Of a stretch of DNA of 64,000 nucleotides, positions 1 through 64,000 are shown one piece after another (position 1 is the stretch's first letter; every line of letters starts with the position of its first letter). Below the pieces are notes generated by a model. It had not been told where the DNA came from. It saw only the letters and a list, made by a program, of their open reading frames with translations, and ran no database searches. Origin of the DNA: Candidatus Tectimicrobiota bacterium (lineage in GTDB: Bacteria; Tectomicrobia; Entotheonellia; Entotheonellales; Entotheonellaceae); NCBI GenBank assembly GCA_026005175.1, contig BPKO01000001.1:1059236-1123235 (forward strand), written 5' to 3'. The translations under genes were made by a program, and so were the position numbers.

Positions 1-2246
<2,246 letters not shown>

Positions 2247-2247
<1 letters not shown>

Positions 2248-2611
2248 TGCGTTCTACCCGTACCCGTCGTCAGGCTTCTGCCCGCGTGCGGCCGCGGGCG
2301 CCGCGGCCGCACGCCAAGGGAGCCCTGCTGACCACGCCGCGCCTGGCTTTGCCGTTGCTGCTGAGCGCCCTGGTCTTTGTGGCTCTGCTCGTGGCGGCGA
2401 TCTGTGGCGAGCGGGGCTTTGTGGCCGTGTGGCACGCGCAGCGGGAGGTGGCGCAGCTGGCGCAGGAGGTGCAAGACATCGAGGCCGAAAACCGCCGCTT
2501 GGGGGAAGAGATCCGGCGCCTGCGCAGCGACTTGCACTACATCGAGAACTCGCGCGCGAGGAGCTGGGACTGGTCCGGCCCGGCGAGCTCGTCTTTGAGT
2601 TCGCCGACTGA
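2247..2611 (+). CDS. ftsB: FtsB/DivIC-type septum formation protein (one frame break)
   Basis: Small bitopic division protein of the FtsB/DivIC family, which pairs with FtsL and FtsQ at the septum. The product has a basic N-terminus, one membrane segment at about residues 32-51 (LALPLLLSALVFVALLVAA) and a heptad-rich coiled coil at about 62-95. The conserved tail LAREELGLVRPGELVFEF is present but only after a frame change near 2549, where one base seems missing; the repaired gene ends at TGA 2609-2611, about 120 residues. It starts inside the eno stop codon, and the eno-ftsB order is found in many bacteria. Confidence 0.85.
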
Positions 2612-2618
2612 GGGGGAC

Positions 2619-2647
2619 TTGACAAGCCCCGGCCAGCTCGCTAGAAT
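2619..2647 (+). promoter_or_regulatory. Sigma-70-type promoter for the initiator tRNA
   Basis: TTGACA at 2619-2624 and TAGAAT at 2642-2647 are separated by exactly 17 bases. Transcription would begin near 2654, seven bases before the mature 5' end of the tRNA. A near-consensus promoter suits a highly expressed tRNA. Confidence 0.75.
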
Positions 2648-2660
2648 TGGGGGTGTCAGA

Positions 2661-2734
<74 letters not shown>

Positions 2735-2735
2735 T

Positions 2736-2794
2736 AAAAAGGGGACAGGCTACTTTTCCGGAAGAGGCCGAAAAAGTAGCCTGTCCCCTTTTTT
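2736..2794. repeat. GGGGACAGGCTAC palindrome, copy 1
   Basis: An inverted repeat whose arms are AAAAAGGGGACAGGCTAC (2736 on) and its complement ending in a T run at 2794, with about 13 bases of loop. It lies between the tRNA and the convergent DUF167 gene, and its outer edge overlaps that gene's stop codon. The strong stem with A and T tracts on both sides could act as a bidirectional terminator. Two more copies lie at 3078-3134 and 5696-5755. Confidence 0.85.
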
Positions 2795-3056
2795 AGCTCA
2801 GGCGTGCCAGCGCCGCCTCGGTGGTGAGCCCTGCAATGGCCACCACTTTGCGGCGCGAGCGCTGGCCCTGCAGCACGCGCACGGCGCTTTTGGCCACTCC
2901 CAGGGTGTGCGCCAGCAGCTCTCTTAGCGCCTCGTTGGCCGCCCCTGCCACCGGCGGCGCCGCGATGCGCACCACCAGCACGCCGTTTTCTAAGCCCACC
3001 ACTTCGCTGCGCGCCGCCCCGGGCCTAACCCGCACCGCAATTCTTGCTTCCACCAT
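2793..3056 (-). CDS. DUF167 / YggU-family protein
   Basis: Small conserved protein of the DUF167 (YggU) family, whose biochemical role is not established. The 87-residue product reads RIAVRVRPGAARSEVVG near the N-terminus and GAANEALRELLAHTLGV in the middle, the two diagnostic stretches of the family. I chose ATG 3056 because it gives the normal family length and has a GGGAGAGGG ribosome site. The stop at 2793-2795 lies in the first palindromic repeat. It is the last gene of a minus-strand set that includes the two upstream genes. Confidence 0.85.
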   Translation of the reverse strand: MVEARIAVRVRPGAARSEVVGLENGVLVVRIAAPPVAGAANEALRELLAHTLGVAKSAVRVLQGQRSRRKVVAIAGLTTEAALARLS

Positions 3057-3077
3057 ACCCTCTCCCATAAAGGCCAT

Positions 3078-3134
3078 AAAGGGGACAGGCTGCTTTTCTA
3101 CAGCACAGCGCAAAAAGTAACCTGTCCCCTTTTT
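3078..3134. repeat. GGGGACAGGCTGC palindrome, copy 2
   Basis: The arms AAAGGGGACAGGCTGCTTTT (3078-3097) and AAAAAGTAACCTGTCCCC followed by T (3112 on) pair across a short loop. Two arm positions differ from copies 1 and 3. It sits between the DUF167 start and the stop of the next minus-strand gene. Confidence 0.85.
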
Positions 3135-3178
3135 ATCTGCCACGGCGGAACAGGGAGCAAGGCCTTGTTCCGAGATCC

Positions 3179-3667
3179 TCAATCGGGACCCCGGCCCCGC
3201 TCGGCGATGGTCCGCACCACCTTTTCGAGGCGGGGGCAGAACGCTGGAGCAAGGGTGTAGCGCGCATACGCAGTATGTAACGTATACTGCCTAACCGGGA
3301 AGAGAATCCCAACCGAGTACAAGCATTCGATGGCGGTGATGCGGTTGAGGTCGCCCCATCTGAGGCGGCATTTCCGCAGCGGGAAGAAACACCCACCGCC
3401 CCGGATCGTCGGGATAACCATGGACAGGCCATCCTGATCGAACGCGAGGAAAGTTCGAAACCGCAACCAGCCCTGGAGGAAAGCGAGGCTGCCGCCCATA
3501 ACCCCTGGCAGGGAGATAAAGAGTATCGCCAGCAGCAGATCGCCCGTGCCCTGGTGGCGGACGACGAAAGGAAAAGCAATGCCGGTCAGCAGCACGCCGA
3601 GGCTCAAGAGAACCATCAGGCCGCTTGCCCACCGCGAGGGACGCACAACCACAGGCCGGTTCTGCAT
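3179..3667 (-). CDS. Putative membrane protein, two transmembrane segments
   Basis: A 162-residue protein with no family I can name. Two hydrophobic segments (about residues 14-34 and 44-66) form a hairpin in the membrane, followed by a soluble domain rich in beta-type residues (RFRTFLAFDQDGLSM, CFFPLRKCRLRWGDLNRI). This layout resembles bacterial PH-like membrane proteins, but I cannot confirm that. ATG 3667 has a strong AGGAGG site. It lies 56 bases downstream of the cyclase gene on the same strand and may be co-transcribed with it. Confidence 0.6.
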   Translation of the reverse strand: MQNRPVVVRPSRWASGLMVLLSLGVLLTGIAFPFVVRHQGTGDLLLAILFISLPGVMGGSLAFLQGWLRFRTFLAFDQDGLSMVIPTIRGGGCFFPLRKCRLRWGDLNRITAIECLYSVGILFPVRQYTLHTAYARYTLAPAFCPRLEKVVRTIAERGRGPD

Positions 3668-3723
3668 TGCGCCTGCCTCCTGGTGTGTTTGTCAGCGGCC
3701 AGCGCAGGACGCCCGCATCTGAG

Positions 3724-5676
3724 CTACGCCTGCCGAAGGCCCTCAGGCGCCTCGCCAGGGCGAGGGCGCAGGCCGATCAGGAGATAGGTTTGCAGCGCCT
3801 CAGCGATCCCTTTAACGTGGATGGGGGCCTGCGGCGCCAATATGAATTCTTCGCCCAGCACCGCCGCCGCCGCCTCTGAGACCACGATCTGGCCACCTCT
3901 CGCGGCGCTGCACAGCCGCGAGGCGATGTTGACGGTGCTGCCGATTGCCGTGTACTCCATACGCTGGGGAGTCCCCACCCGGCCCACCACGGCCTCTCCA
4001 CGGTGGATGCCGATCCCCACCTGCCGACCGCTGGGATGGTCCCGCAGCCCTTCCTGGATGGCCCAGGCAGTACGCGCCGCGCGCCGGGTGTGGTCGGGCT
4101 GGCTCAGGGGGGCGTTGAACAGCACCAGGATCGCGTCTCCGATGAACTTGTCCAGGGTCCCCTCGTGGGCGAAGGTACAGTCCACCATGATCCGGAGCAA
4201 GGCGTTGAGCTGGTTCAGGACTTCTTCTGGAGAGAACCGTTCCGAAAACGCGGTAAAGCCCCGGATATCGGCGAAGAGCACCGTCACCTCCTGGCGCACG
4301 CCGCCGAGGGCGAGGGCCCGGGCCTCGGGCTCCTGGACCAACTGGGCCACGACCGCCCGCGGGACATAGCGCCCGAAGAGATCGGTGATCCGGAGCCTTG
4401 CCCTCACCTCGCCCCAGTAGCGATAGCCACCGGCTGCCAGGCCGCCTGCCAGGGCTGCGGCCGGCGCGAGTACCAGGTCCGGGAGCCAGCCGGCGCGATA
4501 CAGGGCAACGGCGACCGCGAAGTACGCCGCCAGTAGCGCCGCAATGCCGAAAGCGGCGGCCACGGGCCGCAGCAGCCCGCCTGCCAGTGCCGCAATCAGG
4601 GCCAGCAGCACGGGCGCCATCCATAGGGCCCAGAGGGGCAAGGGGCGCATGAAACGCGAGCGCAGTACCGTAGCCAGCGCCGCCGCTACGGTCTCTGCGG
4701 CCGCGACCCTGGTGGCGCTAGTAGGCACCACATAGGTGTCGGCAGCGGGATCCACGTCGGCGTCGAAGCCGATCACCACGATTTTGCTTGCCAGGTGTGC
4801 CCTTGTCTTGCCCACATCCACGTAGGAGATCCGAGGGAGGGTAGAGGGCGGGATCGCGTAGTTGATCCAGAAGGCGGCCGGCGCGATCAAGGGCGACTTG
4901 CTAAGGAAGGGTAGCCACGGAATGCACCTCTCGCCCAGGGGATAAGGGAGCGGCAGGCGTCCATCGGCGCGCCACGCCGCCGGCAGCGCCCTCCCTGCCG
5001 GCATGCGCCGCTGCCAGACGGCGGCGATGCCCGCGCGCTTGACCTGCTCGGCCACCTCGTCGGAGTCCAGCGGTGGCAGGCCCAGCGCCGCCCGCGCGAG
5101 GCGCAGGGGCATGGACTCGTGCAACCCGTCGACCGCGGCGCTGACCAGTGGATAGAGCCGGGATTCGTAGAAGCCGTCCGCGTTAGGGCGCATGTTGAGG
5201 AGGTTGTGGGCGATCACCGGGCGGTATCGGCGCAAGCGCTCCGGCGGCCAGTCTCCGGGCAGCCAGACGTCGCGCACCAGCCTGCCGCTGGCGTCGAGAG
5301 CCAGCATCTGGTCGAGCAGCCACGGGATCCGCGACGCCGGGTCCACGCCGCTGTCGGCCAGCATACGGGTGTCGGCCACAAGGCGCGCGCCCGCGTTCAG
5401 CAACACGCGATAAAGCTGCAGGTCTTGCTCGAACGCCGGGAGGCCGCCCAGGGCCGAGAAGGATCTCGCGTCGAACAGAACCAGCTGGATCTCACCCGCA
5501 TCTGCCCTGATTCCCAAGCGCGGCCCTTCCTCGGCCAGGAACACATAGTCATTTGCCGCGACCTGCAGGCGCTCCAGGGGAGCGACGCCGACGAAGAGGA
5601 CGAACAAGAGGACAAGCCCTTCGGCACCCAGGCCGATCAGGCCCGCCGCCAGCGCCGCTTTCCAGCCCCGAGCCAT
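3724..5676 (-). CDS. CHASE2-domain class III adenylate/guanylate cyclase
   Basis: Membrane-bound cyclic-nucleotide synthase with an extracytoplasmic sensor. A membrane segment at about residues 8-30 is followed by a CHASE2 domain (about 35-330; LVLFDARSFSALGG, VVIGFDADVDPAADTYVVP), three membrane helices (about 340-415) and a C-terminal class III catalytic domain (about 450-640). The two metal-binding aspartates are in VLFADIRGFTAF and LDKFIGDAILVLFN, and the transition-state Asn/Arg in EYTAIGSTVNIASRLC. The Lys/Thr pair at the base-recognition positions (DKFIGD, EYTAIG) is typical of class IIIb adenylate cyclases. I chose ATG 5676, which has a GAGGGG site, over a TTG 21 bases upstream. The signal sensed is unknown. 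Confidence 0.88.
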   Translation of the reverse strand: MARGWKAALAAGLIGLGAEGLVLLFVLFVGVAPLERLQVAANDYVFLAEEGPRLGIRADAGEIQLVLFDARSFSALGGLPAFEQDLQLYRVLLNAGARLVADTRMLADSGVDPASRIPWLLDQMLALDASGRLVRDVWLPGDWPPERLRRYRPVIAHNLLNMRPNADGFYESRLYPLVSAAVDGLHESMPLRLARAALGLPPLDSDEVAEQVKRAGIAAVWQRRMPAGRALPAAWRADGRLPLPYPLGERCIPWLPFLSKSPLIAPAAFWINYAIPPSTLPRISYVDVGKTRAHLASKIVVIGFDADVDPAADTYVVPTSATRVAAAETVAAALATVLRSRFMRPLPLWALWMAPVLLALIAALAGGLLRPVAAAFGIAALLAAYFAVAVALYRAGWLPDLVLAPAAALAGGLAAGGYRYWGEVRARLRITDLFGRYVPRAVVAQLVQEPEARALALGGVRQEVTVLFADIRGFTAFSERFSPEEVLNQLNALLRIMVDCTFAHEGTLDKFIGDAILVLFNAPLSQPDHTRRAARTAWAIQEGLRDHPSGRQVGIGIHRGEAVVGRVGTPQRMEYTAIGSTVNIASRLCSAARGGQIVVSEAAAAVLGEEFILAPQAPIHVKGIAEALQTYLLIGLRPRPGEAPEGLRQA

Positions 5677-5695
5677 CGGCACACCCCTCGCAAGC

Positions 5696-5755
5696 AAAAA
5701 AGGGGACAGGCTACTTTTTCACGGCATAGCGCAAAAAGTAGCCTGTCCCCTTTTT
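5696..5755. repeat. GGGGACAGGCTAC palindrome, copy 3
   Basis: Arms AAAAAAGGGGACAGGCTAC (5696 on) and AAAAAGTAGCCTGTCCCC plus T run (5733-5755), almost identical to copy 1. It separates the cyclase start from tRNA-Leu and would terminate the tRNA transcript that reads into it. Confidence 0.85.
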
Positions 5756-5757
5756 CA

Positions 5758-5842
5758 TGCCGAAGGGGGGATTTGAACCCCCACGCCCGGTTGGGCACCA
5801 CCCCCTCAAGATGGCGTGTCTACCAAGTTCCACCACTTCGGC
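5758..5842 (-). tRNA. tRNA-Leu (GAG)
   Basis: An 85-nt class II tRNA with acceptor stem GCCGAAG/CTTCGGC, a long variable arm (GCCCAACCGGGC region) and a T arm GGGGG-TTCAAAT-CCCCC. The anticodon stem CCATC/GGTGG encloses the loop TTGAGGG, giving anticodon GAG (5805-5807 on the plus strand). CCA is not encoded. It follows tpiA and secG, a neighbourhood seen in many bacteria. Confidence 0.93.
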
Positions 5843-5885
5843 AGGGCTACCGTATTTTTAGCTTAGCGAGTGGGCCGCCGGGTTG

Positions 5886-6251
5886 TCAACGGCTTTCTTG
5901 CCCGCCCGTTTCCGCGGGTTGCGGCGCTTCCCCGGCCGGCGACATGGGCTGCGGCGCCGTCTCGGTCATCGGCGCCGTCTCGGTCATCGGCGCCGTCTCG
6001 GGCAAGGTGGAACGCTGCCGGGCATGCGAGGAGAGATAGGCCAGGGCTAGCGAGGTGAGCATGAAAATGGTCGCGGCAATGGTGGTCAGACGCGACAGAA
6101 ACGTCGCCGGCCCGCGGCCGCCAAAGAGGGTCTGCGAGCTGCCGCCCCCAAAGGTGGCGCCCAGCGATTGCCCTTTGCCAACTTGTAGCAGCACCACCAG
6201 GATGAGAAAGAGCGAGACAAGGACGTGCAGGATGACCAAGAGTGCGGTCAC
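5886..6251 (-). CDS. secG: SecG, preprotein translocase subunit
   Basis: Third subunit of the SecYEG inner-membrane translocon. The 121-residue protein has two membrane segments (about residues 3-22 and 54-74) separated by the SecG signature GKGQSLGATFGGGSSQTLFG. It starts at GTG 6251, which overlaps the tpiA stop (GTGA), so the two are translationally coupled. The tail after the second helix is low-complexity (TETAPM repeats) and longer than usual. Confidence 0.95.
   Translation of the reverse strand: MTALLVILHVLVSLFLILVVLLQVGKGQSLGATFGGGSSQTLFGGRGPATFLSRLTTIAATIFMLTSLALAYLSSHARQRSTLPETAPMTETAPMTETAPQPMSPAGEAPQPAETGGQESR
5953..6001. repeat. 18-bp tandem repeat inside secG
   Basis: The unit GGCGCCGTCTCGGTCATC occurs at 5953-5970 and 5971-5988, followed by a 13-base partial copy. 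It encodes the TETAPM hexapeptide repeat in the C-terminal tail of SecG. Being a multiple of three, copy changes keep the frame. Confidence 0.9.
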
Positions 6252-7024
6252 GACCCCTTTCCTCCACGACGCACGATGGCGGCAAACGAGGCGGCGTCGA
6301 GGCTGGCGCCGCCCACCAGCGCCCCGTCGATGTCGGCTTCTGCCATCAGCGCGGCAATATTGTCAGGCTTGACGCTTCCCCCGTACTGGATGCGCACCGC
6401 CTCGGCTACCGCCTCCCCCCAGCGCCGCGCCAGCAAGGTGCGAATGTGGCGGTGCACTTCCTGCGCCTGCGCCGGCGTCGCCGTCACCCCAGTGCCAATG
6501 GCCCACACCGGCTCGTAAGCGATGACCACCTGCGCGGCGCTGGCCGCAGTGCAGGCGGCCAGCCCGCGCTCTACTTGCTGCGCCACCACGGCAAACGTCT
6601 GCCCTGCTTGCCGCTGCGCCAGGGATTCGCCAACGCAAACGATGGGGCGCAGGCCGGCGCGCAGCACCGCCTCGACTTTCTTGCCCACCGCCTCGTCGGT
6701 TTCCCCGAAGTACTGGCGCCGCTCGGAGTGGCCAACGATCACGTAAGTACAGCCTACATCGGCCAGCAGCGGCGCCGACACCTCTCCGGTGTAGGCCCCC
6801 TCGTCGATCCAGAAGACGTCCTGCGCCGCCAGGGACAACGCCGTGGCCCGCAGCCGCTCGCCCAGCGGCGCCAGCGCAGTAAAAGGCGGCGCCAGCACCA
6901 CTTCTACCGTATCAGTGTCAGGGCACAGGCGCAGGAAGTCGGTGACGAATTGCTGCGCCTCGGCCACCGTCTTGTGGAGCTTCCAGTTGGCAGCAATGAT
7001 CGGCCGTCGTGCAGAAGCGGGCAT
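6248..7024 (-). CDS. tpiA: Triosephosphate isomerase
   Basis: Interconverts dihydroxyacetone phosphate and glyceraldehyde-3-phosphate in the cytosol. The 258 residues show the substrate lysine in AANWKLHK, the catalytic histidine in VIVGHSERRQYF, the catalytic glutamate in IAYEPVWAIGTG and the phosphate-binding YGGSVKPDN. Length and motif spacing are normal. ATG 7024 is the only start that fits. The stop overlaps the secG start. Confidence 0.97.
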   Translation of the reverse strand: MPASARRPIIAANWKLHKTVAEAQQFVTDFLRLCPDTDTVEVVLAPPFTALAPLGERLRATALSLAAQDVFWIDEGAYTGEVSAPLLADVGCTYVIVGHSERRQYFGETDEAVGKKVEAVLRAGLRPIVCVGESLAQRQAGQTFAVVAQQVERGLAACTAASAAQVVIAYEPVWAIGTGVTATPAQAQEVHRHIRTLLARRWGEAVAEAVRIQYGGSVKPDNIAALMAEADIDGALVGGASLDAASFAAIVRRGGKGS

Positions 7025-7108
7025 GGCGGAGCCTCGTACTGGCCTGCGGCGTGGAAACGCGTCTTGCGTCTAAGTATAGCGGAGCGCGGCGGCGGCGGCC
7101 AGCCCCGC

Positions 7109-9250
7109 TCAGCGCACCCGTTTGCGGCGCTGGGTGAGGTAGTCGACAAGGACGTAGTCGCCGATGTCCTCCGGAGAGGTGAAAAAGACGCGGCCGCGGT
7201 TGAGGCGCGCCAGTTCGTGAACGAAGCGCTCCATGTAGTAGTCCTGCCCGAGCATGAAGGTGTTGATGACGATGCCGCGCTGCGTGCAGCGCTTCACTTC
7301 TTTGAGGGTCTCGGTGAGGGTGCGCTGCGAAGGCGGATACTCCAAGCAGATCTTGTTGTGGCGCATGTGGGCCGTGGGCTCGCCGTCGGTGATCAGGATC
7401 ACCTGCTTGTTGCTGGCACGCTGGCGGGCAAAGATGCGCTCGGCCACCTGCAAGCCGGCCTGGATGTTGGTAAAGGCCTGCGGCACCTCGACGCGTCCGG
7501 CCACCACGTCGGTGGTGTCGATCTGCAGGTCGAGGTAGCCCATGGGGTTGTAGTACATGTCGCTGTACATGAAGGGGAAAAAGCCAAAGGGCTTGGGGGT
7601 CAGGTAAGGCAGGTCTTCCAGCTTGATCTCGTGGGCGTAGGTGTAAAAGCCGACAATGTGCAGGGTGTCGCGGGGAAACTGAGAGCGGATGAGGGCGTCG
7701 AGGGCCAGGGCCACTTTCTTGGCGGCGGCAAAGCGCTGGAAGCGCTCCATGGAGCCACTCATGTCCAGCAGCAGCACCGTGGCGCAACGCGACACCGCCT
7801 CGCGGCTGTGCACTTCGAAGTCTTCGGGGGTGAGGCGCAGCGGCAGGCGCGCCTGCCGCTGTACGGCGTTGAACACCGTGCGCGGCAGGTGCAAGTCGAA
7901 GGGATCCCCAAACTCGTAGGCCTTGGTTTCTTCCAGGCGCTGGCTGCCAGGGCCGCGCTGGCGCCGGGGGTGGGCGCCAAAGGGGTCGCGGCGGATCGAG
8001 GCAAAGATGTCCAGGAGGGCCTTGTGGGCGATTTGGCGGATACCGCGCGCGGTCAGCTCCAGCTTCTCGGCGCTGCGGCGCACGTAGCCCCGGCGCTCAA
8101 GCTGCTCGGCCAGCTCCTGCAAGGCGCGAAAGTGCGAGGACGCCTCGTCGCCCAGCACCTGCTGTACCGTTTCGGCAGCGATGTCTTCGAGGTGCTCCTG
8201 CCACAGGGCGCGCTCGAGCTGGGCTTCCAGGGCTTTCATGGCGTGCAGCTGCTCCATGAGCTCCAGGGCTTCCGGCAGCGGCAGCGCTTCCTCGCCGCGG
8301 AAGGGCCAGCCGGCATCGCGTTGCCGCAGGTAGGCCTGCAGGTGGGCCATGAGCCGCTGCAGGGTCTGTTGCAGTTCCTCGTCGGCAAAGAGCTGCGTCA
8401 GGAGCTGCTGCAGTTCCTGGCGCATGGCCGGGCTCATGCTGTTGAGCAGCGTCTGCATGGCCTGCATGCCTTGCGCCAGCTGGGCCAGAAAGGCCTCCAG
8501 GTCGGCCGGGGTGTCGGGAGGCAAGAGGTCGCGGTAGCGGTCGCGGAAGGCCTGGAAGTCGGCGCTTTCGCCCGCGGCGCGCCGGTCCAAAAGGCGCGTG
8601 AGGTCGGCCAGCATCTGGTGCAGGCGCTGCATGTCGGCCGCACTCGTGTCCTGGAGCTGCGCTTTGAGGGAGCGAAACAGCGCCTGCGCCGCCTGCTGCT
8701 GTAGGGACTGGAGCAGGGCGGCAAAGTCCTCCCGCGCCTGGCGATCCACGAAGTCGTACTGCTGCAAGTGACGCAGCCGCTCGGCCAGCCGCGGCGGCAG
8801 GTGGTCGAGGACGCCGCGCCGCTCGGCCACCAGCTCTTCCATCTCCTGCACGGCGCGCATCTCGTTGGCGCGCTGCTGGGCGTCGGTGATGCCTTGCGCC
8901 TCTAGGGCGGCCAGGCGCTGGCGGGTGGCCGCGAGCTGGGCTTCCAGGGTCTGGCGTTCGCGGGCCACGATGTCGTCGAGGCGACGCCGGATGTCTTCGA
9001 CCACGCCGTCGGGGGCGTAGCGCTGCAAGAGCTGCTCGCGGCGGCGGCGCAGCTGCTGCAGCAGGTCCTGCAGGCCGTACAGCCGGCGGCCGCGGGCGTC
9101 CCACATGCCCTGCTGCAAGAGACGGCGCAGGGCCTGCCGCAGGTCCCCGCCGCGCAGGAGGGCATCGCCCAAGTGTTCCAGCACGTCTTCGGGGCGCGGC
9201 GGCACAAAGTCCTGGGTGTTGTCCCACTGGGAATAACGGTAGCGGATCAT
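7109..9250 (-). CDS. VWA-domain protein with long helical N-terminal region
   Basis: A 713-residue cytoplasmic protein. About 460 residues of charged, Gln/Arg/Leu-rich helix (repeated LRQALRRLLQQ-like stretches) precede a von Willebrand factor A domain at about 480-705. The metal-ion-dependent adhesion site is intact: LLLDMSGSMERF, the threonine region after GYLDLQIDTTD, and ILITDGEPTAH. Such proteins usually work with a MoxR-type AAA+ ATPase, but none is adjacent here. ATG 9250 (AGAAGGGGG site) is preferred to an upstream TTG. It is transcribed divergently from the acyl-CoA dehydrogenase. The cellular substrate is unknown. Confidence 0.8.
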   Translation of the reverse strand: MIRYRYSQWDNTQDFVPPRPEDVLEHLGDALLRGGDLRQALRRLLQQGMWDARGRRLYGLQDLLQQLRRRREQLLQRYAPDGVVEDIRRRLDDIVARERQTLEAQLAATRQRLAALEAQGITDAQQRANEMRAVQEMEELVAERRGVLDHLPPRLAERLRHLQQYDFVDRQAREDFAALLQSLQQQAAQALFRSLKAQLQDTSAADMQRLHQMLADLTRLLDRRAAGESADFQAFRDRYRDLLPPDTPADLEAFLAQLAQGMQAMQTLLNSMSPAMRQELQQLLTQLFADEELQQTLQRLMAHLQAYLRQRDAGWPFRGEEALPLPEALELMEQLHAMKALEAQLERALWQEHLEDIAAETVQQVLGDEASSHFRALQELAEQLERRGYVRRSAEKLELTARGIRQIAHKALLDIFASIRRDPFGAHPRRQRGPGSQRLEETKAYEFGDPFDLHLPRTVFNAVQRQARLPLRLTPEDFEVHSREAVSRCATVLLLDMSGSMERFQRFAAAKKVALALDALIRSQFPRDTLHIVGFYTYAHEIKLEDLPYLTPKPFGFFPFMYSDMYYNPMGYLDLQIDTTDVVAGRVEVPQAFTNIQAGLQVAERIFARQRASNKQVILITDGEPTAHMRHNKICLEYPPSQRTLTETLKEVKRCTQRGIVINTFMLGQDYYMERFVHELARLNRGRVFFTSPEDIGDYVLVDYLTQRRKRVR

Positions 9251-9342
9251 GCCGGGGATCCCCCTTCTGAGGAGGTGCGCCAAGCGGGCTGCCTCTGAGG
9301 CGACTCTTACCAGCTCGGGCGGCCCAAGTCAACTGCGGCGGC

Positions 9343-9371
9343 TTGACGGCTCGCTGGCCCTGGCCTATACT
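9343..9371 (+). promoter_or_regulatory. Sigma-70-type promoter for the acyl-CoA dehydrogenase operon
   Basis: TTGACG at 9343-9348 and TATACT at 9366-9371 with a 17-base spacer, 37 bases before the ATG of the acyl-CoA dehydrogenase. It lies in the gap between two divergent genes. Confidence 0.75.
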
Positions 9372-9407
9372 GGCCGCCAGCGGCAACCCGGTGCGTGGGG
9401 AAAGGGC

Positions 9408-10550
9408 ATGATCGGTTTTCACTTAACACCCGAACAGGAAGAACTGCGGCGGCTGGCGCGGCGCTTTGCCCAGCAGGAAATTGCGCCCGTGGCGGCTGCC
9501 TACGACCGCTCCGGCGACTATCCCTGGGAGATCATCAAAAAAGGCCACGAGATCGGCCTGCTCAACGAAAGCATTCCCACCGAGTACGGGGGCGGCGGCA
9601 TGGGGGTGCTGGAAGCCTGCCTCATTGCCGAGGAGCTGTCGGCGGCCTGCGCCGGCATGGCCACCAACTTCATGGCCAACACCCTGGCCACCAACCCCAT
9701 TGTCTTGGCCGGCACGCCAGAGCAGAAGGCCCACTTTCTCTTGCCCTTTACCGCCTCGCCGCAGATGGCGGCCTTTTGCCTCACTGAGCCCAGCGGCGGC
9801 TCGGATGTGGCCGCCATGCTCAGCACCGTGCGCCGCGACGGCGACACCTACGTGCTCAACGGCACCAAGACCTTCATCAGCAACGGCAGCGTTGCCAGCC
9901 TATACACGGTGTTTGCCACGCTCGACCCCAAGCTCAAGCACCGCGGCATCTGTGCCTTTGCCCTGCCGGCGACCACCCCCGGGGTGCGCGCCGGCCGCAA
10001 GCTGGAAAAAATGGGCCAGCGCTGTGCCGACACCGCCGAGGTGGTCTTCGAGGAGGTGCGGCTACCCCGCTTCAGCCTGCTTGGCGCCGAAGGCGAGGGC
10101 TTTAAAATTGCCATGCAGACTCTTGACCGCACGCGGCCGCTCATTGCCGCCCAAGCCGTGGGGTTGGCCCGTGCCGCCATGGAGGCGGCCATCGAATACG
10201 CCAAGCACCGCGTGCAGTTCGGCGTGCCGATTGCCCGTCACCAGGCCATTCAGTTCATGCTTGCCGACATGGCCACCGACATCGAAGCCGCCCGCCTGCT
10301 CGCCTGGCAGTCGGCGTGGCTGGCCGACCAGGGCCGGCGCCAGACGCGGGAGTCGGCCATCGCCAAGCTCTTTGCCACCGACATGTGCATGCGCGTCACC
10401 ACCGATGCGGTGCAGATCTTTGGCGGCTACGGCTACATGACCGAGTTTCCCGTCGAGAAGTACATGCGCGACGCCAAGCTCCTGCAGATCTACGAGGGGA
10501 CGAACCAGATCCAGCGGCTGGTCATTGCCCGCCACACTTTGGGCGAGTAG
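9408..10550 (+). CDS. Acyl-CoA dehydrogenase
   Basis: FAD-dependent enzyme that introduces the alpha-beta double bond into an acyl-CoA and passes electrons to ETF. The 380 residues cover the whole family: N-terminal helices (IGFHLTPEQEELRRLARRF), the FAD-contact motif FCLTEPSGGSDVAAM, the NGTKTFISNG segment, and the C-terminal four-helix domain with HRVQFGVPIARHQAIQF and FGGYGYMTEFPVEKYMRDAK. The catalytic base is the glutamate in IYEGTNQIQRL, the short-chain type position. Substrate chain length cannot be told. The amidohydrolase gene follows after nine bases, so the pair is likely an operon driven by the promoter at 9343. Confidence 0.93.
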   Translation: MIGFHLTPEQEELRRLARRFAQQEIAPVAAAYDRSGDYPWEIIKKGHEIGLLNESIPTEYGGGGMGVLEACLIAEELSAACAGMATNFMANTLATNPIVLAGTPEQKAHFLLPFTASPQMAAFCLTEPSGGSDVAAMLSTVRRDGDTYVLNGTKTFISNGSVASLYTVFATLDPKLKHRGICAFALPATTPGVRAGRKLEKMGQRCADTAEVVFEEVRLPRFSLLGAEGEGFKIAMQTLDRTRPLIAAQAVGLARAAMEAAIEYAKHRVQFGVPIARHQAIQFMLADMATDIEAARLLAWQSAWLADQGRRQTRESAIAKLFATDMCMRVTTDAVQIFGGYGYMTEFPVEKYMRDAKLLQIYEGTNQIQRLVIARHTLGE

Positions 10551-10559
10551 CCGGCAGCC

Positions 10560-11810
10560 ATGCGCCTGGTGTTGCGTGCTGCCCGCCTCATCGACGGCAC
10601 CGGCGCCCCACCGCGCCCCGAGGCGGCGGTGCTCGTCGCAGGCGATACCATTCGCGGCTTGCACTTCGGGCCTACCCTGCCGCCGGCGTGGCAGGAAGGG
10701 GCCCGCCTCCTCGACTATCCCGGCTGCACCCTGCTTCCTGGCCTCATCGACGCCCACGTGCACCTGGTGTGGGGCGGGACCGCCGATCCGGTTGGCGATT
10801 TGCAGCGCGAGAACAATGCCCACCTCTTGCTGCGGGCTGCCGACAACGCCCGCCTGGCGCTTTTTTCCGGCGTCACCACGGTGCGCGACTGCGGCGGCCG
10901 TGACGACACCACCTTCGTGGTGCGCGATGCCTTGCAGCGGGGCCTGATCCCCGGGCCGCGCCTGCGCGTGTGCGGGCGGCCCCTGACGCGGCCTGGTGGC
11001 CACTGCTTCTTCTTCCACGGGGAAGCCGAAGGCGTAGAAGGGGTGCGCCGCGCGGTGGCGCAGCTGGTGGCCGAAGGGGCGGACTTCATCAAGGTGATGG
11101 CCACCGGCGGGGCGATGACTCCCACCACCAACCCCGGCGAAGCGAGCTACAGCCTCGAGGAGCTGCAAGCCATCGTGGAGGCGGCAGCCGCCGCGGGGCG
11201 GACGGTGGCCGCCCACTGCCATGCCCTGGCTGGGATCGAGCGCGCCGTGACTGCCGGGTGCCAGACCATCGAGCATGCCAGCTTCCTCACCCCTGACCGC
11301 CGGGTGCAGTTCGAGCCCCGCCTGGCGGCGCGCCTGGTCGAGCGCGGCACCTACCTCGTGCCCACCCTGGCGGCCGGCTATCACCGGGCGCGGGCCTTGC
11401 AGCGGCGTCCCACGCGCACCCCGGAAGAGACGCGCCTGCTCGAGATGCGGGCGCGACGCCTGGAGCTCTTCCACCGCCTCTACCAGATGGGGGCTCGCCT
11501 GGTCTACGGCAGCGACAGCGGCGTCACCCTGACCCCCTTTGGGGAGCCGCTGGTGGGCCTGCGCCTCCTCGAGCAGCTGGGCATGCCGCCGCTGGCCGTG
11601 CTGCACGCCGCCACCGGCCTTGCCGCTGCTGCGCTCGACATCGCCGACACCGTGGGTACCCTGGCGGTGGGCAAAAAGGCCGATCTTCTGGTCGTGGCAG
11701 GCGACCCCAGCCGCGACCTCGGCGCCTTGCAGCAGCTGCGCCTGGTGATGCTGGGGGGCCAAGTCGTGGTTCCCCACCGCCCCGTGCACTGGCAGGAGCC
11801 CGAGGGCTAA
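10560..11810 (+). CDS. Imidazolonepropionase-like amidohydrolase
   Basis: Metal-dependent amidohydrolase (TIM barrel) of the imidazolonepropionase-like / prolidase-type group. The 416 residues contain the metal ligands DAHVHLV (His66, His68), the lysine region FIKVMATGGAM, histidines in VAAHCHALAGIE and TIEHASF, and the catalytic aspartate in YGSDSGVTLTP. The substrate may be a cyclic amide, dipeptide or xenobiotic; the sequence does not decide. It follows the acyl-CoA dehydrogenase closely. Its stop overlaps the stop of the convergent wbuC gene by four bases (CTAA). Confidence 0.87.
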   Translation: MRLVLRAARLIDGTGAPPRPEAAVLVAGDTIRGLHFGPTLPPAWQEGARLLDYPGCTLLPGLIDAHVHLVWGGTADPVGDLQRENNAHLLLRAADNARLALFSGVTTVRDCGGRDDTTFVVRDALQRGLIPGPRLRVCGRPLTRPGGHCFFFHGEAEGVEGVRRAVAQLVAEGADFIKVMATGGAMTPTTNPGEASYSLEELQAIVEAAAAAGRTVAAHCHALAGIERAVTAGCQTIEHASFLTPDRRVQFEPRLAARLVERGTYLVPTLAAGYHRARALQRRPTRTPEETRLLEMRARRLELFHRLYQMGARLVYGSDSGVTLTPFGEPLVGLRLLEQLGMPPLAVLHAATGLAAAALDIADTVGTLAVGKKADLLVVAGDPSRDLGALQQLRLVMLGGQVVVPHRPVHWQEPEG

Positions 11811-12313
11811 GCCCGCTTGCTGAAGCTGAGATACTGCTGCCCGCGGCCAAGGCGGCCATCGGCTGCCTCCTCTGGTGCCGCCTCCCAAGGGGCGAATTCG
11901 GTCTGCGCCTTCACGTACGGACCGGCCAGCGTTTCGAGATACACCGCCGTCTCTGACAGGCAGCAGACCGTGTGCCACTGGCCGGCCGGAAAGGTGTAGA
12001 GAAACGCCCCGCCGCCGCTTGCAGGCCCCAGCTCGACCCGGCGTATCACCTGCCCGTCCTCGCCAAAGAAGGCGACCGAGATCCTGCCTTCGATGAGGGT
12101 GTATGTCTTCCGTTTATGCTTTTGGCGATGAGGACGGATGTGGGTGTCTTTGCAAATCGCAATGAGCATCTCTTGAACTTTTTCTCTGGGCGACTTGTGA
12201 AGACAGAATCTTGCTCTCTTGAGAGGAGAAGCCGAGAGCTTTTCTTTGAGCATAGACAGTTTTCTTGCGTCTATCGTCACATGATCGTCTTTGAAGTATA
12301 TTGCTATTGACAC
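11807..12313 (-). CDS. WbuC-family cupin protein
   Basis: Cupin-fold protein of the WbuC type found at the ends of O-antigen and other glycan clusters; its reaction is not established. The 168-residue product has LHKSPREKVQEMLIAI, IRPHRQKHKRKTYTLIEGRI and FPAGQWHTV, which carry the expected cupin metal ligands, and ends in FAPWEAAPEE. I chose GTG 12313 because an AAGGGAGG site precedes it; it overlaps the DegT stop by ten bases. The first two thirds of the gene (about 12060-12310) are visibly richer in A/T than the neighbours. It is the last gene of the glycan operon. Confidence 0.82.
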   Translation of the reverse strand: MSIAIYFKDDHVTIDARKLSMLKEKLSASPLKRARFCLHKSPREKVQEMLIAICKDTHIRPHRQKHKRKTYTLIEGRISVAFFGEDGQVIRRVELGPASGGGAFLYTFPAGQWHTVCCLSETAVYLETLAGPYVKAQTEFAPWEAAPEEAADGRLGRGQQYLSFSKRA

Positions 12314-13416
12314 GGCCTGCCTCCCTTGAAGAATTCCCAAATGCAGTCGGTGACGTACTTGACCTCATCGTGGGTGAGTTTGTCGTGGATGGGCAAGCAG
12401 AGGAGGCGCCGGATGAGGCGCTGGGCGTTGGCAAACTCTGCCCGGTAGCCGTCACGGTAGGCGGGGTGACACGGCAGCAGGTCGGCGTCGCGGGTTTGGA
12501 CTTCGATCCCGCGGGCTGCGAGGAAAGCCCGCAGGGCATCGCGGGCGTCGGTGCCGATGGGAAAGAGGTAGTAGACGCTGCGGGCTCCGGCGGTCTCGGG
12601 GAGCACGTCGACGAGACCCTTGAGGTGCTTGCGGTACCAAGTGGCCACCTCGCGCCGGCGCGCGAGGCGCCGCTCGAAGTCGGACAGGCGGCGCAGCAGG
12701 ATCGCTGCCTGCAGGGTGTCGAGACGGCCGTTGAGGCTGGGCTCGTGGCACAGGCGCCGCTGGTGCATGCCGTTGTAGCGCAGCGCCAGGAGGCGCTCGT
12801 AGACATCGCGGCGGTTGGTCACCACCAGCCCGGCTTCCCCGCAGGCCCCGAGCACTTTCATGGGATTCATGCTGAAGCAGGCCACGTCGCCAAAGGCGCC
12901 GGCAGGGCGTCCGTGATCCCAGGCGCCAAACGCCCGCGCTGCATCTTCAATGACGAGCAGGCGGTGCGCTTGGGCCAGCTGCAGCAGGGCTGGCATCGCG
13001 CAGAGGCTGCCCGTGTAGTGCACGGGGACGATAGCGCGGGTGCGAGGCGTGAGCAACCGGCGTACGGAGTCCGGCGCCATGGTGAGGTCGTCGCCCACGT
13101 CGGCGAACACCGGGGTGGCCCCGGTGAGCCGGATGGCGTTGGCGGTAGCGATCCACGACAGGGACGCGGTGATGACTTCGTCGCCGGGCCCGATGCCGAG
13201 GCTTTTGAGGCCCAAGAACAGCGCGTCGGTGCCCGACTTTACCCCCACGGCGTAGGTGCGGCCGCAAGCAGCGGCCAGACGCTGCTCGCACGCCGCCACT
13301 TCGGGGCCCAGGATAAAACGCCCATGCTGCAAGACGGCCTCTACGGCCGCGAGGAGGTCGCGGCGCTCCTCAGGGTCGTCGACCCGCAGGTCCAGAAACG
13401 GGATCTTCCATGTCAT
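12304..13416 (-). CDS. DegT/DnrJ/EryC1 aminotransferase (first of two)
   Basis: PLP-dependent sugar aminotransferase that adds an amino group to a nucleotide-linked keto sugar. The 370 residues include GVKSGTDALFLGLKSLGIG, GDEVITASLSWIATANAI, VIEDAARAFGA and the PLP lysine in FSMNPMKVLGACGEAG. ATG 13416 has AGGAGG upstream; it lies 47 bases inside the end of the formyltransferase gene. Pairing with a formyltransferase suggests the product is an N-formylated amino sugar, which is inference from the neighbours. Confidence 0.9.
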   Translation of the reverse strand: MTWKIPFLDLRVDDPEERRDLLAAVEAVLQHGRFILGPEVAACEQRLAAACGRTYAVGVKSGTDALFLGLKSLGIGPGDEVITASLSWIATANAIRLTGATPVFADVGDDLTMAPDSVRRLLTPRTRAIVPVHYTGSLCAMPALLQLAQAHRLLVIEDAARAFGAWDHGRPAGAFGDVACFSMNPMKVLGACGEAGLVVTNRRDVYERLLALRYNGMHQRRLCHEPSLNGRLDTLQAAILLRRLSDFERRLARRREVATWYRKHLKGLVDVLPETAGARSVYYLFPIGTDARDALRAFLAARGIEVQTRDADLLPCHPAYRDGYRAEFANAQRLIRRLLCLPIHDKLTHDEVKYVTDCIWEFFKGGRPCQ

Positions 13417-14221
13417 CGTTGCCCTCCTCTCGCAAGGCGCTCTCGGCATGAAGCGAGCGTACGGCGTCGTCCGTTTCAGGGGCAGTGCCGCCTTCTGTGA
13501 CCGTCAGCGTCAAGCGGTAAGTGCGGCCACGGTAGCGCATCTCCGCCGTGGTGCGCGGGGAAAAGTCGTGGGCCAAAATCCAGAGCACGAAGTCCTCCAG
13601 GCTCATGACCGCGGTGGCAGGCAGCACGCGATCCCGTTCGGTTTGGCGCCGGGTGTGGTAGTGCCCTTCGCCACACTGTGGCTTGGGTACCAGGGTGCCG
13701 GCGTAGATGGCTGGCCAGGCGTCGCGGAAGAGGCGAATGGCTTCTTCTTGCAAGCGGTGGTGCAGGTCCTGGCCGCGCGTGGGAAACGTGTACGGCACGG
13801 GCCGCTGCACGTACACCTCGCCGGCATCGATCTGCTCCCGCATTTCGAGGAGGGCCACACCGGCCGGCAGCCGTTTGCGAATCGTCCAGGCGGCGTTGTC
13901 GTTCCCGCGGCAGAGTGGGACCAGACCGGGATGCACGTTGAGGCGGTGGTCGAACAGCGACAAGAATTCTCCGCGCAGGCGGTGGGGAGACCACAAGTTC
14001 AAGAGCCAGGCATAACGCCGCCGTTCCTGAATGAGGGTGGCCTGCGTTGCCGGCGTATACCCTTCAGCTGCCACGCCGCGGCGGGTGGCCAAGGCCACCA
14101 GCGCCGCATCGGCAGGAGTGGCGGCGATCACGCGCTCGACGGGCGCCTCACTGTCGAGCAAGTAGCGGACGAGCTCCAGGCCCACGCGTTTGGAAGCCAG
14201 AACCAGGATGCCGGTGGCCAT
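13370..14221 (-). CDS. Formyltransferase family protein, probably sugar N-formyltransferase
   Basis: Member of the fold shared by methionyl-tRNA and sugar formyltransferases, moving a formyl group from N10-formyltetrahydrofolate to an amine. The Asn-His-Asp catalytic set can be seen: LNVHPGLVPLCRGND supplies Asn and His, and EQIDAGEVYVQ supplies Asp. The 283-residue product lacks the tRNA-specific C-terminal domain; instead a short beta-type tail (MRYRGRTYRLTLTVTEGG) is present. It overlaps the downstream DegT gene, consistent with acting on that enzyme's product. Confidence 0.8.
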   Translation of the reverse strand: MATGILVLASKRVGLELVRYLLDSEAPVERVIAATPADAALVALATRRGVAAEGYTPATQATLIQERRRYAWLLNLWSPHRLRGEFLSLFDHRLNVHPGLVPLCRGNDNAAWTIRKRLPAGVALLEMREQIDAGEVYVQRPVPYTFPTRGQDLHHRLQEEAIRLFRDAWPAIYAGTLVPKPQCGEGHYHTRRQTERDRVLPATAVMSLEDFVLWILAHDFSPRTTAEMRYRGRTYRLTLTVTEGGTAPETDDAVRSLHAESALREEGNDDMEDPVSGPAGRRP

Positions 14222-14249
14222 GCGCCTGCGCCTCCGCCGTCAGGTTCCC

Positions 14250-15470
14250 CTAGAGGAGCGCTTGCGCCTGGTGCCCGAGCAAGAAGGGGTTGCAGCGGAC
14301 GTATTCCTCGCTGACGCGTGCCTGGCAGACCGCAGGGCCAAAGTAAGGAAAGGGAAGCTCGCCGCGGGAGCGCACCAGGTGCGCCAGGTGCTCATCTTCA
14401 CGGAGCTTGGCGTAAATGGCCGGGGTAGGCTTATAGGTGCCGGCAAGGTGCTCGACCATTTCCGCGGTGCTGCGCAGAATTTCCTCGGGCGTGTTGGGCA
14501 CCAGCTGCACGCCGTAGCGCGTAAACTCCTCGTGGCGCGAAAAGTCAACGAGGGGGGAAAGCAGCACCTCGCGATAGGTCAGCAGGCGGCCAAGGCTATG
14601 CGAGAAGTATTTCTTGTAGACAAAGAGGTCCTGCGGGCCTGCCAGCACCACAGCCTGCACCGGGCTGTTGACGGCCAGGATCGGCTTGTTGAAGGCACGA
14701 GCCACCGACCAGGGCCCGGAAAGCGTGCCGAGCAGGAAGTCGCTGCACCACAAGAAGTAGGGATCCACAAACGGCTCGTAAGCGGGATGAAACGGGGCGT
14801 CGATGAGCTGGGGATGTGAGGAGACAAGCCGCTGCATCGTTGGGTCACCCAGGCGCACCACGTAGAACCCGCGCCGGATGAGAAACTCCATGGCCGGAAT
14901 GTAAGTGGCGATGTCGGCGTCGCGAAAGGCGTGGTAGCGGGCATGAGGCAAGTAGCCGGCCTCGCGCACGTGCAAGGTGACGATGCGGGCTTCGGCCGGA
15001 ATACCAAAGGCACGGCGCAATGCCAAGCCCCGGCGTTCGTCTTCTGCCGTCAGTGTCACGTGCTGGAACGTTCCACCCTGCATCAGCCGCTCGAACATCA
15101 GCCGGTAGAGGGTGGAGGGGTTGTAGAGGGCGTACAGGCGGTTGCCGCGGCGCACCGAGCCGAGGTCTGCCCAGCCCAAATGTAAGACCTCCTCGTCTGC
15201 GCAGGGCACCCAGCGCATGCCGCGGGTGAAAATGCGGAACACTTCGACGTTGACGCGCTCACTGAGCGGCGGCGTGATGAGGACACACTCGTCATACTCG
15301 CCGTGGAAAATGCTCTGGATCTGGAAGATCTCCTGCGCCAGCTGCCCGAGGCGGCCTACCTGGACCAGAATGTAGACGAGCTGCCGGGGGGCCTGCTCCG
15401 GCGGCGTGCCAAGAACGGCATCGATTTTGTCCAGTGCCGCGTCGAGCGACGACAAAACGATAGATGGCAT
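14250..15470 (-). CDS. TIGR04372-type glycosyltransferase
   Basis: A 406-residue protein resembling the TIGR04372 glycosyltransferase family, found in surface-polysaccharide clusters. Characteristic stretches are VTLHVREAGYLPHARYHAFR, DADIATYIPAMEFLIRRGF and VVRLGDPTMQRL, followed by a GT-B-like C-terminal half (FLLGTLSGPWSVARAFNKPI). ATG 15470 with an AGGAGG site is preferred to alternatives further upstream. The donor and acceptor sugars cannot be inferred. It is cytoplasmic, with no membrane segment or signal peptide. Confidence 0.78.
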   Translation of the reverse strand: MPSIVLSSLDAALDKIDAVLGTPPEQAPRQLVYILVQVGRLGQLAQEIFQIQSIFHGEYDECVLITPPLSERVNVEVFRIFTRGMRWVPCADEEVLHLGWADLGSVRRGNRLYALYNPSTLYRLMFERLMQGGTFQHVTLTAEDERRGLALRRAFGIPAEARIVTLHVREAGYLPHARYHAFRDADIATYIPAMEFLIRRGFYVVRLGDPTMQRLVSSHPQLIDAPFHPAYEPFVDPYFLWCSDFLLGTLSGPWSVARAFNKPILAVNSPVQAVVLAGPQDLFVYKKYFSHSLGRLLTYREVLLSPLVDFSRHEEFTRYGVQLVPNTPEEILRSTAEMVEHLAGTYKPTPAIYAKLREDEHLAHLVRSRGELPFPYFGPAVCQARVSEEYVRCNPFLLGHQAQALL

Positions 15471-15532
15471 GCGCCTGCCTCCTGTGCGCGGGTTCCCGCC
15501 CGTGGCCGCCATGACGGCGGCAGCCAGTGCCT

Positions 15533-16438
15533 TTAAGCAGCTAGCCGTGCCAGCAGCGTCTGGCAAATGCGGTACGTCTCTTCAATGCCCGGTGCCGTCA
15601 CCGTGACATGGCCCTGGCCGTCGTCGCGGTAAAAGTCGAAGAGGGAAAGCCGTTTCCGAATGCTCAGGTCTCTTAAACAGTCCATATAGGCACAAAAGAG
15701 TTGCAACACGTGCCAGTTGTCAACGAAGCGATTATCGATGTTTTGGAGTTTTTTAGTCGTAGGATTTATGATTACTTCTTCTATGATGTCGTCGCTGCAT
15801 TTTGTTCCTACGAATCTCGCAATTTCTTTGAATCTTTCTTGAATATTTTCATAATCAACGTGCATGGCTTGATAAGCTCTTTTGTAAATCTCTAAGCAGA
15901 CCAAATCGTTGACAAATAGAATCAAAACAGTGTTAACAATGGCGTTGAAGCTTTCCTGGTTGACGGCGAGGGGCTGGTAAGTCGATTCCGCTTCTGGTGG
16001 GGTGGTGCGCAGGGTGTCGGCGAGGACGCCCGTGAGGCGGGGGTCGGTGGGCTGGGCGAGGCGGTTGATGCCGCCGCGCACCAGGAGCGACTTGATGATG
16101 CTGAAGTAGTCTCTGGTGAGAAAGACGATGCGGATGTCGGGCTCAATGGTTGCCAGGAGCGCCTCGATCTCGCTACGGCTGAGCATGGCGTAGGGGTCGA
16201 GGACGAGCTTCGAGCCGACCACCGGCGCGGTCGCAGACAGCTGGCGGAGCTGCTCGCGGCAGCGCCACGTGGCATCGGGAATGACGAGGTGGAGGGGACG
16301 GGGGGGATAGGCGGGGCGCCACTTGATTTCGTAGTCGGCGTGGACGTCGGGAAGGGCGGCAAGGGAGGTTTCCACCCACGTCGAGCCGGTTCGCACGTTC
16401 GAGACGCACAGGAAGTAATGCCGTTTATCGGGGTGCAT
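15533..16438 (-). CDS. Sulfotransferase-like P-loop protein
   Basis: A 301-residue protein with the two PAPS-binding landmarks of sulfotransferases: the 5'-phosphosulfate loop in CVSNVRTGSTWVETSL and the 3'-phosphate segment in IVFLTRDYFSIIKSLL. It would transfer sulfate to a glycan or another acceptor. ATG 16438 has an AAAGGA site. The C-terminal third (about 15640-15960) is strikingly A/T-rich against a GC-rich 5' part, as if the gene were mosaic. Other P-loop transferases share the motifs, so the reaction is tentative. Confidence 0.7.
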   Translation of the reverse strand: MHPDKRHYFLCVSNVRTGSTWVETSLAALPDVHADYEIKWRPAYPPRPLHLVIPDATWRCREQLRQLSATAPVVGSKLVLDPYAMLSRSEIEALLATIEPDIRIVFLTRDYFSIIKSLLVRGGINRLAQPTDPRLTGVLADTLRTTPPEAESTYQPLAVNQESFNAIVNTVLILFVNDLVCLEIYKRAYQAMHVDYENIQERFKEIARFVGTKCSDDIIEEVIINPTTKKLQNIDNRFVDNWHVLQLFCAYMDCLRDLSIRKRLSLFDFYRDDGQGHVTVTAPGIEETYRICQTLLARLAA

Positions 16439-16457
16439 GGCAGGGTCCTTTTGAGGG

Positions 16458-17489
16458 TCAGGGCGCCATCACCAGCACACAGCGGCTTGCTTCTCCCCGC
16501 TGCACGGTGGCGATGGCGGCGTTGATCTCTTCGAGTCGGTAGCGGTGCGTGATCTGCTCTGCCAGCTTGAGCTTGCCGCGCTGGTAAAGCTGCACGTAGC
16601 GCGGAATATCTCGGTCGGGCTGGGTGCCGCCCCCGTGTGAGCCCCGCAGCTGGCGGCCAAAGTGAAGGGGAAAGGAATCGATGCACAGCGGCTCGCCAAG
16701 GGCTGGCACGCCGGCCAGGATGGTCTTGCCGGCCGTGCTCGTCAGACGGTAGGCCAGGGCGCGCACCGCCGCGTGGCCCGTGGTATCCACGGTGACGTCA
16801 AAGCCTTGTCCGCACGACAGGCGCCGCAGCTGCACGTAAGGGTCGCCGCTGCCGGCGTTGACCCCGTGCGTGGCACCAAAGTGCTGGGCCCAGGCCAGCT
16901 TGTGCTCGTAGAGGTCGACGGCGACGATCGGGTAAGCGTTGACCAGGGCTGCCCCCTGGATCACGTTGAGGCCTACCCCGCCCACGCCAAAAACGGCAAT
17001 GCTTTGCCCCGGCTGTAAAGCGGCGTCGTGGAACACGATGCCCAGCCCGGTGGGCACCGCACAGCCCAGCAGGCAGGCCACGTCGAGCGGCACGTCAGCA
17101 GCAATGGGAGTCACCCGGTTTTCGGCAACCACCGTGTATTCGCTGAAGGTGGTCACCGGGCCGGCGTTGACGACCGTGTCCTGCCAGCGAAACTGCGGCG
17201 GCAGGGCCTCGATGCCCGTGCCCTTCATCCAGTGGAGCACCACGTGATCTCCAGGCTTGACCTTGCGCACGCCGGGACCCACCGCCGCCACTACCCCGGC
17301 GCCTTCGTGGCCAAGCAGGTGCGGGAGGTAGGGGTCGTCACCACGCCGGCCGCTGATCTCGTCGAGCTGCTTGCCACAAATGCCACTGTACATGACGCGG
17401 ACAAGGACCTGCCCCACCCCCAGCGGGGGCAGGTCGAGCTCTGCAACCACCAGCGGCGCGTGCTGCTGAACGAGGATGGCAGCTTTCAT
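16458..17489 (-). CDS. Zinc-binding alcohol dehydrogenase family protein
   Basis: Medium-chain dehydrogenase/reductase using NAD(P). The catalytic-zinc residues are in SGICGKQLDEI and LLGHEGAGVV, with LLGCAVPTGLG as the later cysteine; the Rossmann motif is VFGVGGVGLNVIQGA. The usual four-cysteine structural zinc loop after PGDHVV is absent and replaced by WMKGTGIEALPPQFRW. 343 residues from ATG 17489 (AGAGGAG site). In this operon it may oxidise or reduce a sugar or polyol side group; substrate unknown. Confidence 0.85.
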   Translation of the reverse strand: MKAAILVQQHAPLVVAELDLPPLGVGQVLVRVMYSGICGKQLDEISGRRGDDPYLPHLLGHEGAGVVAAVGPGVRKVKPGDHVVLHWMKGTGIEALPPQFRWQDTVVNAGPVTTFSEYTVVAENRVTPIAADVPLDVACLLGCAVPTGLGIVFHDAALQPGQSIAVFGVGGVGLNVIQGAALVNAYPIVAVDLYEHKLAWAQHFGATHGVNAGSGDPYVQLRRLSCGQGFDVTVDTTGHAAVRALAYRLTSTAGKTILAGVPALGEPLCIDSFPLHFGRQLRGSHGGGTQPDRDIPRYVQLYQRGKLKLAEQITHRYRLEEINAAIATVQRGEASRCVLVMAP

Positions 17490-17518
17490 GGCTTCTCCTC
17501 TCGCTCTATACCACAAGC

Positions 17519-18181
17519 CTATTCAAAAAACAGACAGCCATAGTCGCCGGTGTAGCCGCTCTGAGAAAAGAACCACTCCCACTCTTTTGGGGTATAAAAC
17601 GAGCGACAGGTGAGTTGCCAGTAAAGAAGGTGAACTTTTTCCCGCTCGGTGCGATACGACTCCACGACCACATACTTGCCCCCACACCCCACCCGCTCGA
17701 TTTCTTGCAAAGCCTGGTAGAGTTCATAGTTGTAAAGGTTGTGCAAGGTGCCAAACGACACCACCAGGTCAAAGGTGCGATCGGCGTAAGGCAAAGCGGT
17801 GGCGTTGCCGCGCTGCAGGTAAGGCTTGACTTCCTCTTTGGCGTGCGCCAAGGCGTAAGCGGAAATATCCAAGCCGGCCACCTGTACCCCGGGGACCACC
17901 TGCAGGAACTCGAAGAGCAAGTAGCCCTTGCCGCAGCCGACGTCGAGGACGCGGTGCCCGGGGCGAAGGCCATAGTGCGCGGCCAAGGCGGCAGCCACGG
18001 GCCGCCAGCGGCCGTCGTAGTAGTAGCCCCCGTAGCCGTACTTGCGATCGCCGTCCCAGTATTCCTTGCCGTACTGCAAGGCCACTTCGGCACAGGCCGC
18101 TTTGTCATGAGCAAGGACCCGCTCGCGGTAGTTGCGCCGGGTACGCGTGTGAAGGCTGCTCACAAAGTCGAGGTAAGCCAT
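17519..18181 (-). CDS. SAM-dependent class I methyltransferase
   Basis: A 220-residue methyltransferase with motif I VLDVGCGKGYLLFEFL, the acidic loop VAGLDISAYAL and motif IV FDLVVSFGTLHN. An N-terminal tyrosine-rich stretch (GYGGYYYDGRW) precedes the fold. It probably methylates a sugar or a lipid-linked intermediate, judged from its place in the operon. Its start overlaps the end of the transketolase C-terminal gene by 22 bases. Confidence 0.85.
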   Translation of the reverse strand: MAYLDFVSSLHTRTRRNYRERVLAHDKAACAEVALQYGKEYWDGDRKYGYGGYYYDGRWRPVAAALAAHYGLRPGHRVLDVGCGKGYLLFEFLQVVPGVQVAGLDISAYALAHAKEEVKPYLQRGNATALPYADRTFDLVVSFGTLHNLYNYELYQALQEIERVGCGGKYVVVESYRTEREKVHLLYWQLTCRSFYTPKEWEWFFSQSGYTGDYGCLFFE

Positions 18182-19122
18182 AGGGCATGCACTCCAGAAG
18201 TGATGAGATCCATAACTGCCGCGACCAAGCGCGTGACGGTCAAGCCATAGTGCGCCATGAGGCTGGCCTGTGACCCATAGCCCTCGGGAAAGACGTCGGG
18301 AAGGCCCAGGCGCTTAAAGCGCTTGGCCGGATGAAACGGGGTTTCGGCGATGAGCTCGGCCACGGCACTGCCCAGCCCGCCGACCACGGTGTGCTCTTCG
18401 AGGGTCACCACCACCGGGACGGCGGCCAGCGCGTCGAGCAGGGTTTCGGTGTCCAGCGGCTTAAGCGTCGGCACGTGGAGCACCCCCGTGCTCACGCCCT
18501 CGCGCTGCAGATGCCCCGCGGCTTCCAGGGCGAGGGAAAGCACGGTGCCGGTGGTGATGAGCAGCGCATCGCTGCCCTTCCGCATCCAGTAGGCCTTGCC
18601 GATCTCGAAGGTGCCTGCGGCCGGGGTAACCAGCGGTTCGTTGCCTTTCCCCAGTCGGATGTACAGGGGGCCCTGGTGCGCCAGGGTGGCCAGCATCAAG
18701 CGCCGCATCTCGTTGGCGTCTGCCGGGGCAAGGACAGTCATGTGGGGCAAAGCACGCAGGATGGCCAGATCCTCGATGGCCATGTGGGTGGGGCCAAGCG
18801 GGGCATAGACCAATCCCCCACCGTTGCCCAGCAGGCGCACATTGGCGCGGTGGAGGCAAAGGTCGACGACGAGCTGTTCGAAGCAGCGCCGCGTCAAGAA
18901 CGTGGCGATGGTGTTCACGTACGGCAGGTTGCCTTCGAGGGCCAAGCCGGCAGCAAGGCCAATGAGATTGGCCTCGCTCACCCCTTCCATGAGGAAGCGC
19001 TCGGGCATGGCCGCCCGAAACGACTCCAGGGTGCCGGCACCGAGGTCAGAGCCGAGGAAAAAGACCCGCGGGTCTTGCTTGGCTAGGGTGTAGACCATCT
19101 CGAGGCACGCTTTACGCATCAT
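18160..19122 (-). CDS. Transketolase-like C-terminal subunit
   Basis: Carries the pyrimidine-binding and C-terminal domains of transketolase in a separate 320-residue chain. Recognisable are MEGVSEANLIGLAAGLALEG, the GPTHMAIEDLAILR stretch, VLAPADANEMRRLM and VVTLEEHTVVGGLGSAVAE. It needs the N-terminal chain encoded immediately upstream to form an active TPP enzyme moving two-carbon ketol units. Split transketolases in glycan clusters commonly serve synthesis of unusual sugars. The start (19122 or 19119) lies inside the upstream stop region. Confidence 0.88.
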   Translation of the reverse strand: MMRKACLEMVYTLAKQDPRVFFLGSDLGAGTLESFRAAMPERFLMEGVSEANLIGLAAGLALEGNLPYVNTIATFLTRRCFEQLVVDLCLHRANVRLLGNGGGLVYAPLGPTHMAIEDLAILRALPHMTVLAPADANEMRRLMLATLAHQGPLYIRLGKGNEPLVTPAAGTFEIGKAYWMRKGSDALLITTGTVLSLALEAAGHLQREGVSTGVLHVPTLKPLDTETLLDALAAVPVVVTLEEHTVVGGLGSAVAELIAETPFHPAKRFKRLGLPDVFPEGYGSQASLMAHYGLTVTRLVAAVMDLITSGVHALWLTSTL

Positions 19123-19963
19123 TGGCCTCCAAAGCCGCGAGCAGGCGCTGTCCCTCTTCTCGGGTGACCCGGTTGCGATGGTGCCACTGCCCGTTGTGTT
19201 CCACTTCGGCAATGCCTTTGCCTTTGACCGTGTGGCAGATGAGGGCGGTGGGCCGCTGCGGGTGAAGCGGCAAAGCAGCGAAGGCCGCCCGCAAGGCAGC
19301 CACGTCGTGGCCGTCGACTTCCGCTGTGGCAAAGCCAAAGGCCTGCCATTTGGCGGCAAACGGCTCGAGTTCTTGCACCACCGCGGTGGGACCGTACGAC
19401 TGGTAGCGGTTGTAATCGATGATGAGGGTCAGGTTGCTGAGGCGATGCTTGCTTGCGCACAAAGCACCTTCCCAGATTGCCCCTTCGTCACATTCGCCGT
19501 CTCCGACAATCACGAAAACGCGGTGTCCGGCGCCGGCGTGCCGCGCGTGCAAGGCAAATCCGATGCCGATCGCCAAGCCGTGTCCCAGACTGCCGGTGGC
19601 CACTTCCACCCCGGGCAATCTGGGTTCGGGATGTCCGCCCAGCAGGCTGCCGGAGTGGCAGAAGGTGCGCAGAAGGCGGGGGGGAAAAAAGCCTTTGCTG
19701 GCCAGGACCGCGTACAGCGCCAGGCATCCGTGCCCTTTGCTGAGAATGCAGCGGTCGCGGTAGGGCCACTTGGGATCCTGGGGAGCATAGCAGAGCACGT
19801 CGTCGTAGAGGACGCGTAGGATCTCGACCAGCGACAAGGCCGATGCCAGGTGCCCTCGCCCCCCGGCAACAAACGTTCGCACGATCAGCCGGCGCAGCGC
19901 CAGGGAGCGCGCGTCCAGCGGCACTGCCGGCTCAGCGGTCCAGCAGGGTGAGAGGTTCGGCAT
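19112..19963 (-). CDS. Transketolase-like N-terminal subunit
   Basis: TPP-binding half of a split transketolase, 283 residues. The thiamine diphosphate motif is IVGDGECDEGAIWEGALCAS, ending in TLIIDYNRYQ; SKGHGCLALYAVLA and LGHGLAIGIGFAL are further family landmarks, and TVKGKGIAEVEHN closes the domain. ATG 19963 follows a GAGGAG site and overlaps the kinase gene by 32 bases. Together with the downstream subunit it probably makes or rearranges the heptose or another sugar precursor used by this operon. Confidence 0.88.
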   Translation of the reverse strand: MPNLSPCWTAEPAVPLDARSLALRRLIVRTFVAGGRGHLASALSLVEILRVLYDDVLCYAPQDPKWPYRDRCILSKGHGCLALYAVLASKGFFPPRLLRTFCHSGSLLGGHPEPRLPGVEVATGSLGHGLAIGIGFALHARHAGAGHRVFVIVGDGECDEGAIWEGALCASKHRLSNLTLIIDYNRYQSYGPTAVVQELEPFAAKWQAFGFATAEVDGHDVAALRAAFAALPLHPQRPTALICHTVKGKGIAEVEHNGQWHHRNRVTREEGQRLLAALEANDA

Positions 19964-20993
19964 GCACAAGGCTCCTCAGCAGTCGCTCGGCTTTGGCCAG
20001 CTGTTGTCTGCGGTACGCTTCCCCAAGACAGGCCGCTCCCTGAGCAAAGCGCCGCCTTGCCCTCTCGGCAGGCACGAATTCGTTGAGCAGAATCAGACAC
20101 CACTTGAGCCCGAAGAGGGGATAGAGGTACCTGACTCTTGTCGCGAGCCCAGGCAGGTCGGCAAAGGCGGCCAGCGCTTTGCTTAGGAAAGCGCGCTTGC
20201 TCTCGGCCGCAAGCGCCATGGCCGGGTGAAGCAGGAAGTCACAAATGAGCTTTGCCGGATCGTCGACCCCAAAGTATTCAAAGTCGAGGAAGACAAGGCG
20301 ATTGGCGCGTGTCCGGCGGGCATTGTGGAAGCCAAAATCCGACGGACTGAGCGTGCGCGCCGGCAGCGGCAGCTCGTCGGTGAAGGCTTCCCCGGCGCCG
20401 GCGGTGGCGCGGGCCGTCAGGGCATAAAACGCGGGAAGGAAGGAGTCCTGTAGGAAGGCCTGCAGGGCGACGGTGGCCGGATCAGCCGACGGCACGGCCA
20501 GCAGGCGCGCGAGGCGCCCGGTGAGGTTGGCAACGACGGCAGCTCCCGAGAAGCACGCCTCCGAGGCGGGGGCCCAGGCCGGGGAAGGAAGGCGCCGGTA
20601 CAGCTCCCGCAGGCGCCAAAGAAAGGCGACCGCCGCGTCAATGTCGCCGGGGGTAACGGCGTGGGGCGGAATGGGGCGACCGGCCACGTACGTATAAACC
20701 GCGAGGCCGGATGCGCGATCCATGGCCAAAGGACGCGGAACGCAGCGGATGCCGTGCTGCCAGAGCAGCTGCAGGGCGGCCACCTCGGTGCCCAGGCGGT
20801 CGCGCGTATCGGCGGCCGAGGCATAGTACTGCTTGACGGCATACACGCGCCCGTCGTCGCACACCACGCGGTACACGCGGTTGTTGCGCCCCCCAGGCAA
20901 GGGGGTACAGCGGACGATCTGCCGGCCAACGAGGGCTGCCAGCTGCGCCGGGGAGACGGCCTCGCTTCCTTCAGCGGCCAAAGAAGTATGCAT
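19932..20993 (-). CDS. APH/choline-kinase-like phosphotransferase
   Basis: A 353-residue kinase-fold protein of the aminoglycoside phosphotransferase group. The N-lobe has PLPGGRNNRVYRVVC and the lysine in VYAVKQYY; the catalytic loop is LSPSDFGFHNARRT (Asp as base, Asn as metal ligand), followed by LVFLDFEYFGVDDPAKLICD. In glycan operons such kinases phosphorylate a sugar or small alcohol rather than an antibiotic. ATG 20993 is inside the end of the HAD gene, 23 bases overlapping. Confidence 0.8.
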   Translation of the reverse strand: MHTSLAAEGSEAVSPAQLAALVGRQIVRCTPLPGGRNNRVYRVVCDDGRVYAVKQYYASAADTRDRLGTEVAALQLLWQHGIRCVPRPLAMDRASGLAVYTYVAGRPIPPHAVTPGDIDAAVAFLWRLRELYRRLPSPAWAPASEACFSGAAVVANLTGRLARLLAVPSADPATVALQAFLQDSFLPAFYALTARATAGAGEAFTDELPLPARTLSPSDFGFHNARRTRANRLVFLDFEYFGVDDPAKLICDFLLHPAMALAAESKRAFLSKALAAFADLPGLATRVRYLYPLFGLKWCLILLNEFVPAERARRRFAQGAACLGEAYRRQQLAKAERLLRSLVHAEPLTLLDR

Positions 20994-21588
20994 GAATGGC
21001 GCTCCAACTCCGAAACGTGCGCACCGGAGGCGCCAGTCGGTAGGCGCGGTGCGGATCGTAAAGGAGGCGCTCCACCTGGGGAGGAAAGGCCGGTGCCAGC
21101 AGCGCCTCTGGCAAGTCGTCGATGAAGTGCGTGCAGCCCAGCGCCGCAATGCGCGCCAGCTTGGCCTCGCGTGACGGCTCGAAGAAGACATCTGCCTCGC
21201 GCAGCCCCACCCCGCCGGGGGCAAGAAAGCCTTGTGCGCGCAGCCAGGCAAAGGCTGCGGCGTGCAGGTCGGTTTGGGCAGCATCGCCTGGAGCGACCCT
21301 GGTCTTGTGGCTGACGATATACACTTCCACCCCCTGGCGCCGGCAAGCGGCGAGAAAGGCGGCAACTCCGGCGCTGGGGCGGGCTTGGGCAATCGCCGTG
21401 CTGTAGAGTACCGCCTGCACCTGCTGCCACTGGCGCTCGCCCTCGGGACGGCGGCGAATGGCGTCGCGAATCGCTTTTTTGCCGCGTGGCCCGCGAGGGC
21501 CGAGCAGTCCCCGCTGGCGGGCCAGGCGATAGAGCACGGCGTCGTAGTCGACGAGGGTGTGATCAAAATCGATGCCAATGACGGGCAT
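20971..21588 (-). CDS. HAD-superfamily hydrolase
   Basis: A 205-residue phosphatase-like protein. Motif I is IGIDFDHTLVDYD (nucleophile and acid/base aspartates), motif II is VYIVSHKT, and motif IV is HFIDDLPEAL. The cap segment between motifs I and II is about 75 residues. It likely removes a phosphate from a sugar phosphate in the pathway, possibly opposing or following the neighbouring kinase. ATG 21588 is the first methionine before the catalytic strand. Confidence 0.85.
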   Translation of the reverse strand: MPVIGIDFDHTLVDYDAVLYRLARQRGLLGPRGPRGKKAIRDAIRRRPEGERQWQQVQAVLYSTAIAQARPSAGVAAFLAACRRQGVEVYIVSHKTRVAPGDAAQTDLHAAAFAWLRAQGFLAPGGVGLREADVFFEPSREAKLARIAALGCTHFIDDLPEALLAPAFPPQVERLLYDPHRAYRLAPPVRTFRSWSAIHAYFFGR

Positions 21589-21617
21589 GGCCTGTCCCTG
21601 ACGGCGGTGGCCCGGGC

Positions 21618-22742
21618 TCAAGCGCACTGCGCGGTGGCGTGCCTGCGATAAAAGCGATGCACGTGGTGGACCATGTACTCGAGCTCGGCGGCACTCAGGT
21701 GCTGGTGGACGGGCAAGGTGATGATGCGCTGGCACTGCGCCTCGCAGACGGGAAAGTCCCCACGCCGGTAGCCCAGGTGGGCGGCGGCCGCCTGCAAGTG
21801 CAGCGGGATCGGGTAGTGGACTTTGGCCTCGATGCCTTGCTGGCGCAAGTATGCCAACAGGCGGTCGCGCTGGGCGGCCTGAACAACATACGTGTGGAAG
21901 ACTTGGCGCACGTTGGGGCGCCGCGGCGGAATGGTGATCAGCGGCGCCAGCTCGGCCAGGGCCGCGTCGAGCCGCTGCGCATGGGCGATGCGCTGGGCGG
22001 TCAGCGCCGGCACCTGGGGCAGCAAGCGATTGGCCACCACCGCTTGGATGGTGTCGAGGCGGCTGTTGTAGCCAAAGCAGCGCGCTTCGTCGCGGGTGAC
22101 CAGGCCGTGGTTTCTCAGCAGCCGTAGCCGCTCGGCCAGCTCTGCCGAGCGCGTGACGATGACGCCGCCGTCTCCCCAGACGTTGAGGTTCTTGAGGGGA
22201 TGTAAGCTAAAGCAGCCGGCGTCTCCCCATCCGCCTACCGGCTGCCCGTCAATGGCAGCGAAGATGGCCTGTGCTGCGTCTTCTACCACGTAGAGGCCGT
22301 GGCGGCGGGCAAAGGCCATGATGGCCGGCATGTCGGCAGGGTTGCCCGTCAAGTGCACGGGGACGATGGCTTTGGTGCGGGGTGTAAGGACCCCCTCGAG
22401 CCGGTTGACGTCGAGGGTGTACTGCTCGTTGACGTCCACGAACACCGGCCGCGCTCCTGTCATGACAATGGCGCCGACGGTGGCGATAAAAGTATTGGGC
22501 ACGGTGATGACCTCGTCCCCTGGGCCGATGTCCAGGGCTTTCAAGGAGAGAAAGAGGGCATCGGTTCCCGAATTGACGCCGATGGCGTAGGGCACCTGGC
22601 ACAAAGCCGCAAAACACTGCTCGAACTCTGCCACCGCCGCTCCCAGGGTGAAGTCGCCGCGTACCACCACCTCGCGAATGGCCTCCAGGTAGGCGTCGAC
22701 GTCGGCAAACTGGCGGGAAAGATACGAAAACGGCACGCGCAT
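21618..22742 (-). CDS. DegT/DnrJ/EryC1 aminotransferase (second)
   Basis: Second PLP sugar aminotransferase of the operon, 374 residues. It reads GVNSGTDALFLSLKALDIG, GDEVITVPNTFIATVGAI, VVEDAAQAIFA and the PLP lysine in FSLHPLKNLNVWGDGG, then the conserved GYNSRLDTIQA. It is clearly related to, but distinct from, the copy at 12304-13416, so the glycan probably holds two different amino sugars, or one enzyme acts earlier on the pathway. Starts at ATG 22742. Confidence 0.92.
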   Translation of the reverse strand: MRVPFSYLSRQFADVDAYLEAIREVVVRGDFTLGAAVAEFEQCFAALCQVPYAIGVNSGTDALFLSLKALDIGPGDEVITVPNTFIATVGAIVMTGARPVFVDVNEQYTLDVNRLEGVLTPRTKAIVPVHLTGNPADMPAIMAFARRHGLYVVEDAAQAIFAAIDGQPVGGWGDAGCFSLHPLKNLNVWGDGGVIVTRSAELAERLRLLRNHGLVTRDEARCFGYNSRLDTIQAVVANRLLPQVPALTAQRIAHAQRLDAALAELAPLITIPPRRPNVRQVFHTYVVQAAQRDRLLAYLRQQGIEAKVHYPIPLHLQAAAAHLGYRRGDFPVCEAQCQRIITLPVHQHLSAAELEYMVHHVHRFYRRHATAQCA

Positions 22743-22763
22743 CGTCCTTCTCCTTGGCTTCCT

Positions 22764-23780
22764 TCAGCGCCACGCAAGGGCTTGCAGCATCTTGATGTTG
22801 TAGTAGCGAATGTCGGTCATGGCCGCAGGAAGGCGGCCCTCGCCAAATGCCACCACCAGGTCGTGAACGGCGTCGGCCACCGTCCGCCGGGGCTCAAAAC
22901 CCAGCTGACGCTTGAGCTTGTCCGATGCAATGTGGTACGACCGCGGGTCCGCGGTGGGCACGGTGACGAGGTCGACCGCCGGGCGGTGCGGCACCTCGCG
23001 TTGCACGATGTCCCGTACCAAGGCGGCCAGCTCGGCGACGGTGTAGTTCTCCCCACCGGCGTTGTACACTTGCCCTGAGACCAAGGCGGCAGGGGCTTCG
23101 AGCAGCAACTGGTACACAGCCACCATGTCTGCAATGTGGATGTTGGGCCGCCGCTGGGAGCCCCCGTAGACCGTGATGCGGCCGAGGTGCACGGCTTGGG
23201 CGGTGAGCAGGTTGACGACGAGATCGAGGCGCTGGCGTGGGGAATAGCCGCACACGGTGGCCGGACGGACCACGATAGGCACGAAGTCGGGGGACTGCTC
23301 GGCGAGCAGCAGCGGCTCGCACCACGCTTTGTACTTGCTGTAGTCGGTAAGCGGCGCCAGGGGATGGTCTTCGGTCACCCGCGGTGCCGCGCTGACGCCG
23401 TAGACGCTGGAGCTGGAAGCGTAAATGAAGCGCTGCACGCCGCTGGCTTTGCTCTGCTGCACCAGCGGCGCGAAGGCGTCGTAGTTGACCGAGCGGCCCA
23501 GGGCGGGGTTGAGCTCGAAGCTGGGGTCGTTGGAGATGCCGGCCAAGTGGATAACGGCGTCACAACCCCGCAGCGCATCTTTCAGGAGAGCCTGATTGCG
23601 GATGTCTCCCTTGATCTGTTCCAAGCCGGGATGGTCTTTGAGAGGCGCGAAGACGTGCTCGCCAAAGAGATACCAGTCGAGCACGCGCACCGCATAGCCG
23701 TGCGCCAGCAGGTGGGGCACCAGCACGGCGCCTACGTAGCCGGCCCCTCCCGTGACCAAGACGCGGCGGATGGCCGGCAT
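22764..23780 (-). CDS. NAD-dependent epimerase/dehydratase (SDR)
   Basis: Extended short-chain dehydrogenase acting on a nucleotide sugar. The Rossmann motif is VLVTGGAGYVGAVLVPHLL, with the catalytic serine in YASSSSVYG and the YxxxK pair in DYSKYKAWCE. The 338-residue product is typical for UDP- or GDP-sugar epimerases and dehydratases. ATG 23780 has an AGGGAGA site and lies one base after the gmhA stop, so translation is probably coupled. Confidence 0.9.
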   Translation of the reverse strand: MPAIRRVLVTGGAGYVGAVLVPHLLAHGYAVRVLDWYLFGEHVFAPLKDHPGLEQIKGDIRNQALLKDALRGCDAVIHLAGISNDPSFELNPALGRSVNYDAFAPLVQQSKASGVQRFIYASSSSVYGVSAAPRVTEDHPLAPLTDYSKYKAWCEPLLLAEQSPDFVPIVVRPATVCGYSPRQRLDLVVNLLTAQAVHLGRITVYGGSQRRPNIHIADMVAVYQLLLEAPAALVSGQVYNAGGENYTVAELAALVRDIVQREVPHRPAVDLVTVPTADPRSYHIASDKLKRQLGFEPRRTVADAVHDLVVAFGEGRLPAAMTDIRYYNIKMLQALAWR

Positions 23781-23781
23781 C

Positions 23782-24372
23782 TCAGTTTCTCCCTGCGGCG
23801 TGGCAGCGCACCGCCAGGAGCTGGTCCGCCAGGCCGTGGGCCAGGACCATGTGCGCCACCTCGACAAAGCCATAGGTGTGGGCGGGCACGTAGAAATTGA
23901 CGTCGCCCAGGCGGCGCAGCGGGTTGGTGGGACTAAACCCCGAAAACGTGATCACCCTGCACCCGTGCAGCGTGGCCACCTCCACGGCCCGCAAGATGTT
24001 GGCCGATTGGCCAGAACTGCTGATCGCCAGCAGCAAGTCTCCCGGGGTACTCCAGCGCGCCAGGGCGTGGGCAAAGACCTCCTCGTAGCCCAGATCGTTG
24101 GCCAGGGCGGTAAGGAGGGGCTGGTCATAAAACACCATGGCGCGCAAGCCGGCTTCCTTGCAGAGGTCGTTGTGCAGGTGGCTGGCGATGGCGGCGCTGC
24201 CCCCATTGCCGACGAGCAGGATTTTGCCCGAGGTGCCGGCGGTGGCGAGCAGCTCGACAGCGCGGGACATCCCCTGGTCAAAAGAAAGGCGACGCCCATG
24301 CCAGTCGGTGACGTCAATGCGACACAGGTAGCCGTGGAGTTCGTGCAGATAGGCAGTGGCCCAGCCGTGCAT
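23782..24372 (-). CDS. gmhA: GmhA-type phosphoheptose isomerase
   Basis: SIS-domain isomerase converting sedoheptulose-7-phosphate to D-glycero-D-manno-heptose-7-phosphate, the first step to ADP- or GDP-heptose. The 196 residues contain LLVGNGGSAAIASHLHNDL and LLAISSSGQSANILRAVEVA, the two substrate loops. ATG 24372 is preceded by a GGGGGAG site. The kinase/nucleotidyltransferase for the next steps is directly upstream, which supports a heptose pathway here. The family also includes isomerases acting on other sugar phosphates. Confidence 0.85.
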   Translation of the reverse strand: MHGWATAYLHELHGYLCRIDVTDWHGRRLSFDQGMSRAVELLATAGTSGKILLVGNGGSAAIASHLHNDLCKEAGLRAMVFYDQPLLTALANDLGYEEVFAHALARWSTPGDLLLAISSSGQSANILRAVEVATLHGCRVITFSGFSPTNPLRRLGDVNFYVPAHTYGFVEVAHMVLAHGLADQLLAVRCHAAGRN

Positions 24373-24391
24373 TGCGGTATCTCCCCCTTGC

Positions 24392-25939
24392 TTATTTGAG
24401 AAGGGTTTCGAGGTAGCGCAGCAGCGACACGCGCGCCACGGCGGTGCGATGTCCGACGGTGGCCACCGCCTGGGCGCCCACCGCATTGCCGATCACCCCG
24501 AGCACCTCCATAGGCGCCCCTTGCGCGGCGCACAGGGCGGTCAGGGCAAAGAAAGCGTCCCCGGCACCCATGCGGTCTACCACCGGCCCGGCAAACGCCG
24601 GCACATCGACGAATCCTTCGTCCCTGCTATACCCCAAGCAGCCGCGCCGGCTGCGGGTCACGGCCAGGCGCGGCCACTTGAGCCGCTCGGCCACGTCGTG
24701 GACCAGGTCGCGCAGCGGGCCTCGTCGTTGCCGGGCTTCGAGGCGCAGCTCGCTTTCTGCCAGCGAGACGTAATCGGCTCCGGGATATCTGGAAATGGTG
24801 TGAAAGCCCCAGTTTCCCGCGTTGGCCTGGGTATTGACGGCCAGAAAGGCGGCGCGGCTGTAGAGAAGATCGATGGCTTCCCGACTCAGCATGCCATGGC
24901 CAAAGTCGGTCACCAGGACCACGTCGTAGCGCGGCAGGAGGTCGGTAAGCGCGGCACACAGCTGCGCCTCGCTGGCCGCCTCTAGGGGACTGTCGTCCAT
25001 TTCGTAAAGCTCAAAGAGCTTGGTAAAAGTGTCCTCGTCGATAAAGCGGCGCTTGACGATGGTGGGGGCCGCTTGGCGATAAATGAAGACCGGCTCGATG
25101 TGACGCTGCAGCTGGGCGCGCAGGAAGGCGGCTCGGGAATCCCTTGCCCCCAGCGTGGTCACCAGCGCCACGGTGTCACAGAAGTGCGCCACCTGATTGG
25201 CGACGGCAGCACTCCCGCCGGCAAAGGTCTCGTAGCGCCGTGGCCGCAGGGCGAGCATGGGCGCTTTGGCCGCTTTGCCTATGGCTTCGCAGTAGCAGTA
25301 CTCGTCGACGATGGCTTCCCCTACCACCAGCACCTTGAGGTGGCGGGCGCGCTCGAGGTAACCCAGAACCTGCTCAGGGCGGTAGCGAGCCGAAAACGCC
25401 GCCAAATACTCCCGGACTTCTTCCGGCAAAGTGGGCAAATAGCGGTTGAGGAGGTGAGAGGCGCTGCACGTGAGCTCGTCGGTAAATACCACTTGCCCGC
25501 CTACTGCCGCTACGGCAGCGGCTTCGGCCACCATGCCTCCGGTGCGGTCTTGGCTGGCGTCGCGGTACTCGGCTCCCTTGACGTAGACGTGCGGGCGCAG
25601 CAGCCCGATGGCCTCGGTGGCGGTGGGCCACCGGTTAATGGCGACGTAATCGACGCAATCCAGGGCAGCCAGGGCTTCGGCCCGCAGCGTCTCGGTAAAC
25701 GCCGGACGATGCGGGCCTTTGTTGACATAGACGTCTGGCGTCACGGGCACAACCAGGACGTCGCCATACTGCTTGGCGCGAGTGAGATGGCGGATGTGAC
25801 CGATGTGAAGCAAGTCAAACACCCCATGGCAGTGGACAATGCGGTCTCCCCTGGCCCGGTGGTCGGCCAGGCGCCTCGCCAGCCCCTCCAGGGATTGGAT
25901 CTTGTCGCATGCACGTCGTGCCACTGGCGGTTCCCTCAT
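24392..25939 (-). CDS. Nucleotidyltransferase-PfkB kinase fusion (RfaE/HldE-like, reversed order)
   Basis: A 515-residue two-domain protein. Residues about 25-165 form a cytidylyltransferase-fold domain with VHCHGVFDLLHIGHIRHL (HxGH motif); residues about 200-515 form a PfkB/ribokinase-type kinase ending in VVDRMGAGDAFFALTAL with the catalytic aspartate. The activities match those of HldE (heptose-7-phosphate kinase and heptose-1-phosphate adenylyltransferase), but HldE has the kinase first. The start ATG 25939 overlaps the upstream epimerase stop (ATGA) and no clear Shine-Dalgarno is seen, pointing to translational coupling. Confidence 0.85.
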   Translation of the reverse strand: MREPPVARRACDKIQSLEGLARRLADHRARGDRIVHCHGVFDLLHIGHIRHLTRAKQYGDVLVVPVTPDVYVNKGPHRPAFTETLRAEALAALDCVDYVAINRWPTATEAIGLLRPHVYVKGAEYRDASQDRTGGMVAEAAAVAAVGGQVVFTDELTCSASHLLNRYLPTLPEEVREYLAAFSARYRPEQVLGYLERARHLKVLVVGEAIVDEYCYCEAIGKAAKAPMLALRPRRYETFAGGSAAVANQVAHFCDTVALVTTLGARDSRAAFLRAQLQRHIEPVFIYRQAAPTIVKRRFIDEDTFTKLFELYEMDDSPLEAASEAQLCAALTDLLPRYDVVLVTDFGHGMLSREAIDLLYSRAAFLAVNTQANAGNWGFHTISRYPGADYVSLAESELRLEARQRRGPLRDLVHDVAERLKWPRLAVTRSRRGCLGYSRDEGFVDVPAFAGPVVDRMGAGDAFFALTALCAAQGAPMEVLGVIGNAVGAQAVATVGHRTAVARVSLLRYLETLLK

Positions 25940-26946
25940 GCACTGCGGCAGGTGACCGTTTGGGGTTGCAGGTAGTGAAACCAGGCGCGAGTTGCTTCGG
26001 CAATGGAAGCGGCGTCCCACACCGGAGCGTGGCGCCACTGCTCAAGGTGGGCCAGCATGATGCGTACCCCCGCTTCCAGGCTGACGCGGGGAGTCCAGCC
26101 CAGGACGCGGGAGATTTTGGTGATATCGGCCCACGTGCAGTCGGGCTCCCCGGGCCGCTTGGGGAGGTAGACGGCAGTCCCGCCCAGGAGGCGGACAAGC
26201 TCGTTGATGCTTGTGGGGCGTCCCGAGCCCACGTTGAACACCTCGCCGTGCACCTCGGCCGCCGCGGCACGGACAAACGCCTCGACGACGTCGGTGACGA
26301 AGACAAAATCCCGCCTCTGGGTGCCATCGCCGACGACGGTGCAGGCCTTGCCGGCGGCCATCTGCGCCAGGAAAACGCCGAAGACCGCGCCGTAAGTGCC
26401 GGAAGTGCGGGCGCGCGGGCCGTAGACGTTGAACAGCCGCAGCGAAACCACCGGCAGGCGATAGACCCGCCCCCAGTGCAGCACGCATTGTTCACCGAGG
26501 TACTTGCTCAGGGCGTAGGGGTATTGGGGACGCGCCGGCGCCGTCTCCGGCGTTGGATAGGTGTCGGGAATGCCGTAGCAGGACGAGGACGCGGCGTAGA
26601 GAAACCGCCGTACTCCCGCCAGGCGGGCTGCCTCAAGCGCCGCCACCGTGCCGTCGACGTTGGCGCGGTGATAGGCCAAGGGCTGCTCAATAGAAGGCAC
26701 AATGTCGGCAAGGCCTGCCAAGTGAAAGACCCACTCGGCCCCCTCGAAGTGGGCCCGCAGGACGTCCAGGTCGGTAACGTCCGCCGCCACCAAGCGCAGT
26801 CGCACCTGATGGCGGTGCTGCGCCAGATTGTCCCGTCGCCCCGTCGCGAAGTTGTCGATTACCGTCACCTCATGGCCGTCGGCCAGGAGGCGGTCGACCA
26901 GGTGACTGCCGATGAAGCCTGCACCTCCGGTAACCACCGTCTTCAT
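25936..26946 (-). CDS. NAD-dependent nucleotide-sugar epimerase (SDR)
   Basis: First gene of the glycan operon: a 336-residue extended SDR. It has VVTGGAGFIGSHLVDRLL at the N-terminus, the catalytic serine in YAASSSCYG, the YxxxK motif in YPYALSKYLGEQC and the conserved RLFNVYGPRA. Closest in look to UDP-glucose/UDP-GlcNAc 4-epimerases. ATG 26946 follows AGGAGA. The 400 bases upstream should contain the operon promoter. Confidence 0.92.
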   Translation of the reverse strand: MKTVVTGGAGFIGSHLVDRLLADGHEVTVIDNFATGRRDNLAQHRHQVRLRLVAADVTDLDVLRAHFEGAEWVFHLAGLADIVPSIEQPLAYHRANVDGTVAALEAARLAGVRRFLYAASSSCYGIPDTYPTPETAPARPQYPYALSKYLGEQCVLHWGRVYRLPVVSLRLFNVYGPRARTSGTYGAVFGVFLAQMAAGKACTVVGDGTQRRDFVFVTDVVEAFVRAAAAEVHGEVFNVGSGRPTSINELVRLLGGTAVYLPKRPGEPDCTWADITKISRVLGWTPRVSLEAGVRIMLAHLEQWRHAPVWDAASIAEATRAWFHYLQPQTVTCRSA

Positions 26947-27344
26947 CCGCTTCTCCTGTGGGCGATGGCGTGGTGTTTGCGCCCGCCGCGTCAGAGCAAG
27001 AAGCATGCCACAGAAGCGTGGTACCGCCGCGCCGTCGCAAACCTCGCCCGGCACAAGGATGGCCGGCGCTTGTATGGGTTTTTGTTTTTCTGCTTGCCAG
27101 CCAGGGGCACGGCAAGCGTCAGGGTTCTGGCGGCAGGGCCGTCGGGGTCCTGACAGGCGCCCGCAAACGGCAAGCCGCGGCGCCGCGGTCCAAGTCCCCC
27201 TTGCACCGCTTTGCCGGCTTGGCGTATGCTCTCGGTGCACGTCAACCACGAAAACCGCGCTGACGTTGGGGACGCGCACGACGGGGAGTGACGAGGTCCT
27301 GCACCCCGGGCGGCTTGGCCTCCAGCAAAGAGGAGCCATCGCGT
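26947..27344. other. Intergenic region between divergent operons
   Basis: Nearly 400 bases without a supportable gene lie between the first gene of the glycan operon (minus) and the HMG-CoA-synthase-like gene (plus). A fair plus-strand promoter, TTGCAC-18-TATGCT, is at 27201-27230. I found no convincing minus-strand promoter; a T-rich patch at about 27078-27090 is the only relaxed-composition spot. Confidence 0.6.
27201..27230 (+). promoter_or_regulatory. Probable sigma-70-type promoter
   Basis: TTGCAC at 27201-27206 and TATGCT at 27225-27230 with an 18-base spacer, about 115 bases before the ATG at 27345. Confidence 0.5.
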
Positions 27345-28771
27345 ATGAGCGCAGGGATCCGTGCCTTTGGGGCCTACGTGCCCTGGTTGCGTCTGAGCCG
27401 GCAAGCCATCGCCACCTACTGGGGCGGCCGCGCCGCCCCGGGCGAAAAGGCCATGGCCAACTACGACGAGGACACCATCACCATGGGCGTGGCGGCGGCC
27501 CCTCGACGCCTTGGGAACGCTGCCGCGCGAGCGCATCGACGGCCTCTACTTTGCCACCACCACCCTCGCCCTACAAGGAAAAGCAGGCGGCGCAGGTGAT
27601 TGCCACGGCGCTCGACTTGCGGCGTGACGTCTACACCGCCGACTTTACCGACACCTTGCGCGCCGGCACCATCGCCATGAAGGCGGCGCTCGACGCCGTG
27701 CGCAGCGGCTCCATGCAGCAGGCGCTGGTGGTGGTGGCCGACATGCGCACCGCGGTGCCCAAGTCGGCCGAGGAGCAGATCTTCGGCGACGGCGCCGCCG
27801 CCTTTCTCATCTCTGCCAGCGACGTGGCGGCTACCGTCTTGCACCACGTCGCCCTCCAGGACGAGATCACCGACGTCTGGCGCACCGAAAGCGACCTTTT
27901 CCCCCGCCAGTGGGAAACCCGCTTCATCGTCAGCGAGGGCTACCTGCGGGTGAGCCGGGAAGCGGTGCAGACGCTGCTTGAGCGCAGCCGGCTGCAAATC
28001 AGCGACTTCAGCAAAGTGGCCCTCTACGGCCCCGACCCGCGCAGCCAGACGACGCTGGCCCGCGCCCTGGGCGTCGACGTGAAGACGCAGCTGCAAGACG
28101 ACTTGTTCAATACCGTTGGCAACACCGGCGCGGCCTTTGCCCCCATGCTGCTGGTAGGCGCCCTAGAAGCCGCCCAGCCCGGCCAGAAGCTGCTGCTGGT
28201 CGCTTACGGCAACGGCGCCGACGCCTACGCTTTGGAAGTGACCGAGGCCATCGCCCAGGCTCAGAAAAACGCGCGTCGCGGCCTCAAAGGGCACCTGGCC
28301 ATCAAGCACACGGTGGAGAACTACGAGACCTACGTGCGCTTCCGCCAGCTGATGCCCACCGAGGGGGCGCGGCGGCCGCCTCTGGGGGCCTCGGCCAGCG
28401 CCACCTGGCGCGACCGCGATGCCATTTTCCGGCTCTACGGCAGCCAGTGCACCGCTTGCGGCACCATCCAGTACCCGCCCCAGCGCGTCTGCCTCCGCTG
28501 CCAGGCCAAAGACCGCATGGCGCCGGTGCGCCTCTCCGACAAGCCAGGCACCCTCTTTACGTTTACCCGCGACTACCTCAACGCCAGCATTGACCCGCCC
28601 AGCGTCATGTGCGTGGTCGACTTCGAAGGCGGCGGCCGCATTTACTGCGAGATGACCGACCGCGTACCGGCCGAGGTGCACGTCAACATGCCGGTGGAGA
28701 TGACGTTCCGCAAGATCAGCGACGCCGGAGGCTTCCACAACTACTACTGGAAGTGCCGGCCGCGGCGCTGA
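27345..28771 (+). CDS. HMG-CoA-synthase-like protein fused to DUF35 OB-fold (two frame breaks)
   Basis: Thiolase-fold protein of the hydroxymethylglutaryl-CoA-synthase family (about residues 1-330) with a C-terminal zinc-ribbon/OB-fold DUF35 domain (about 345-474; SQCTACGTIQYPPQRVCLRC). ATG 27345 follows AGAGGAG. Extra single C residues near 27500 and 27570 shift the frame; across them the text reads LDALGTLPRERIDGLYFATT and then SPYKEKQAAQVIATALDL. The catalytic cysteine of true HMG-CoA synthases falls in a CxAGT-type motif; here that stretch is TDTLRAGTIAMKA, with no cysteine. The catalytic histidine region reads ALYGPDPRSQ. It may therefore be a non-catalytic partner of the thiolase encoded next. 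Confidence 0.8.
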
Positions 28772-28849
28772 GCGATTTTCCCTAGAGACGCCTGGCCGCA
28801 GGTGGTACACTGCAGGCGAGGCGGAACCGCAAGACAAAGGAGGCCCGAG

Positions 28850-30003
28850 ATGGCAAGCATCGCCGATAAAGTGGCCATCATTGGCATGGGCTGTACCAAG
28901 TTTGGCGAAAACTGGGACAAGAGCGCCGAGGACATGATCGTCGAAGCGGCCTACGAGGCCTTTGAGGACGCCGGCGTGGGGGCCGCAGGACATCCAAGCC
29001 GCCTGGGTGGGGACGACCTCCTCGGGCACCACGGGGCAGTCGCTGTCGCGGCCGCTCAAGCTCCAGTACATCCCCATCACGCGGGTGGAAAACGCCTGCG
29101 CCACGGCCCAGGACGCGCTGCGCAACGCCTGCTTTGCCGTGGCCGCCGGCCTCTACGACATCGTGCTCGCCCTGGGCTTCGAAAAGCTCAAAGACTCCGG
29201 CCTCAGCGGCCTGCCGGGGTCGCAGGTGGGGGTGATCGGGGCCGGCAGCACGGCGCCGGGGGGCTTTGCCCTGGCCGCCACGCGCTACTTCCACCAGTTC
29301 GGCGTGGGGCGCGAAACGCTGGCCAAAATCGCCGTCAAGAACCACCACAACGGCGCCCTCAACCCCAAAGCCCACTTCCAGACCGAGATCACCGTGGAGC
29401 AGGTGCTCAAGGCGCCGATGATCGCCGATCCCCTGGGGCTCTACGACTGCTGCCCGACCACCGACGGGGCGGCGGCGGCCATCCTGTGCCGCAAGGAAAT
29501 CGCCGCCAAGTTCAACCCGGACTACGTGACCATCAAGGGGCCTGGGGCTGGCGGTGGGCCCGGGGACGGGCCGCATGGACCCCGAGTACGACTTCATCCA
29601 CTTTCCGGAAACGGTGCGCGCCGCGCGCCAGGCTTATGAGCAGGTGGGCATCACCAACCCCCTCAAGCAGATTAGCATCGCCGAAGTCCACGACTGCTTC
29701 ACCATCACCGAGCTGCTCATCTACGAGGACCTGGGCTTTGTCAAGAAAGGCGAAGCGAAAGAGGCGGTGGATGCCGGCCTGTTCACCCTGGAAGGCGAGC
29801 TGCCGGTGAATACCGACGGCGGGCTGAAGTCTTTTGGCCACCCCATCGGCGCCAGCGGCTTGCGCATGCTCTACGAGATCTACAAGCAGTTCCAGGGCAA
29901 AGCCGGCCCGCGGCAGGTGAAGAACGTCGAGCTCGGCCTCGCCCACAACCTGGGCGGCGTGCCGGGGTCGTTCACGTGCAGCGTGGTGATTCTCGGACGC
30001 TAG
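28850..30003 (+). CDS. SCP-x type thiolase (two frame breaks)
   Basis: Thiolase-superfamily enzyme of the sterol-carrier/lipid-transfer type, forming or cleaving a carbon-carbon bond on an acyl-CoA. Landmarks are VENACATAQDALRNACFAV (active-site cysteine), LKSFGHPIGASGLRM (histidine) and GLAHNLGGVPGSFTC, the SCP-x variant of the last motif. ATG 28850 has an AAGGAGG site. Single extra bases near 28980 (G) and 29540 (C) break the frame; the repaired protein has 383 residues. It pairs with the OB-fold protein upstream, an arrangement known for thiolase/DUF35 complexes. Confidence 0.88.
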
Positions 30004-30011
30004 ACGAGGCG

Positions 30012-30055
30012 GCCCCGCCCTGCCGGGAGCGCTTGACCTTCTGGCAGGACGGGGC
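30012..30055 (+). terminator. Hairpin after the thiolase gene
   Basis: Arms 30012-30024 (GCCCCGCCCTGCC) and 30043-30055 (GGCAGGACGGGGC) pair at 12 of 13 positions around an 18-base loop. It begins nine bases after the thiolase stop. No U-run follows, so it may be a pause or RNA-stability element instead. Confidence 0.5.
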
Positions 30056-30087
30056 TGACTTCCTTGGCAGTTGGAGGCGGTAGGTCA

Positions 30088-30411
30088 ATGGCAGGGATCA
30101 AGAGCGCCCTTGAGCTGGCCATGGAAAAGCTGGGGAAGCTGGAGGCAGAGGAACCCTCCGTGCCCCTTACCGACGAGCAGCGCCGCGAAATCAGCGAACT
30201 GCGCAAAGTCTACGACGCCAAGATCGCCGAAAAGGAGATCATGCTGCAGGCCGAGATTCGCAAGCTCATGCAGCAGCGGCCACCCCACGAGGCGGCCGCG
30301 GCGGCCAGGGAGCTGCGGGAGAAGTTCCAGGAAACCAAACGGGCGCTGCAGCGCGAGCTGGAGGAGAAAATCGCAGCGGTGCGGGCGCGCAAGCCGCAGG
30401 CGGCTTCCTAA
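30088..30411 (+). CDS. Small charged coiled-coil protein
   Basis: A 107-residue, highly charged, helical protein with no family I recognise. From residue 25 onward it is almost entirely heptad-like Glu/Lys/Arg/Leu (LTDEQRREISELRKVYDAKI, ARELREKFQETKRALQREL). No membrane segment or cysteine is seen. ATG 30088 has GGAGG thirteen bases upstream; an in-frame start eight codons earlier is possible. It lies alone between a hairpin and the next gene. Confidence 0.65.
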   Translation: MAGIKSALELAMEKLGKLEAEEPSVPLTDEQRREISELRKVYDAKIAEKEIMLQAEIRKLMQQRPPHEAAAAARELREKFQETKRALQRELEEKIAAVRARKPQAAS

Positions 30412-30529
30412 GGGCCACGCCTGCCGCTTTCTCACCCCTGCGCGGCGGGGTGTTTCTCCGCCCTGCCGGGGTGCCGTGTGGCGCTGCCACACCGGAAGCG
30501 GGAGGGAGCGTGCCGCAAGGGGAGCGGGG

Positions 30530-31558
30530 GTGGTCAGCGAGCAGTGGCAGTTTGGCGTCAGCTACTTCGGGGTGCGCAATCCACACCACTTCCGCGCCGA
30601 CCTGGAGGTCATCGCCCGCCTGGGCTTTGACTACCTCGTCTTTACGTTTTCCGAGCACGACCACCGCTTCTATCAGGGCAGCGTGGCCCAGTGCGTGCGC
30701 CTGACGCAGCAGCGGGGCCTCAAGGCGTACGTCGATCCCTGGGGCGTCTGCGGCATCTTTGGGGGCGAGGCCTTCAGCGAGCGCGGCGCCTGGGACCTGG
30801 AAGGACAGCAGCGGCGCAGCGACGGTCGCCCGCTGCCCCTGCTGTGCCCGACTTCGGCGGAAGTGCGTGCCTACTTGCGGCAGTGGCTGACTGCGGTGGC
30901 GGAAGTGTTGCAGGCCGACGGCGTCTTTTGGGATGAGCCGCACTTTTACCTGCCCGGCGGCGAAAGCCGCCGGCGCGGCCTGTGGGCCTGCTGCTGCCCG
31001 CGCTGCCAGCAGGGTTTTGCCGCCCGCTTCGGGCAGCCGCTGCCCGCTCAGGAAACCCCCGAGGTGCGGCAGTGGAAAGAGGAGGCCATTGCCGCATTGC
31101 TGCGCGAGCTGACCGCGCAGGCGGCCGCCGCCGGCTTGCGCAACACGGTGTGCGTGCTGCCGATTTACGAGGACCCGCAGGCATTTGCCGCCAGGCTGGA
31201 GCGCCTCGCCGCCGATCCCCACCTGCACGTCCTGGCCACCGACCCCTACCCGCTCTACCACCGCCAGCCTGTGGCCGCCACCCGCCGCTTCTGCGACGCC
31301 CTGCGCCACGTCTGCCGCCGCTTCCACAAGGAGGCCCAGGTCTGGGTGCAGGGGTTCCTGGTGCCAGCAGGCGAGGAAGCGCAGCTGGCAGAGGAAATCC
31401 GGCTCATCGCCGCCAGCGGCATCCGCAACATTGCCGTCTGGAGTTACCTGGCCACGGCGTACATGACCTCGCACGCCTGCGCCGATCCCGACACGGCGTG
31501 GGCGGTGATCACGCAGGCCTTGCAAGAAGTCCGCCAGGCCGGCGCGCCGCGGCTTTGA
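30530..31558 (+). CDS. Conserved protein, probable TIM-barrel glycosidase-like fold
   Basis: A 342-residue cytoplasmic protein. The pattern of strand-end motifs (YLVFTFSEHDHRFY, GLKAYVDPWGVCG, DGVFWDEPHFYLPG, VLATDPYPLYH, IRNIAVWSYLATAYM) resembles a TIM barrel of glycoside-hydrolase type, and the acidic pair in FWDEPHF sits where such enzymes keep a catalytic acid. A cysteine cluster (WACCCPRCQQGF) follows it and could bind a metal. GTG 30530 has an AAGGGGAG site. I cannot assign a substrate. Confidence 0.65.
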   Translation: MVSEQWQFGVSYFGVRNPHHFRADLEVIARLGFDYLVFTFSEHDHRFYQGSVAQCVRLTQQRGLKAYVDPWGVCGIFGGEAFSERGAWDLEGQQRRSDGRPLPLLCPTSAEVRAYLRQWLTAVAEVLQADGVFWDEPHFYLPGGESRRRGLWACCCPRCQQGFAARFGQPLPAQETPEVRQWKEEAIAALLRELTAQAAAAGLRNTVCVLPIYEDPQAFAARLERLAADPHLHVLATDPYPLYHRQPVAATRRFCDALRHVCRRFHKEAQVWVQGFLVPAGEEAQLAEEIRLIAASGIRNIAVWSYLATAYMTSHACADPDTAWAVITQALQEVRQAGAPRL

Positions 31559-31583
31559 GCCCGCAGAGGCGGTGGCGTATAAT
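31555..31583 (+). promoter_or_regulatory. Sigma-70-type promoter for the threonine-synthase-like gene
   Basis: TTGAGC at 31555-31560 and a perfect TATAAT at 31578-31583, spacer 17 bases, immediately at the end of the preceding gene. It gives a leader of about 37 bases before ATG 31627. Confidence 0.7.
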
Positions 31584-31626
31584 GGAGGCGCAGCAAGAAC
31601 GCGTTCTGGCAAGCAAAGGGGTTGCT

Positions 31627-33002
31627 ATGACAGCGGAGGCGGAAAAAAGCGCAGAGGAACCGTACCGTGCCTGGTTCCAGTGCATTGCCGGCTGCACGGG
31701 CCAGTACAGTCTCAAGGAAATCATCTACCGCTGTCCGCGGTGCGGCAACTTGCTCGAAGTGCGCCACGACCTCGAGCGGCTGCGGCGACACCCGCCGGAG
31801 TACTGGAAGCAGCTCTTTGACAGCCGTTTTCTGCGCAACCAGTGGCCCTACGGCAGCTCGGTGTGGGGCAAAAAAGAAATGGTCTGCCCCGACGTGGAAA
31901 ACCACAACGTGGTCTCGACGTTTGAGGGCGGCACCAACCTCTTCTGGGCCGAGCGCTTGGGCCGCGCCATTGGCGTTCCCGACTTGTGGATCAAGCAGTG
32001 CGGCAACAGCCACACGGGGTCGTTCAAAGACCTGGGGATGACGGTGCTGGTGTCGATGGTGCGGCAGATGATTGCCGACGGGCAGGAGATCCGGCGGTGG
32101 CCTGCGCCTCTACCGGCGACACCTCGGCGTCGCTGGCGGCATACTGCGCCGTGGCTGGCATTCAGGCCATCGTCTTCTTGCCCCGCAACAAGGTATCGCT
32201 GGCGCAGCTCATCCAGCCCCTGGCCCACGGCGCGCTCACCCTGGCCCTGGATACCGACTTTGATGGCTGCATGGCCCTGGTGCAGGAGATGTGTGCCCGC
32301 CACAATATTTACCTTGCCAACTCGATGAACTCCCTGCGCCTGGAAGGACAAAAGACGGTCAGCATCGAGATCGTGCAGCAGTTTGACTGGGAAGTGCCCG
32401 ACTGGGTGATCATTCCCGGGGGCAACCTGGGCAACGTCAGCGCTCTGGGCAACGGCTTTCTCCTCATGCGCGACTTGGGGATGATCTCCAAGCTGCCCCG
32501 CATTGCCTGCGCCCAGGCAGAGCGGGCCAATCCCCTTTACCTGAGCTACCTCAAGGGGTTTCGAGAGTTCCACCCCATCCAGGCCAAGCCTACCCTGGCC
32601 AGTGCCATCCAGATCGGCAACCCGGTGAGCGTGCAGAAGGCCATCCGCATTCTGAAGGAATTCGACGGGGTCGTCGAGCAGGCCAGCGAGGACGAGCTGG
32701 CCAACGCCGCTGCCCGCGCCGACCTCACCGGGCTCTTCAACTGCCCCCACACCGGAGTGGCGCTGGCCGTGCTCTTCAAGCTTGTCGAGCGTGGCTACAT
32801 CAAGCGGCACGACCGCGTGGTGGTCATCTCCACCGCCAACGGGCTGAAGTTCCCCGAATTCAAAATCAAGTACCACGAGGCGCGGCTGGCCGACGTGACC
32901 CCGCGCTACCGCAATCGCCCCATCGAGCTTCCCGCCGACTATCACCGCGTGCGCGACGTGGTGCTGCGCGCCCTGGACGCGCGGGCGGCGTCGCTGCACT
33001 GA
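31627..33002 (+). CDS. Threonine-synthase-like PLP enzyme (one frame break)
   Basis: Fold type II PLP enzyme close to threonine synthase (ThrC), which turns O-phosphohomoserine into threonine. It begins with a zinc-ribbon-like CIAGCTG and [12 protein letters not shown], then [20 protein letters not shown] with the PLP lysine, [19 protein letters not shown] and [16 protein letters not shown] as phosphate- and substrate-binding loops. Near 32090 one base appears to be missing. The repaired length is 458 residues. ATG 31627 (AAAGGGG site) is chosen since an upstream ATG lies within the -10 box. Threonine synthase is likely, but threonate-type or cysteate-type paralogues cannot be excluded. Confidence 0.85.
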
Positions 33003-33020
33003 GGCGCGGCGCCTCAGTGC
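32996..33020. terminator. Perfect 12-bp-arm palindrome across two convergent stop codons
   Basis: GCACTGAGGCGC (32996-33007) is followed by one G and then its exact complement GCGCCTCAGTGC (33009-33020). The left arm contains the TGA of the threonine-synthase-like gene and the right arm contains the TGA of the convergent inositol-phosphate synthase. It can form a hairpin in both transcripts and probably ends both. Confidence 0.6.
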
Positions 33021-34334
33021 TGGTAGTACTCGATGCCCAGGTGGGTAATCTGTTCTTCGCCCATGAGGTAGCGCAGCGTGTTTTGCAGCTTGGTGTACTG
33101 CACGAAGAGGTCGTGCTCGGGATAGAGAAACGGGGCGCACATGGGGCTCTTGAAGTAAAACGACAGCCATTCCTGGATGCCGTATAGGCCGCTGCGCTGC
33201 GCCAGGTCGAGAAAGAGCACGAGGTCGAGCACGATGGGCGCGGCGAGGATGCTGTCGCGGCAGAGGAAGTTGATTTTGATCTGCATGGGGTAGTCGAGCC
33301 AGCCAAAAATGTCGATGTTGTCCCAGCCTTCCTTGTTGTCGCCGCGCGGCTTGTAGTAGTGGATGTGGACCTGGTGCTCGTAGTGGCCGTAGAGCTCCTC
33401 GTTGCGCTCCGGCTGCAGGATGTGGTCGAGGACGGAGAGCTTGCTGTGCTCCTTGGTGCGGAAGGAGCCGGGGTCATCGAGGACTTCCCCGTCGCGATTG
33501 CCCAGGATGTTGGTGGAAAACCAGCCGTGCAGCCCCAGCTGCCGCGCCTTGAGGCCGGGGGCGACGATGGTCTTGAGCAGCGTTTGCCCGGTCTTGAAGT
33601 CCTTGCCGCACACCGGCACCCGCTGCTGCTCGGCCAGCTCGAGCAGCGCCGGAATGTCTACCGAGAGGTTAGGAGCCCCGTTGGCAAAGGGGACGCCGCA
33701 GCGCAACGCCGCATAGGCATAAATCATGCTGGGGGTAATGGCCGGATGGTCCTCGCGCAGCCCCTGCTCAAAGCGGTGCAAAGTCTTGTGGACGTCCTCG
33801 AGCGCCATGAACACTTCCGTGCTGCCGCACCACACCATCACCATGCGGCTGAGGCCATGGCGCTGCTGGAACGCGGCAATGTCGGCCATCAGCTGCTCGG
33901 CCAGGTCGTACTTGTTGGCCCCCTGCTTGACGTGCGGGCCCGCACAGGCGGCGCACGTAGCGCTGGTCAAAGACCGCTTTCCACGGCACGATGGCTTCTA
34001 GCTCGGCGCGCACTTGCTGCAGCCGCGCCGGCTCGATGACGCCGGCGTGCAAGGCCGCTTCGTAGCAGTTGTCGGGGAAGATGTCCCAGCAGCCAAAGAC
34101 CAAGTCCTCGAGGGCGGCCAAGGGAACGAAGTCCTTGATGCGCGGGATGTTGTGTTCGGTGCGCTTGCCCAGACGGATGGTGCCGTACTGGGTGAGGGAG
34201 CCAATGGGGCGCCCCAGCCCTTTCTTGATCAGTTCGACGCCGGCAATCAGCGTGGTGCTGACGGCGCCCATGCCGGGAAGCAGCACCCCGAGCTTTCCCG
34301 TGGCAGGCGCAATGGTCACCTTTGGCTGTCCCAT
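33014..34334 (-). CDS. Inositol-3-phosphate synthase (one frame break)
   Basis: NAD-dependent enzyme making 1L-myo-inositol-1-phosphate from glucose-6-phosphate, the entry to inositol lipids and inositol-based solutes. ATG 34334 has a perfect AAAGGAGGT site. The N-terminal part reads GKLGVLLPGMGAVSTTLIAG; an extra C near 33945 shifts the frame between RRLCGP and HVKQGANKYDLAEQL, after which GKDFKTGQTLLKTIVAPGL, LGLHGWFSTNILGNRDGEVL and IKINFLCRDSILAAP follow. The repaired 439 residues match bacterial and archaeal members. The stop lies within a perfect palindrome shared with the convergent gene. Confidence 0.93.
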
Positions 34335-34448
34335 AGGACCTCCTTTGGTCGCAGTTGGCGCACGAGAGGTGGCAGGTGCAAGCGCGTGCCCCACAGCATA
34401 CCCGTCGGCCGCGCCCGTTGCAAGGGGGGGGGCCGCGGCGCGGTGCAG

Positions 34449-34454
34449 TATAAT
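34449..34454 (+). promoter_or_regulatory. Consensus -10 element upstream of acyl-CoA dehydrogenase
   Basis: A perfect TATAAT lies 33 bases before ATG 34488. No good -35 box is found at 16-19 bases; a TTGCAA at 34418 is too far (25 bases), though a nine-G run between them could be mis-sized. Confidence 0.45.
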
Positions 34455-34487
34455 GGAAGCACGCCCCCCGTGTGAAAGGAGAATGGC

Positions 34488-35645
34488 ATGGATTTTACCC
34501 TCAGCGAAGCCCAGCAGCAGCTGCAAGCCACCCTGCGCCGCTTTGTCGAGCGCGAGGTGCTTCCCGTGGTCAGCGAGTACGAGCACGCCGACGCCTATCC
34601 CGAGCCCATCGTCGAGCAGATGGCCCGCATGGGCCTCTTTGGCTGCATTCTGCCTACCGCGTACGGGGGCATGGGGCTTGACTACGTCAGCTATGCCATC
34701 ATCTGCGAGGAGCTCTCCCGGGGCTGGATGAGCCTGGCGGGGATCCTCAACTCGCACCTGATGACGGCCCTCATGATTTGCTGGTACGGCACCGAGGCCC
34801 AAAAGCAAGCCTACGTGCCGGCTTTTGCCCGCGGCGAGCGGCGCGGCGGGCTGATGCTCACCGAGGGCCGAGGCGGGCTCAGACGCTGCCGCCCTGCGCA
34901 CCACGGCGGTGCTTGAGGGCGACGCCTACGTGATCAACGGCACCAAGATGTTCGTGACCAACGCCGAGCGCGGCAACACCTTTATGCTGCTGGCCAAAAC
35001 CGACCCCACGGCACGGCCCCCGCACCGGGGCATCAGCGCCTTTGTGGTGGAAAAGGGACGCCCGGGGCTGCGCGTGGGCCGGCGTATCAAGAAGCTCGGC
35101 TACAAGGGGCTGCGCACCTGTGAGGTGGTCTTCGAGGACTACCTCGCGCCGCGCGACGCGCTGATCGGCGAGCCAGGACAGGGGTTCAAGTACGTGCTGG
35201 CAGCCCTGGAAGTGGGACGCATCAACATTGCGGCACGCGCCGTCGGCATGGCACGTGCCGCCTTTGAGGACTCTATCCGCTATGCCCAGCAGCGGGTGCA
35301 GTTCGGACAGCCCATCGCCAACTTCCAGGCCATCCAGTTCAAACTGGCCGACATGGCCACCAACATCGCGGCCGCGCGCCTGCTCACTTACCAGGCGGCG
35401 GCCAAGAAAGACCGCGGCGAACGCTGCGACCTAGAGGCAGGAATGGCCAAGCTCTTTGCCAGCGAGATCTGCGAGAAAGCCGGCTTCCGAAGGCATCCAG
35501 ATTCCACGGCGGCTACGGCTATACTGAGGACTTTGCCGTGGAGCGCTACTACCGCGACGCCAAGCTCCTCACCGTAGGCGAAGGCACTAACGAGATCCAG
35601 CGCCTGGTCATCGCCCGCCGCCTGCTGGAGCTCTACCGCCTCTGA
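34488..35645 (+). CDS. Acyl-CoA dehydrogenase (three frame breaks)
   Basis: Second FAD-dependent acyl-CoA dehydrogenase of the window, divergent from the inositol-phosphate synthase. ATG 34488 follows AAAGGAG. Conserved parts are [81 protein letters not shown] and the catalytic glutamate in [13 protein letters not shown]. Single extra bases near 34868 (G), 35485 (G) and 35506 (C) disturb the frame; together they restore it. The repaired protein has 384 residues. Short-chain-type position of the catalytic base. Confidence 0.9.
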
Positions 35646-35651
35646 GGCCGC

Positions 35652-37602
35652 CTAGCTCGCCTCTTCGCGGCGCGGATAGGGGCGGTGGCCGCCGTTGGAC
35701 CCCGAGGAGCGACGCCGCCACCAGGGGCGGAATGCGCCGCGTCAGCCGGCCCACCGCGTTTTTGCTCCGAACGCGGCGGCTCAGGGCTCTCCGGGGGCTC
35801 CTGGCGGCCACCAGCTCAAAGGGCCGCGACGCCGCCAGCAGGCGCCAGAAGACGCGGCCGCGCGCCGTGGCGAAGGGCACCTCGGGCGCTTCCGGTACCG
35901 GAGCAGCCGGCACTGCCACGGGGGCAGCGGCCGGCACCGCTTCGCCAGCGCTGGCCGCCTGGCCGTTGGGGGGGGCCTCCACACCAATGGGCCACCGTGG
36001 GCTTGGCTTCCTCGCTGGCGTTGTCCGCAGCGGCCGCTGGCGCCTCGGCGGGTTGCTCGCGCTTGGCGGCCGTCGGCGCTTCGGCAGGCGGCTCGCGCCT
36101 GGTGGCTTCGCGGCGCACGAACTCGATTTCGAACTCGTTTTGCCGTGCCGTCGGGTTGCCCTGAAGGTGGATGGTGATCCCGTAGTCTTCCTCGAGGCGG
36201 GCAAGCTCCTTGCGCTTCTGGTTGAGCAAGTAGCTGGCCACCTCCATGGGCAGCACGGCGCGCACCGCCGCCAGCGTCTCCTTGGCCGCCTCGGCGCGGA
36301 TGCGCCGCAGCACCTGCAAGGCGAGCGAAATGGTCGACTTCACCATGCCGGTGCCGTCGCAATGAGGGCACTTGAGGTAGTTGCCCCTCGAGGATGGTGG
36401 GCTTGAGGCGCTGCCGCGACAGCTCCATGAGGCCAAAACTGCGAGATGCGCGACACCTGCGTGCGGGCTTTGTCGCGCTTGAGGGCCCTGCTTCATCGTC
36501 TTTTCGACTTCCTGAATGTGCTTGAGGTTGCGCATGTCGATGAAGTCGATCACCACCAGGCCCCCCAAGTCGCGCAGGCGCAGGCTGGCGGGCGATTTCT
36601 TGCGCCGCTTCCAAGTTGGTTTTGAACGCCGTCTCTTCGATGCTCTTTTCCCGCGTGGCACGCCCGGAGTTGACGTCGATGGCCACCAGGGCCTCGGTGG
36701 GGTCGATAAACGATGGAGCCGCCCGACTTGAGTTCCACTTTGTGGCTGTAAATGGCCTCGATCTGGTCCTCGAGCTGGTACTTGGTAAAGAGCGGCTTTT
36801 TGTCGCGGTAGAGACTTGACGCGGTTCTGATAGCGCGGCATCACCGCTTGGAAGAAGTCGCGCGCCCGCCGGTAGACGTCGCGGTTGTCGATCAGCACTT
36901 CCTGGATGTCTGGGGTAAAGTAATCGCGAATAGAGCGAATGACCAGATCGTGCTCCTGGTATAATGAGGGGCCGGCGCCGGCAGCTGCTGGCTCTTTTCC
37001 TGGATGCTGGCCCACAGCCGCAGCAGGTAAGTGAGATCGCGCTGCAGCTCCGCCTTGGTGCGGTTGAGGCCGGCGGTTGCGCACGATGACGCCCATGCCC
37101 TGGGGCACGTTGAGCTGGGCGACAATCTCCTTGAGCTTGCGCCGCTCCTCCTCGTCCTCGATTTTGCGCGAGATGCCGCCGGCGGTGTCGGAAATGGGCA
37201 TGAGCACCAAGTAGCGCCCGGGCAGGGTAATGTAAGTGCTCAGGCTCGCCCCCCTTGGTGCCGGTCTCTTCCCTTGACCACCTGCACCATGATTTTGTGG
37301 TTGCGCTTGAGGGACGTCCCTGGATGCGGGGGCGCCGCTCGCCGTTGTGGCCTTCGCCGGTGGCATAGCAGCTGGGATGGATTTCGCCCATGGGCAGGAA
37401 GCCGTGGCGCTTGCCGCCGTAGTCGACAAACGCCGCTTGCAGGCTGGGCTCGACTTTGACCACCACCCCGTTGTAGATGTTGCCGCGGATCTGCTCCTTG
37501 ATCGCGGTTTCAATGGTAAATTCTTCGAGAACGCCGTCTTCTACAATGGCAACACGGCTTTTCTTCCTCGTCTGCGACGTTGATGAGCATCTTCTTCTGC
37601 AT
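35652..37602 (-). CDS. Ribonuclease E/G (many frame breaks)
   Basis: Endoribonuclease of the RNase E/G family for mRNA decay and rRNA/tRNA processing. From ATG 37602 the protein begins MQKKMLINVADEEE and continues with RVAIVEDGVLEEFTIET, IRGNIYNGVVVKVEPSLQAA and FVDYGGKRHGFLP (S1 domain), IMVQVVKEETGTKGASLSTY-like text, and IDPTEALVAIDVNSGRAT with VIDFIDMR (catalytic aspartates). A zinc-link CPHCDGTGMV is present. A Pro/Ala-rich tail of about 100 residues ends the gene. At least eight single-base breaks occur between about 36350 and 37560, the densest in the window. The stop at 35652 is my best estimate; the tail frame is uncertain. Confidence 0.8.
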
Positions 37603-37736
37603 CGTGTGGACCTTCGCTGGAAAAACCGGTTACGCTTGCTGACTGGTTGGTTGTTCGTCATCGGGTGGACCCTGAAGGGCGACCGGTGGCATGCAGGAAA
37701 AGGGTGCGTGACCCCCTCTGCCGGCGAGGGTTCTGC

Positions 37737-38216
37737 CTAAGTGTAGCATTTTTCAGCCTCTTCTGCCAGGAAACGTCGCCGGCGGGGGCCGTCCGCTGGC
37801 CCCCCGGCTTCCAGGGGCTGGGCGTACTCGATGAGGACGCCGTGGCTGGCGCGCGGGTGCAAGAAGCAAGATGAGGGCCGGCCAGCCCCAGGCGGGGGCC
37901 CGCTGGTCGATGAGGGGCAAGCCGCGGGCGCGTGCCGCCGCCAGCGCCTGCTCGATGTCGTCGGTTGCCAGGCAGAGGTGGTGCAAGCCCTTCGCCGCGG
38001 CGGGGCGAGGAAAGCGGGCCACCCCGGTGTCGGGCGCGATGGGTTCTAAAAAGCTCGATTTCGCTCTCGCCGACGGTGAGCAGCGCCGCCCCGCACGCCT
38101 TGGTCCTGCACGACGGCTTCTTTGTGCACGGCAAGGCCAAGCGTGTCGCGGTAAAATGCATAGGCGGCTTCCAGGTTGCGCACCACGATGCCGACGTGGT
38201 GAATTTTGGTGAACAT
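37737..38216 (-). CDS. Methylmalonyl-CoA epimerase-like VOC protein (many frame breaks)
   Basis: Vicinal-oxygen-chelate protein that most resembles methylmalonyl-CoA epimerase, which links propionyl-CoA carboxylation to succinyl-CoA. Reading across frame breaks gives MFTKIHHVGIVVRNLEAAYA, FYRDTLGLAVHKEAVV, LLTVGESEIEL, RRGEGLHHLCLATDDIEQAL and SHGVLIEYAQPLEAGG; His in IHHVGIV, His in GLHHLCL and Glu in VLIEYAQ are the metal ligands. At least six breaks occur within about 350 bases. ATG 38216 has an AGAAGGA site. It is upstream of the RNase E/G gene on the same strand. Confidence 0.78.
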
Positions 38217-38329
38217 GGCGCGTTCCTTCTGGCATGACCGTCGGCGCGTTGCCTAAAGAGTTGTAGCACGCGGCGAGGCGGGGAGCAATGGCGAATTCGC
38301 CTCGCCTACCCCAAAAAGAGGAGACGAGC

Positions 38330-39277
38330 ATGCCGCAGCGTGAGGCGTACAAAGTGATCATCGTCGGTTCGGGACCGGCGGGGCTGACCGCCGCCATCTA
38401 TGCCGCGCGGGCCAATCTGGCGCCGCTGGTGATCGAGGGCAGCCAGCCCGGGGGCCAGCTCACCTTGACCACGCTGGTGGAAAACTACCCCGGCTTTGTC
38501 GACGGCATCCAGGGGCCCGAGCTGATGGAAGCCTTCCGCAAACAGGCCGCCCGCTTTGGCGCCGAATTCTACACCGACGACGTCACCGGCGTCGACTTGC
38601 AGCAGCGGCCTTTCCGCCTCCAGGCCGGCCCCCTCACCCTGCAAGCCACCGCCCTCATCGTTGCCACCGGCGCCTCTGCCCGCCTCCTGGGCCTGGAAGC
38701 CGAAAAGCGCCTCATGGGCTACGGCGTGTCGACGTGCGCCACTTGCGATGGCTTTTTCTTCCGTGACAAGGAAGTGGTGGTGGTGGGCGGCGGCGACTCG
38801 GCCATGGAAGAGGCGCTCTTCCTGACCCGCTTTGCTACCAAAGTAACGGTGATTCACCGGCGCGACCGCCTGCGGGCCTCGAAGATCCTGCAAGAGCGTG
38901 CCTTTGCCAACCCCAAAATTGCCTTTCTCTGGGACACGATCGTGGTCGACATCCTGGGCGAGCCCGGCCCCGGCAAAGGGGTCACCGCGGTGCGGCTGCA
39001 GCACGTCAAGCGCGGCGACACCTGGGAGCTGCCCACCGCCGGCGTCTTTTTGGCCATCGGCCACGAGCCCAACACGGCACTCTTCCGCGGCCAGCTCGAG
39101 CTCGACGCCCAAGGCTATATCCGCACCCGCCCCGGCTCTACCGCCACCAGCGTGGAAGGGGTCTTTGCCGCCGGCGACGTCGCCGACCGCGTCTACCGCC
39201 AGGCGGTGACCGCCGCCGGCAGCGGCTGCATGGCCGCCATCGATGCCGAACGCTGGCTGGAAGCCCAAGGGGCCTAG
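38330..39277 (+). CDS. trxB: Thioredoxin reductase
   Basis: NADPH-dependent flavoprotein disulfide reductase, 315 residues from ATG 38330 (AGAGGAG site). FAD motif [18 protein letters not shown], redox pair CATC in [18 protein letters not shown] motif [16 protein letters not shown] and the FAD-contact [17 protein letters not shown] are all intact. It reduces thioredoxin in the cytosol. No frame breaks. The stop overlaps the stop of asd on the other strand (CTAG). Confidence 0.94.
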
Positions 39278-40353
39278 CCGATATACCCCCGGTGCACCAG
39301 GAACTCGGCGGCCAGCACCGCGCCCTTGGCGGCGCCCATCTTGGTGTTGTGCGACAGCACCACGTACTGCACGCCGCGCTCAAAGGCGGTGTCGGCGCGC
39401 AGCCGCCCCACCACCGTGGCCATGCCGTCGTCGCAGTCGCGGTCAAGCCGCGGCTGCGGCCGGAAGGGATCGTCGTGCACGACGATGAACTGCCGCGGCG
39501 ACGAGGGCAGCCCCAGCCGCACGAAGTCCTCGCCAAAGCGGGCAAACGCCTCGCGCACCGCGGCAAGCGGAGCCGGCTGCTGGGTGAGCGCCAGCACGCT
39601 TTCGGTGTGGCCGTCGAGCACCGGCACGCGGGTACAGGTGGCGCTGATGCGCAGCGGCGCCGGCTCGAGGCCGGCCGCGCTGCAGCGGCCGAGGATCTTG
39701 CAAGTCTCGCGCCGCACTTTCTCCTCTTCGTTGGGAATATAGGGAATCAGGTTGTCGAGAAGGTCGAGCGCCAGCACCCCGCCGCGCCGCCCGGCTCCGG
39801 AGACCGCCTGCATGGAGGTCATGACCACCGCCTCGAGGCCAAAGTGCCGCTGCAGGGGCGCCAGGGTGATCACCAGCCCCACGGTGGTGCAGTTGGGGTT
39901 AGGGGCGATGAAGCCGCGCCAGCCGCGCTGCCGCCGCTGCACGTCAAGGAGCTGCACGTGCTCGGGGTTGACCCCGGGCACCAAGATGGGCACGTCGTCG
40001 TCGTAGCGAAAGGCCGAGGCGGTGCTGATCACGGCGCAGTGCTTGGCGTATTGCGGCTCTAGCACGCGGGCTGCCTCGGCGTCGACGCCCGAAAAAACCA
40101 CGTCAAAGCGCGAAGCATCAAGGTCCTCGGCCGCTTCTACGGGCAAGTCCCACAGGCTCGCCTCGGGCTCGGGGCCGGCGTACCACTGCCGCGCCCCGCT
40201 TGCCGGGTCGCGCAGGGCCTCGCCGTAGGTCTGCCCGGCGGCGCGGCGCGAGGCGGCCAGGGCCTCGATGCGAAACCAGGGGTGGTGCTGCAGGGCCAGC
40301 ACGAACTGCTGCCCGACCAGGCCGGTGGCTCCAACAATGGCGGCTTTCAACAT
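39274..40353 (-). CDS. asd: Aspartate-semialdehyde dehydrogenase, archaeal/fungal type
   Basis: Reduces aspartyl-phosphate to aspartate-semialdehyde for lysine, methionine and threonine synthesis. The 359 residues show [19 protein letters not shown] (NADP binding), [20 protein letters not shown], the active-site cysteine in [18 protein letters not shown], and [12 protein letters not shown]. The length and motif wording match the longer archaeal/fungal branch rather than the usual Gram-negative enzyme. ATG 40353 is preceded by GAGG. Confidence 0.92.
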
Positions 40354-40412
40354 CGGTGCCTCATTCCTCTGCTGCGGTCCGTTCCTGCCCGGGGATTGTA
40401 CCAGAAAGTCCC

Positions 40413-40441
40413 TTGCCTTGCCGCGGGGCCTCTGGCACAAT
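40413..40441 (+). promoter_or_regulatory. Probable promoter for the AOR gene
   Basis: TTGCCT at 40413-40418 and CACAAT at 40436-40441 with a 17-base spacer, 37 bases before ATG 40479. The match is moderate. Confidence 0.45.
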
Positions 40442-40478
40442 GGCAGTCAGGCTTGAGTTTGCAGCACGGAGGAACGCC

Positions 40479-42325
40479 ATGCACGGCTACGGAGGGCGCA
40501 TTCTGCACGTGGACCTCAGCCGCGGCACGTACACGATTACCGCCTTTGACGAGGCCTTTGCCCAGACGTTCCTGGGCGGCAACGGCTTTGCCATCCGCCT
40601 TCTTTACGAGCACGTGCCGCCGGGCACCGATCCCCTGTCGCCGCAAAACATGATTGTCTTTGCCGTGGGCCCCCTCACCGACACCCCGGTGCCGGGTGCC
40701 ACGCGCTGCTGTGCCGCCACCAAGTCGCCTTTGACCGGCCTTTTCTGCGACAGCACCTTCGGGGGCATGTTTGCCGCCATGCAGAAGCGCACCGGCTTTG
40801 ATGCCATCGCCATCCGCGGCCGGGCACCGCAGCCCGTGTACTTGCTGGTGCACGAAGAGGGGGCGGTCCTCAAGCCGGCCGATGACTTGTGGGGCCGCTT
40901 CACGCGCGACACCAACCAGGCCATCCGCCAGCGCGAGGGCGAGGAGGTGGAAGTGCTGGCCATCGGCCCGGCGGGCGAGAACCGGGTGCGCTTTGCCTGC
41001 GCCGTGCACACCTGGGAGCGCAGCCGCGACGGCGTGGCCGGCCGCGGCGGCCTGGGGGCGGTGATGGGCGCCAAAAACCTCAAAGCCGTGGCCGTGCGCG
41101 GCACGCGCAAAACCACCGTAGCCGACCCCGAAGCCCTCAAGGCGCTGCTTGCCGAGGTGCGCGAGCCGATGAAAGTGGGCACCGCCGCCCTCAAGGAATT
41201 CGGCACCACCGTGCTGGTCACCCTCATCAATCGCATTGGGGCCCTGGGCACCCGCAACCTGCAGAGCGAGGTTTACCCCCAGGCGGAGGCCATCTCAGGG
41301 GAGGCGTTTAAAGCGGACTTCTTCGTGAAAGACACCACCTGCTTCAAGTGCCCGGTGGCCTGCGGTAAGGATTTCCACGTGCGCGAGGGGGAGTACGCCG
41401 GCACCGCCTGGAAGATGCCAGAGTACGAGACGATCTACGCCTTTGGCTCCATGCTCGACAACCCGCACCGTGCCTCTATCGTCAAGGCCAACGAGCTGTG
41501 CGATCAGCTGGGCATGGACACCATCAGCCTGGGCGTCACCCTGGCCCTTTGCCTGCGAGTGCGCGGAGCGCGGCCTGCTCTCTCCGGCACAGACGGGGGT
41601 GCCCTTGCGCTTTGGCGACTACCACACCATGCTGGCGCTCATCGAAGCCACCGCCTACCGCCGCGGCTTTGGCGCCCTCTTGGCCGAGGGTTCGGTGCGG
41701 CTGGCAGCGCAGCTGGGCCCCGCAAGCGCACAAGTACCTCTACGCCGTCAAAGGCCTCGAGCTGCCCGCCCACTCTGCCCGTGTCCTCAAAGGCATGAGC
41801 ATCGGCTACGCCACCGCCACCCGCGGCGGCAGCCACCACGATACCCGCCCCACCTTGCAGTACGCCACCGAGCACGACAATACCACGCCAGAGGGCAAGC
41901 CGGAGTTTGCCGTACGCAACCAGCACTTTACTGCCGTGGGTGACTCCCTGGTGCAGTGCCGCTTTGTGAGCGAGCGCGGCTTTGGCGGCATGCTCAACGA
42001 CCACTACCCGCGCCTGATCAACGCCGTCACCGGCTGGCAGCTCTCCCTTGCGGAAGTGGAGCGCATCGGCGAGCGCATCTGGAACCTCGAGCGCGCCTTC
42101 AACGTGCGCGAAGGGGTGCGCCGTGCCCAGGACGTGCTGCCTTACCGGGTGATGCACGAGCCGGTGCCCGAAGGGCTGCACAAAGGCATGTACTGCCCGC
42201 CGGAGGAACTCGACGCCATGCTCGATGCGTACTATGCCCTGCGCGGCTGGCGTCCCGACGGCGTGCCCACGGCGGCCAAGCTCGCCGAGCTGGGCCTGGC
42301 CTCCCTGGTAGGAACGCTGCCCTGA
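40479..42325 (+). CDS. Aldehyde:ferredoxin oxidoreductase (two frame breaks)
   Basis: Tungsten- or molybdenum-pterin enzyme oxidising aldehydes to acids with ferredoxin, or a related member of the AOR family. N-terminal pterin-binding stretches GRILHVDLSRGTYT, FLGGNGFAIRLLYEHVP and VFAVGPLTDTPVPGATRCC are clear; the iron-sulfur cysteines are in TTCFKCPVACGKDFH and LALCLECAERG. Extra C residues near 41555 and 41720 shift the frame; beyond them come KYLYAVKGLELPAHSARVLK and GGMLNDHYPRLINAVTGW. The repaired protein has 614 residues, normal for the family. A MoaD-like gene follows after two bases, as expected for a pterin enzyme. Confidence 0.92.
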
Positions 42326-42327
42326 GC

Positions 42328-42720
42328 GTGCGCCTTACCATCACCACGCGGCTTTTTGGCCTGCCCGGCGGGCAGCAGCAGTGGCAGACGCAAGTGGTGC
42401 TGCCCGCCCCCACGGTGACGGTGCGCGAGCTCATCGCCTGCAAGATCCGGCAGGAAGTCGCTGATTACGCCGCCGGGCGGCGCCCGGCCCTCAGTGGCGA
42501 GTACCTGCCGCCCGAGGCGCTGCTGCGCGCCGTCGCTGCCGGCGGCTATCGCCCCGGCGCTGTGGAGGAAGAAGTGGCGCGCGCGCAGGACGCCTTTGCC
42601 CGGCGGGCGTTCATGGTGGTGGTCGACGAGCGGCGGGTAGACGACGCCGATGCCCGCCTCACCCTGAGCCCTGCCTCGCGGGTGGAGTTCATCAAGATCC
42701 TGCCCCTGGTGGGCGGCTAG
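42328..42720 (+). CDS. MoaD-like beta-grasp protein with Gly-Gly tail and long insertion
   Basis: A 130-residue protein starting at GTG 42328, two bases after the AOR stop. The ends look like a ubiquitin-like sulfur carrier: an N-terminal strand (RLTITTRLFGLPGG), a VTVRELIACKI segment, a late strand (AFMVVVDERRVDD) and the C-terminal VEFIKILPLVGG with the terminal Gly-Gly used for thiocarboxylation. About 45 extra residues (ALSGEYLPPEALLRAVAAGG region) separate the strands, which ordinary MoaD lacks. It may supply sulfur for the cofactor of the neighbouring AOR; direct evidence is lacking. Confidence 0.7.
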   Translation: MRLTITTRLFGLPGGQQQWQTQVVLPAPTVTVRELIACKIRQEVADYAAGRRPALSGEYLPPEALLRAVAAGGYRPGAVEEEVARAQDAFARRAFMVVVDERRVDDADARLTLSPASRVEFIKILPLVGG

Positions 42721-42721
42721 C

Positions 42722-43660
42722 CTACGGGTTGAGCGTGGCCTGCAAGACGGCGGCCAGGCGCACGGCGGCTTTGAGGAGCTGCTGGCGCAGGGTGCGGTAG
42801 TGGCTGCGAATGTAGCAGTCGTCGATGAGATTTCCTGCCGGGTAAATGTCCTGAAGCTCGAGCAGGGCGTGGGTTTCGCTGAGCCAGCGCACAATGAGCG
42901 CGCGCCACTGCGCCTCGGTGCCGGCGGCGAGCGGCGGTTCGGCTGCCTGCACGGGGGCAAGCAAAGGGCGCAGGGCGCGGGCGAGGTCGGGGGCAGCCTG
43001 CGGCCGTCGCTCGCCGGTTACGGCCTCAAGCAGCAGGCTGTCCCAGACGGCGTGCAAGTCGGCGCCCGAGCAGGCAAGGTCGCCGTCACGCCGCACCAGC
43101 CGCGACGGCTGCCCCAGCCAGGTGACGCAGGTGAGCGTGCCGCCGCGGTCGGCCGCCCTGCCGGTGTGCAGGGGTTGGTGCAGGTCTCCCAGCAGGTGGG
43201 TCACCCAGGCCAGGGCAACGATGCGCCGCGGCAGGGGCTGCTGCGGATCGGCAAGGCGCGCCCGCTCCGCAAGCAGCGTCTCCACCAGGCAGAGGTCTTG
43301 GGGGCAGTGGCGGGCGCGGTCGTAGCGGGCGCCGGCAGGCAAGTTGACGTAGTGGCGCTGGCTGTCAAAAGGCAGCATGCCCGGCGCGCCGCGGTGCCAG
43401 TCGGGCCAAAGGGCCAGGGTGCGCAGGGCCTTGCCCGGCCCAGGAGGATGCGTCCCCAGCAGCGCCGCGCGCACCGCCTCGCGCTGGGCGGGGTGGCGCA
43501 TTTCGGCGAGCAGGCGCTGCAGGCCCGGGTCGTCGCGCAGCAAGTACGCCTCCGCCAGCTCGCCGATCACCGCGTGGGCCAGGGGCCCCCAGGCCAAGGC
43601 CGCGGCAGGCAGCAGCCCGCTGCCCAGGAGCCACACCAAAACGTGCAGCCCGGCACGCAT
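42722..43660 (-). CDS. S1/P1-type nuclease, secreted
   Basis: Zinc-dependent phosphodiesterase of the S1/P1 nuclease / phospholipase C fold. The 312-residue precursor has a signal peptide (about residues 1-23, ending AAALA) and a mature N-terminus beginning with Trp, which in this family is itself a zinc ligand. Further ligands appear in WGPLAHAVIGELAE, LWPDWHRG, QRHYVNLP, WVTHLLGDLHQPLH and LHAVWDSLL. It should act outside the cytoplasmic membrane on single-stranded nucleic acid. The start overlaps the upstream gene's stop (TAATG). Confidence 0.85.
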   Translation of the reverse strand: MRAGLHVLVWLLGSGLLPAAALAWGPLAHAVIGELAEAYLLRDDPGLQRLLAEMRHPAQREAVRAALLGTHPPGPGKALRTLALWPDWHRGAPGMLPFDSQRHYVNLPAGARYDRARHCPQDLCLVETLLAERARLADPQQPLPRRIVALAWVTHLLGDLHQPLHTGRAADRGGTLTCVTWLGQPSRLVRRDGDLACSGADLHAVWDSLLLEAVTGERRPQAAPDLARALRPLLAPVQAAEPPLAAGTEAQWRALIVRWLSETHALLELQDIYPAGNLIDDCYIRSHYRTLRQQLLKAAVRLAAVLQATLNP

Positions 43661-44152
43661 TAGCGGCGGTCGCGGTGCCACTGGCGCAGCGCCGCCACCA
43701 GCGGCTCGAGGTGCGATGCTTGAGCCGCCAGCGCCTGGCGATAAGCCGGGTCGGTGGCGGCACGCTGGTAGCGCTCGCGGACAAACGCGGCACCGTGTAC
43801 CGTTAGCTCCTCGAACCGCCACTCCCGTCTGTCCTCCTCCAGCATCGCTTCGACAAACGCGATCACCTCGTCGCTGGCCATGCCGGCCACCAGGCCGGCC
43901 GCCGTGACCGCGGCCAGCCAGCGCAGCGCCTCCAGCAGAACGGCGCCGTAGCCCTCAGGCCCTAGCTCCAGCGCCAGCGTCTGGGGCCCCGCGCGGCTGC
44001 AGCCGGTAAGGGCGAATGGTACGCACAAAAGGGCTGGGGGGCAGGCCGGCGGCAGCCCATACCGCTTCAGGAGTAACCTCTGCGGCCACGGTGAGGCGCA
44101 CCGGAACCGGGTCCACCCCGACCAGCCAGAACTCGCGCGGCGCTACCGACAC
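43660..44152 (-). CDS. Hypothetical protein (one frame break)
   Basis: A protein of about 163 residues with no domain I recognise. The N-terminal part (EFWLVGVDPVPVRLTVAAEV, WAAAGLPPSPFVRTIRPYRL) and the helical C-terminal part (ALRWLAAVTAAGLVAGMAS, FVEAMLEEDRREWRFEELTV) are joined by correcting an extra base near 43998. GTG 44152 has an AAAGGAGA site seven bases away. It is translationally coupled to the secreted nuclease gene, so a shared role is possible. Confidence 0.55.
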
Positions 44153-44229
44153 AAGCGTCTCCTTTGCAATCGCCGTTGGCCTGCAGGGGTATATAGCACG
44201 AACCGCTTGCCGGGGCCAGCACGGGGGAC

Positions 44230-44258
44230 TTGACGCCGCCCGTCTGTCGGGGCATAAT
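44230..44258 (+). promoter_or_regulatory. Sigma-70-type promoter for the enoyl-CoA hydratase/liv operon
   Basis: TTGACG at 44230-44235 and CATAAT at 44253-44258, spacer 17 bases, 25 bases before ATG 44284. Confidence 0.7.
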
Positions 44259-44283
44259 GGCGCACCACCGCAAGGAGGTTGCC

Positions 44284-45072
44284 ATGGACTACCGCCGCTA
44301 TCGCTGCTTGCAAGTGCAGCGCCAGGAGCGCATCCTGACGGTGGCGTTCAACCGCCCCGAAGCCCTCAACGCCGTCGATGCCGCCATGCACGCCGAGCTG
44401 GCGCAGATCTTTGCCGACATCGCCCAGGACCGCGACACCCACGTCGTCATTCTCACCGGCAACGGCCAGGCCTTCTCCGCCGGTGGCGACCTCAAGTGGT
44501 TCCAGCACATGACGCCGGCCCAGCTCGACGCCCTGTTTGTGGAAGCGCGCAAGATCATCATCGACTTACTGGAAGTGGAGCAGCCCATCATCGCCGCCAT
44601 CAACGGCGCGGCCATGGGCCTGGGAGCCACCCTTGCCCTGTTTGCCGACATCATTCTCGCCGCCCGCACCGCCCGCATTGGCGACCCGCACGTGCGCATC
44701 GGCGTGGTGGCCGGTGACGGCGGGGCGGTCATCTGGCCGTGGCTGGTGGGGGCGGCGCGGGCCAAGGAGTACTTGCTGACCGGGGACACCCTCAGCGCCG
44801 AAGAAGCCGAGCGCATCGGCCTCATCAACCGCGTGGTGCCGCCCGAGCAGCTCATGCCAACCGCCATGCAGCTGGCGACGCGGCTGGCCAACGGGCCGAC
44901 GCGGGCCATCCGGGGCACCAAGGCGGCGGTAAACAAGATCCTGCGCGACACGGTGAACCTGGTGCTCGATACCAGCCTGGCCTTGGAAAAGCAGTGCTTT
45001 ACGACCCAAGACCACCGCGAGGCGGTGGCCGCCTTTCTCGAAAAGCGCCCTCCCCGTTTTTGCGGGCAGTAG
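44284..45072 (+). CDS. Enoyl-CoA hydratase/isomerase family protein
   Basis: Crotonase-fold enzyme of 262 residues. The oxyanion-hole loops are FSAGGDLKWF and INGAAMGLGATLALFADI; RIGDPHVRIGVVAGDGGAV covers the usual second catalytic region, where the canonical glutamate is not obvious, so isomerase or another crotonase reaction is possible. ATG 44284 has CAAGGAGG. It leads an operon with the Liv transporter, suggesting that the imported substrate is degraded through an acyl-CoA. Confidence 0.88.
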   Translation: MDYRRYRCLQVQRQERILTVAFNRPEALNAVDAAMHAELAQIFADIAQDRDTHVVILTGNGQAFSAGGDLKWFQHMTPAQLDALFVEARKIIIDLLEVEQPIIAAINGAAMGLGATLALFADIILAARTARIGDPHVRIGVVAGDGGAVIWPWLVGAARAKEYLLTGDTLSAEEAERIGLINRVVPPEQLMPTAMQLATRLANGPTRAIRGTKAAVNKILRDTVNLVLDTSLALEKQCFTTQDHREAVAAFLEKRPPRFCGQ

Positions 45073-45121
45073 CCACCGCCCGCAGGCGAGGGCGGGCGCC
45101 TACGAAAGAGGAGGGAGAGGG

Positions 45122-46300
45122 ATGAAGACGCGCCATGTTCTGTGGGTGCTCGTCCTGCTGGTGGCGGTCGCCCTGAGTGGCCCCACGCAGGCCGCCGAGC
45201 CGATCAAAATCGGGGCGGCCATTTCCCTCACCGGCAAGTACGGCCGCACCGGCGAGTACCAGCTCGAAGGCTACCAGCTCTGGGTGAAGCAAGTCAACGA
45301 GCGCGGCGGGCTGCTTGGGCGGCCGGTCGAGCTCATCGTGCTCGACGACAAGAGCGATCCGGCCACCAGCGTCAAGCTCTACGAGAAGCTGATCACCGTA
45401 GACCAGGTCGATCTGGTGCTGGCGCCTTACTCGAGCGCGGTGACGTACGCCGTGGCGCCGGTGACCGAGAAGTACGGCTATCCCATGCTGGCGGCCGGAG
45501 CGTCGTCGACCAAGATCTGGGAACAGGGCTACCGCTACATCTTCATGATGGTGTCGCCGGCCGAGGTGTACCTCGAGGGGGCCGTCGACATCGCCGCCCG
45601 CAATGGCCTGAAGACGGTGGCCATGCTGGCCGAAAACAGCCTCTTTCCCAAGGCCTCGGCGGCAGGGACCAAGAAGCTGCTCCAGGCGCGCGGCATGGAG
45701 CTGGTGTTCTACGAGGAGTATCCCAAGACGGTGACCGACTTTTCGGCCGTCATGCTCAAGCTGCAGCAGCTGCGGCCCGAGGTGGTGCTGGCCAATACTT
45801 ACTTTCCCGATGCGGTGATCATCACCCGCCAGATGAAAGAGTACAACGTCAGCCCCAAGCTGTATGCCGCTACGGTGGGGCCGGCGCTGCCAGACTTCTA
45901 CGAGAGCCTGGGCAAGACGGCAGAGTACGTCTACGGGCCTTCGCAGTGGGACATCAAGCTAAAGACGCCAGGCAACGCCGAGTTCGTCAAGGCGTACACC
46001 GAGCTGCACGGGCGGCCGCCGGACTACCACTCGGCTTCGGGCTACGCCTCCTGCGTAATGCTGGAAATGGCGGTCAAGCAAGTCGGCAGCCTGGACCGCG
46101 ACAAGATCCGCGACGCCCTGGCGCGGCTTGACACCACCACCGTCTTTGGCGACTACGCCGTCGACGAGCAGGGCAAGCAGCTCAAGCACAAGATGGTGCT
46201 GCTGCAGTGGCAAGACGGCCAGCTGGAAATCGTGTGGCCCGACGAGCTGGCCACGGCGCCGCCGCGCTTTCCCACGCCGCCGTGGGAGCAGCGCGGCTAA
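45122..46300 (+). CDS. livK: Branched-chain amino acid-type ABC transporter, substrate-binding protein
   Basis: Periplasmic binding protein of the LivK type, 392 residues. The signal peptide covers about residues 1-24 (LLVAVALSGPTQA, cleaved before AEPIKIG). The mature protein opens with IKIGAAISLTGKYGRTGE and has the typical VELIVLDDKSDPATSVKLYE hinge sequence. Despite the family name, such proteins also bind aromatic acids, amides or urea, so the ligand is open. Strong GGAGGGAGAGGG site. First of five transporter genes. Confidence 0.9.
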   Translation: MKTRHVLWVLVLLVAVALSGPTQAAEPIKIGAAISLTGKYGRTGEYQLEGYQLWVKQVNERGGLLGRPVELIVLDDKSDPATSVKLYEKLITVDQVDLVLAPYSSAVTYAVAPVTEKYGYPMLAAGASSTKIWEQGYRYIFMMVSPAEVYLEGAVDIAARNGLKTVAMLAENSLFPKASAAGTKKLLQARGMELVFYEEYPKTVTDFSAVMLKLQQLRPEVVLANTYFPDAVIITRQMKEYNVSPKLYAATVGPALPDFYESLGKTAEYVYGPSQWDIKLKTPGNAEFVKAYTELHGRPPDYHSASGYASCVMLEMAVKQVGSLDRDKIRDALARLDTTTVFGDYAVDEQGKQLKHKMVLLQWQDGQLEIVWPDELATAPPRFPTPPWEQRG

Positions 46301-46312
46301 AAAGCGGCAGCG

Positions 46313-47206
46313 ATGCGACTCCACGTGCAGCTTGTGGTCAGCGGCCTGCTGCAGGGCGGCGTCTACGCCGTCATCGCCCTGGGCCTGACGTTGGTTTTTG
46401 GCGTCATGCGGGTTATTAACGTTGCTCATGGCGAACTAGTCATGCTAGGCGCGTACACCACGTTTTGGGTGTTTGCCCTGTGGCAGGTCAACCCCTTGCT
46501 CACCCTGCTGGTCTCTATTCCCTTGCTCTTTTTTCTGGGGATGGTGATCGAGCGGCTGCTCATTGCCCGCGTCGTCGACCAGCCAGAAGTGACGGCCCTG
46601 CTGCTCACCTTTGGCCTGTCGATTTTCCTCGTGGGCACCGCCCTCAACCTGTGGAGCGCGGACTTTCGCTCCGTGGAGTCGCCCATGCTGGCCGGCTCGG
46701 TGATGCCCTGGCTGTGGCTGCCCGGCCTGGGCTGGCTGCAGGTGTTCATCCCCAAGCCGCGCCTCATCAGCTTCCTCCTCAGCCTGCTCATCACCGGGAC
46801 GGTGTTTGCTTTTCTCAAGTACACGCGCACCGGGAAGGCCATTCGCGCCACCGCCCAGAGCCGAGAAGTGGCCATGGCCTGCGGCATCAACGTCCGGCGC
46901 ATCTACACCCTCACCTTTGGCCTGGGGGCGGCGCTGGCTGCGGCCGGCGGCTCGCTCATCAGCCTCATGCTGGCCATCTTTCCCGAAATGGGGGCGGTGC
47001 TGACGCTCAAGTCGTTTTGTATCATCGTCTTGGGCGGCATGGGCAACTACGCCGGCGCCTTCTTCGGCGGCCTGGTGCTGGGCCTGGCCGAAACCTACGG
47101 CGCGTTTTACACCACGCCGCAGCTGCAAGAGGCGTTTGCTTACCTCCTGCTCATCCTCATTTTGCTCCTTAAACCCTCGGGTCTGCTGGGAGTGGTGCGC
47201 CAATGA
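46313..47206 (+). CDS. livH: Liv-type ABC transporter permease LivH
   Basis: Inner-membrane permease of 297 residues with about eight hydrophobic segments. Family landmarks are GGVYAVIALGLTLVFGVMRV, INVAHGELVMLGAY and LGGMGNYAGAFFGGLVLGL. The start ATG 46313 lies 12 bases after livK, with only a weak ribosome site. Its stop overlaps the livM start (ATGA), so both permeases are made together. Confidence 0.93.
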   Translation: MRLHVQLVVSGLLQGGVYAVIALGLTLVFGVMRVINVAHGELVMLGAYTTFWVFALWQVNPLLTLLVSIPLLFFLGMVIERLLIARVVDQPEVTALLLTFGLSIFLVGTALNLWSADFRSVESPMLAGSVMPWLWLPGLGWLQVFIPKPRLISFLLSLLITGTVFAFLKYTRTGKAIRATAQSREVAMACGINVRRIYTLTFGLGAALAAAGGSLISLMLAIFPEMGAVLTLKSFCIIVLGGMGNYAGAFFGGLVLGLAETYGAFYTTPQLQEAFAYLLLILILLLKPSGLLGVVRQ

Positions 47207-48150
47207 GACCGCTGCCGCGCGATCTCCTGCTGCTGGGCCTCTGCCTGGTGCTTGCCGTGCTGCCCGTCAGCGCCGCCCCCCAGTATGTCGTCTCGCTTGT
47301 GCTCTTTGTCTTTATGTTCATCGCCCTGGCCGAGAGCTGGAACCTGCTTTCGGGCTACACCGGCTACGTTTCGTTTGGCCACGTGGTTTTCTTTGGTGTG
47401 GGGGCTTACACGACGGCCATCACCATGACGCGCTGGGGGCTGGCTTGGCTTCCGGCGTCCTTGCTGGGTGGCGTGGCGGCGGTGGGGCTGGCGCTGCTGA
47501 TTGGCTATCCCTGCTTGCGCCTGAAAGGTCCTTACTTTGCCATCTCCATGCTGGGGCTCAGCGAGGTGGTGCGGCTGCTGGCGCTTTACCTCGAGCCGCT
47601 CACCGGCGGCGGCATGGGCATTTCGCGCATCCGGCCGCCGACGCCCGACCCCACGCCGGTGGTCTACTGGGCCATGGAAGCGATGGCCGTGCTCGTGGTG
47701 GCGGTCACGTATGCCATCGACCGCGCCCAGTTTGGCCTGCGGCTCAAGTCGATCCGCGAAGACGAGCTCGCCGCCGAGGCCATGGGCATCAACACCACCG
47801 CGTACAAGATGTACGCGTTTCTGCTCAGCGCCTTCTTCCCGGGAATCGTGGGGGGCATCCACGCGTATTACCTGAGCTATATCGAACCGGACTCGACGTT
47901 TGCCTTGCTTTACACCATCAACATGGCCATCATGACCATCTTCGGTGGCCGCGGCACGGTATGGGGACCGGTGATCGGCGCGGTGACCCTGTACCTGGTG
48001 TCCGAAGCCGTCTGGGTGCGCTTTCCCTTCCTGCACCTGGTGCTCTTTGGCCTGGTGATTATGATCGTCGTGCTCTTCATGCCGCGCGGCGTCCTGGGAT
48101 GGATCGCCACCCGGCGCCCGCGGCTCGTTCCGGCAGGCAAGGAGTTGTGA
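47203..48150 (+). CDS. livM: Liv-type ABC transporter permease LivM
   Basis: Second permease, 315 residues with about nine hydrophobic segments. It reads ALAESWNLLSGYTGYVSFGH, the hallmark of LivM, and GGRGTVWGPVIGAVTLYLVS near the C-terminus. It forms the membrane channel with LivH. The start overlaps livH; the stop overlaps livG by one base. Confidence 0.93.
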   Translation: MRPLPRDLLLLGLCLVLAVLPVSAAPQYVVSLVLFVFMFIALAESWNLLSGYTGYVSFGHVVFFGVGAYTTAITMTRWGLAWLPASLLGGVAAVGLALLIGYPCLRLKGPYFAISMLGLSEVVRLLALYLEPLTGGGMGISRIRPPTPDPTPVVYWAMEAMAVLVVAVTYAIDRAQFGLRLKSIREDELAAEAMGINTTAYKMYAFLLSAFFPGIVGGIHAYYLSYIEPDSTFALLYTINMAIMTIFGGRGTVWGPVIGAVTLYLVSEAVWVRFPFLHLVLFGLVIMIVVLFMPRGVLGWIATRRPRLVPAGKEL

Positions 48151-48862
48151 TGGGCGAGGAGGTCCTGCTGCGCGTCGACAACCTCACCAAGGCGTTTGGC
48201 GGCGTGGTGGCCGTCAACCGCTGCTCGCTAAGCATCGCCCCGCGCCGCATTTACGGGCTGATTGGCCCCAACGGCTCGGGCAAAACGACGCTCTTTGACC
48301 TCATTACCGGCATCCAGCGGCCCGACAGCGGCGAGGTGTACTTTCGCGGCGAACGCCTCACCCACCTCAAGCCTTACCAGATCGCCCGCCGCGGTATTAG
48401 CCGCACCTTCCAGATCATCCGCGTCTTTCCGGAAATGACGGCGCTGGAAAACCTCCTCGTCGTCGCCCCGCGCAACGGGGCGGCAGCGCGGGGCCCCGCG
48501 CCCTGGAGCTGCTCGAGTTTGTCAACCTGTTGCCGCTGCGCGACGAGTACGCCGGCAACCTCTCCTACGGGCAGCAGAAGCTTCTGGAGTTCGTGCGCGC
48601 CCTCATGCTCGAGCCCGAGCTCATCTTGCTCGACGAGCCGGCCGCCGGGGTGAACCGCACCCTGCTCAACGACTTGCTAGCGCGCCTGCGCGCCCTGCAG
48701 CAGCAGGGCAAGACGATCGTCATCGTCGAGCACGACATGAAGGTGGTGATGAGCCTGTGCGAGCACCTTTACGTGCTCGACCACGGCGAGGTGATCGCCT
48801 CGGGTCCTCCCGAAGCGATTCAGCGCGACGAGCGCGTCATGGAGGCCTATTTTGGACGCTAG
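48150..48862 (+). CDS. livG: Liv-type ABC transporter ATPase LivG (one frame break)
   Basis: ATP-binding subunit. Walker A is LIGPNGSGKTTLFDLIT, the signature NLSYGQQKLLEFVRALM, Walker B ELILLDEPAAGVN and the switch histidine in IVEHDMKVVM. Between them the frame breaks near 48490-48500; the text should run RGPALELLEFVNLLPLRDE. ATG 48150 overlaps the livM stop (TGATG) and has AAGGAG upstream. About 237 residues, shorter than most LivG in the variable loop before the signature. Confidence 0.9.
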
Positions 48863-49568
48863 CCTGCTCAGCGTGGAGAAAATCGTCGCCGGCTACGGCA
48901 AAATGGACATCCTGCACGGCGTTTCCCTGCACGTGCGGGCCGGCGAAGTCGTCAGCATCATCGGCCCCAACGGCGCCGGCAAGTCAACGGTCTTCAAGAC
49001 CATCATGGGCTATCTGACGCCGCGGCAGGGGCGGGTGTGCTTTGACGGCGCCGACATCACCGGGCTGCGCCCCGACCAGGTGATGCGCCGCGGGCTGAGC
49101 TACGTGCCCCAGGGCCGCATCGTCTTTCCCCTCATGACGGTGCTGGAAAACCTGGAAATGGGGGCCTACACGGAGCGCAACCGGGCGCGCTTCCGTGCCA
49201 CCCTGGAGCGCGTCTACGAGCTCTTCCCCATCCTGGCCGAGCGGCGCCACCAGAAAGCCGGGACGCTGAGCGGCGGCGAGCAGCAGATGCTGGCCATTGG
49301 CCGCGCCTTGATGGTCAGCCCCAAGCTCCTCCTCCTCGACGAGCCCTCGCTGGGCCTGGCCCCGCGGTTTGTCACCATGGTCTTTGAGACCGTAAAGCGC
49401 CTGCGCGCCCTGGGGCTGACCCTGGTCATCGTGGAGCAAAACGCCGTGCGCGCTCTCGAGGTGGCCGACCGCGGCTACGTGCTGGAGCTGGGAAGAAACC
49501 GCTTCGAGGACACCGGCCACCGGCTGCTCACCAACCCCGAAGTCAAGCGCCTCTACCTGGGTGGCTAG
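48852..49568 (+). CDS. livF: Liv-type ABC transporter ATPase LivF
   Basis: Second ATPase, 238 residues. Walker A IIGPNGAGKSTVFKTIMG, signature TLSGGEQQMLAIGRALM, Walker B LLLLDEPSLGLAP, switch histidine replaced by Gln in VIVEQNAVRAL as is normal for LivF. The most likely start is TTG 48852, which sits seven bases after GGAGG and overlaps the end of livG by 11 bases; GTG 48873 is the alternative. The gene ends seven bases before the convergent J-domain gene. Confidence 0.93.
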   Translation: MDASLLSVEKIVAGYGKMDILHGVSLHVRAGEVVSIIGPNGAGKSTVFKTIMGYLTPRQGRVCFDGADITGLRPDQVMRRGLSYVPQGRIVFPLMTVLENLEMGAYTERNRARFRATLERVYELFPILAERRHQKAGTLSGGEQQMLAIGRALMVSPKLLLLDEPSLGLAPRFVTMVFETVKRLRALGLTLVIVEQNAVRALEVADRGYVLELGRNRFEDTGHRLLTNPEVKRLYLGG

Positions 49569-49575
49569 AGTGGGC

Positions 49576-50403
49576 TCAGGGCGGAGCAGGCCAGGAGGCC
49601 TGAGGCCAGCGGGCCCGCAAGGGAAAGCCGCGCCACGCTTCCCAGCGCACCACGCGGTCGTGCACGAAGTAAACGCGGGAAAGGCCGTATTCCCAGAGGT
49701 TTTCGCTCAGGCGCGTGGGGGTTCCCTGCACGGCGAGCACTTCGGCTTTGCTCGAGCCCAGGGTAAAAAACGCCGGCGCCGGCACCGGCAGGGAAGGCAG
49801 GGACAAGCGTACCCGCAGGGGCGAGCGCGGCCAGACCTCCCATCCCACCACCCGCCCGTGGCGAAAGGAAACGCGCGAGCCCCGGTATTCCCAGAGGGTT
49901 TCGCTCAGGCGCGTGGGGGTGCCCTGCACGGCGAGCACTTCGGCTTTACTCGAGCCCAGGGTAAAAAACGCCGGCGGGGCGGGTTCAGGTTCTCCCTGAG
50001 TGGAGGGCGGCGCCAGGGGCGCGGCAGGGGAAGGGGCCGCCTCTGGTGCCACGGCTGGCGCCGGGGCTACGAGGGCGTACGTGGGAAAAAGCGGCGCCAG
50101 GCCCAGGCGCAGGCCAAGGAACAGGCCCAGGACCAGCAGCCAGAGGGGCACAGGGCCCTGTCGGGCACCGGGGCGGCGCGGAGCGCCGGGTGCGCCGGCG
50201 CGCAGCCGGGCGTAAGCGGCGTTGAGGCGCTGGCATACTTCCAGCGCCTGGCGCTGCCGCTTGGCGTCGGTGGCCCAGCGGTCGGGATGCCACTGCTGGA
50301 GCAGGCGGCGATAAGCGCGGCGCACCTCGACCCACGGCGCGCCAGGGGGAAGGCCCAGCAGGGCGTAGTCGGCTTCCAAGGGAACGCGCCGGTCGCGTGC
50401 CAC
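49576..50403 (-). CDS. Membrane-anchored J-domain protein with two C-terminal repeats
   Basis: A 275-residue protein. An N-terminal J domain (about residues 10-70) has the HPD tripeptide in LLQQWHPDRWATD, so it should stimulate a DnaK-type chaperone. A membrane segment follows (about 85-108; PLWLLVLGLFLGLRLG), then a Pro/Ala linker and two near-identical repeats of about 60 residues that share FFTLGSSKAEVLAVQGTPTR. These repeats resemble short outer-membrane-lipoprotein-like (SmpA/BamE-type) folds, though I cannot prove it. The GTG start 50403 overlaps the htrA stop. Confidence 0.75.
   Translation of the reverse strand: MARDRRVPLEADYALLGLPPGAPWVEVRRAYRRLLQQWHPDRWATDAKRQRQALEVCQRLNAAYARLRAGAPGAPRRPGARQGPVPLWLLVLGLFLGLRLGLAPLFPTYALVAPAPAVAPEAAPSPAAPLAPPSTQGEPEPAPPAFFTLGSSKAEVLAVQGTPTRLSETLWEYRGSRVSFRHGRVVGWEVWPRSPLRVRLSLPSLPVPAPAFFTLGSSKAEVLAVQGTPTRLSENLWEYGLSRVYFVHDRVVRWEAWRGFPLRARWPQASWPAPP
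49688..49778. repeat. 91-bp direct repeat, copy A (inside J-domain gene)
   Basis: This 91-base segment recurs at 49886-49976 with three differences. It encodes the core of the C-terminal protein repeat. Such high DNA identity implies recent duplication or gene conversion. Confidence 0.9.
49886..49976. repeat. 91-bp direct repeat, copy B (inside J-domain gene)
   Basis: Second copy, 198 bases from copy A, 88 of 91 positions identical. The spacing is a multiple of three, so the repeats stay in the same frame. Confidence 0.9.
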
Positions 50404-51515
50404 TAGCCCACCTCTTGCAACGTCACCGGCAGGCGCAGGCGCTTGTCTTGGCGCACAATGGTGACCGTCACCGTGTCGCCCACCTGATGCTTTTCCAGGG
50501 CATCGAAGAGGTCGTTGGTGGTTTTGATGGGATCGTTGTCGATGGCCACGATGATGTCTCCCAACACCAGGCGCCCCAGCAAGTCCCGCCGCGTTCCCCG
50601 CAAGCCGGCCCGCTCGGCCGGGCTGCCTTTCTCCACCTGGATGATGAGCACCCCCTCTATGCCCAGCCGCTGCGCCGTGGCATCGTCGGCCACCCGCACC
50701 CCCAAGCCCGGGCGGATGACGCGGCCGTAGCGGATGAGCTGGGGCACGACGCGGTTGACGGTGTCGACGGGGACGGCAAAGCCGATGCCGGCGTTGGCGC
50801 CTGAGGGGCTGTAAATGGCCGTGTTCACGCCGATCAGGCGGCCGGCGCTGTCGAGCAGCGGCCCGCCGGAGTTGCCGGGGTTAATGGCGGCATCGGTCTG
50901 GATCACCCCGCTGATGGTGCGGCCGGTCACCGAGGTGATCTCCCGTCCCAGGGCGCTAATTACCCCCGTGGTCAGCGTCTGGTCGAGTCCGAAGGGGTTA
51001 CCAATGGCAAAGGCTTTCTGCCCCACTTGCAAGTCGGCAGAGGTGCCCAAGGGAATGGGCTGCAGGCGCTCAGGCGGGGCGTCGATGCGCAGCACGGCAA
51101 GATCCTTGTCCGGCGCGATGCCCACCAGGCGCGCGTCCCACTCTGAGTGGTCGGCAAGGGTCACTTTGGCGGCGCTGGCCCCCTGGATGACATGAAAGTT
51201 GGTGATGATGTGGCCCTCGCGGTCCCAGATAAAGCCCGAGCCGGTGCCCTGTGGGATCTCGAACAGGTTGAGGGTAAAAATGTCGCGGCGCAGCGCCACT
51301 GTGGTGATGTATACCACCGAGGGTGAGGCGCGGCGAAAGAGCTCGATGGTCGCCAGCTCTTCGCGCCACAGCTCGCCGCGCGGCGCAATCGGCCGCGGCG
51401 CCGCGCGGTTGGCGGCCAGGCCGGGCAGCAGGTGCCCCCCGGCCCACAGCCCAAGCACGAACGCCGCCAGCGCCAGCCCCAGCCACCCCCGTGGCCCGAT
51501 ACTCTTCACCCGCAT
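50403..51515 (-). CDS. HtrA/DegP-family serine protease
   Basis: Envelope protease and chaperone of 370 residues. An N-terminal membrane anchor or signal (about residues 10-34) precedes a trypsin-like domain with the catalytic triad His in ITNFHVIQGAS, Asp in IAPDKDLAVLRI and Ser in AAINPGNSGGPLLDS, then a single PDZ domain (about 270-365; GVLIIQVEKGSPAERAGLRG). One PDZ places it nearer DegS/HhoB types than DegP. ATG 51515 has AGGAAAGG. It is followed directly by the J-domain gene, both suited to envelope protein quality control. Confidence 0.92.
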   Translation of the reverse strand: MRVKSIGPRGWLGLALAAFVLGLWAGGHLLPGLAANRAAPRPIAPRGELWREELATIELFRRASPSVVYITTVALRRDIFTLNLFEIPQGTGSGFIWDREGHIITNFHVIQGASAAKVTLADHSEWDARLVGIAPDKDLAVLRIDAPPERLQPIPLGTSADLQVGQKAFAIGNPFGLDQTLTTGVISALGREITSVTGRTISGVIQTDAAINPGNSGGPLLDSAGRLIGVNTAIYSPSGANAGIGFAVPVDTVNRVVPQLIRYGRVIRPGLGVRVADDATAQRLGIEGVLIIQVEKGSPAERAGLRGTRRDLLGRLVLGDIIVAIDNDPIKTTNDLFDALEKHQVGDTVTVTIVRQDKRLRLPVTLQEVG

Positions 51516-51591
51516 AGTCCTTTCCTGCCTTGCCTGGAGTTTCCCCTATTGTAGCGCCCTTGAGCGGCCGTCTGCCACCGTCGGGAGCGAG

Positions 51592-52734
51592 CTAAGGGGC
51601 CAGGGCCACCGCCGTCTGCAGGTAGCGCTGCAGCCCGTGAAAAATGCCTTCCGCCAGGGCACGCTGGTAGCTGGGGCTGCGCAGGCGGCGCGCCTCTTGC
51701 GGGTGGCTGATGAAGGAGAGCTCGACGAGGATGCTGGGCATGGCGGTGTGCAAGAGGACGACAAAGGGAGCGCCGTCGACGCCGCGATCGACGATGCCAG
51801 AGTAGTGGCGACCCAGGTGATTGAGCAAGGCGGTGTGGGTCATGCCGGCCAGCAGGGCCGAGCGGTTGATGCGGTCGGTTTCCCGCAAGTCGCGCAGGAT
51901 AATCTCGAGCTCTGACAGCGAGGTCTGCGCCAGGCGGTTCTCGCGTGCGGCAATGCGCTTGGCGCGCTCGTTGGCGGCAAAACTCAGGTACCAGGTCTCG
52001 ATCCCTCGCGCCTCGCCGCTGTCGCTGGCGTTGACGTGAATGGAGACAAAGAGATCGGCCTGGTGCGCGTTGGCAATACGGGCGCGTTCCTCAAGCGGCA
52101 CGTAGACGTCGCGCTCGCGCGTGAGAATGACGCGCGTGTTGGGCATGGCCTCCTCAATGAGACGGCGCAGCGCTTTGGCCACCGCGAGCACCACCGTTTT
52201 TTCTTCCAGGCCGCCCGGGCCGATGGCGCCGGGGTCCTTGCCACCGTGGCCGGGATCGATGACGATGGTGCGCCGCGGCACGTCCGGGCGGTGCCCATTG
52301 GGGGCCGACAAGTCGATCACGACGCGATACGGCTGGGTCAGAGTAAACACGCGGTAGGCGTTCTTGCCCTGCAGGTCGAGCACCACGCGCACCTGGTCAC
52401 GCTGGTACTGGGCAATGCGGAGGCGGCGCACCCGGCCGTCGCCGATGGCCACGCTGCGGTGTCCCCAGTCACGGGGCAGGCGGGCGTGCAGCAAGTCGAC
52501 GTAGAGCCGCGCCGGCTGCCTCAGTCGCCCGACTTTGTAGTCGCCGCCGCGGTCCAGCTCGATCACCACCCGCGTGCTGCCCGGCGCCGAATGGTAGCGC
52601 ACGTCTTCGACGACGCGCAGCGGCGCCGCTTCTCCTCCTTGGGACCAGGCCAGGCTCAGCACCAGCAGGATGGATAACAGCGGAAGTTTCTCTTGACGCC
52701 ACGGGCGGGAACGGGAAAGGCGCTCGACTTTCAT
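51592..52734 (-). CDS. N-acetylmuramoyl-L-alanine amidase (AmiC type, AMIN domain)
   Basis: Periplasmic zinc amidase that cuts the bond between MurNAc and the stem peptide during cell separation. A signal segment (about residues 17-34; LPLLSILLVLSLAWSQGG) precedes an AMIN targeting domain (about 40-145) and an Amidase_3 domain (about 160-375). Zinc ligands are in VIDPGHGGKDPGAIG, GLEEKTVVLAV and LFVSIHVNASD; the catalytic glutamate is in ILVELSFISH. ATG 52734 is the best start but has no strong ribosome site. Confidence 0.92.
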   Translation of the reverse strand: MKVERLSRSRPWRQEKLPLLSILLVLSLAWSQGGEAAPLRVVEDVRYHSAPGSTRVVIELDRGGDYKVGRLRQPARLYVDLLHARLPRDWGHRSVAIGDGRVRRLRIAQYQRDQVRVVLDLQGKNAYRVFTLTQPYRVVIDLSAPNGHRPDVPRRTIVIDPGHGGKDPGAIGPGGLEEKTVVLAVAKALRRLIEEAMPNTRVILTRERDVYVPLEERARIANAHQADLFVSIHVNASDSGEARGIETWYLSFAANERAKRIAARENRLAQTSLSELEIILRDLRETDRINRSALLAGMTHTALLNHLGRHYSGIVDRGVDGAPFVVLLHTAMPSILVELSFISHPQEARRLRSPSYQRALAEGIFHGLQRYLQTAVALAP

Positions 52735-52875
52735 CCGTGGGCAATTCCGCGGTGCGTCGAGGTTCCGGAGGAGGCAATGCCGCTTGGCCCTGCCGTCTTG
52801 ACTAAATGTAAAGGACCAGGTGAAGCGATGCAACCGCATTGTCAACCCAAATGCTCGATGTACACGCGCGAGGGG

Positions 52876-52904
52876 TTGACGGCGGGGGCAAGGGGCGCTA
52901 GAGT
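52876..52904 (+). promoter_or_regulatory. Sigma-70-type promoter of the UGSC selenoprotein pair
   Basis: TTGACG at 52876-52881 and TAGAGT at 52899-52904, spacer 17 bases, 33 bases before ATG 52938. Confidence 0.7.
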
Positions 52905-52937
52905 AGGGCGCCACGAGCGCTCAGACGGGGAGGAGCC

Positions 52938-53993
52938 ATGACCCAGGACGCCATCCAGGACGTGGATGCCATCGAGTTTTACTTCGACAAGGGGGTCACG
53001 GACGGCCTGCCGGTGGTGCCGCCTACCGAGGAGCGGGTGCAGCGCATGCTGGCCGCCACCTCGCGCGCGCCCGACGAGGTCATCGCGCTGGTGCCGCCCA
53101 ACTACGGGGAGGCCACGGTGGAGAAAATCGCCGTCAACGCGGTGATGGCCGGTTGCAAGCCGGCTTACTTGCCGGTGGTGCTGGCCGGGGTGCAGGCGAT
53201 GTGCGACGAGCGCGTCAACCTGCACGGCGTGCAGGGGACCACCCACACCGCCACGCCGCTGTTTATCGTCAACGGCCCCATTCGCCGCGAGCTGGACATC
53301 AACTGCGGCGCTGGCGTCTTTGGCTCGGGCTGGCGGGCCAACGCCACCATCGGCCGCGCCCTGCGTCTGATCATGGTCAACATCGGCGGCGCCAGGCCAG
53401 GGGAAATCGACAAATCCACCATGGGCCATCCCGGCAAGTACACGTACCTCATCGGCGAGTACGAGGAGGTGAGCCCCTGGGAGCCGCTGCACGTCGAGCA
53501 GGGGTTTGCCCGCGAGCAGAGCACCATCAGCGTCTACTGCTGCGATGCCCCGCAGTGCATCAGCAATCACGGCAGCCGCACGGCGCGGGGAATCCTGCAG
53601 ACCATTGGTGCCAGCATGGCGGTGGGGTGGAGCGACAAGACGTACCTGGCCGACAGCTACCTGGTGGTGATTGGCCCCGAGCATGCCAAGACCATTGCCG
53701 CCGATGGCCTGAGCAAGCAGGACGTCAAGCGGTTCTTGTACGAGACGGTGCGTCGGCCGCTGCGCGAGCTGCTCCCCGGGCCCGACGGCAGCGAGGGGCT
53801 GGCGCGCGAGCGCCTGCCCGGGTGGCTCGACGCCACCCGCGACGAGACGCTGGTGCCCAAGGTGGCCTCGCCCGAGGGCATCATCGTGGTGGTGGCCGGG
53901 GGCACTGCCGGCCGCTTCTCCCTCCACATGTGTGGCTGGGGCAGCGGGGCAGGGGCCAGCCGGCTGGTGACCGTGCCCATCAGCAAGGAGTGA
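52938..53993 (+). CDS. Conserved cysteine-rich protein, partner of the UGSC selenoprotein
   Basis: A 351-residue cytoplasmic protein that I cannot assign to a named enzyme. It opens with TDGLPVVPPTEERVQRML and has glycine-rich segments (LDINCGAGVFGSGWRANATI, VVAGGTAGRFSLHMCGWGSG). Seven cysteines are visible, three of them in ISVYCCDAPQCISNHGS, compatible with metal binding or thiol chemistry. It has a good promoter and a ribosome site inside GGGGAGGAGCC. It ends four bases before the selenoprotein gene, so the two are almost certainly one operon and probably one function, perhaps a redox or reductase complex. Confidence 0.8.
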   Translation: MTQDAIQDVDAIEFYFDKGVTDGLPVVPPTEERVQRMLAATSRAPDEVIALVPPNYGEATVEKIAVNAVMAGCKPAYLPVVLAGVQAMCDERVNLHGVQGTTHTATPLFIVNGPIRRELDINCGAGVFGSGWRANATIGRALRLIMVNIGGARPGEIDKSTMGHPGKYTYLIGEYEEVSPWEPLHVEQGFAREQSTISVYCCDAPQCISNHGSRTARGILQTIGASMAVGWSDKTYLADSYLVVIGPEHAKTIAADGLSKQDVKRFLYETVRRPLRELLPGPDGSEGLARERLPGWLDATRDETLVPKVASPEGIIVVVAGGTAGRFSLHMCGWGSGAGASRLVTVPISKE

Positions 53994-53997
53994 AGCG

Positions 53998-54519
53998 ATG
54001 ACGCGACTTTACGAACCCACGGCGGCACCGCGCGTGGAGGCCAGCCTGGCGCCGCGCGTGGACAGCCTCAATGGCAAAGTGATCGGCCTGCTCGACATCA
54101 GCAAGCCCAAGGGGAATTACTTTCTGGATCGCCTGGCCGAGCGGCTGTGCGCGGAGTTCCAGCCCAAGGCCCTCCTTCGCCGCATGAAGCCGACCTACGC
54201 GCGGCCGGCACCGGAGGAGCTGCGCAAAGAGCTCGCGCAGCAGTGCGACCTCATCATCGAAGCGCTGGCGGATTGAGGGTCGTGCACCACGTGCAGTGTG
54301 CACGACGGCGTGGCTTTTGAAAAGGCAGGAAAACCGGCAGCAGTTTTTGCCACCACCGAGTTTGCCGATGCCGCCCGCGCCCAGGCGGCGGCGCTGGGCC
54401 TGCCGGCCTTCGAGGTCATTCTCGTTGACCATCCCATCCAGCCCCTGACCCAGGAAGAAGTCTACCAGCGCGCCGATGCCGTCTTTGCGCAGCTGGTGGC
54501 CAAGCTCACGCGCCGTTGA
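53998..54519 (+). CDS. UGSC-family selenoprotein (in-frame UGA = selenocysteine)
   Basis: A 173-residue protein whose frame runs through a single TGA at 54274-54276 (residue 93). Around it the translation reads CDLIIEALAD-U-GSCTTCSVHDGV, the defining Sec-Gly-Ser-Cys motif of the UGSC (seleno)protein family. Conserved text continues on both sides (SLNGKVIGLLDISKPKGNYF before; FATTEFADAARAQAAALGLP and VDHPIQPLTQEEVYQRA after), so the TGA is not a true end. A strong hairpin follows immediately. ATG 53998 has AAGGAG. Function unknown; a redox role via the Sec/Cys pair is inferred. Decoding needs SelA, SelB, SelD and tRNA-Sec elsewhere in the genome. Confidence 0.9.
54274..54306 (+). promoter_or_regulatory. 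Probable bacterial SECIS element
   Basis: Directly after the UGA (54274-54276) the arms GTCGTGCAC (54279-54287) and GTGCACGAC (54298-54306) pair perfectly over 9 bp around a 10-base loop. SelB recognises such stem-loops within the coding region just downstream of UGA. The loop is about 11 bases from the UGA, a little closer than in E. coli fdhF. Confidence 0.65.
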
Positions 54520-54520
54520 G

Positions 54521-54614
54521 GACGCCGCTGTCGTGGACGAGGCGCCCTCCGCCCCATGTTTCTGCACACGCGCGAGCCGGTACCACCGTGTGCCGGCTCG
54601 TCCACGGCGGCGTC
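54521..54614. repeat. Nested inverted repeats after the selenoprotein gene
   Basis: An outer imperfect pair (54521-54541 with 54597-54614, GACGCCG and CGTGGACGAG blocks matching) and an inner perfect 8-bp pair (CGAGCCGG at 54573-54580 with CCGGCTCG at 54593-54600) share bases 54597-54600, so only one can form at a time. It begins two bases after the TGA stop of the gene and could end the transcript. No coding frame was supported between 54520 and 54742. Confidence 0.6.
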
Positions 54615-54742
54615 TTGCCGGTAGGCTGGGAAGACCCTTGATGACCCGGCGCACAAACGCCGCAGCCATTTGTCAGGTTGACGGAAGAGCCAGAGAAGCC
54701 TCTGGCCGTCTTGGAGGGGCTGGGCGGGGAACGGGCAGAGAC

Positions 54743-55181
54743 TCAGGGGCGTTCCTCTGGCCAGACCTGCATCCCGGAATGCCGGCCTGCCTGCCACAGC
54801 TGCCGGTCGTAGGTCGCCAGAATCACCGGCAGCGCCATCATTTCGTGCCACAAGACCGCACACGCCAGGTGGACGGCATCATAGCCCCGCAGGTTGTGCT
54901 CCCAGGCGAGGTCGGCGGCCCCGCTGCACGGTGTACTCGGTCACCCGTAATCGGTTAAAGCGCTCCCACTCACGCCGAAAGGCCCTTAAGGCCACGCGCG
55001 CCGCTCTGCCTTCGAGCGCCCGTCTCCGCACGGCCCCGGCAAGCGCCGCTGCCACCTCCGCCATCGTAATGAGCGCCGTTCCCACCGCGGTCGTCGCGCC
55101 AACCATCTCCGCCACCGCCTCAGACCCCGCTTCCTCCACGTAGAGCTTCACGATGACGCTGGCGTCCAGATACACGATCAC
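54743..55181 (-). CDS. vapC: VapC-type PIN-domain toxin (one frame break)
   Basis: Ribonuclease toxin of a type II toxin-antitoxin pair. The acidic PIN residues are Asp in MIVYLDASVIVKLYV, Glu in ITMAEVAAALAG, and Asp residues in RGYDAVHLACAVLW and ILATYDRQLW. An extra G near 54925 breaks the frame between TVQR and AADLAWEHNLRGYD. The repaired protein has about 145 residues. The GTG start overlaps the vapB stop (GTGA). With the break real, the toxin would lose half its active site. Confidence 0.87.
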
Positions 55182-55451
55182 CCGCGGTTCTCCACCAGCA
55201 GCTCCGCCACCGTCTTTTTCCCCCGCACGCGGGCGACGGGCTTTCTGGGCTTCACCTTACCCCGCCCGAGCACCAGGAATCCCAGCCGCGCCAGCATCTC
55301 CATGCGCGCTTGCAGCGGGATGTCCGCCGGAATCACCCGCCCGATGGGCTTCCCCCGCTCTGCGATTTCCACCACCTCCCCTGCCTTCACCCGTCGCAGG
55401 TAGGCGCTTAAGTGCGCTTTAAACTCCCGAATGTTCACACGCACCGCCATT
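55178..55451 (-). CDS. Phd/YefM-family antitoxin (VapB-like)
   Basis: A 90-residue antitoxin. The N-terminal DNA-binding domain reads VNIREFKAHLSAYLRRVKAG and EIAERGKPIGRVIP, typical of the Phd/YefM fold; the C-terminal part (about 60-90; KKTVAELLVENRG) would wrap the toxin. ATG 55451 follows GGAGGAA. The pair is probably autoregulated by binding near the promoter at 55484-55511. Confidence 0.87.
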
Positions 55452-55483
55452 GCTGTTCCTCCAGCGAACTCGTTGTGACTACA

Positions 55484-55511
55484 TCTTAGCGATTCGTGGT
55501 CATGTCTGCAA
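55484..55511 (-). promoter_or_regulatory. Probable promoter of the vapBC operon
   Basis: On the minus strand, TTGCAG (55506-55511) and TAAGAT (55484-55489) are 16 bases apart, about 33 bases upstream of the antitoxin ATG. Confidence 0.55.
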
Positions 55512-55680
55512 TCGGCCCTTGCGCGCCGGAGCGACTCGGCTGCTGGGCCAATCGGGGTCTCCCGATGCAGGCGGCGCGTGACCACGTACAAAGCACGCCC
55601 TGCATCCGGTTGGCACTTGCGCTGGAGGCGCTATGGGCCCTCCAGGGCACACCCTTTGGCAAAGAACCATTGTTGTCTAT

Positions 55681-56814
55681 TTAGCGAAGCTTTCTTATGA
55701 TATTCACCACTGCATCCCAGTCAGGATCTGGGGTCATATGACACCATGACAATCGAAGAGCACTCTGGATAATTATGTCGGGCAATCTCATTGCTTTAAG
55801 AACATGGCTTGGTTCATAGTTGTGTGAGGTGCATGCCGAGCCGTTAGAAATTGCAATGTAGTCTTTAACAGCTACCATCACAGCTTCGGCGTCTATTCCA
55901 GGGAACGCTAGATTGACCACGTGGGGTAACGTGCGTCTTGAATCCCCGTTGATTATAGGATCAAGCGGCGCGAGGGCAGCGAGGGTCCGCTCACGAAAAG
56001 CTTGACAGATTTTTGCGCGATGCCGTGCTTCACGCAGGGCAAGCTCAGCGGCAACCCCAAGGCCAACAATAAGAGGGACAGGCAATGTTCCAGGGCGCAG
56101 ACCACGTTCTTGCCCACCTCCGTATAGTAGCGGTGTCAGCGGGGGGCGACGGAAACCCCGCCGTCGCACAATGAGTGCACCGATGCCTTTGGGGCCGTAA
56201 ATTTTGTGTCCACTGATGCTAATGAGATCAATTCGTGGGTGCTGCAGCGTCTCAATATCCTTGCCAAAACCCTGGGCAGCATCGACATGGAAATAGGCCC
56301 GGATGATTTGCCAAACACTCAGCAATGTCATAAAGAGGCTGTACTACCCCTGTTTCGTTGTTGACATGCATAACCGATACCAGTAATGTATCAGCGCGTA
56401 GAGATTTGCGTATTGCCTCCGGGTCTACCCATCCTCCTGATGTGGGAGGAATGAGGGTGACTGTAAAGCCACGTGCAGCAAGTACGGCAAGAGGTTCGAG
56501 CACTGCTTTGTGCTCAATCTGCGTGCTGACAATATGCTGCCGTTTGGTCGCTTCCCCATGGCTTGCTAGGCCGAGGAGTGCCAAATTATTGCTCTCGGTG
56601 GCGCCACTGGTAAAGATCACCTCGTCGCGTTGCGCCTTGACCACTGCTGCTACTTGGTTCCCCGCGCGTGTTGCACCGCCTGCTTAGCGCGGGCGCCGAA
56701 ATCGTGTGTACGACTCCCAGCGTTACCGAATTCGACGGTCATATACTTCATCACCGCATCCCGCACCCGTGGCTCTAGCGGGGTAGTGGCATTACAGTCC
56801 AAATACACAACCAT
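55681..56814 (-). CDS. dndA: DndA cysteine desulfurase (two frame breaks)
   Basis: PLP enzyme that takes sulfur from cysteine and delivers it to DndC for DNA phosphorothioation. It reads VVYLDCNATTPLEPRVRDAV, FTSGATESNNLALLGLASHG, VSVMHVNNETGVVQP, HVDAAQGFGK, the PLP lysine in ISISGHKIYGPKGIGAL, and the active-site cysteine in AISNGSACTSHNYEPSHVL. Breaks lie near 56675 (one base missing) and 56295 (one extra C). ATG 56814 is at the right distance from GGGAGG. About 377 residues. It is divergent from dndBCDE, the classical arrangement, and its stop lies in lower-GC DNA next to the vapBC genes. Confidence 0.93.
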
Positions 56815-57204
56815 GACCATTCCTCCCTGCACGCCTCACTTCGTGGATCCCGAAGTTCGCGACGAGAGTTTATCAGATTATCCGCAAAGTTTGTGAATTT
56901 TTTGTGGTCTGTTCGCTTTTTTCTTGACATACGGGCGAGAGTATGCTTTCCTGGATGGCCGGAGACGGAGGAACGGGGCGGAGGGGTTCACCCGTATAGT
57001 GGCAGAATCGGTTCGCCGGGGATGTCATCTACGGTAATGTAATTCCTCCAGGGGGCTGGCAATGTGGCAATGGGCGAGCAAATGGCGGGTCATTGATTGA
57101 AGTGCCGAGTTATTTTAATTTTCAGTATGAATGATAACGAATTGATATATTGATTATCTCAATATTGGCAAGTTTATTATAGACGTATCCATAGGAGTGA
57201 ATCC
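56815..57204. other. dndA-dndB divergent control region
   Basis: 390 bases without a gene, AT-rich near both ends. It holds a candidate dndA promoter (56869-56897, minus). On the plus side TATTAT at 57175-57180 with TTGATT at 57150-57155 (19-base spacer) is a weak candidate for dndB. Short TTGA/TCAA inverted motifs at 57142-57165 could be an operator for DndB, a known repressor of its own cluster. Confidence 0.6.
56869..56897 (-). promoter_or_regulatory. Probable dndA promoter
   Basis: On the minus strand, TTCACA (56892-56897) and GATAAA (56869-56874) are separated by 17 bases, about 55 bases upstream of the dndA ATG. Confidence 0.5.
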
Positions 57205-58308
57205 ATGAATGCCGCCTTTGAGTATGTCTTTCCAGCAATACGGGGAGTACAAGCGCGTCGAGAATACTATGTATCGATGTGTCCACTACGTCTTTTGCCT
57301 AAGATTTTCCTATTTAATGAGGAGGAGCTGGTTTCCAGAGTTGCGCGCGCAGCGTACTTTGAACAAGAGTCGTATTCCGGAGATTACTCGCTATATTCTG
57401 GACAACCGTGACACCTATGTTTTCTCTGCAATAACCGCTTCTATTGATGGTGAAATACGATTTGAGCCGCTAATAGATGGATTAGAAGGTCAACGGGTTG
57501 GGCTTTTACATATCCCCATGTCGTCGCAATTCATCATCAACGACGGGCAACACCGTCGCGCTGCCATTGAAATGGCACTTCGTGAAAATCCAGATCTCGC
57601 GGATGAAAGCATTGCGGTTGTCTTTTTCCTCGATGTAGGGACTTGAACGCTGCCAACAGATGTTTGCCGACCTGAACCGCTATGCGGTTCGTCCATCTAA
57701 GTCGTTAGGGGTTCTATATGACCATCGAGACGAACGTGCAAAGCTAGCCAAACTGGTGGTGCTCCGCTCGCCGATGTTTCGCGATGTAGTGGAGATGGAA
57801 AAAAGCACGCTCTCGGCACGATCACGGAAGCTCTTCACCCTTAGTGCTATCTATACGGCAACGTCAGCGCTATTGGCGCATACAGATCATGGCTCATTGG
57901 AAGAGCGAGCACAGCTGGGCCGTGGATTTTTGGGAAGAAGTGGCAAAGCAGTTTCCAGAATGGCAGATGGTACGCAATCGGCAAATGACGGCAGCAGAAG
58001 TGCGTCGCGATTTCATCCATTCCCACGGGATTGCCTTGCAGGCGATCGGTAAGGTAGGGAACGTTCTCATACAGGACAGCGCGACAAACTGGAAGCACCG
58101 CTTGCGGCGCCTCAGAAGCCTTGACTGGTCACGCGCTAATGCCAAGTTATGGGAAGGTCGGGCCATGATTGGCGGTCGCGTGTCCAAGGCTACCCATAAT
58201 GTCATCTTGACTACTAACGTTATCAAAAAGCATCTCCAGCTGTCCCTTTCGCCGGAGGAACAGCGCGTTGAGGACGCTTTTCTGCGAGGAGACTATGTCA
58301 GCACATAA
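57205..58308 (+). CDS. dndB: DndB, DGQHR-domain regulator of phosphorothioation (three frame breaks)
   Basis: Regulator of the Dnd cluster; in studied systems DndB represses the operon and affects the frequency of modification. ATG 57205 (TAGGAG site) gives FEYVFPAIRGVQARREYYVS, then ELRAQRTLNKSRIPEITRYI, the diagnostic FIINDGQHRRAAIEMALREN, FADLNRYAVRPSKSLGVLYD and DFWEEVAKQFPEWQMV. Single extra bases near 57333, 57640 and 57917 cause the breaks; repaired length is about 366 residues. The end overlaps the dndC start by 14 bases. Confidence 0.92.
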
Positions 58309-59844
58309 TGTCCACCACCTGGTTTCTGTCTTCGCCAAAGACGGTTTCAAGATAACGGTAAATCTTCTCCTAGAAGAGATCCAGGAACTCTACTGCGCTG
58401 ATGAGGCTCCTTGGATTGTCGGTTATAGTGGTGGAAAAGATTCTACTGCAGTGCTTCAGCTTGTCTGGCTTGCTCTGTCGACTTTGGAACCACACAAGCG
58501 TACCAAAACGGTGCATGTCATCAGTACTGATACCCTAGTGGAAAATCCCGTCGTAGCTGCCTGGGTCACCCAGTCCCCCTGCAGACCATGCAGCGCACTG
58601 CACAGCGAGATAACATTCCTATTGTGCCCCATCGGCTTACGCCTGACATCACTGACACCTTCTGGGTTAACCTGATCGGCCGTGGCTACCCTGCGCCGCG
58701 ACCTAAGTTCCGCTGGTGCACAGACCGATTGAAGATAAAACCCTCTAATGCATTTATTACCCGTATTGTCCGCGAAAGCGGAGAAGCCATCCTTGTCCTA
58801 GGAACGCGTAAGGCTGAAAGTGTCGCCCGCGCCCGTACCATGGAGCGACTCGAGCGCCACCGTGTGCGCGAGCGGCTCAGCCCTAACGCTAATCTTCCCA
58901 ATTGCCTCGTATATACGCCCATTGAAAACTGGTCGAACGATGACGTATGGCTGTTTCTGATGCAGATTCCTAATCCATGGGGACATAACAACAAGGACCT
59001 GCTCACTATGTACCAGGGAGCTTCTCCAGATGGAGAGTGTCCGCTGGTGGTGGATACTAGTACACCTAGCTGTGGTGACAGCCGATTTGGCTGTTGGGTA
59101 TGTACCCTGGTAGATAAAGATCGATCAATGCACGCTATGATCCAAAATGACGAGGAAAAAGAATGGATGCTTCCATTATTGGAGCTCCGTAATGAACTGG
59201 ATGTGCAAGACGATAGGCACTGGCGTGATTTTCGTCGCATGAGTGGCATCGTACAACTCTTCCACGACCGCCCGATTCCTGGGCCCATACACGCAGGCAG
59301 CGCGTGCTCACTGGCTGCGTCGTGTGCTGGAAGCCCAGCAGTGGGTGCGCACTCACGGACCAGAGCATGTGCGCCAGCTCGAGCTTATTACCCTTGCGGA
59401 GCTGCAAGAAATTCGCCGCATCTGGGTCGTGGAGAAACACGAGCTCGAGGACTTGTTGCCGACTATTTATGAAGAGGTTACTCACGAACCTTATCCAGGA
59501 CCGCGCCTCGATGATAACCTGATCTTCACAGCGGCAGACATGCAACTACTCCGCGAAATCTGCGGTGATGATCAGCTGCATTATGAACTTATCCGAGAGT
59601 TGCTCGATATCGAACGCCGTTACAGGACCATGGCACGTCGTGCAGGGCTCTACGAGGCATTAGAGCAGGGCCCATACGCCGCAGTTTTTATACTGATGCC
59701 GTGGATGCCACCGATCGGGCACGACGTCTTCAGCGAGCACGTGACGCCGCGCAAAGGGGAGAATTGCTTCAGCTCTCATTGCTGCCAGTTATGGAAGGAG
59801 ATGTTGTGCAATCACTACAGAGGACCCGTTATGGTGCTGGATGA
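58295..59844 (+). CDS. dndC: DndC, ATP-pyrophosphatase-type sulfurtransferase (three frame breaks)
   Basis: Iron-sulfur PAPS-reductase-like enzyme that activates and carries sulfur to DNA. The P-loop is WIVGYSGGKDSTAVLQLVW; cluster cysteines appear in SCGDSRFGCWVCTLVDKD; further family text is RPKFRWCTDRLKIKPSNAF and VLGTRKAESVARARTMERL. Breaks near 58572, 59285 and 59672 split the gene; the last lies before IRRSFYTDAVDATDRARRL, and the true stop is TGA 59842-59844. About 515 residues. ATG 58295 follows GAGGAG and overlaps dndB; the end overlaps dndD by 14 bases. Confidence 0.92.
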
Positions 59845-61810
59845 GATAGTGTTGCACAACTTTGGGATTTACCGTGGACGTCAAACGCTCAAACTCACCC
59901 CACCATCACCAGAGAAGTCCATCATACTTATTGGTGGGCTGAATGGTGGGGGGAAGACCACCCTCCTCGATGCATTGCAGCTTGTCTTATATGGGAAATT
60001 TGCGCGCTGCTCTAATCGTGGGTCGCTTGCTTATGACGAATTCTTGCGTCGTTGTGTGCACCGTGCTGTCTCACCTTATGAGGGCGCTGCCCTTGAAGTC
60101 CAGTTCCGTTATCTGCGTGACGGCAAGGAACATACCTACCGCGTTCACCGCTCCTGGGCGCTCAGCGGCACCAGCATGCGCGAGCGCCTCGAGGTCCTAT
60201 ATGATGGGCTGTTTGACCGGGCACTAACTGAAACCTGGCAGGAGCATATCGAAACGTTCATTCCAGTTCGCCTTTCACAGCTTTTCTTTTTTGATGGTGA
60301 GAAGATCGAAGCACTGGCTGATGTTGAGCATGCGGCTCAGCTTCTGACAACCGCGATTCATGCTCTCTTAGGACTTGATCTGGTAGAGCAACTGGACGCT
60401 GATCTGCTTGTACTGGAGCGGCGCAAGCGTACCGAAATGAAAGGAATATCTGAACGTCAGGAAATTGACCATGTTTCTGCTGAGATCGCGCAATTAGATC
60501 ATCAGCGTGAAAATCTTATTACACAACGTGCTGCCTTACAAAATGAGGTTGATCGACGACGAAAACGGCTACACGAAATTGACACACGCTTTCAATTAGA
60601 AGGTGGAGCACTTCTGGAACAAAGGGAAAGGCTCGAACAAGAACGTGCGACATTGTCTCAACGCTTGCACGCCATTGAAGAAGAACTGCGGCAACTCGCC
60701 GCTGGCCCAGCGCCACTTTTATTGCTCTCAGATTTGCTGGAGACAGTGGTCGAGCAGGATCGCCGTGAGGAAGCGGCCAAACAGGCACAAGTCCTTACTA
60801 ATATGTTGGCTGAGCGCGATGCACGACTTCTTGAAGAAGCCCGTATCCATGGAGCACAACCGCCCCTCCTGGAAACACTTATGGTATTTCTTGTGACCGA
60901 TCGCCAGCAGCGAATGGTTGAAGCTGAAGTCGACAAATATTTGAACTTGCATCCCGAGGCTCGTGATCTCCTTCGTACTTTATATGAACATACATTAAAG
61001 GAGGTTGGTGCTCGAGTGAGTCTTGCTTTAGAGGCAAGTGAAAAACTGCGCTCACATCTTGCAGATCTCGATCGCCAGCTTGCTAGCATCCCGGATCGGG
61101 AGGGCCCTTGGCCACACTCATGATTGAGCGTCAAAAGGCTCAAGCACATATGGAGGAAGCACAACGTCAACTCGCCGCTCTTGACCGAGAATTAGAACGT
61201 CTGAACCGTGAACGTGACCAGAAGCACAAACGCTTGATTGCCAAAATTGAAAAAACTGTGGAGACAACATTTGCCCAAGAAGACCTCCTTCGCATTATTC
61301 ATCATGCTCAACGGGTTCGGCGCACTCTGGGACACTTTCGCCAGGCTATGCTAGAGATGCATGTGCGGCGTATTGAACGTCTCATTCTTGAGGGATTTCG
61401 ACATTTACTGCACAAAGAAACTTTAGTACAGGAGCTTACCATTGACCCGCGGCAGTGCACTATAGAGTTGCGCGGGGCCTGATGGCAATGTGCTTCCTCC
61501 AGATCGTCTCTCTGCCGGCGAGCGACAGCTGTTAGCTGTAGCGATGCTTTGGGGGCTCGCACGTGCTACGGGGCGCCCACTCCCGGCGGTCATCGATACG
61601 CCACTTGGTCGACTCGATGCTGCCCATCGTATGCACCTTGTGCAACGCTACTTTCCGCACGCCAGCCATCAGGTGATTTTGCTCTCAACCGATGAGGAAA
61701 TCGACGAGCAATACTACGCCAGTTTACAGCCCTGGATTGGCCACTGCTATTGTTTAGTTTTTGATAAGGCCCGTGATGCCACGGTCATCCAGCCAGGCTA
61801 TTTTTGGTAA
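59831..61810 (+). CDS. dndD: DndD, SMC-like ATPase (two frame breaks)
   Basis: SMC/Rad50-like ATPase thought to open or nick DNA for sulfur insertion. ATG 59831 begins MVLDEIVLHNFGIYRGRQT; Walker A is IGGLNGGGKTTLLDALQLV, followed by VRLSQLFFFDGEKIEALAD, long coiled coils (about residues 190-420), the ABC signature RLSAGERQLLAVAMLWGLA and Walker B LPAVIDTPLGRLDAAHR. Breaks lie near 61107 and 61481 (extra C before TGATGG). The repaired protein has about 659 residues, as expected. Start overlaps the dndC stop. Confidence 0.93.
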
Positions 61811-61823
61811 GCGGGGGAAAACG

Positions 61824-62265
61824 ATGCCCCTAGAGCACATTCGCCTGTCACAACAGGCTAAAGAGCAGCTGATTCGTCTCAAGCGCTGGACGGGAATTCC
61901 TCATTGGAATGTCCTCTGCCGTTGGGGATTCTGTGTCTCGCTTGCCGATCCAACGCCGCCGTCACCGGTTAGAATCCCTGCCGATAGCTCAGTGGAAATG
62001 AGCTGGCGGATTTTTGCCGGGGCCTTATGGAGATATCTATCTTGCACTGTTGAAAGCACGGTGTCGACAAGATGGCTTAGGCATTAGTGATGAAGTGTTG
62101 GTGACGCAATTTCGTCTGCATCTCCATCGTGGTATTGCGACTCTCGCTGCTGATCGGCACTTGCGCCATATTGCAGATCTCCTAAAACGGCTGCCCATTG
62201 AGGTACAACATGCGGATGAGGGGCATGAATATTGCTCGATACCGGACAGCCCTGCAGCGCCGTGA
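61824..62265 (+). CDS. dndE: DndE (one frame break)
   Basis: Small DNA-binding protein of the core phosphorothioation complex, known to bind nicked DNA. From ATG 61824 it reads PLEHIRLSQQAKEQLIRLKR, GIPHWNVLCRWGFCVSLADP, IPADSSVEMSWRIFAG, then after an extra base near 62021 PYGDIYLALLKARCRQDGLG and FRLHLHRGIATLAADRHLRH. The repaired length is about 146 residues; the last 25 overlap the methyltransferase start and may not be conserved. Located 13 bases after dndD. Confidence 0.9.
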
Positions 62266-63675
62266 CCTCTCACGTCCTATACGTCTGGCGCTGGGACGCA
62301 GGACTGGTTACACGCGAAACCACAGTCTTTGACTATGGCTGTGGGTATGGCTCTGATATCCATTTCTTGCGTAGTCATGGTATTCGCTGCTGGGGATGGG
62401 ATCCCATCCATCGTCCACGCGGGCAGCGAAAGCCCGCGGATGTGGTCAATCTGGGGTATGTGATCAACGTTATTGAGGACGAACAAGAACGGGCTGCAAC
62501 ACTGCACGAGGGCCTGGCAATTCACGCGCAAACTCCTTATTGTCTCTGCTCGCCTTACCCTGGAAGCGCGAATAGAAAACCAAGCCCCATATGAAGACGG
62601 ATATCTGACGCGTCTTGGAACTTTCCAAAAATACTATCAGCAACACGAACTGCGGGACTGGATCGAGACGACTTTGGCAGTCACCAGTGTCCCTGCTGGT
62701 CCGGGGGTCTTCTTCGTCTTCCGCGATCCCGAGCTACAACAGACCTATCTTGCTGCGCGGTATCGCCGACGGGTAGCAGTCCCCCGGCAACGCCGCCGTG
62801 ACGTGCTTTTCGAGCAGTACAAGAATCTACTGGAGCCTCTCATGGCTTTCATCACTGCCCGTGGACGCCTCCCTGACGAAACCGAGCTAGATGTCGTTTC
62901 TACGATTCGCCAGAGTCTAGGAAGTATACGGCGTGCTTTTGTTCTTATCAAGCATGTAACTGGCAGTGAGCAATGGGAGCGTATCTGTGCGGAAACGCAG
63001 ACAAGATTTGTTGATTTATTTAGCATTGGCGCGCTTTGGAGGGCGTCCACGCTTTTCGGAGCTGCCACGGGATATGCAGCTGGACATCCGGGCGTTTTTC
63101 GCGACGTATCGTCGCGCTTGCAGGCTGGCGGACGATCTGCTCTTTTCTGCCGGAAACATGCAAGCGATCGATGAGGCATGTCGGAACTGCACAGGTAGGC
63201 AAACTCACCCCACGTGCTCTGTACGTGCACGTTAGTGCTTTGCCGCACCTCCCTCCGATCTTACGGGTGTATGAAGGATGCGCCAGGGCGTACATTGGCG
63301 CTGTCGAAGGGGGCCAATATCATCAAACTGCACCGTGGCATCCCCCAGGTCTCCTACCTCGCCTATCCCGAGTTTGAGCGGGATCCGCATCCTGTTCTTG
63401 TAGCGTCACTTCTCGTGCCGCTGCGCACGTTCCAGGTGCAGTATCGCGACTACACTAACGCGCAGAATCCGCCGATTCTGCACCGTAAAGAGGAATTCGT
63501 AGCGCCAGATCATCCATTACGCCCGAAGTTTGCACGGCTTACGAGGCAAGAAGAACGGTGGGGGCTGTACGAGCACCCGGAGGTAATCGGTACACGTGAG
63601 GGGTGGCAAAAAGCGTTAGCGGAGCGACGAATCCGGATATCTGGCCATCGGCTCTTCCATAGCTCTGTTGGATAA
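62225..63675 (+). CDS. Dnd-associated putative methyltransferase (five frame breaks)
   Basis: Protein of the family annotated as DNA phosphorothioation-associated methyltransferase (TIGR04096); its target is not established. ATG 62225 begins MNIARYRTALQRRDLSRPIR; the SAM motif is VFDYGCGYGSDIHFLRSHGI, and the second half carries LLIYLALARFGGRPRFSELP and IIKLHRGIPQVSYLAYPEFE. Single extra bases near 62293, 62510, 63005, 63185 and 63310 break the frame; repaired length is about 481 residues. It overlaps dndE, so it belongs to the dnd operon. Confidence 0.88.
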
Positions 63676-63727
63676 TAGCCATAGATTGGAAGGAGTAGAT
63701 CGCTTTAACTGCAATGAGAAAGGGAGC

Positions 63728-64000
63728 CTAGAGTTTGTCACGTAGGAGAGCAGCAATCGCCTCAATTCGCTGATCGCCAATGTCAGGGCTAGCGTTTGGT
63801 TCCAATAGGGTCTGATTGTCCAGCTGACTTCCTAAACTGCCTTGATTGTTTATAAGCCATCGCATGTAAGGATGGTATCTGTTACTCGCCACTGCATTTG
63901 CATACCGCCCATTAGGCCCTGAGTTTCTGTGAACAGGGTTCGTTGCCTGCTCCGCGATTATAAGGAGCGGGGAGGGGAGCAAAATTGCGCAGAGTGTTTG
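63728..64000 (-). CDS. Hypothetical protein, C-terminal part (runs off the window)
   Basis: An open minus-strand frame that continues past the window edge; the visible 90 residues end in SPDIGDQRIEAIAALLRDKL with a TAG at 63728-63730. I see no family motif. It is convergent with the Dnd methyltransferase gene. It could be the end of another island gene. Confidence 0.35.
   Translation of the reverse strand, partial: QTLCAILLPSPLLIIAEQATNPVHRNSGPNGRYANAVASNRYHPYMRWLINNQGSLGSQLDNQTLLEPNASPDIGDQRIEAIAALLRDKL

Follow-up and report, generated by a model that had tools for sequence, protein, structure and literature searches.

An open reading frame that continues through a single internal TGA in the genome of a Candidatus Tectimicrobiota bacterium raises two questions: is this TGA read as selenocysteine (Sec), and what might the product do? 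The gene lies within a stretch of 64,000 nucleotides, hereafter designated as the window (assembly GCA_026005175.1, contig BPKO01000001.1). It was originally predicted, from its letters alone, to encode a member of UGSC, a recognised family of no assigned function (NF041046, PF24696), and this description is accurate. The family was first reported from marine metagenomes in the GOS survey of 2008 (PMC2398784), and no function is assigned to it in the literature searched, though it has been counted among the common selenoproteins since then. To this known family, the present analysis adds a near-obligate partner gene, here designated as P, fusions of the two genes, a GrdB-like Sec region, and operons comprising thioredoxin genes, by which a selenoprotein of no assigned function becomes testable.

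The frame comprises 173 codons (53998-54516) with one internal TGA, and ends at a terminal TGA (54517-54519); its product reads MTRLYEPT...EALAD-U-GSCTTCSVHDG...TRR. The Pfam model PF24696 matches residues 5-171 continuously, on both sides of the internal TGA (E=3e-49; 167.9 bits, cut-off 25), and so does the NCBIfam model NF041046 (E=1.4e-46; 158.2 bits, curated cut-off 125). Because both models match continuously across the TGA, the assignment to UGSC is right, and the gene is, with near certainty, a genuine and ordinary member of the known selenoprotein family. A reading frame of this kind through the TGA is far beyond chance. Along with its scores on both curated models, the protein shares with the family the Sec-Gly-Ser-Cys motif, followed by TTC as originally described (ALAD-U-GSC-TTC), and the alternation of Sec and Cys: alignment of homologues revealed TGA in 27/27 genes of the phylum and Cys in homologues elsewhere. 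The window copy differs from the family at large by a third Cys (UGSCTTC), common to 9 of 27 relatives, and by its occurrence in a genome with seven copies.

The organism was expected to use selenocysteine, and a search for selA, selB, selC and selD bore this out. The window's own assembly (3.99 Mb, 14 contigs, 77% complete) encodes a tRNA-Sec (76.5 bits), SelA and SelB, adjacent to each other about 7 kb from the tRNA-Sec, and SelD, all of them above curated cut-offs. Since the selD gene (L015, G000:C9:120631-121554) carries an in-frame TGA, the selenophosphate synthetase of this genome is probably itself a selenoprotein. Besides the window's gene, six further UGSC genes were identified in the assembly, each with one TGA; the copy on C6 is split into two pieces by a frameshift. 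Four further genomes of the phylum contributed 20 full UGSC genes, all with TGA, giving a set of 27 genes in five genomes, two of them single-contig. The apparent frameshifts in the C6 copy and in the nearby dnd genes (see below), together with the incompleteness of the assembly, would fit a TGA that is a stop codon or a sequencing error, with a pseudogene or a separate ORF downstream. Against this stand the 27 homologues in five assemblies, all with TGA at the same codon and coding sequence on both sides, as well as the covariation of the SECIS and the complete Sec machinery. Given this machinery and the TGA in 7 + 20 UGSC genes, it is very unlikely that 54274 is a sequencing error or a true stop, and the probability of this can be considered negligible.

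Two hairpins can form downstream of the UGA (Table 1). The original prediction pointed to a perfect 9-bp stem starting two bases after the UGA, described as slightly nearer to it than in classical bSECIS elements. This stem does exist, but its role as a SECIS was ruled out. The published bSECIS model (PMC13188914) places the element 16-37 nt from the UGA and asks for a stem of 4-16 bp and a loop of 3-9 nt that has a G within its first two positions. With its 11-nt spacing and a 10-nt loop starting with CA, the 9-bp stem fails on spacing, loop size and loop G, and the original hairpin reading is wrong in detail, whereas the second hairpin, with 6 bp, falls within all these limits. In a gap-free alignment of 24 distinct relatives over 48 bases from the UGA onward, 91.7% of the cells of this second hairpin are paired, with 18 double-change cells (5.4 in shuffles) and a covariation of 0.346 (0.109 in shuffles), a signal that vanishes when the hairpin is slid by 1-3 bases. 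The 9-bp stem is not conserved and shows no excess covariation (65.3% of cells paired versus 65.5% with shuffled partners; covariation 0.060 versus 0.081). The loop of the conserved hairpin starts with G-U in 20 of the 27 genes, and most relatives have an extra A-U pair (54289/54305) that is absent in the window sequence. Using synonymous-codon controls, downstream folding was stronger in the 27 Sec genes than in 77 Cys homologues (mean z -1.13 versus -0.04, p=8e-6). Folding of the window sequence alone was uninformative: the 60-nt fold at the 9-bp stem is not beyond chance (z=-0.25), and the two hairpins are near-equal in energy (probability 0.57 for the conserved one, 0.43 for the other), which accounts for the initial choice of the 9-bp stem. 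Comparison among relatives identifies the conserved hairpin as the SECIS, mutually exclusive with the 9-bp stem, and illustrates how a perfect palindrome lacking conservation can mislead in a single sequence.

Table 1. Features of the P-UGSC locus, with positions counted from the first base of the window.
Feature	Position	Strand	Description
Partner gene P	52938..53993	+	351 aa; without a family in Pfam, NCBIfam or PHROGs; linked or fused to UGSC
Ribosome-binding site AAGGAG	53985..53990	+	Within the last codons of P; 7 nt upstream of the UGSC start codon; read directly
UGSC-family selenoprotein gene	53998..54519	+	173 residues including Sec93; motif UxxCxxC (UGSCTTC); family-model matches
In-frame UGA decoded as selenocysteine	54274..54276	+	TGA in 27/27 phylum genes; Cys in homologues elsewhere; Sec machinery in genome
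9-bp hairpin of the original prediction	54279..54306	+	Stem 54279-54287 / 54298-54306; competes with the conserved hairpin; not conserved
Conserved bSECIS hairpin	54290..54304	+	Stem 54290-54295 / 54299-54304; apical loop GUG 54296-54298; 19 nt after the UGA

The UGSC gene had been recognised at this locus from the outset, but the partner gene adjoining it upstream was overlooked. A gap of 4 nt separates the end of P from the UGSC start codon, and the two genes form a two-gene operon. No homology between UGSC and P was found. All seven UGSC genes in the window's genome have a copy of P next to them, and so, more broadly, does the UGSC gene in 27/27 loci of the phylum (five genomes), in seven of which P is fused to the UGSC C terminus. 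Conversely, 26 of the 28 P genes of the phylum adjoin UGSC; the two others (L179, G001:C1:270687-271643; L180, G002:C1:2482848-2483834) have no UGSC within about 4 kb, and a TlpA/thioredoxin-like gene was observed to follow P at L179. The Cys-form loci of public genomes (Actinomycetota, Burkholderiales) have P on the same strand at a distance of 200 bp or less in 77 of 80 cases, the remainder being one locus at a contig end and two Microbacterium loci without P. The latter (L105, M. lacus SDZm4; L108, Microbacterium sp. BR1) are the only well-flanked UGSC loci without P. The pair also occurs on annotated plasmids of Roseovarius, Arthrobacter, Variovorax and haloarchaea, where P is annotated as a hypothetical protein. 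P is thus a near-obligate partner of UGSC, and the literature searched contained no report of such near-universal linkage in different phyla and on archaeal plasmids. The GOS paper mentions a UGSC/Unknown_1 fusion (PMC2398784), in which a UGSC domain is likewise fused to an unnamed conserved domain; Unknown_1 is probably P. As Pfam, NCBIfam and PHROGs all lack an entry for the P family, current annotation would miss half of the putative enzyme. An internal TGA in the C12 copy of P, considered as a second Sec codon, turned out to be an ordinary stop codon near the alignment end, with no internal stop. The structure model of P (pLDDT 87.7) has no convincing match to a known fold, the best Foldseek hit being a class I fumarase (E 2.6e-3) and Z values reaching 6.5 at most.

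What kind of protein UGSC might be is suggested by its structure model and by a remote sequence match. The model (pLDDT 93.5) predicts an alternating beta/alpha protein in which three beta strands, forming three beta-alpha units, precede the Sec helix, with Sec93 directly before helix 94-109. Its nearest PDB folds are flavodoxin-like or Rossmann-type (Z 9-11, VIA-align), and no thioredoxin-fold chain is found among the 50 PDB matches listed. UGSC is thus predicted to be flavodoxin-like and not clearly thioredoxin-like, which makes the Trx-like fold proposed as likely in 2008 (PMC2398784) less probable. Aligned with the Sec region of GrdB-type proteins of the same phylum, UGSC gave an hhalign P of 3.8e-7, or 2.2e-5 with larger and wider alignments, versus 0.1-0.85 for reversed or shuffled controls. 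This match is a remote one, with an hhalign probability that reaches 93% at best and falls to 64-76% when the alignments are widened; it spans about 100 residues around and after Sec. It pairs Sec, U-G-[ST]-C and E-x-x-G-[IV]-P, as illustrated by a UGSC protein (L070), ...ALAD-UGSCTTC-SVHDGVYFEKAGIPVAV..., and a GrdB protein (L091), ...LVAT-UGSCNRC-GATLAKEIERAGIPVG.... For UGSC, no match to the GrdB model PF07355 was listed at E up to 10; this model covers little of the aligned region because it ends at the Sec position. Searches of PDB sequences with UGSC, P and GrdB/PrdB returned no relatives, hence no solved GrdB for comparison, and neither a first genome-contig scan with the single protein nor a viral-contig scan yielded relatives.

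Based on these similarities, UGSC appears to be distantly related to the Sec domain of GrdB/PrdB-type reductases, which comprise the glycine, sarcosine, betaine and D-proline reductases (PF07355). In both, Sec follows a beta strand, U-G-[ST]-C-x-x-C and E-x-x-G-I-P are present, and a His-Pro occurs further along; both are also encoded in several copies per genome together with a partner subunit, and both show thioredoxin linkage. In contrast to these enzymes, UGSC has neither a PF07355 match nor the GrdB N-terminal part, and P is not GrdE- or PrdA-like, has no pyruvoyl cleavage site and belongs to no Pfam family. P was considered as a pyruvoyl subunit and rejected, its conserved Cys73 being Ala in two relatives (L080/L081). 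Many carriers of the P-UGSC pair are aerobic, unlike the classical users of GrdB. Several GrdB-type (PF07355) proteins of the phylum have a TGA directly after the Pfam match (L087, L091, L082-L084, L086, L092-L098); they include full-length and short PrdB-like forms. The phylum also has one Ser version (L090).

The gene neighbourhoods of the pair are diverse. Cys-form loci are rich in alcohol, aldehyde and short-chain dehydrogenases, amidohydrolases, luciferase-like oxidoreductases, aconitase X, AMP-ligases and a wide variety of uptake systems, and CoA-transferases also occur among P-UGSC neighbours. Within the phylum, a TPP enzyme is found beside orthologues of the window's pair, and other neighbours are a ComA-like phosphosulfolactate synthase, a TRAP binding protein, an enoyl-CoA hydratase and a molybdenum hydroxylase. 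Thioredoxin reductase (TrxB) is encoded near about 10 of the 87 loci, a minority spread over six or seven independent lineages. Gene orders include P-UGSC-CoA transferase-TctC-trxB in Alcaligenaceae, P-UGSC-trxB in Roseovarius and, with thioredoxin (TrxA) also present, trxB-trxA-P-UGSC in Arthrobacter; further cases are Variovorax, Nonomuraea, Phytoactinopolyspora and Pimelobacter. Given approximately 1-2 trxB per genome, this linkage is by our estimate far above chance, which would give less than one such locus, and some of the actinobacterial TrxB neighbours may be the ordinary chromosomal copy. ComA-like genes beside or near P-UGSC (L069, L072, L185, L187) were observed in three groups unrelated to one another, one of them represented by a haloarchaeal plasmid, the loci outside the phylum being in Arthrobacter and Natrinema; they are suggestive of sulfonate-related substrates for some copies. 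Sulfonate metabolism was not adopted as a common theme because the TPP enzyme scores above cut-off with none of the sulfonate models and because other clusters look different.

On balance, we favour the view that the window's pair encodes a two-component GrdB-like enzyme, composed of UGSC and P and recycled by thioredoxin. How it would work is an even call, and substrate binding by P, bond-cleaving chemistry and thioredoxin as the electron donor are what we infer. The UGA is decoded by SelABCD through the covarying hairpin, and the product is predicted to be a flavodoxin-like alpha/beta domain in which U-x-x-C (here UxxCxxC, as in GrdB) starts the helix after the third strand. P would most likely form the substrate site and hold a small molecule, the selenolate of Sec93 attacking a polarised carbon-heteroatom bond that is then cleaved or reduced. 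The resulting Se-substrate adduct could be released by the neighbouring Cys96, and here also by Cys99, and the Se-S bond re-reduced by thioredoxin and thioredoxin reductase. Several divergent P-UGSC pairs per genome might then serve different substrates, as do GrdB paralogues. Cloacibacillus has several substrate-specific GrdB copies, and one GrdB relative has been proposed to cleave a carbon-fluorine bond (PMC10838667). This fluoroacetate reductase, FarB/FarE, shares with the proposed P-UGSC enzyme a Sec protein with a non-pyruvoyl partner and a proposed selenolate attack on a carbon-heteroatom bond; its subunits are direct homologues of GrdB/GrdE, whereas P-UGSC is only remotely related.

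The same loci have been weighed against two other functions, both of which we regard as unlikely. UGSC could have a thioredoxin-like fold and act as a general thiol-disulfide oxidoreductase or antioxidant, with P as an accessory or target protein, as the UxxC motif and the fold suggested in the GOS paper (PMC2398784) would imply, and the Trx/TrxB linkage at some loci would also fit. The predicted structure argues against such a protein, since the Sec helix comes after three beta-alpha units and the listed matches include no thioredoxin-fold chain. Tight linkage to one specific partner and to catabolic and uptake clusters is atypical of a general antioxidant, and several divergent copies per genome also count against this reading. 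Alternatively, Sec or Cys might act as the nucleophile of a lyase, hydratase or hydrolase involving no net electrons, and P might have a distant fumarase- or Toblerone-like core. The structural matches of P to class I fumarate hydratases and cyclic amide hydrolases point in this direction, as do the frequent aconitase X and amidohydrolase neighbours and the aerobes among the carriers; yet none of these matches reaches significance (Foldseek prob about 0.6 at most, Z under 8). Redox recycling is favoured instead by the several operons that include TrxB/TrxA and by the conservation of the second Cys in UxxC, and Sec seldom serves, to our knowledge, in non-redox catalysis.

If the GrdB-like reading is carried beyond this locus, P-UGSC might represent an unrecognised and widespread class of two-component, thioredoxin-dependent reductases that shares an ancestor with GrdB, has acquired P as a new substrate-binding subunit, and comprises many substrate-specific pairs cleaving carbon-heteroatom bonds in catabolism, also aerobically; this extension is put forward tentatively, with less confidence than the reading of the locus itself. 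The pair is found in its Sec form in this phylum, in its Cys form in actinobacteria and proteobacteria, and also in haloarchaea. As a near-obligate module of two components, one with a GrdB-like active site and the other without annotation, P-UGSC merits specialist attention.

A defence role for P-UGSC is not considered likely. Right after the UGSC gene, the window contains a dndABCD DNA-phosphorothioation defence cluster (55681-61123), and a pair encoding a Phd/YefM antitoxin and a PIN-domain toxin lies between the UGSC and dnd genes (54879-55591, minus strand). Since DndA, DndB and DndC are each split over several frames, the dnd cluster is either decayed or affected by indel errors in the assembly.
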